Below, one piece after another: positions 1 to 18,035 of a DNA stretch of 18,035 nucleotides; position 1 is the first letter of the stretch; every line of letters starts with the position of its first letter. The DNA is from Sulfurimonas sp. (GTDB lineage Bacteria; Campylobacterota; Campylobacteria; Campylobacterales; Sulfurimonadaceae). The notes beneath the pieces are model-generated. The model saw only the letters and a list, made by a program, of their open reading frames with translations. It did not search any database and was not told the DNA's origin. The stretch lies in assembly GCA_026987995.1 (NCBI GenBank), contig JALSMC010000122.1, positions 1 to 18,035 of the forward strand, given 5' to 3'. A program made the translations under genes and the position numbers.

Positions 1-469
1 TTGTAACTTGAGTCTGCGTTTGTGCAATATTTTGTGTTAAATTTTCAGTCTGTTTTGCTAATGCTACTTTAATGGCATCATTATTAGGATTATCAGCAAA
101 TGTTTGCCACATATTATAGTACTCAGCTAAATCAGATTTAATCCCCACCCCATCAATCTCAGGAAAATAAGTTGAAAGTTCTTCTAATGTCTGCTGCGTA
201 AAATCGACATACTCTTTGTCTGCTGAGACTGCTGTATATTTATCAAAAACAAAGTTATCAAAAACTCTTTGAATATCTGTAATCTCTGTTCCGCTACCAA
301 CATTACCAGCAGTAGTATAAAGTGGAGTAGCAGACGACTGCACAACTCTCTGCCTTGTATAGCCCTCAACTTCTGCATTTGTGATATTATTTCCAGTAAC
401 ATTTATTCCAACTTGGGCAGCACTTAAACCACTATATCCAATATTGAGGCTATTAAAAATTGAAGCCAT
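1..469 (-). CDS. flgK: Flagellar hook-filament junction protein FlgK, N-terminal part (cut by window edge)
   Basis: The leftward frame opens with ATG at 469 and stays open for 156 codons to the window edge, so only the N-terminal portion is present. The first residues (MASIFNSLNIGYSGLSAAQ, then VGINVTGNNITNAEVEGYTRQ) are the axial-protein signature: an amphipathic helix and the ANNxAN-like, GYTRQ-containing segment typical of FlgK. FlgK is secreted through the flagellar type III apparatus and forms the first junction zone between hook and filament. The ATG lies one base after the flgN-like stop, so translation is probably coupled. The chaperone-then-client order (flgN-flgK) supports the assignment. 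The remaining two thirds or more lies outside the window. Confidence 0.95.
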   Translation of the reverse strand, partial: MASIFNSLNIGYSGLSAAQVGINVTGNNITNAEVEGYTRQRVVQSSATPLYTTAGNVGSGTEITDIQRVFDNFVFDKYTAVSADKEYVDFTQQTLEELSTYFPEIDGVGIKSDLAEYYNMWQTFADNPNNDAIKVALAKQTENLTQNIAQTQTQVT

Positions 470-470
470 C

Positions 471-899
471 TTACACTCTCACTTCTAAAATTGATGAGTT
501 CTTTGATGTCACTTTATCATATCCTTGCATCTCTGTTGGGATAACTCTTTCTAAAAATGTATTGTATAAATTACTCACAAGTAAAACAAATTTTGCATAT
601 TTTTTATTTATATCTCGTAAATTGTTTAGTTCTACCTTAAGTTCATCTAAAAGTATATGTTGTTCTTTATTGAGAAGGTCGGGGAGGTCTACATTTGGGT
701 TAGCTGTTATCAACGAAGATATTTCATTATCTATTAATGCTTTTTTTACTTCAAAACTTTTTAGTTTCTCTTCTTTGAGTGGCAATCTATCAAACTGAGT
801 AGTATGCTCAGCTTTTTTTATATCTTCAATATCAGCTTCTGTAATATTAATTATATCCCTTAAATCACTAAGGGCATTCTGTAAATAATGTGATAACAT
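471..899 (-). CDS. flgN: FlgN-like flagellar export chaperone
   Basis: A 142-residue, largely helical, charged protein (LSHYLQNALSDLRDIINITE at the N-terminus) with no signal peptide or membrane segment. Size, predicted coiled-coil character and position between flgM and flgK fit FlgN, the cytoplasmic chaperone that keeps FlgK and FlgL unfolded for export. FlgN proteins diverge strongly, so the call rests more on context than on motifs. The ATG at 899 has a good ribosome site (AGGAG, six bases upstream). The stop falls immediately before the flgK start. It lies 27 bases after flgM and probably shares the sigma28-type promoter upstream of flgM. Confidence 0.75.
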   Translation of the reverse strand: MLSHYLQNALSDLRDIINITEADIEDIKKAEHTTQFDRLPLKEEKLKSFEVKKALIDNEISSLITANPNVDLPDLLNKEQHILLDELKVELNNLRDINKKYAKFVLLVSNLYNTFLERVIPTEMQGYDKVTSKNSSILEVRV

Positions 900-926
900 A
901 CCTAACTCCTGTTTTACTTTTTTAGT

Positions 927-1130
927 TTAAAGTAGAGCATCCGCCATCTTCTGAGATAAAGCATTTAAATCTACCTTGTACTCGCCTGAGTCTATTGACT
1001 TTTTGAGTTCATCGACTTTACTTGCCTCACTATTAGATGAGACATTTGCAGTCTGTTTTTGTTCTTTAGCTTCGTTTGTTTTACTTGGATAAGTAGCACG
1101 AGTTGCAGAAGCATTTGTTTGTGAAATCAT
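927..1130 (-). CDS. flgM: Anti-sigma28 factor FlgM
   Basis: A 67-residue protein with a low-complexity N-terminal half rich in Ser, Ala, Thr and Lys, and a conserved C-terminal half (residues about 38-67: KVDELKKSIDSGEYKVDL, ending KMADALL). That C-terminal half is the sigma28-binding region of FlgM. FlgM holds FliA inactive until hook completion; classically it is then exported. In C. jejuni the FlgM-FliA pair also limits filament length. The ATG has AAGGA six bases upstream. A sigma28-type promoter motif sits directly upstream, implying that FliA drives expression of its own inhibitor, a negative feedback loop. Confidence 0.93.
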   Translation of the reverse strand: MISQTNASATRATYPSKTNEAKEQKQTANVSSNSEASKVDELKKSIDSGEYKVDLNALSQKMADALL

Positions 1131-1141
1131 AATTTATCCTT

Positions 1142-1177
1142 TATACTTCTATATCGGCAAATCATTCATTTACTTGA
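1142..1177 (-). promoter_or_regulatory. Sigma28 (FliA)-type promoter for flgM-flgN-flgK
   Basis: Read leftward, TCAA (1177-1174) is followed by 15 bases and then GCCGATAT (1158-1151). This matches the sigma28 pattern TAAA-N15-GCCGATAA, including the CGATAT form of -10 used in Campylobacter. The predicted start point is near 1144, giving a leader of about 14 bases that still contains the flgM ribosome site. It lies in the 56-base gap between flgJ and flgM. Confidence 0.75.
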
Positions 1178-1186
1178 GTGTTTTTC

Positions 1187-1492
1187 TCACTTTTCTCTAC
1201 TTAAATAGTCATATAACATTTGTGAGAAACCAAAGCCCCCTGCACTCGCTTTTGAGAGTTCATCGCGGTACATTGATTTGTATATTTTATCACCTGGATC
1301 TTTTTGAGACGAGAACATGTCTTTATCATTGACTGCAGCATTATCCATTAACATTTTAATGATAACTGCTTCAAATGCATCTGTCTGTTGGCGAAGTTCT
1401 TTATCGTCTACATTCTCATTTATCTTAGGAATATTCGTATTTTGGATTGTTTGTTGCACCATGCTTGTCATGCTATTTATACCGTATCCCAT
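1187..1492 (-). CDS. flgJ: FlgJ-type rod-binding protein, no muramidase domain
   Basis: A 101-residue protein with the FlgJ N-terminal rod-binding domain. The segment RQQTDAFEAVIIKMLMDNA (about residues 34-52) and the following YKSMYRDELSKASAGGFG region match the family pattern of a core helix, then a DMF/YRDML-like segment, then a helix. Enterobacterial FlgJ is about 310 residues because it also carries a C-terminal peptidoglycan hydrolase domain. That domain is absent here, as usual in Campylobacterota, so wall penetration by the rod must rely on another enzyme. Its ATG overlaps the flgI stop (TAATG), indicating translational coupling and shared transcription with the P-ring gene. Confidence 0.88.
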   Translation of the reverse strand: MGYGINSMTSMVQQTIQNTNIPKINENVDDKELRQQTDAFEAVIIKMLMDNAAVNDKDMFSSQKDPGDKIYKSMYRDELSKASAGGFGFSQMLYDYLSREK

Positions 1493-2535
1493 TACATTAC
1501 CACCAAGTCAGCTACTATACTTCCAGCACTTTTCATAGCTTCAAGTATAGAGATTATGTCTTTTGGACTTGCCCCCATTTTTTGAAGTGAACGCACAAGA
1601 TTTGCTACGGTTGTTGTTCCTTCTTTAGTATATACCTCATTTTCATTAAGTCCTATAACTAAATCTTTATCAACTATAACAGCACCATCTGGAGATAAGA
1701 GGTTTTTCTGCTCAACTATTTTTATAGTTATATCTCCATGGGTTAATATAATTGGTTTGAGTTGTATGTTTACACCTGCAACAATTGTTCCAGTTCTCTC
1801 ATTAATAATAATTTTATTTTTAGGTCTATAGTTCATCTCTATATCTTGAACTTCTGCTAAAAACTCTATCATAGAACGGTTTTGAGGACGTTTTAGTTTT
1901 ACACTTCTAGAGTCAGTTGCTACTGCCACTTGAGTGTTATAAAAACTATTTATCGCTTTTTGTACAGCAACTGCATTTTTAAAATCAGCCTCTTTAAGTG
2001 ATAATGTTGCATACTCTTGGTTGAAAAGGTTGATATTTATCTCACGCTCAATAAAACCACCATTAAAAACTACTCCAGCAGTAGGATGTGTTAATGCTCC
2101 ACCTCTGGTGTTTCTTCCACCTATACTTACTGCACCCTGACCCAATGCATATATCTTACCATCAACCCCTTTTAAAGGTGTCATTAGGAGTGTTCCACCT
2201 TCTAATGACTTTGCATCACCGATGGAAGAGACTGTAATGTCAAACTTATCACCTTGTCTAGCAAATGGCTTCATAGTTGCAGTTACAACAACCGCAGCTA
2301 CATTTTTAGACTTTATATCAATTGGATTCATGTCAATGTTCATCGCTTTTAACATGTTTGAGATTGACTGGAGTGTAAATTTAGAAGTGGTACCATCACC
2401 AGTTTTTTCTAAACCGACTACTAAAGAATAACCAATAATCTGATTTTCTCGTACACCAACGATGCTTGAAACATCATTGATTTTAGTCGCATTTAGTGCT
2501 GATATAAAAAGAAGTAGTAGTAAAAAAAGTTTCAT
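1492..2535 (-). CDS. flgI: Flagellar P-ring protein FlgI
   Basis: A 347-residue protein with a Sec signal peptide (MKLFLLLLLFISALNA) followed by the FlgI fold from its first mature residues (KINDVSSIVGVRENQIIGYS; LVVGLEKTGDG). FlgI is exported to the periplasm and polymerises into the P-ring, the bushing of the flagellar rod in peptidoglycan. The C-terminus (NLVRSLQKMGASPKDIISIL) is also typical. An in-frame start seven codons upstream (2556) exists, but ATG at 2535 is chosen: it begins the signal peptide and has AAGGA five bases upstream. The longer start would also overlap the sigma54-type promoter start region. The stop overlaps the flgJ ATG. Confidence 0.95.
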   Translation of the reverse strand: MKLFLLLLLFISALNATKINDVSSIVGVRENQIIGYSLVVGLEKTGDGTTSKFTLQSISNMLKAMNIDMNPIDIKSKNVAAVVVTATMKPFARQGDKFDITVSSIGDAKSLEGGTLLMTPLKGVDGKIYALGQGAVSIGGRNTRGGALTHPTAGVVFNGGFIEREININLFNQEYATLSLKEADFKNAVAVQKAINSFYNTQVAVATDSRSVKLKRPQNRSMIEFLAEVQDIEMNYRPKNKIIINERTGTIVAGVNIQLKPIILTHGDITIKIVEQKNLLSPDGAVIVDKDLVIGLNENEVYTKEGTTTVANLVRSLQKMGASPKDIISILEAMKSAGSIVADLVVM

Positions 2536-2550
2536 TATAATCCTTAAGTT

Positions 2551-2578
2551 ACTCAAAGATTAGCAATATTTATTCCAC
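2551..2578 (-). promoter_or_regulatory. Sigma54 (RpoN)-type promoter for flgI-flgJ
   Basis: Read leftward, TGGAATAAATATTGCT (2577-2562) has the invariant GG at -24 and GC at -12 separated by exactly ten bases, with the TGGAA...TTGCT context of Campylobacter RpoN sites. The predicted start is near 2551, about 16 bases before the chosen flgI ATG and upstream of its ribosome site. It occupies the 44-base gap between rsmD and flgI. P-ring genes are RpoN class genes in related flagellates. Confidence 0.75.
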
Positions 2579-2579
2579 T

Positions 2580-3176
2580 TTAGTCGGCAGTGAGGTATGT
2601 AAGACTTGTATTTCCAAATTTTTTAGTTTTTATAATGCTAAATGCACCCAATTGTTCATCTATCTCTAAACCTGTCATATGTTCAATAATAACCATACGA
2701 ACAACTTCTTCAGGTAGCGACTTGATGAGATTCATAGTTTTATTATAAATCTCTTCCATTCCTTCGCGTATACTAAAAGGTGGATCTACATAAAAGTAAG
2801 CATCTTCACCTTGTTTTTTGAGTTTTGATACAACTGCGTTTATGTTCTCAAAACTATTGCCACCATAAACACTACAAGCAAGAGGGTCTGTCTGTGCAAT
2901 GTTTTCTTTAAGTGTTTTAAGAGCATCTCTATCTTTTTCCATAAACTGTATGCTCTTAGCACCACGGCTCAGAGCTTCAAGACCAATAGACCCACTCCCT
3001 GAGAACACCTCAACAAAATTTGCATCTATTATCTCAAACTGCAAGGTGTTAAAAAAAGACTCTAAAACAATTGTTTTTGAACTTCTTGTTGTCGTTTTAC
3101 TTGGAAGTTTAAGAACTTTTCCTTTAAACTTTCCACTTATTATTTTTTTTGTAAACTTTTTGTTGTTATTTTTCAT
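2580..3176 (-). CDS. rsmD: RsmD-family methyltransferase (16S rRNA guanine-N2)
   Basis: A 198-residue class I SAM-dependent methyltransferase. The SAM-binding motif I is VFSGSGSIGLEALSRGA (57-73), the acidic motif II lies at FMEKD (79-83), and the catalytic DPPF motif is at 131-134. The whole length and layout match RsmD, which methylates G966 of 16S rRNA. The N-terminal GKFKGKVLKLP and the SFFN element (residues 40-43) are also RsmD-like. The ATG at 3176 overlaps the end of the upstream gene by 11 bases. The counterpart in the same flagellar context in C. jejuni has been described as a DNA methyltransferase with motility effects (from memory), so the substrate should not be taken as proven. 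Confidence 0.85.
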   Translation of the reverse strand: MKNNNKKFTKKIISGKFKGKVLKLPSKTTTRSSKTIVLESFFNTLQFEIIDANFVEVFSGSGSIGLEALSRGAKSIQFMEKDRDALKTLKENIAQTDPLACSVYGGNSFENINAVVSKLKKQGEDAYFYVDPPFSIREGMEEIYNKTMNLIKSLPEEVVRMVIIEHMTGLEIDEQLGAFSIIKTKKFGNTSLTYLTAD

Positions 3177-3543
3177 AAAATGCTTTGACTGCTCGTATTA
3201 TATTTGATTGATACTCTTGTGTTAAAGACTCTATGCGATTTTCTAAGATACTAAAGTCCATTGCAGGGTCTAACTTTTCTCTATTATGAGTTTGTACACT
3301 CTCTTCTTGTGGATTTAATTCTAAGTGGCGTTTTTCTAGTGCTAAAATAAGTTGTGCTTTTGAAAAAGGTTTTTTCAGGTTAGCTGATGCATCACTCCCT
3401 ATGTAAAAGCATCTCTCATCTTCTAAACAAGGCTCATCCCGCACTACGATATCACATTTACTATAAGTACTCAGATGTTTATCTAAAAAAAGTTCTAAAG
3501 ATTTTTGTAAAAGTGGTGAACTACACTGTACTGCTATTTTCAT
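3166..3543 (-). CDS. Conserved-type small protein with receiver-like N-terminal region, function unknown
   Basis: A 125-residue protein I do not recognise by name. Residues 1-70 alternate strands and helices: MKIAVQCSSP, a leucine-rich helix, CDIVVRDE (30-37), CFYIGSD (45-51), then LKKPFSKAQLILALEKR (56-72). The last segment resembles the Lys-Pro and final helix of response-regulator receiver domains. The receiver acidic pair after the first strand is missing and the region is about 40 residues short, so phosphorylation is not expected. Residues 73-125 are hydrophilic and helical. It overlaps rsmD by 11 bases and follows the exonuclease by 8, placing it firmly in the same transcription unit as the flagellar genes. 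Confidence 0.7.
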   Translation of the reverse strand: MKIAVQCSSPLLQKSLELFLDKHLSTYSKCDIVVRDEPCLEDERCFYIGSDASANLKKPFSKAQLILALEKRHLELNPQEESVQTHNREKLDPAMDFSILENRIESLTQEYQSNIIRAVKAFYEK

Positions 3544-3551
3544 ACATTCCC

Positions 3552-4244
3552 TTATAAATAATAATTTATACTATACCTTAAATCGTCATCACACTCACTA
3601 CTAAGTAACCACTGCACATAGGAAATGTCATTTAAACAGACTTCTTCTATGTACTTTCCCTTATGCTTTCCAAAAGAGAATTTTTCTAAAAGTACTTCTT
3701 TAAAAGTTAGTTCTTGCATCTGCTCTACACTTACCATCTCTTGAAGATAGACAAACAAAAGCTTAGTTACTAAAGTATCACTCAGTGCATTATGAGCAAC
3801 TAAAGCATCTTTGATTCCATACTCAGATTTTATTTTTTCTTCTTCTTTATAAAGCTTTAACTCATAACGGAGAAATTGCAAAGAAAAACCATCACACTCT
3901 TTGATGAGATGTTTACTTACACGAAGAGTATCAATGATAGAACCCTTCCACTTAAAACCACTCTTTTGTAGCATCTCTATGTCAAATGAGATGTTATGTC
4001 CGACTAATGTATTTGCATTACTATTGTTTTTTTCTAACTGCTCATAAATACTACTCTCTTTAAAGCACTTCTTATTTTTAAGCATCTCATTAGTTATGTG
4101 GTGTACACTTGAGGCTTCAGCAGATATCTTTTTACCTTCATGTACAAGTTCGTATGCATAACTATCATCATCTATAAACGCCACTGAGCAGATAAGGTCT
4201 TTACTCTCTAACCCTGTCGTCTCCGTATCTAAAAATATCAGCAT
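3552..4244 (-). CDS. DEDDh 3'-5' exonuclease with ExoX-type C-terminal domain
   Basis: A 230-residue DnaQ-superfamily exonuclease. ExoI motif is FLDTETTGL (D6, E8), ExoII is HNISFDIEML (D88), and ExoIII is HNALSDTLVT (H151, D156). All five metal-binding or catalytic positions are present, so an active 3'-5' exonuclease is expected. Residues 188-215 (FSFGKHKGKYIEEVCLNDIS, then YVQWLL) look like the small C-terminal domain of exonuclease X and related nucleases. This is therefore more likely a repair or single-strand exonuclease than the replicative epsilon subunit, although annotation as DNA polymerase III epsilon is common for such proteins. The ATG overlaps the preceding membrane-protein gene by 7 bases. 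Confidence 0.85.
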   Translation of the reverse strand: MLIFLDTETTGLESKDLICSVAFIDDDSYAYELVHEGKKISAEASSVHHITNEMLKNKKCFKESSIYEQLEKNNSNANTLVGHNISFDIEMLQKSGFKWKGSIIDTLRVSKHLIKECDGFSLQFLRYELKLYKEEEKIKSEYGIKDALVAHNALSDTLVTKLLFVYLQEMVSVEQMQELTFKEVLLEKFSFGKHKGKYIEEVCLNDISYVQWLLSSECDDDLRYSINYYL

Positions 4245-4786
4245 TTTACTAACTTTACTCGCTTACATCGAGCAGTTAAAATCATAAAAGAAAAATATCC
4301 CGCGACTAAAATAAAAGCATATAAAACATAGATATTAAACCAATCAAAAACTGCAGTAGTTTCACTAAGGGCATATGAAAAAATGAGTGCCACTATCATT
4401 TGAGCACCAACAAGCCATATAATCAACATAAACCATTTTCTCCATACTTTGACTAAGTCACCATAACCCACCTCTTCTATTACTTGTGTTTCCCCTTCTT
4501 TTGGGCAAGTGAAAAGCTGGAGTTTGTAGTTGTTATAACAACGGTTAAAGACTGGTTTGAGTGTTCTAAATAAAAAAAGTAAAAGTGTAAAATTCCAAAG
4601 GATGAGAAACCAAAACTTTGTGATATCAAAAAGAGCTTCTTGTAACTTCAATATAATTGGTACCATACCTTGTGAGATATACAAGTAAGCACTAATGCAA
4701 ATCGCTAAAACAAGAGCAGAAAAGACACTGCTAAAAGTTAAACGCAGTGCCCATGCCAACCAAGTATAAAGATAAAACTTACTCAC
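4238..4786 (-). CDS. Integral membrane protein with about four helices, function unknown
   Basis: About 182 residues and no recognised family. Four hydrophobic spans are visible: one near the N-terminus (SSVFSALVLAICISAYLYI), one after it (FWFLILWNFTLLLFLF), and two in the C-terminal half (FMLIIWLVGAQMIVALIF and YVLYAFILVAGYFSFMIL). They are separated by a hydrophilic loop (about 45 residues, NRCYNNYKLQLFTCPKEGE onward) and end in a basic tail, RCKRVKLVKC. The chosen start is GTG at 4786, which has GGAAAAAAGA upstream and overlaps the previous stop (GTGAGTAA). GTG at 4804 would add six residues but has no ribosome site. The stop lies inside the exonuclease start, so the genes are tightly coupled. 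Confidence 0.7.
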   Translation of the reverse strand: MSKFYLYTWLAWALRLTFSSVFSALVLAICISAYLYISQGMVPIILKLQEALFDITKFWFLILWNFTLLLFLFRTLKPVFNRCYNNYKLQLFTCPKEGETQVIEEVGYGDLVKVWRKWFMLIIWLVGAQMIVALIFSYALSETTAVFDWFNIYVLYAFILVAGYFSFMILTARCKRVKLVKC

Positions 4787-5210
4787 TCTTTTTTCCAAAA
4801 TCACCGAGCATACTATTATAATGTTCTAGTGTCATAAAACTCTTCTCAAATCTATAACGAATGATAAACTCAACGACACTGTCCTTAAACTCACAATCTA
4901 CATTCTCAACTCGACCAAAATAAGCTAGTGAGATATTTTTACTTTTTACTTTGGCAGTTTTATCATAACTAATTGCTAAAATTTGTAGATATTTTCCCTC
5001 TTTTATTTCTCCTAGATTTTCTTCTAAAAGTGAAGCTCCAGAGAGGTTGATAGCCTTAAATAAAAATAATTCTTCAAAAGTGTCTATTTTTTTATCTATA
5101 CCTACACTTACAAAGAGCTCTTTTAACTGCAACATATTATTTTTGCGTGTAAGTTCATAACTCGATATCTTATTTGTAAGGTTTTTTAATCTATCTAAAG
5201 CTGAACTCAT
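4779..5210 (-). CDS. Hypothetical soluble protein, first gene of the flagellar-containing string
   Basis: A 143-residue protein that I cannot assign. It has a basic helical N-terminus (MSSALDRLKNLTNKISSYEL), no signal peptide and no membrane segment. A middle region of alternating strands (YLQILAISYDKTAKVKSKN, then ISLAYFGRVENVDCEF) suggests a beta-rich domain. The ATG at 5210 is preferred over GTG at 5213 because GAGGAA lies six bases before the ATG. The gene is first in the leftward string and has its own promoter-like sequence in the divergent region shared with murA. Its end overlaps the membrane-protein gene by 8 bases. Confidence 0.65.
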   Translation of the reverse strand: MSSALDRLKNLTNKISSYELTRKNNMLQLKELFVSVGIDKKIDTFEELFLFKAINLSGASLLEENLGEIKEGKYLQILAISYDKTAKVKSKNISLAYFGRVENVDCEFKDSVVEFIIRYRFEKSFMTLEHYNSMLGDFGKKSE

Positions 5211-5246
5211 CACTATTTCCTCAATATATTTGTACTCTATTTCTTA

Positions 5247-5262
5247 TATTAAAATTATATCA
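5247..5262 (-). promoter_or_regulatory. Sigma70-type -10 for the leftward gene string
   Basis: Read leftward, TGATATAAT contains a consensus -10 (TATAAT, 5259-5254) with an extended TGN element. Predicted start near 5247 gives a leader of about 37 bases to ATG 5210. No clear -35 is seen, as is usual in Campylobacterota. Confidence 0.55.
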
Positions 5263-5270
5263 AAATTACT

Positions 5271-5287
5271 TAGATATAATAACACAA
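5271..5287 (+). promoter_or_regulatory. Sigma70-type -10 for murA
   Basis: TAGATATAAT has a consensus TATAAT at 5275-5280. The predicted start near 5287 gives a leader of about 24 bases containing AAGAG before the murA ATG. It lies back-to-back with the leftward promoter, about 15 bases away. Confidence 0.55.
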
Positions 5288-5310
5288 ATAAATTTTAATT
5301 AAAGAGACTT

Positions 5311-6573
5311 ATGGACTACTTAAAAGCACAGAGTGTTGATTCACTCAAGGGTACTATCAACATCTCGGGTGCAAAAAATGCATCTCTTCCTCTTATAGCG
5401 ATGACTATTCTCGCAAAAAACAGTGTAAACATCAAAAACTTACCTCATGTAGCTGACATAAGAACACTTCTTAAACTCCTCACAAACTTAGGTGCAAAAG
5501 TTGACTTTTTGGATGAAAAAGTAGTAGTTGACACAAAGCCATTACATGAAACGAAAGCAACATATGACATTGTCAAAACTATGCGTGCTTCTATTTTAGT
5601 TTTGGGGCCAATTCTCGCCCGTTTTGGTCACTGTGAAGTTTCTTTACCTGGTGGTTGTGCCATTGGACAACGTCCTATTGACTTACATCTCAAAGCTCTA
5701 GAACAGATGGGTGCACAGATAGAGATAAAAGCGGGATATATTGAAGCAAGAGCGCCAAAAGGTCTTCAAGGATGCAACATCATCTTCGATAAAATCACTG
5801 TAACAGGTACAGCAAATATCGTCATGGCAGCAGCCCTTGCTAATGGCAAGACTACCATTACAAACGCAGCCCGTGAACCTGAAGTAGTACAACTGTGTGA
5901 AGTGCTAAATGAGAGTGGTGTTACTATTGATGGGATTGGGACAGCTGTACTTACAGTACATGGAACAGCAGGAGAGCTTATAAACATTCCTGAATTTAGT
6001 ATCATACCAGACCGCATAGAAGCTGGAACTTACCTCTGTGCAGGTGCAATCACAAAGTCAAAAATCACTCTTACAAATGTAGAGCCTAAACATTTAGGAG
6101 CAGTTCTTGCAAAACTCGAAGAAATGGGAAGTAGTTTTACACTTACAGAGGACAGTATCACTATTCACCCTGCAAAAAAGATAAAACCAGTAAAAATCAT
6201 TACTCAAGAGTATCCTGCATTTCCAACAGATATGCAAGCACAGTTTATGGCTCTTGCTACTCAAGCAGATGGTGTCTCCATCATAGAAGAACGACTTTTT
6301 GAAAATCGTTTTATGCATGTGAGTGAGCTCCAACGTATGGGTGCAGACATAACACTAAATGCTCATACAGCAACAGTAAATGGAAAAACAAAACTGAGTG
6401 GTACTGATGTAATGGCTACAGACCTGAGAGCTTCATCAGCCCTTGTTTTAGCAGCACTTGTTGCAAATGGGGAAACTAACATTCACCGTATCTATCATCT
6501 AGACCGTGGTTATGATGCTTTAGAGAAAAAGCTAGGTGGAGTTGGAGCAGATATACAAAGACTCTCAGAGTAA
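5311..6573 (+). CDS. murA: UDP-N-acetylglucosamine 1-carboxyvinyltransferase MurA
   Basis: A 420-residue enzyme of the normal MurA length. It transfers enolpyruvate from phosphoenolpyruvate to UDP-GlcNAc, the first committed cytoplasmic step of peptidoglycan synthesis. The catalytic cysteine is C116 in [17 protein letters not shown], so the enzyme has the fosfomycin-reactive Cys rather than the Asp seen in some resistant species. Substrate-binding K22-N23 (GAKNASLPL) and R92 (MRAS) are present, as is the C-terminal [18 protein letters not shown] stretch. It is transcribed alone, divergent from the flagellar-containing string and convergent with hspR. The ATG is preceded by AAGAG at a suitable distance. 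Confidence 0.97.
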
Positions 6574-6587
6574 TTATATCTTACTCT
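6567..6587. terminator. Weak inverted repeat between convergent murA and hspR
   Basis: AGAGTAA (6567-6573) and TTACTCT (6581-6587) form a 7-bp stem around a 7-base loop, with the murA stop inside the left arm. No strong T-tract follows on either strand. It could be a weak bidirectional terminator in the 26-base gap, or chance. Confidence 0.3.
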
Positions 6588-6599
6588 CTAAAGCCTCTT

Positions 6600-6977
6600 T
6601 TAGTCTTCAAAGATTATCATCTCATAAACACTTCTAGTTGTAACAAGAGCTTTATCAGGTGCAACTGAGTGTGCATTTGTCGCACGATTTACCTCGTGTC
6701 TAAGTTCAGCTATCTCTTTTTCCATAGAGTCAACATTTCCCTTTAAACGTAAGATAATATCAACACCTGCAAGGTTTACACCAAGCTCACGAGTTAAACG
6801 TAAAATAAGCTTTATCTTATCTATATCGCGTTGTGAGTAAAGGCGTATGCGACCATTTGAACGCGAGGGACAAATAAGATTTTCACGCTCATACTGACGC
6901 AGTGTTTGTGGGTGAATCTCTAATATCTTAGATACTATACTTATCAGATAAACGGGCTCATCATAATTATGAATCAT
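6600..6977 (-). CDS. hspR: HspR, MerR-family heat-shock repressor
   Basis: A 125-residue DNA-binding protein with an N-terminal MerR-type winged helix: VYLISIVSKILEIHPQTLRQ, then YERENLICPSRSNGRIRLYS (about residues 9-48). This QTLRQYE...RSNGRIRLYS pattern is diagnostic for HspR. A coiled-coil dimerisation helix follows (about 70-100). HspR represses chaperone genes by binding HAIR inverted repeats, and in many bacteria uses DnaK or a CbpA-type co-chaperone as feedback sensor. Its ATG follows the cbpA stop by three bases, and a HAIR-like operator sits in the cbpA promoter, so the pair is probably autoregulated. Confidence 0.93.
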   Translation of the reverse strand: MIHNYDEPVYLISIVSKILEIHPQTLRQYERENLICPSRSNGRIRLYSQRDIDKIKLILRLTRELGVNLAGVDIILRLKGNVDSMEKEIAELRHEVNRATNAHSVAPDKALVTTRSVYEMIIFED

Positions 6978-6980
6978 CTC

Positions 6981-7853
6981 TTACTCCTTAGGAAGTTTCT
7001 CTTTCATCATTTCTACTAAGTCTTCATCTAAATCGTCAATATTTGGTAAAACTATATTTGCTTTTAAGTAAAGGTTTCCACGAGTTTTTGTTTTTCTATT
7101 CATTGCACCCATCTCTTTTACACGAAAACGCTGACCATTTTTTGTGTTTTGTGGTACTTTGAGTTTTATCTCTTTTTCTAGTGTTTGTATAGCTATTTTT
7201 TCACCAAAGAGTGCTGCTGAGAGTGGCACATCAAAAGTTTTAACTAAGTCATCACCCTCTCTTTCATACTCTGGACTAGCCGCAACTGTAATTTTTAAGA
7301 ATAAGTCACCTACTCTACCACCCTGAGCATGACCTTTTCCTTTAACACGCATCTTTTCACCAGTGTTCACACCAGCAGGAATTTTGATGTCAAATCTATC
7401 ACCATTTACAGCAACAGAGTGACTCCCACCAAGGATAGAAACAACAAAAGGAATAGTAACATTAGTTTCCATGTCAAGGTTTACCTCTTGTTGGAATCCT
7501 CCGCCACCAAAACCACCACCGCCAAATGGATTTCCGCCACCGCCACCTTGAGAGAACATCTCACGAAGTATATCTTCCATACTTCCAGAACCTGCACCAC
7601 CGTGATTACGAGAAAAATCATGATAGTTTTGACCACCAAACATAGCATCACCCTGCATATCGTACTGCTGTTTTTTCTCTTTGTCACTTAGTATCTCATA
7701 CGCAGAGTTTATCTCTTTAAACTTCTCTTCTGCAGAGGGGTCTTTATTTACATCGGGGTGGTATTGACGTGCTAATTTTCTATATGCTTTTTTTATCTCT
7801 GATTCACTAGCACTCTCGTTAATTTCTAATGTTGTATACAATGATTTTGCCAT
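6981..7853 (-). CDS. cbpA: CbpA/DnaJ-type class B J-domain co-chaperone
   Basis: A 290-residue J-domain protein. The J domain spans about 4-68 with the HPD motif at 32-34 (YHPDVNKDP). A glycine/phenylalanine-rich linker lies at about 72-120, with runs such as GGGGFGGGGF, and two C-terminal substrate-binding beta domains occupy about 128-285. The four CxxCxGxG zinc repeats of canonical DnaJ are missing, which makes it class B (CbpA-like). It would stimulate DnaK ATPase and deliver clients. The ATG has GAAGGAAA upstream. It is the first gene of the cbpA-hspR operon and carries the HAIR-like operator in its promoter. Confidence 0.93.
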   Translation of the reverse strand: MAKSLYTTLEINESASESEIKKAYRKLARQYHPDVNKDPSAEEKFKEINSAYEILSDKEKKQQYDMQGDAMFGGQNYHDFSRNHGGAGSGSMEDILREMFSQGGGGGNPFGGGGFGGGGFQQEVNLDMETNVTIPFVVSILGGSHSVAVNGDRFDIKIPAGVNTGEKMRVKGKGHAQGGRVGDLFLKITVAASPEYEREGDDLVKTFDVPLSAALFGEKIAIQTLEKEIKLKVPQNTKNGQRFRVKEMGAMNRKTKTRGNLYLKANIVLPNIDDLDEDLVEMMKEKLPKE

Positions 7854-7897
7854 AACTATTTCCTTCTTTTTACATAATTGTTAAAATATTTTTTCAT

Positions 7898-7934
7898 TAG
7901 TGGAATTATATCACAAGAGTTGAGTCTATGTCAA
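7898..7934 (-). promoter_or_regulatory. Near-consensus sigma70 promoter of cbpA-hspR
   Basis: Read leftward, TTGACA (7934-7929) and TATAAT (7910-7905) are both perfect hexamers, separated by 18 bases, and the -10 is extended (TGATATAAT). The predicted start near 7898 gives a leader of about 45 bases to the cbpA ATG. Such a strong promoter is fitting for a gene held off by a repressor. Confidence 0.75.
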
Positions 7935-7943
7935 TCAACTCTT
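7915..7943. promoter_or_regulatory. HAIR-like HspR operator
   Basis: The HAIR consensus is CTTGAGT-N7-ACTCAAG. The sequence at 7919-7939 is GTTGAGT-N7-AATCAAC, matching 11 of 14 half-site positions at the exact spacing. It sits within a larger perfect inverted repeat, AAGAGTTGA (7915-7923) and TCAACTCTT (7935-7943). It covers the -35 and spacer of the cbpA promoter, where bound HspR would block RNA polymerase. Confidence 0.7.
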
Positions 7944-7967
7944 AATTTTTTTAAAGCTTTAACTTTA

Positions 7968-9026
7968 CTATTCTCCTACATGCCTACTATCTCTAGGTGG
8001 ATAAGCCTTGTAAAAGAAAAACATTGCTTTTCGTTTATTCTTTGCTCTCCCTCTTCCTTGATCATAACAAATCCCTAATTCATAACACTGTTTTAGATTA
8101 TTTTCTTCACAGCCTTTTGAGTATATATCTGCTGCCATTGAGAAGTATTTTTTTGACTTATAATCACTAGGCGTTACCTTAAATCCTCTATCGTCCTGTC
8201 CAAATAAATATGCACGTCCAAGTCCATTACATCCTCTAACATCCCCTTTAAGACATTGCTCTTTCATATACTCTAAGCCAACACTCTTTGCAAGCTTATT
8301 TGAGGCCTTGTAAAGCTTTCCATCTTTTCCTTTAGCAATCACTATAATCTCGCTATGCTCTTTGAGTCTTACTTTAAAACTATAATTAGTAATAGATTGA
8401 GGGGTAGTACTAATTATTGCCACTACTACATGAGGATTCTTAGTAGCAAAAACTATAAATGACTCAATTGGAAGATTACCTTTAATCTCAAAAGGTACAG
8501 CAGACCCATTTGGAGGAAAGTTAGGTGTAAAAATTTGTAAAGACCCTATGGTAGAATACTCATGAGATTCATATAGAGCATCAAGTACTTCATGTACACT
8601 ATGCATTTTCCATATTTTAGGATGATTTTCTCTGTAGTTATGTACTTTATAAGCAGTCAGATTCACTGCTTTTTTAGTATTTATCCCTTTGCTACTTTTT
8701 ATTTTACACATTGATTTTTCAACAATACCATTACTATATTTTACCCTTAGAGAAAGGGTATCACTCATACCCATATACTTATATTTTAATCTAAATACTG
8801 GGTTAAAGCTAAAATTAGTACTACTACTAAGATCGTAAACAATATTATTAGCTTCTGTAACTAAAATATGTGTTAGAAAATTTTCATCTATTTGACGTCT
8901 ATTACCTGGACTTTTTATAATCATTTTAACATTTACGACATCAGCCTTTTGTTTAACTTTTATTTTTGTCTTTTCTAGTGCAAGGAGTGCTGTTATAAGT
9001 AGGTATATTATTAGTATATATTTCAT
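7968..9026 (-). CDS. Periplasmic SoxZ-like/SoxY-like fusion with C-terminal Sel1 (Hcp-type) repeats
   Basis: A 352-residue predicted periplasmic protein. Residues 1-16 are a Sec signal peptide (MKYILIIYLLITALLA). Residues about 19-110 resemble SoxZ: KIKVKQKADVVNVKMIIKSP start, an R-rich turn, a FSFNP strand and a TLSLRVKYSNG strand. Residues about 145-250 resemble SoxY: AVPFEIKGNLPIESFIVFA, then KNPHVVVAIISTTP, then RLKEHSEIIVIAKGKDGKLY. The SoxY C-terminal GGCGG carrier cysteine is absent; the chain continues into Sel1-like repeats (about 252-345) with cysteines spaced C-x7-C (C258/C266, C306/C314), as in Helicobacter cysteine-rich proteins. The domain calls are by eye. SoxYZ normally carries sulfur intermediates in thiosulfate oxidation, so without the arm this is more likely a sulfur-related binding or scaffold protein. 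No SD precedes the ATG. Confidence 0.7.
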   Translation of the reverse strand: MKYILIIYLLITALLALEKTKIKVKQKADVVNVKMIIKSPGNRRQIDENFLTHILVTEANNIVYDLSSSTNFSFNPVFRLKYKYMGMSDTLSLRVKYSNGIVEKSMCKIKSSKGINTKKAVNLTAYKVHNYRENHPKIWKMHSVHEVLDALYESHEYSTIGSLQIFTPNFPPNGSAVPFEIKGNLPIESFIVFATKNPHVVVAIISTTPQSITNYSFKVRLKEHSEIIVIAKGKDGKLYKASNKLAKSVGLEYMKEQCLKGDVRGCNGLGRAYLFGQDDRGFKVTPSDYKSKKYFSMAADIYSKGCEENNLKQCYELGICYDQGRGRAKNKRKAMFFFYKAYPPRDSRHVGE

Positions 9027-9037
9027 AAAATATTATA
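9026..9037 (-). promoter_or_regulatory. -10 element immediately before the SoxZY-Sel1 gene
   Basis: Read leftward, a consensus TATAAT (9037-9032) ends only five bases before the ATG at 9026. A start six or seven bases downstream of it would fall on the ATG itself, implying a leaderless transcript. Confidence 0.4.
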
Positions 9038-9067
9038 TCTTAATGTGAGTGATTATTGAGGGCGAAT

Positions 9068-9099
9068 ATAGAGAGTTACAAATATCTTGTAATCTCTAT
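9068..9099 (-). terminator. Long imperfect hairpin downstream of purH
   Basis: ATAGAGA-G-TTACAA (9068-9081) pairs with TTGTAA-TCTCTAT (9087-9099): 13 base pairs with one bulged G and a five-base loop, starting 17 bases after the purH stop. No T-run follows on the leftward strand, so it is at best a non-canonical terminator. It also lies just upstream of the SoxZY-Sel1 promoter. Confidence 0.4.
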
Positions 9100-9115
9100 A
9101 AATATTTTGTTATTA

Positions 9116-10654
9116 TTAATGTAAAAAGTGGCGAATTTCTGAAAAGTACAGTGACATTCCAAATTCGTTAGCTGCATCAATAATCTCTTGATCACGGATA
9201 CTTCCACCAGGCTCGATTATATTTTTCACTCCAGCCTCAGCTGCTGCATCGATACTATCACGGAATGGGAAAAATGCTTCAGATGCAAGTGCTGCACCTT
9301 TGACATCAAGACCCATATCTTTTGCTTTTTTCAAAGCACACTGAGCAGCGTCAACGCGAGATGTCATACCCATACCAACAGCTACCATGGCAGAGTTTTT
9401 AACATATACAACACAGTTAGATTTTGTAAGTGATGCAATTTTGTATGCTATTTCCATATCTTTCATATCTTGTGCTTTTGCTGCTATTTTACTTACTAAC
9501 TTAGCATTTTTTACTTCATCTTTACCAACCATGTCAGCATCTTGAAATACAAATCCACCATCAACATGTTTGAAGTCTTTTTTGTCGTTTGCTAGTAGAA
9601 GATTATCTGCACCCATCTCAAAAAGTTTGATGCGTTTTTTCTTAGCAAAAATCTCTTGAGCTTCAGGAGTGATACGACCAGCGATAACTACCTCTAAAAA
9701 AATCTCATTCATTTTCTCAGCAAGCTCGGCATTTACAGTACCGTTAACAGCTACTACACCACCAAACGCGGATACAGGGTCACATTTAAGAGCTTCTGTG
9801 TAAGCTTCTAAAAGTGTGTCTTTAATAGCAACACCACAAGGGTTTCCATGTTTAGAGATACAAACAACATTTTCTTCACCAAAACCAGCGGCAATTTTAA
9901 CAGCACCGTTAAGATCATTTAAGTTGTTAAAACTCGCTTCACCTTTAAGTGTTGTGAAGTTGTTTGTAAAGTGATTGTCAAACTCGTAAAGAGCCCCTTT
10001 TTGGTGTGGGTTTTCACCATAACGAGTATCCATTACTTTATTTCCAACAACAAACTGTTTTTCACCAAAACCTTCGTTAAAACGCTCGTTCATATAGTTT
10101 GCTATCATAGAGTCATAAGCTGCTGTATGCTCATATGCTTTTATCATATAACCACGACGGAAATCTTTAGTGTTTTTTTCATTCTCTATCGCGTCTATTA
10201 CTTCAGCATAATCTTCTACATTTGTAACAATGATAACTGCATCAAAGTTTTTTGCCGCAGAGCGAACCATAGCCGGTCCACCGATGTCAATGTTCTCGAT
10301 AATCTCATCAAAATCATCGGTTTTTTCAATAGTCTCTTTAAATGGATAAAGGTTTACACATACAAGGTCAATAGACTCAACACCTAACTCTTTTGCTTGG
10401 TCTAAGTGACTTTGCTTATCACGACGATGTAAGATACCACCATGAACATAAGGGTTAAGAGTCTTAACACGCCCTTCAAAACACTCAGGAAACTTTGTAA
10501 CTTCATCAATTTCAATAGCAGCGATGCCCGATTCAACTAACTTCTTAAAAGTTCCACCAGTTGAGATAATCTCATAACCGTTTTTTACTAAAGAGTTACA
10601 AAACTCAACTATCCCTACTTTATCACTTACACTTACTAATGCTCTTTTTGCCAA
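9116..10654 (-). CDS. purH: Bifunctional AICAR formyltransferase / IMP cyclohydrolase PurH
   Basis: A 512-residue enzyme of normal PurH length that catalyses the last two steps of IMP synthesis in the cytosol. The N-terminal MGS-like cyclohydrolase domain shows STGGT (31-35), [15 protein letters not shown] (61-75) and [12 protein letters not shown] (125-136). The formyltransferase domain shows RYGENPHQ (211-218), the catalytic K268-H269 pair in [10 protein letters not shown], and the C-terminal [20 protein letters not shown] segment. The start is TTG at 10654: it opens the conserved [11 protein letters not shown] sequence and has AAGGA six bases upstream, whereas the nearby ATG at 10659 is out of frame. 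It has its own -10 (TATAAT, 10706-10701) and appears monocistronic. Confidence 0.96.
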
Positions 10655-10660
10655 AACATT

Positions 10661-10665
10661 TCCTT
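10661..10665 (-). promoter_or_regulatory. Ribosome binding site fixing the TTG start of purH
   Basis: AAGGA lies six bases before TTG at 10654. An ATG (10659-10657) in the spacer is out of frame and too close to the site, so the weak TTG is the real initiator. Confidence 0.65.
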
Positions 10666-10693
10666 TAGAAAATTAATTGTGCAATTTTATCTA

Positions 10694-10706
10694 AAAAGAG
10701 ATTATA
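10694..10706 (-). promoter_or_regulatory. -10 element for purH
   Basis: A consensus TATAAT (10706-10701, leftward) lies just after the mnmH terminator-like hairpin. The predicted start near 10694 gives a leader of about 40 bases to the TTG start. Confidence 0.5.
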
Positions 10707-10713
10707 TTTTGAT

Positions 10714-10738
10714 GAAAACAGCTTCTTTTTAAGAAGCT
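10714..10738 (-). terminator. Terminator-like hairpin overlapping the mnmH stop
   Basis: Read leftward, AGCTTCTT (10738-10731), loop AAA, AAGAAGCT (10727-10720) form a perfect 8-bp stem followed by GTTTTC. The TAA of mnmH lies in the stem and loop, so the coding sequence supplies half of the terminator. Confidence 0.55.
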
Positions 10739-11823
10739 CTTTTTTCTAAAAACTTTAGTATTTCTTCTTCACTTCCTTTAAATAAAAGAGGTATTGTTGT
10801 TTTTTCTATTTGAAACTGATACATAGGGTCATAATACTTCTCTAATAACTCGTGTATAAACTTCTTATAAAGTTGCTCTTTTAAAGTCTTGTCTGATGTA
10901 TTGCTAGCCTCTGTAAAAATCACCTCTATATTAGTATAGTTTTCACTCCCTAAACGTTTTTTTATCTTAGATAAACTTTTAGAAATATCTTCAACCCACT
11001 TTTTTACACCCTCATCCGAATATGTCAAGACATAATCCTCTTGTGCTTTGACTACATACTCATCATAACTCACATCAATTCTCTCAGAGATTGGTCTCTC
11101 TAAAATAATCATCTCACCATCCATAAGATTTTCATATACCTCTTTAGGCATAAAAGCTCGACCGATATTATGACTCTCATGTTCGATAAGAATTTCTTTA
11201 TACTTTTTATCTTCAGCTTGAATCAGTGCATAGGCTAAATTATTTTCAAAGTTGATTTGTGTGGGCTGGATTGAAACATTATTCCCAAAAGAAGAGCCTT
11301 TATGGTTTGCAATTCCTTCTAAGTCTATAGAATTTTGTATCTTGTTTAAAAGAATTGTTTTACCTGAACCTGTATACCCACCGATGATGATTGTTTTAGT
11401 CTCTTTAGATATACGAAGGGATTCATCCATCAAAAAAGTACGAAAAGCTTTATAGCCACCTTTTAGACGTACTATATCTCGACCTGCTTCTTTGAGCCAA
11501 GACTGAGCAATATCTGAACGCTGTCCTCCACGAAAACAGTAAAGCAGTGCATTTGGGTGCTCTGCTAGATAAGCTAACCACTGTTTTACTCTCTCCTCTT
11601 TTCCCTCTTCTTTTATAAGCTCTTCTGCTAAGGCAATAGCAGCTGTGTTCCCATTTTTTTTATACTCAGTTCCTACTAAATGGCGTTCTTCGTCGTTAAG
11701 TATAGGAAAGTTACTCGCGTTTTCAAATGCCCCTTTAGTAAACTCCACTTCAGCTCGTACATCAAGTAAATCTGTGCTATTTAAAACAATAGAGCGAAAA
11801 TCCTCTGTAAGTAAGTCTGACAC
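10729..11823 (-). CDS. mnmH: tRNA 2-selenouridine synthase MnmH (SelU)
   Basis: A 364-residue protein with the two-domain MnmH layout. The N-terminal rhodanese-like domain (about 1-130) contains LLDVRAEVEF and the catalytic cysteine C96 in LLYCFRGGQRSDI. A P-loop domain follows with Walker A GGYTGSGKT (148-156). MnmH uses selenophosphate, via a geranylated intermediate, to turn 2-thiouridine into 2-selenouridine at the wobble position of Lys, Glu and Gln tRNAs. The start is GTG at 11823, overlapping the selD stop (TAGTG). This couples it to the gene that makes its selenium donor. A terminator-like hairpin begins in its last codons. Confidence 0.95.
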   Translation of the reverse strand: MSDLLTEDFRSIVLNSTDLLDVRAEVEFTKGAFENASNFPILNDEERHLVGTEYKKNGNTAAIALAEELIKEEGKEERVKQWLAYLAEHPNALLYCFRGGQRSDIAQSWLKEAGRDIVRLKGGYKAFRTFLMDESLRISKETKTIIIGGYTGSGKTILLNKIQNSIDLEGIANHKGSSFGNNVSIQPTQINFENNLAYALIQAEDKKYKEILIEHESHNIGRAFMPKEVYENLMDGEMIILERPISERIDVSYDEYVVKAQEDYVLTYSDEGVKKWVEDISKSLSKIKKRLGSENYTNIEVIFTEASNTSDKTLKEQLYKKFIHELLEKYYDPMYQFQIEKTTIPLLFKGSEEEILKFLEKRAS

Positions 11824-12854
11824 TAGATAACTTCTACTAGTTTGTCGCCACTTACAACAGTTTTCCCAATAGGTTTTAGGTCAAGTCCTGCTTCTTTTGT
11901 AATTGATAAAAACTCTTCTAAACTCTCATCACTCACAACACAAAGAAGTCCACCCGAAGTTTGTGCATCACAGAGTATGTCTTGTTGTTCTGGCGTTAGA
12001 GTGCCTATCTTATGTCCGTAACTCTCAAAGTTTCTCTTCGTTCCTCCAGGAACACAACCCATCTCCCAGTATTTTTTGACATTTTTAAGAGTTGGTACTT
12101 TGTCATATTCTATAACAGCACTAATACTACTCCCCTCACATATCTCACTCAAATGCCCAAGCAGACCAAAACCTGTCACATCAGTCACGGCTTCTACACC
12201 TGAGAGTTTTGATATCTCTTGACCAACCTTGTTTAACTCACACATAGCTTCTACAGCTACATCGATGTCACCATCAGCTATCACTTTATTTTTTTGTGCC
12301 GTTGTGAGTATGCCGATACCGAGTGCTTTGGTCAAAAAGAGAGAACATCCAGCTTTTGCTGTGTCGTTGCGTTTGAGGTTTTTATTATCTACCATACCTG
12401 TTACTGCAAGCCCAAAGATAGGCTCAGGAGAGTCTATACTATGACCACCAGCAAGAGGTATCCCCGCTTCTTCACATACAGAGCGACCACCATCTATCAC
12501 TTCTCTTGCAACATCTGCATCTAGCTTATTTATCGGCCAACCAAAAATAGCAATGGCCATAAGAGGTTTTCCACCCATGGCATAGATGTCACTGATGGCG
12601 TTTGTAGCGGCGATGCGACCAAAAGTAAAAGGATCATCCACTATAGGCATAAAAAAGTCAGTAGTACTCAGAACTGAAGTACCATTACCAAGGTCAAATG
12701 CAGCTGCATCATCTTTTGAGCTATTTCCTACAAGAAGGTCAGGAAAAGGGGAACTTATTTGCTTAGTTTTTAAGATGGAGTCGAGTAGTTTTGGTGATAT
12801 TTTACAACCACATCCAGCGCCATGTGAGTATTGTGTTAGTTTTATATCTTTCAT
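11823..12854 (-). CDS. selD: Selenophosphate synthase SelD
   Basis: A 343-residue enzyme very close in pattern to E. coli SelD. It makes selenophosphate from selenide and ATP, the donor for selenouridine and selenocysteine. The active-site loop is [14 protein letters not shown] with C15 (equivalent to E. coli C17) and K18 (E. coli K20). C15 is encoded by TGT, so this is the Cys form and not a selenoprotein. Other signatures are [38 protein letters not shown] and [10 protein letters not shown]. The reading frame stays open 46 codons further upstream, into pfkA on the other strand. ATG at 12854 is chosen because it gives the family N-terminus and has GAGGA 11 bases upstream. It forms an operon with mnmH. 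Confidence 0.96.
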
Positions 12855-12880
12855 AATGTATAATATCCTCAAATAATTTG

Positions 12881-12893
12881 TATAATGATATCC
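12881..12893 (+). promoter_or_regulatory. -10 element for pfkA in the short selD-pfkA divergent region
   Basis: A consensus TATAAT (12881-12886) predicts a start near 12893 and a leader of about 17 bases carrying AAGGA. The divergent gap is only 55 bases, so the opposite selD promoter must lie within or across the same bases. Confidence 0.45.
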
Positions 12894-12909
12894 AAATATA
12901 AGGAAAACC

Positions 12910-13860
12910 ATGAAGAACATAGCTATTTTATGCTCAGGGGGTGATGTTTCAGGAATGAATCCTGCCCTAAAGAGATTTGTTGAGTACACCAAAGAGAAAG
13001 GGCTAACACCATTTTTTATTTATGATGGTTATGAAGGTTTAATTGATAATAATATAAAAGAAGCATCGTACTCTGATGTATCAGGAATTATAAACCGTGG
13101 AGGAACTAAGATAGGGAGTGCCCGCAGTAAACGCTTTATGCAAAAGAAATATAGAAAAATTGCCAAAGAAAATCTTAATACTTTAGCAATTGATCTGCTC
13201 ATGGTTTTGGGTGGTGATGGTTCATTTCGTGGACTGGACACTTTTTATAAAGAGCATAAGGTTAAGTTTTGTGGAATTCCTTCTACTATAGATAATGACA
13301 TCAATGGTACTGATTATTGCCTTGGTATTGATACTTCTCTTAACATCATCAAAACTTCCATTGATGCTATTCGCGACACGGCATCTTCTTTCTCTCGTGC
13401 ATTTGTTATTGAAACCATGGGAAGAGATTGTGGCTATTTGGCACTCATAACACATCTAACTTCTGGCTCTGAACTCTGCTTAATACCTGAAAAAGAGTAT
13501 AACCTTAAGAGTTATGAAAATAAATTTAAAACAGAGGTAGCAAATGGTCGTAGGTACTTTATAGCTATAGTTTCAGAAGGCATACGACAGGATTCGCAAG
13601 AGATAGCCGACTGGTTTGAAGAAAAAGTTGGGATAGAATCTAGAGTAAGTGTTCTTGGACATATCCAACGCGGTGGTAATCCAACTGTAAAAGATAGACT
13701 CATGGCCTATAAGTTTGTTACACATGCTGTAGATGCACTACTTGATGGAAAAGAAGAGTCTGTTATATGCTATGACAGGTTTGGGTTTAATTTTAAAGGG
13801 ATTGAGGAAGTTACATCAAAGACAAAAGAACTCGACAGAGAACTTTTGTCCTACTTATAA
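12910..13860 (+). CDS. pfkA: ATP-type 6-phosphofructokinase
   Basis: A 316-residue protein of the usual bacterial PfkA length, phosphorylating fructose 6-phosphate in the committed step of glycolysis. Motifs in order are [10 protein letters not shown] (8-17), GGDGSFRG (101-108), [10 protein letters not shown] (126-135) with catalytic base D128, [11 protein letters not shown] (168-178) and [14 protein letters not shown] (250-263). The glycine in GGDGS at the position that is Asp in pyrophosphate-dependent enzymes indicates ATP use. The ATG has AAGGA closely upstream. It is divergent from selD and its stop lies 11 bases from the convergent purL stop. C. jejuni and H. pylori lack this enzyme, so it marks a lineage able to run the upper glycolytic pathway forward. 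Confidence 0.94.
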
Positions 13861-13871
13861 AAAAAAACTAT

Positions 13872-16085
13872 TTATATATCTCTCTCAATTACTCTTTTGA
13901 ATGTATTGAAGTAATTATCATCGAGCTCAGTAAGTGACATAGTTATGTCATTTACTTTGATAGCATCACCACCAACAGTTCCTATCTTCTCACAAGCTAA
14001 ACCATTAAGAGTTGCTTCAAACGCAGCACAATTTTCAGGTTTTACTTCGATGATAGCACGAGATTGAGACTCTGCAAAGATATCTCTTTCATCGGATACT
14101 GTCATAGTTACATCACAGCCTAAGCCAGAAGTAGCAACCATTTTAGCAAGTGCAATAGCCACACCACCAGAACTTGCATCTTTAGCACACTCTAAAAGAT
14201 GTTTTTTATTATCTTCGATAACTAAGTCCCAAAGTGCAAGCTCATTTTTGTAGTTTATCACAGGCATTGTCCCAGCAACAGTTCCACAAATCTCTTTCAT
14301 ATATAAAGAGCCACCAAATTCTGACTTGCTCTCACCTACTAGATAAAGAACATTGCCTGCATTTTGAAATGAAGACATTAAAACATTGTTTTGGTCATCA
14401 TTGACACCAACTGTTGCGATTGACGGTGTTGGAAAAACTGAAACACCATTTGTTTCATTGTAAAGAGAAACATTTCCACCTATAACAGGAGTAGTAAGTT
14501 CAGCACATGCCTCTTTAATACCCTCACAAGCTTGTCCAAACTGCCACATAACTTCAGGGTTTTCAGGGTTACCGAAGTTAAGACAATCGGTAATAGCTAA
14601 AGGTCTAGCCCCACTCATAGCAACATTACGCCCTGCTTCAACAGTTGCCGCTGCTCCACCACCACGAGGGTCGATGTAGCAAAAACGAACATTACAATCA
14701 GCGCTCATTGCTAATGCTTTTCCGTTCTCTTTTACACGGATGACAGAAGCATCAAGCATCCCACCTTTTTTGATAGTGTTTGTCTGAACCATAGAGTCGT
14801 ACTGTGTATAAATCCATGATTTATCTACAACTTCCATACTTTTTGTAAGTGTTTCAAAAGCTTCTTGATTTGATACTGTAGGAAAGTCATTTATACTCTC
14901 TGTATGAATTAAGTCTAGATATTTTGGTTTACGCATAGGACGATTAAGCTCAGGTGCTTCTTCACTCACAGGATCCACAGGAACCTCAGCACACTTTTCA
15001 CCGTGCCAGAAAAGTTCCATATTTCCAGTAGCAGTTACTTCACCAACAACAGCAGCATCTAAATCCCACTTCTCAAAGATATCGATAATCGCTTGTTCTG
15101 AACCTTTTTTAGCACATAAAAGCATACGTTCTTGAGATTCACTAAGCATAAAGTCATACGGAGTCATATTCTCTTCACGAGCAGGAATTTTATCTAGGTG
15201 CATAATCATTCCACTTCCAGAACGTCCTGCCATCTCAAATGAAGAAGAAGTAAGTCCAGCTGCACCCATATCTTGAATACCTACAACATGGTCAGTTTTG
15301 AAAAGTTCCATACAGGCTTCAAGTAGAAGTTTTTCAGTAAAGGGGTCACCCACTTGAACAGTAGGACGGAGAGATTTTGACTCTTCTGTAAAACTATCAG
15401 AGCTCATAACCGCACCACCAAGACCATCACGTCCAGTTTTTGCACCAACATACATTACAGGATTTCCAACACCTTCAGCAACACCCAGGAAGATCTCATC
15501 ACTCTTTGCGATACCAAGATTAAAAGCATTTACTAAGATGTTACCATTGTAACACTCATCAAAACTTACTTCACCACCTATTGTAGGCACACCCATACAG
15601 TTACCATAACCACCGATACCCTCAGTTACACCACGAACTAAATAGCGTTGGTGTTTAGAAATATCATCATCACCAAGCACATTACCAAAACGCAGAGCAT
15701 TAAGTGATGCTACAGGACGGGCACCCATAGTAAATACATCACGCATTATCCCACCAACACCAGTAGCAGCACCTTGATACGGCTCTATAAATGAAGGGTG
15801 ATTGTGTGACTCCATCTTAAAGACAGCCGCATACCCATCACCGATGTCAATAACACCAGCATTTTCACCAGGACCTTGAATAACCCAAGGAGCCTTAGTA
15901 GGAAAACCTTTTAAGTGTACTTTACTTGATTTATAAGAACAGTGCTCAGACCACATTGCAGAGAAAATACCAAGCTCGACTAAGTTAGGCTCGCGTTTAA
16001 GTATCTCTTTTATATGTGTATAGTCATCTGCTGAAAGTTTATGGTTTGACAGTTGTTCTTCAATGTTTTCTAGTTGTTGGCTCAC
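13872..16085 (-). CDS. purL: Phosphoribosylformylglycinamidine synthase, PurL subunit (small form)
   Basis: A 737-residue synthetase subunit. It is the short PurL type that needs separate PurS and PurQ subunits, which are not in this window. It performs the ATP- and glutamine-dependent conversion of FGAR to FGAM, the fourth step of purine synthesis. The catalytic region includes [11 protein letters not shown] with H48, the [18 protein letters not shown] motif (89-106), and [10 protein letters not shown]. The second half repeats the fold, with [20 protein letters not shown] and [12 protein letters not shown]. The start is GTG at 16085 with AGGA seven bases upstream. It appears to be transcribed alone from a -10 in the gap before greA. 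Confidence 0.96.
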
Positions 16086-16111
16086 TATGGAATCCTAAAA
16101 ATTGGTTTTTA

Positions 16112-16124
16112 AAAATGGATTATA
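16112..16124 (-). promoter_or_regulatory. -10 element for purL
   Basis: Read leftward, TAGATATAAT contains a consensus TATAAT (16124-16119), giving a predicted start near 16112 and a leader of about 27 bases. The same ten-base string precedes murA. Confidence 0.5.
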
Positions 16125-16159
16125 TCTAAAAGGTGGTAAAAGTTATTTTAAGTCATTTC

Positions 16160-16684
16160 CTAATGAAAAGCAAACTCTTTTTTCGTGCGGATTATTTGCT
16201 TGAGTGAAAAGATATTTTTATACTCTATGGACTCTATCTCGTACTCTTTACTCTCTTTAGGCAGTTTAACTTTAAACTCATCATTTTGCTCTTTGCCGAT
16301 CATAGCTTTTGCAAGAGGAGAGTGGATAGAGATAAGTCCATTTTCAGGTTCACTTTCTAAAACACCACAGAGTGTATAAACTTCTTCTTCGTCTGTGTCT
16401 ATGTTTACGACATGCACAGTACTTCCAAAACTCACTTTCATATGAGCATGAAGAGAGGGATCGATGATTTTAGAGTTTTGTATCATTTTGTTGAGATAAA
16501 AGAGTCTTTTATCTATGAAACGCAGCTTCTCTTTTGCAGCATGATAGTCCGCATTTTCACTTCTGTCACCTTGAGCAGCAGCTACTAATTTTTCATGGGC
16601 GACTTTAGGCTTCTCAACTTCAAGTAGGTACTTAAACTCTTCAACTAAGATATCATACCCCTCTATACTCATAGGCTCAATCAT
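16160..16684 (-). CDS. greA: GreA/GreB-family transcript cleavage factor
   Basis: A 174-residue protein with the two Gre domains. An N-terminal antiparallel coiled coil (about 1-80) carries the acidic tip GDRSENADYHAAKEK, whose Asp and Glu enter the RNA polymerase secondary channel and activate hydrolysis of backtracked RNA. The C-terminal FKBP-like domain shows ISIHSPLAKAMIGKE and YEIESIEY. It is about 16 residues longer than typical GreA because of a C-terminal extension, and some features are shared with GreB. ATG at 16684 is chosen over TTG at 16705: it has AAGGA seven bases upstream, overlapping the previous stop (TAAGGA), while the TTG lies inside the preceding gene. It is in an operon with the small gene upstream. 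Confidence 0.88.
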   Translation of the reverse strand: MIEPMSIEGYDILVEEFKYLLEVEKPKVAHEKLVAAAQGDRSENADYHAAKEKLRFIDKRLFYLNKMIQNSKIIDPSLHAHMKVSFGSTVHVVNIDTDEEEVYTLCGVLESEPENGLISIHSPLAKAMIGKEQNDEFKVKLPKESKEYEIESIEYKNIFSLKQIIRTKKEFAFH

Positions 16685-16691
16685 ACTATTG

Positions 16692-16696
16692 TCCTT
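16692..16696 (-). promoter_or_regulatory. Ribosome binding site that fixes the greA start
   Basis: AAGGA overlaps the stop codon of the preceding gene (TAAGGA) and lies seven bases before ATG 16684, supporting coupled translation and ruling against the upstream TTG. Confidence 0.6.
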
Positions 16697-17021
16697 AATG
16701 CTCAAAGCCTATAATATAGTAAGTCTCTTTTTTAGGTAATTTTTCTACTCTTATTTTAAACTTATCACTAAAGTGTTGCACCTTTTCATGTGCTTCTTCC
16801 CCTAGCTCTGGAGTTGGAGATTCAACCTTGATTTTAAAATACTCTTTTGAATTAGAGAGTGCTATGTAAGAGCTATTTACCTTTAGATGGTCATGTAGAT
16901 CCATGATGTGCTTTTGAATCTTTTCATATCCACTTGTATTTTTTTCAATAGCTTCTAATTGTTTAAGTAAAGCATCATTTGGTGCATAACCGAGTTGTCT
17001 TAACATCGCATCTCTTAGCAT
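16695..17021 (-). CDS. Small hypothetical protein cotranscribed with greA
   Basis: A 108-residue cytoplasmic-looking protein that I do not recognise. The N-terminal half is helical (MLRDAMLRQLGYAPNDALLK onward, ending in DLHDHLKV). The C-terminal half alternates strands (YIALSNSKEYFKIKVESP; FKIRVEKLPKKETYYIIGFE), suggesting a small alpha/beta domain. There is no signal peptide, membrane segment, cysteine or obvious catalytic motif. The ATG has GAGGA six bases upstream. Its stop contributes to the greA ribosome site, so the two proteins are made together. It is the first gene of this leftward unit, with a promoter in the repeat-containing divergent region. Confidence 0.65.
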   Translation of the reverse strand: MLRDAMLRQLGYAPNDALLKQLEAIEKNTSGYEKIQKHIMDLHDHLKVNSSYIALSNSKEYFKIKVESPTPELGEEAHEKVQHFSDKFKIRVEKLPKKETYYIIGFEH

Positions 17022-17044
17022 TTGTATTCCTCATGTTTGATATT

Positions 17045-17060
17045 TTAAAAAATAATATCA
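17045..17060 (-). promoter_or_regulatory. Extended -10 for the small gene and greA
   Basis: Read leftward, TGATATTAT has an extended TGN element and TATTAT (17057-17052), a five-of-six match. Predicted start near 17045 gives a leader of about 23 bases that keeps the GAGGA site. Confidence 0.45.
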
Positions 17061-17061
17061 G

Positions 17062-17101
17062 TTTTTGGTAAATATTCAGTATTTTTGGTAAATATTCAGT
17101 A
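17062..17101. repeat. Perfect 20-bp tandem duplication between divergent promoters
   Basis: The unit TTTTTGGTAAATATTCAGTA occurs twice with no mismatch and no gap (17062-17081 and 17082-17101). It fills the space directly behind both divergent promoters. It could be a paired regulator site or a recent slippage duplication. Confidence 0.9.
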
Positions 17102-17120
17102 TGAATTTATATCTAATCAC

Positions 17121-17133
17121 TATAATTGTACAA
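17121..17133 (+). promoter_or_regulatory. -10 element for the HDOD gene
   Basis: CACTATAATTG contains a consensus TATAAT (17121-17126). The predicted start near 17133 gives a leader of about 25 bases before ATG 17158. The -35 position falls at the end of the tandem repeat. Confidence 0.5.
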
Positions 17134-17157
17134 TACGTTAATAAAAAGAGAGAGATT

Positions 17158-17961
17158 ATGACTGAAGAAATACTTAAAAAAATCAAACAACTCCCACCAC
17201 TTCCAGAGTCTACTATGCAGATAGAAGCAGTTTATCAAGATCCAGATAGTAGTTTTAACGATATGGTTAAGATACTTGAAAAAGATCCTCTACTTACTGC
17301 TGACATCTTAAAAGCAGCAAATTCACCACTTTATGGTTTTTCTCGTGAGATAAATGCGATAAGTCAAGCAGTTGGTTTATTCGGTATGGGAACTGTTCGT
17401 GGTTTTGCTCTCGCAAGTATTGTGAAAAAAAGTTTTAATCTTGACTTAGCACCTTATGGTATCTCTAATGATATGTTCTCCATGCTTTCAAAAAAGCAAC
17501 ATGGTCTTATGACTTCATGGTGTATCCGTAAAGAGAACAAACTTTTAGGTGTTTTATCTCCAGCTGCATTTCTTGTAGAAATTGGAAAGGTTTTAATTGC
17601 TCAACAAATTATGACTGATAACAAGCAAGAAGAATTTACTGAAGCCTTAAAAGAATTAGGTGATGTAGAAGCTGCTGAGAGACAAGTTGTTGGTGTTGAT
17701 ACTCCTGAAGTATCAGCTACTATCTTTTCTCAGTGGAAGTTTGAAGAGGGTTTAGTGGATGTTATCAGAAACTGTCAAAACCCTGAAAAAGCAGATGAAA
17801 ATGATGTGCGTCCTGCTCAAATCCTTCATGTAGTCCGTGTTGCTGTTCCTATTAATGGTGTGATCACAGATGAAAGCACTAAACTTGCTAAAGAGCTTAT
17901 ATCTAAGTATTCATTAGACTTAGAAAGCTTTGAAGTAGCGATAGAAAACGCAGCACTTTAG
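17158..17961 (+). CDS. HDOD-domain protein, probable signalling output
   Basis: A 267-residue protein that is nearly all HDOD domain. The N-terminus (LKKIKQLPPLPESTMQIEAV), the KDPLLTADILKAANSPLYGF stretch and AISQAVGLFGMGTVRGFAL are typical of the family. HDOD is related to HD phosphohydrolases but usually lacks the metal residues, and acts as a protein-interaction or signalling module. Related proteins affect motility, energy taxis and stress responses in Campylobacter. No receiver or cyclic-di-GMP domain is attached. ATG at 17158 (GAGAGA upstream) is chosen over the in-frame ATG at 17101, which lies upstream of the -10 and inside the tandem repeat. Confidence 0.88.
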   Translation: MTEEILKKIKQLPPLPESTMQIEAVYQDPDSSFNDMVKILEKDPLLTADILKAANSPLYGFSREINAISQAVGLFGMGTVRGFALASIVKKSFNLDLAPYGISNDMFSMLSKKQHGLMTSWCIRKENKLLGVLSPAAFLVEIGKVLIAQQIMTDNKQEEFTEALKELGDVEAAERQVVGVDTPEVSATIFSQWKFEEGLVDVIRNCQNPEKADENDVRPAQILHVVRVAVPINGVITDESTKLAKELISKYSLDLESFEVAIENAAL

Positions 17962-17968
17962 TAAATAG

Positions 17969-18035
17969 TTGAAATCTCTACTTATACGACTCACACTTGG
18001 TGTGAGTGAGTTAGACATCACCCCTGATGAAGCTA
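17969..18035 (+). CDS. Possible start of a further rightward gene, cut by the window edge
   Basis: After the HDOD stop, one rightward frame stays open from a TTG at 17969 to the edge, reading MKSLLIRLTLGVSELDITP and onward. The hydrophobic start and acidic continuation look protein-like, but only 22 codons are visible and no good ribosome site precedes the TTG. An 8-bp inverted repeat (ACTCACAC, TTG, GTGTGAGT, 17989-18007) lies inside it and has no T-run. I cannot name a family. Confidence 0.3.
   Translation, partial: MKSLLIRLTLGVSELDITPDEA

Follow-up and report, generated by a model that had tools for sequence, protein, structure and literature searches.

Proteins in which a SoxZ domain precedes a SoxY domain within a single polypeptide chain are real, and they occur more widely than in one protein. 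SoxYZ is the textbook swinging-arm carrier, the cysteine of which is central to the Sox pathway, and canonical SoxY takes SoxZ along through Tat (twin-arginine) export. The fusion considered here is encoded in a stretch of 18,035 nucleotides of the Sulfurimonas sp. contig JALSMC010000122.1, referred to below as the window, by an ORF of 352 residues with an ATG start (7968-9026, minus strand), located between a purH-like gene (9116-10654) and a dnaJ/cbpA-like gene (6981-7853), both named from reading their sequences. Its product is tentatively regarded as an exported single-chain relative of SoxYZ, which may no longer serve as a sulfur carrier and might act as a periplasmic adaptor or competitor.

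The window protein begins with a Sec-like signal peptide devoid of twin arginine (about residues 1-17, boundary set by eye; 8976-9026, on the minus strand like all the features that follow). A SoxZ domain (residues 16-110; 8697-8981), delimited by a profile envelope that extends into the last residues of the signal peptide, is separated by a linker delimited from the profile boundaries (residues 111-130; 8637-8696) from a SoxY domain identified by Pfam, a local profile and profile comparisons (residues 131-251; 8274-8636). In the alignment to canonical SoxY, the tripeptide GLE (residues 250-252; 8271-8279) occupies the place of the GGC of the carrier arm, and two Sel1 repeats, recognized by Pfam, by a PDB match and by their cysteine spacing, follow immediately (residues 254-341; 8004-8267). 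The window protein accordingly displays, in one frame, the signal peptide, SoxZ domain, linker and SoxY domain by which the Z-then-Y family is defined. The initial annotation had already described a signal peptide, a SoxZ-like and then a SoxY-like domain and Sel1 repeats with two C-x7-C pairs, and all these elements were recovered.

With respect to the profile evidence, all three families were matched. Pfam detects SoxY at residues 161-246 (E 2.8e-15) and Sel1 (PF08238) in two stretches (E 1.1e-7), both above the cut-off, and SoxZ at residues 25-103 (E 2.8e-4) with 20.9 bits, under the cut-off of 25 bits; the NCBIfam SoxZ_true model similarly gives an E of 2.6e-7, under its curated equivalog cut-off. 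The SoxY_true_GGCGG model (TIGR04488) matches with 51.4 bits (E 1.5e-13) against an equivalog cut-off of 125 bits, a threshold which also misses a canonical copy here, since the soxCD-linked SoxY of the same genome reaches only 105.7 bits. Against local profiles built from canonical sequences of the fetched loci (41 of SoxY and 41 of SoxZ after removal of redundancy), the window protein scores 92.6 bits in the SoxY domain (131-251) and 56.5 bits in the SoxZ domain (16-110); the highest scores among 2000 shuffled versions of residues 1-250 were 9.0 and 10.5 bits, respectively, which rules out a chance match. A profile made of 18 fusions retrieved from the PDB SoxZ (2ox5, E 2.8e-6) and SoxY (2nnc, E 1e-12), in this order, and when the 18 modules were compared by profile with canonical sequences, six of each kind, the probabilities were 99.8 for SoxZ and 99.9 for SoxY. 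The Z-then-Y order in one chain, proposed from the sequence at first sight, thus rests on Pfam, on the local profiles and on the PDB matches alike. The top PDB match of the window protein itself is the Sel1 protein 1ouv (E 6.2e-13), which we take to be HcpC.

The region corresponding to the carrier arm was compared with canonical SoxY proteins. From loci similar to the window or its relatives, 77 single-domain SoxY ORFs were collected, 76 of them canonical and the 77th a piece of an ankyrin fusion; in this redundant sample, which reduces from 76 to 41 sequences, GGC lies within the last eight residues of all canonical proteins (76/76) and a Tat-like RR motif occurs in 74 of the 76. Counting from GKLY, the carrier cysteine comes 13th in the soxCD-linked SoxY of the source genome, whereas a glutamate stands 13 residues after the GKLY strand of the window protein, with GLE for GGC, and the chain runs straight into the first Sel1 repeat. 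The claim that the carrier arm is gone and that Sel1 repeats stand in its place therefore holds. Loss of a GGCGG arm by frameshift, a possibility raised in the initial annotation, is ruled out because a GGC arm is encoded in neither of the two alternative frames across the junction. The window protein also differs from canonical SoxY in the absence of an RR motif, and hence of a Tat signal, and its SoxZ part, instead of forming a separate small chain, is fused and preceded by a signal peptide. It had further been stated that no sox gene is near, which is correct within the window, where the ORFs were inspected by eye; two canonical soxY genes occur elsewhere in the genome, one on contig C14 with the ending TIGGCG, the other on contig C245 next to soxZ with the ending LGGCEG, so that the window protein is an extra protein.

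Sox intermediates are bound to the cysteine of the SoxY arm, and replacement of this cysteine by serine is reported in PMC5336275 to leave the interaction of SoxYZ with SoxB in place. The reading of the window protein as a docking, non-carrier relative is therefore the one favored here. The Z and Y domains would pack together as SoxY and SoxZ do in their heterodimer, export would proceed by Sec, as a single chain allows, and a protein without arm thiol would not bind sulfur intermediates in the way SoxY does. The SoxYZ-shaped body could still dock on a protein partner, either a Sox enzyme, the canonical SoxY or SoxZ, or something else, and the Sel1 repeats might hold a second partner. The association of some modules with Sel1, with ankyrin repeats or, for the SoxY-like half found in genome G095, with a following LprI domain, supports such a scaffolding role.

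Cysteines are nevertheless present in the window protein at six positions (107, 258, 266, 306, 314 and 320), and a carrier with a displaced thiol, in which sulfur is bound by a cysteine in or beside the Sel1 repeats (C258, C320 and C107 being the candidates), would be an alternative, which we consider unlikely. C258 is located six residues past the old arm position, 19 residues after the strand, a distance that recurs in the sole tail cysteine of two other fusions (G734c5b and G696b). Among 19 fusions, 11 possess a cysteine 9-19 residues after the GKLY-like strand, to be compared with 13 in the canonical protein, seven have none, and in the window protein the first one falls at 19, in Sel1. 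Grouped by eye into 12 lineages, these proteins keep a tail cysteine in eight, lack it in three, and the window protein forms the remaining one. Some of the retained cysteines lie in a glycine-rich setting, e.g., ADGCGGGG or GGDNCS; at the carrier-cysteine position itself, alanine occurs in the ankyrin group A and glycine in G672. The eight lineages with a cysteine near the C-terminus speak against the non-carrier reading, and the family might include unusual carriers alongside non-carriers. Against a displaced thiol in the window protein, HcpC-type repeat cysteine pairs form disulfides, and the spacing of C258/C266 and C306/C314 corresponds to such pairs, which would occupy four of the six cysteines and leave C107 and C320 outside the pattern. 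In addition, C258 sits in the first repeat and not on a free C-terminal arm, and one of the groups among the seven fusions without tail cysteine is conserved.

Compared with known systems, the window protein shares both domains, with significant profile matches, with the SoxYZ heterodimer (PF13501 and PF08770; PDB codes 2ox5 and 4uwq, with 2nnc for SoxY alone), but differs by its single chain with Z first, its Sec-like signal, the lack of a GGC arm and the added Sel1 repeats. The fused SoxYZ-like carrier associated with quinoprotein dehydrogenase (TIGR04557) also joins the two subunits in one exported chain. However, proteins of this type run Y then Z and keep an internal GGGC, as exemplified by two members of family f9 (L069:3757-4494 and L070:3947-4681, both on the minus strand), which lie beside a metallo-hydrolase-like gene, SoxH-like by eye; this is the order given for known fusions in the initial annotation. 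The window protein reaches 45.5 bits against TIGR04557, in two stretches and under a cut-off of 140, whereas L069 scores 163 in one stretch; membership of the known Y-Z fusions is thus ruled out by order and score and, less firmly, by the SoxY tree, in which L069 and L070 belong to a different part from the window protein. Helicobacter cysteine-rich proteins (1ouv) have in common with the window protein their C-x7-C Sel1 repeats and export, but only two repeats are present here, as the tail of a Z-Y module. The SoxY paralogue with an AACIE arm (TIGR04487) is likewise related to SoxY and altered in its arm; the match of the window protein to it is weak (17.8 bits against 172). Fusion clades named SoxYZ-S2/S4 are described in the consulted part of PMC11237559, and the consulted part of PMC3797975 mentions a lone SoxZ-like gene and no fusion of the Z-then-Y kind. 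Among the titles and beginnings of abstracts listed in literature searches on SoxYZ fusions, Sel1 and ankyrin, none described a Z-then-Y, SoxY-Sel1 or SoxY-ankyrin protein.

The distribution of the Z-then-Y module is given here as lower bounds throughout, the match lists being complete for 66 genomes. At least two Z-then-Y ORFs besides the window protein occur in the genus (135 genomes). The first, in G028, has both domains matched by Pfam (E about 6e-6 each, SoxY just under the cut-off); in the second, in G095, only SoxZ is matched by Pfam. A sample of 397 genomes spread across the phylum, from which G028 and G095 are absent, gave the window protein alone among the matches listed. The SoxY-like match in G095 was pursued in 398 genomes of the order, which yielded ankyrin-repeat ORFs of about 1020 residues carrying SoxZ (E 3.3e-14) followed by SoxY (E 8.7e-13). 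A profile of five modules then revealed at least 14 Z-Y loci in at least 10 of the 175 genomes of family f6, and three further Z-Y ORFs were found beside these loci. With a profile of 18 modules, the 398 genomes of the order returned the window, G615 and G630 only, among the matches listed. The module makes up small exported proteins or else forms the terminal part of ankyrin proteins of about 1000 residues. Several members stay under the Pfam cut-off for SoxZ, for SoxY or for both. Against the local profiles, the SoxZ score is at least 28 bits in 16 of 18 modules, clearly past the shuffle maximum (computed on the window protein only), and 7-8 bits in G734c5b and G696b; for SoxY, 17 of 18 score at least 38 bits, the G095 copy reaching 20 bits. 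By Pfam, Sel1 is absent from the 12 proteins scanned among the other 18 tabulated fusions, which makes the Z-Y-Sel1 architecture a singleton so far. Of the survey suggested in the initial annotation, the Z-Y module was accordingly encountered in relatives, and the Sel1 version in the window protein only, among the matches listed.

Three diverged Z-Y-like genes lie within 4 kb in L121 (1320-2273 and 3315-4088, plus strand; 4206-5042, minus strand). The first one, without Pfam match but detected by the local profiles (SoxZ 1.5e-11, SoxY 1e-6), was omitted from A5, from the trees and from the table of 19 fusions; the contig-end fragment L117 (G691) was omitted from A5, from the trees and from the dN/dS estimates.

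The absence of an RR motif extends to all 17 fusions with a visible N-terminus, none of which has one in its first 35 residues, a count that omits the fragment from G691 and the truncated G095 copy and in which G688c244 is open at a contig end. The cysteine-less ankyrin version was found in at least five genomes, one copy being cut by a contig end, and the four full-length proteins of this group A all end with YGEAT and have common gene neighbors. Simple counting on 96-123 codons, used as a description and with no significance test, gives dN/dS values of 0.18-0.27 for SoxZ and 0.19-0.37 for SoxY across all six pairs of group A, SoxY being the least constrained of the four measured parts in five of the six; the pair of group B gives 0.21 and 0.30, with a dS above 1. 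In general terms, the earlier proposal that the carrier gave rise to a protein with a structural or partner-binding function is in keeping with the occurrence of a cysteine-less module in five ankyrin proteins and with dN/dS below 0.4 among the four full-length ones; decoy, sensor and adapter would be candidate roles.

These selection figures come from relatives, no orthologue of the whole window protein having been found among the matches listed. Confinement of the complete architecture to one genome is what would be expected from a decaying orphan, i.e., a chance fusion retained briefly, an explanation that we hold to be decidedly unlikely. The long branch of the window protein and the low codon score of the gene also fit such a fate: only four of 19 neighbor genes score lower, and the Sel1 part lies below all 19. 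The G095 relative, an ORF that starts inside the SoxZ domain and has stop codons upstream, points in the same direction. Decay is, however, at odds with a frame that remains open from the ATG across the signal peptide and all the domains, with repeat cysteine pairs that are intact, and with the purifying selection acting on the related module elsewhere. The GC content of the gene is 0.316. Promoter-like sites between 7700 and 9300 number nine, close to the 8.7 expected from shuffles; a sigma-70-like site with 12 of 12 matches (TTGACA, 18, TATAAT with TG; 7905-7934, minus strand) precedes the dnaJ/cbpA-like gene, in a region where the site count is not above chance.

Looking at the surroundings of the fusions, five loci (L101, L102, L115, L118 and L119) share the succession of a PHP-type gene, the fusion, and U32-peptidase-like, purE-like and glyQ-like genes, all named from reading their sequences, and L116 shares the U32-like and purE-like neighbors. 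Formate-dehydrogenase-alpha-like genes, 64% identical and below the equivalog cut-off, occur near Z-Y genes in two genomes of different genera (L124:167-2266 and L126:2149-4245, both plus strand); as a shared neighbor of the fusions this gene was rejected, two of 12 lineages being too few. None of the 16 fusion loci retrieved contained a separate ORF with a match to the SoxY or SoxZ profile, and inspection by eye showed no other sox gene there.

Such surroundings would agree with the view that exported modular proteins employ the Z-Y pair simply as two robust beta sandwiches, unconnected with sulfur, a view which appears improbable to us. The ankyrin members of about 1000 residues, in which LVIVD repeats and RTX-like repeats below threshold precede the Z-Y module, the half module placed before LprI in G095, and the genome G710, which has an ankyrin fusion and no canonical match among the matches listed (84% complete), can all be understood in this way. 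On the other side, fusions were met only in genera or families that also possess canonical sox genes, among the matches listed, and they still resemble SoxY closely, with scores of up to 101 bits against the local profile.

Other combinations of domains were also noticed. The 5'-truncated ORF of G095 contig C37 (L068:4482-5912, plus strand) comprises the SoxY-like half, detected by profile and not by Pfam, LprI (Pfam E 4.3e-5) and a final stretch with no Pfam or NCBIfam match, which recurs at the end of ORFs of 370-673 residues in other genomes (L075, L076, L077 and L091). By eye, this stretch, with no match above cut-off, is also visible in a gene located between two Z-Y genes (L120:3630-5030). 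In G729 contig C88 (L127:2869-4824, minus strand), a SoxY with a GGCGGGCG arm is followed in the same ORF by an apparent von Willebrand factor A domain, identified by reading.

As regards the origin of the fusions, the SoxY tree groups the window protein and 14 other fusions with an SH-aLRT of 94, narrowly short of the 95 that the program uses as its mark; three fusions fall elsewhere, two of which (G095 and G672) are in a wider fork holding the Y-then-Z type. The well-supported branches of the SoxZ tree require three changes or more; G028 lies close to the Y-then-Z type there, and two weak members are placed elsewhere. A single clade of all 18 fusions is nevertheless not rejected (p-AU 0.103 for SoxY and 0.435 for SoxZ), and, the branches being long, a single origin is no more than possible. 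Simple read-through of a soxY-soxZ operon is unlikely, since Y is ahead of Z in the canonical clusters looked at, and a rearrangement or a tandem copy would be needed to produce a Z-then-Y fusion. A mobile or viral origin was rejected: no phage record matched, plasmids gave a Sel1 match only, and no close relative was confirmed in viral contigs. A scan of genome contigs had a Sel1 protein as its only result.

Taken more broadly, the fusions could represent a pseudo-carrier family of the Campylobacterales, consisting of Sec-exported, SoxYZ-shaped chains. Their arm cysteine would repeatedly have been lost or displaced, and the chains would dock Sox or other periplasmic proteins on Sel1 or ankyrin scaffolds and regulate or localize sulfur oxidation in the manner of pseudoenzymes; for the time being, this proposal is rather doubtful. 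Natural single-chain fusions, some of which lack the arm cysteine, recur in several species and are tied to protein-binding repeats, offer a means to test what the body of the carrier does besides carrying and which enzymes recognize SoxYZ, and they allow one to ask whether carriers, like enzymes, yield "pseudo" versions. Moreover, when sulfur-oxidation genes are annotated from nothing more than a SoxY or SoxZ domain, non-carriers may be included among them.
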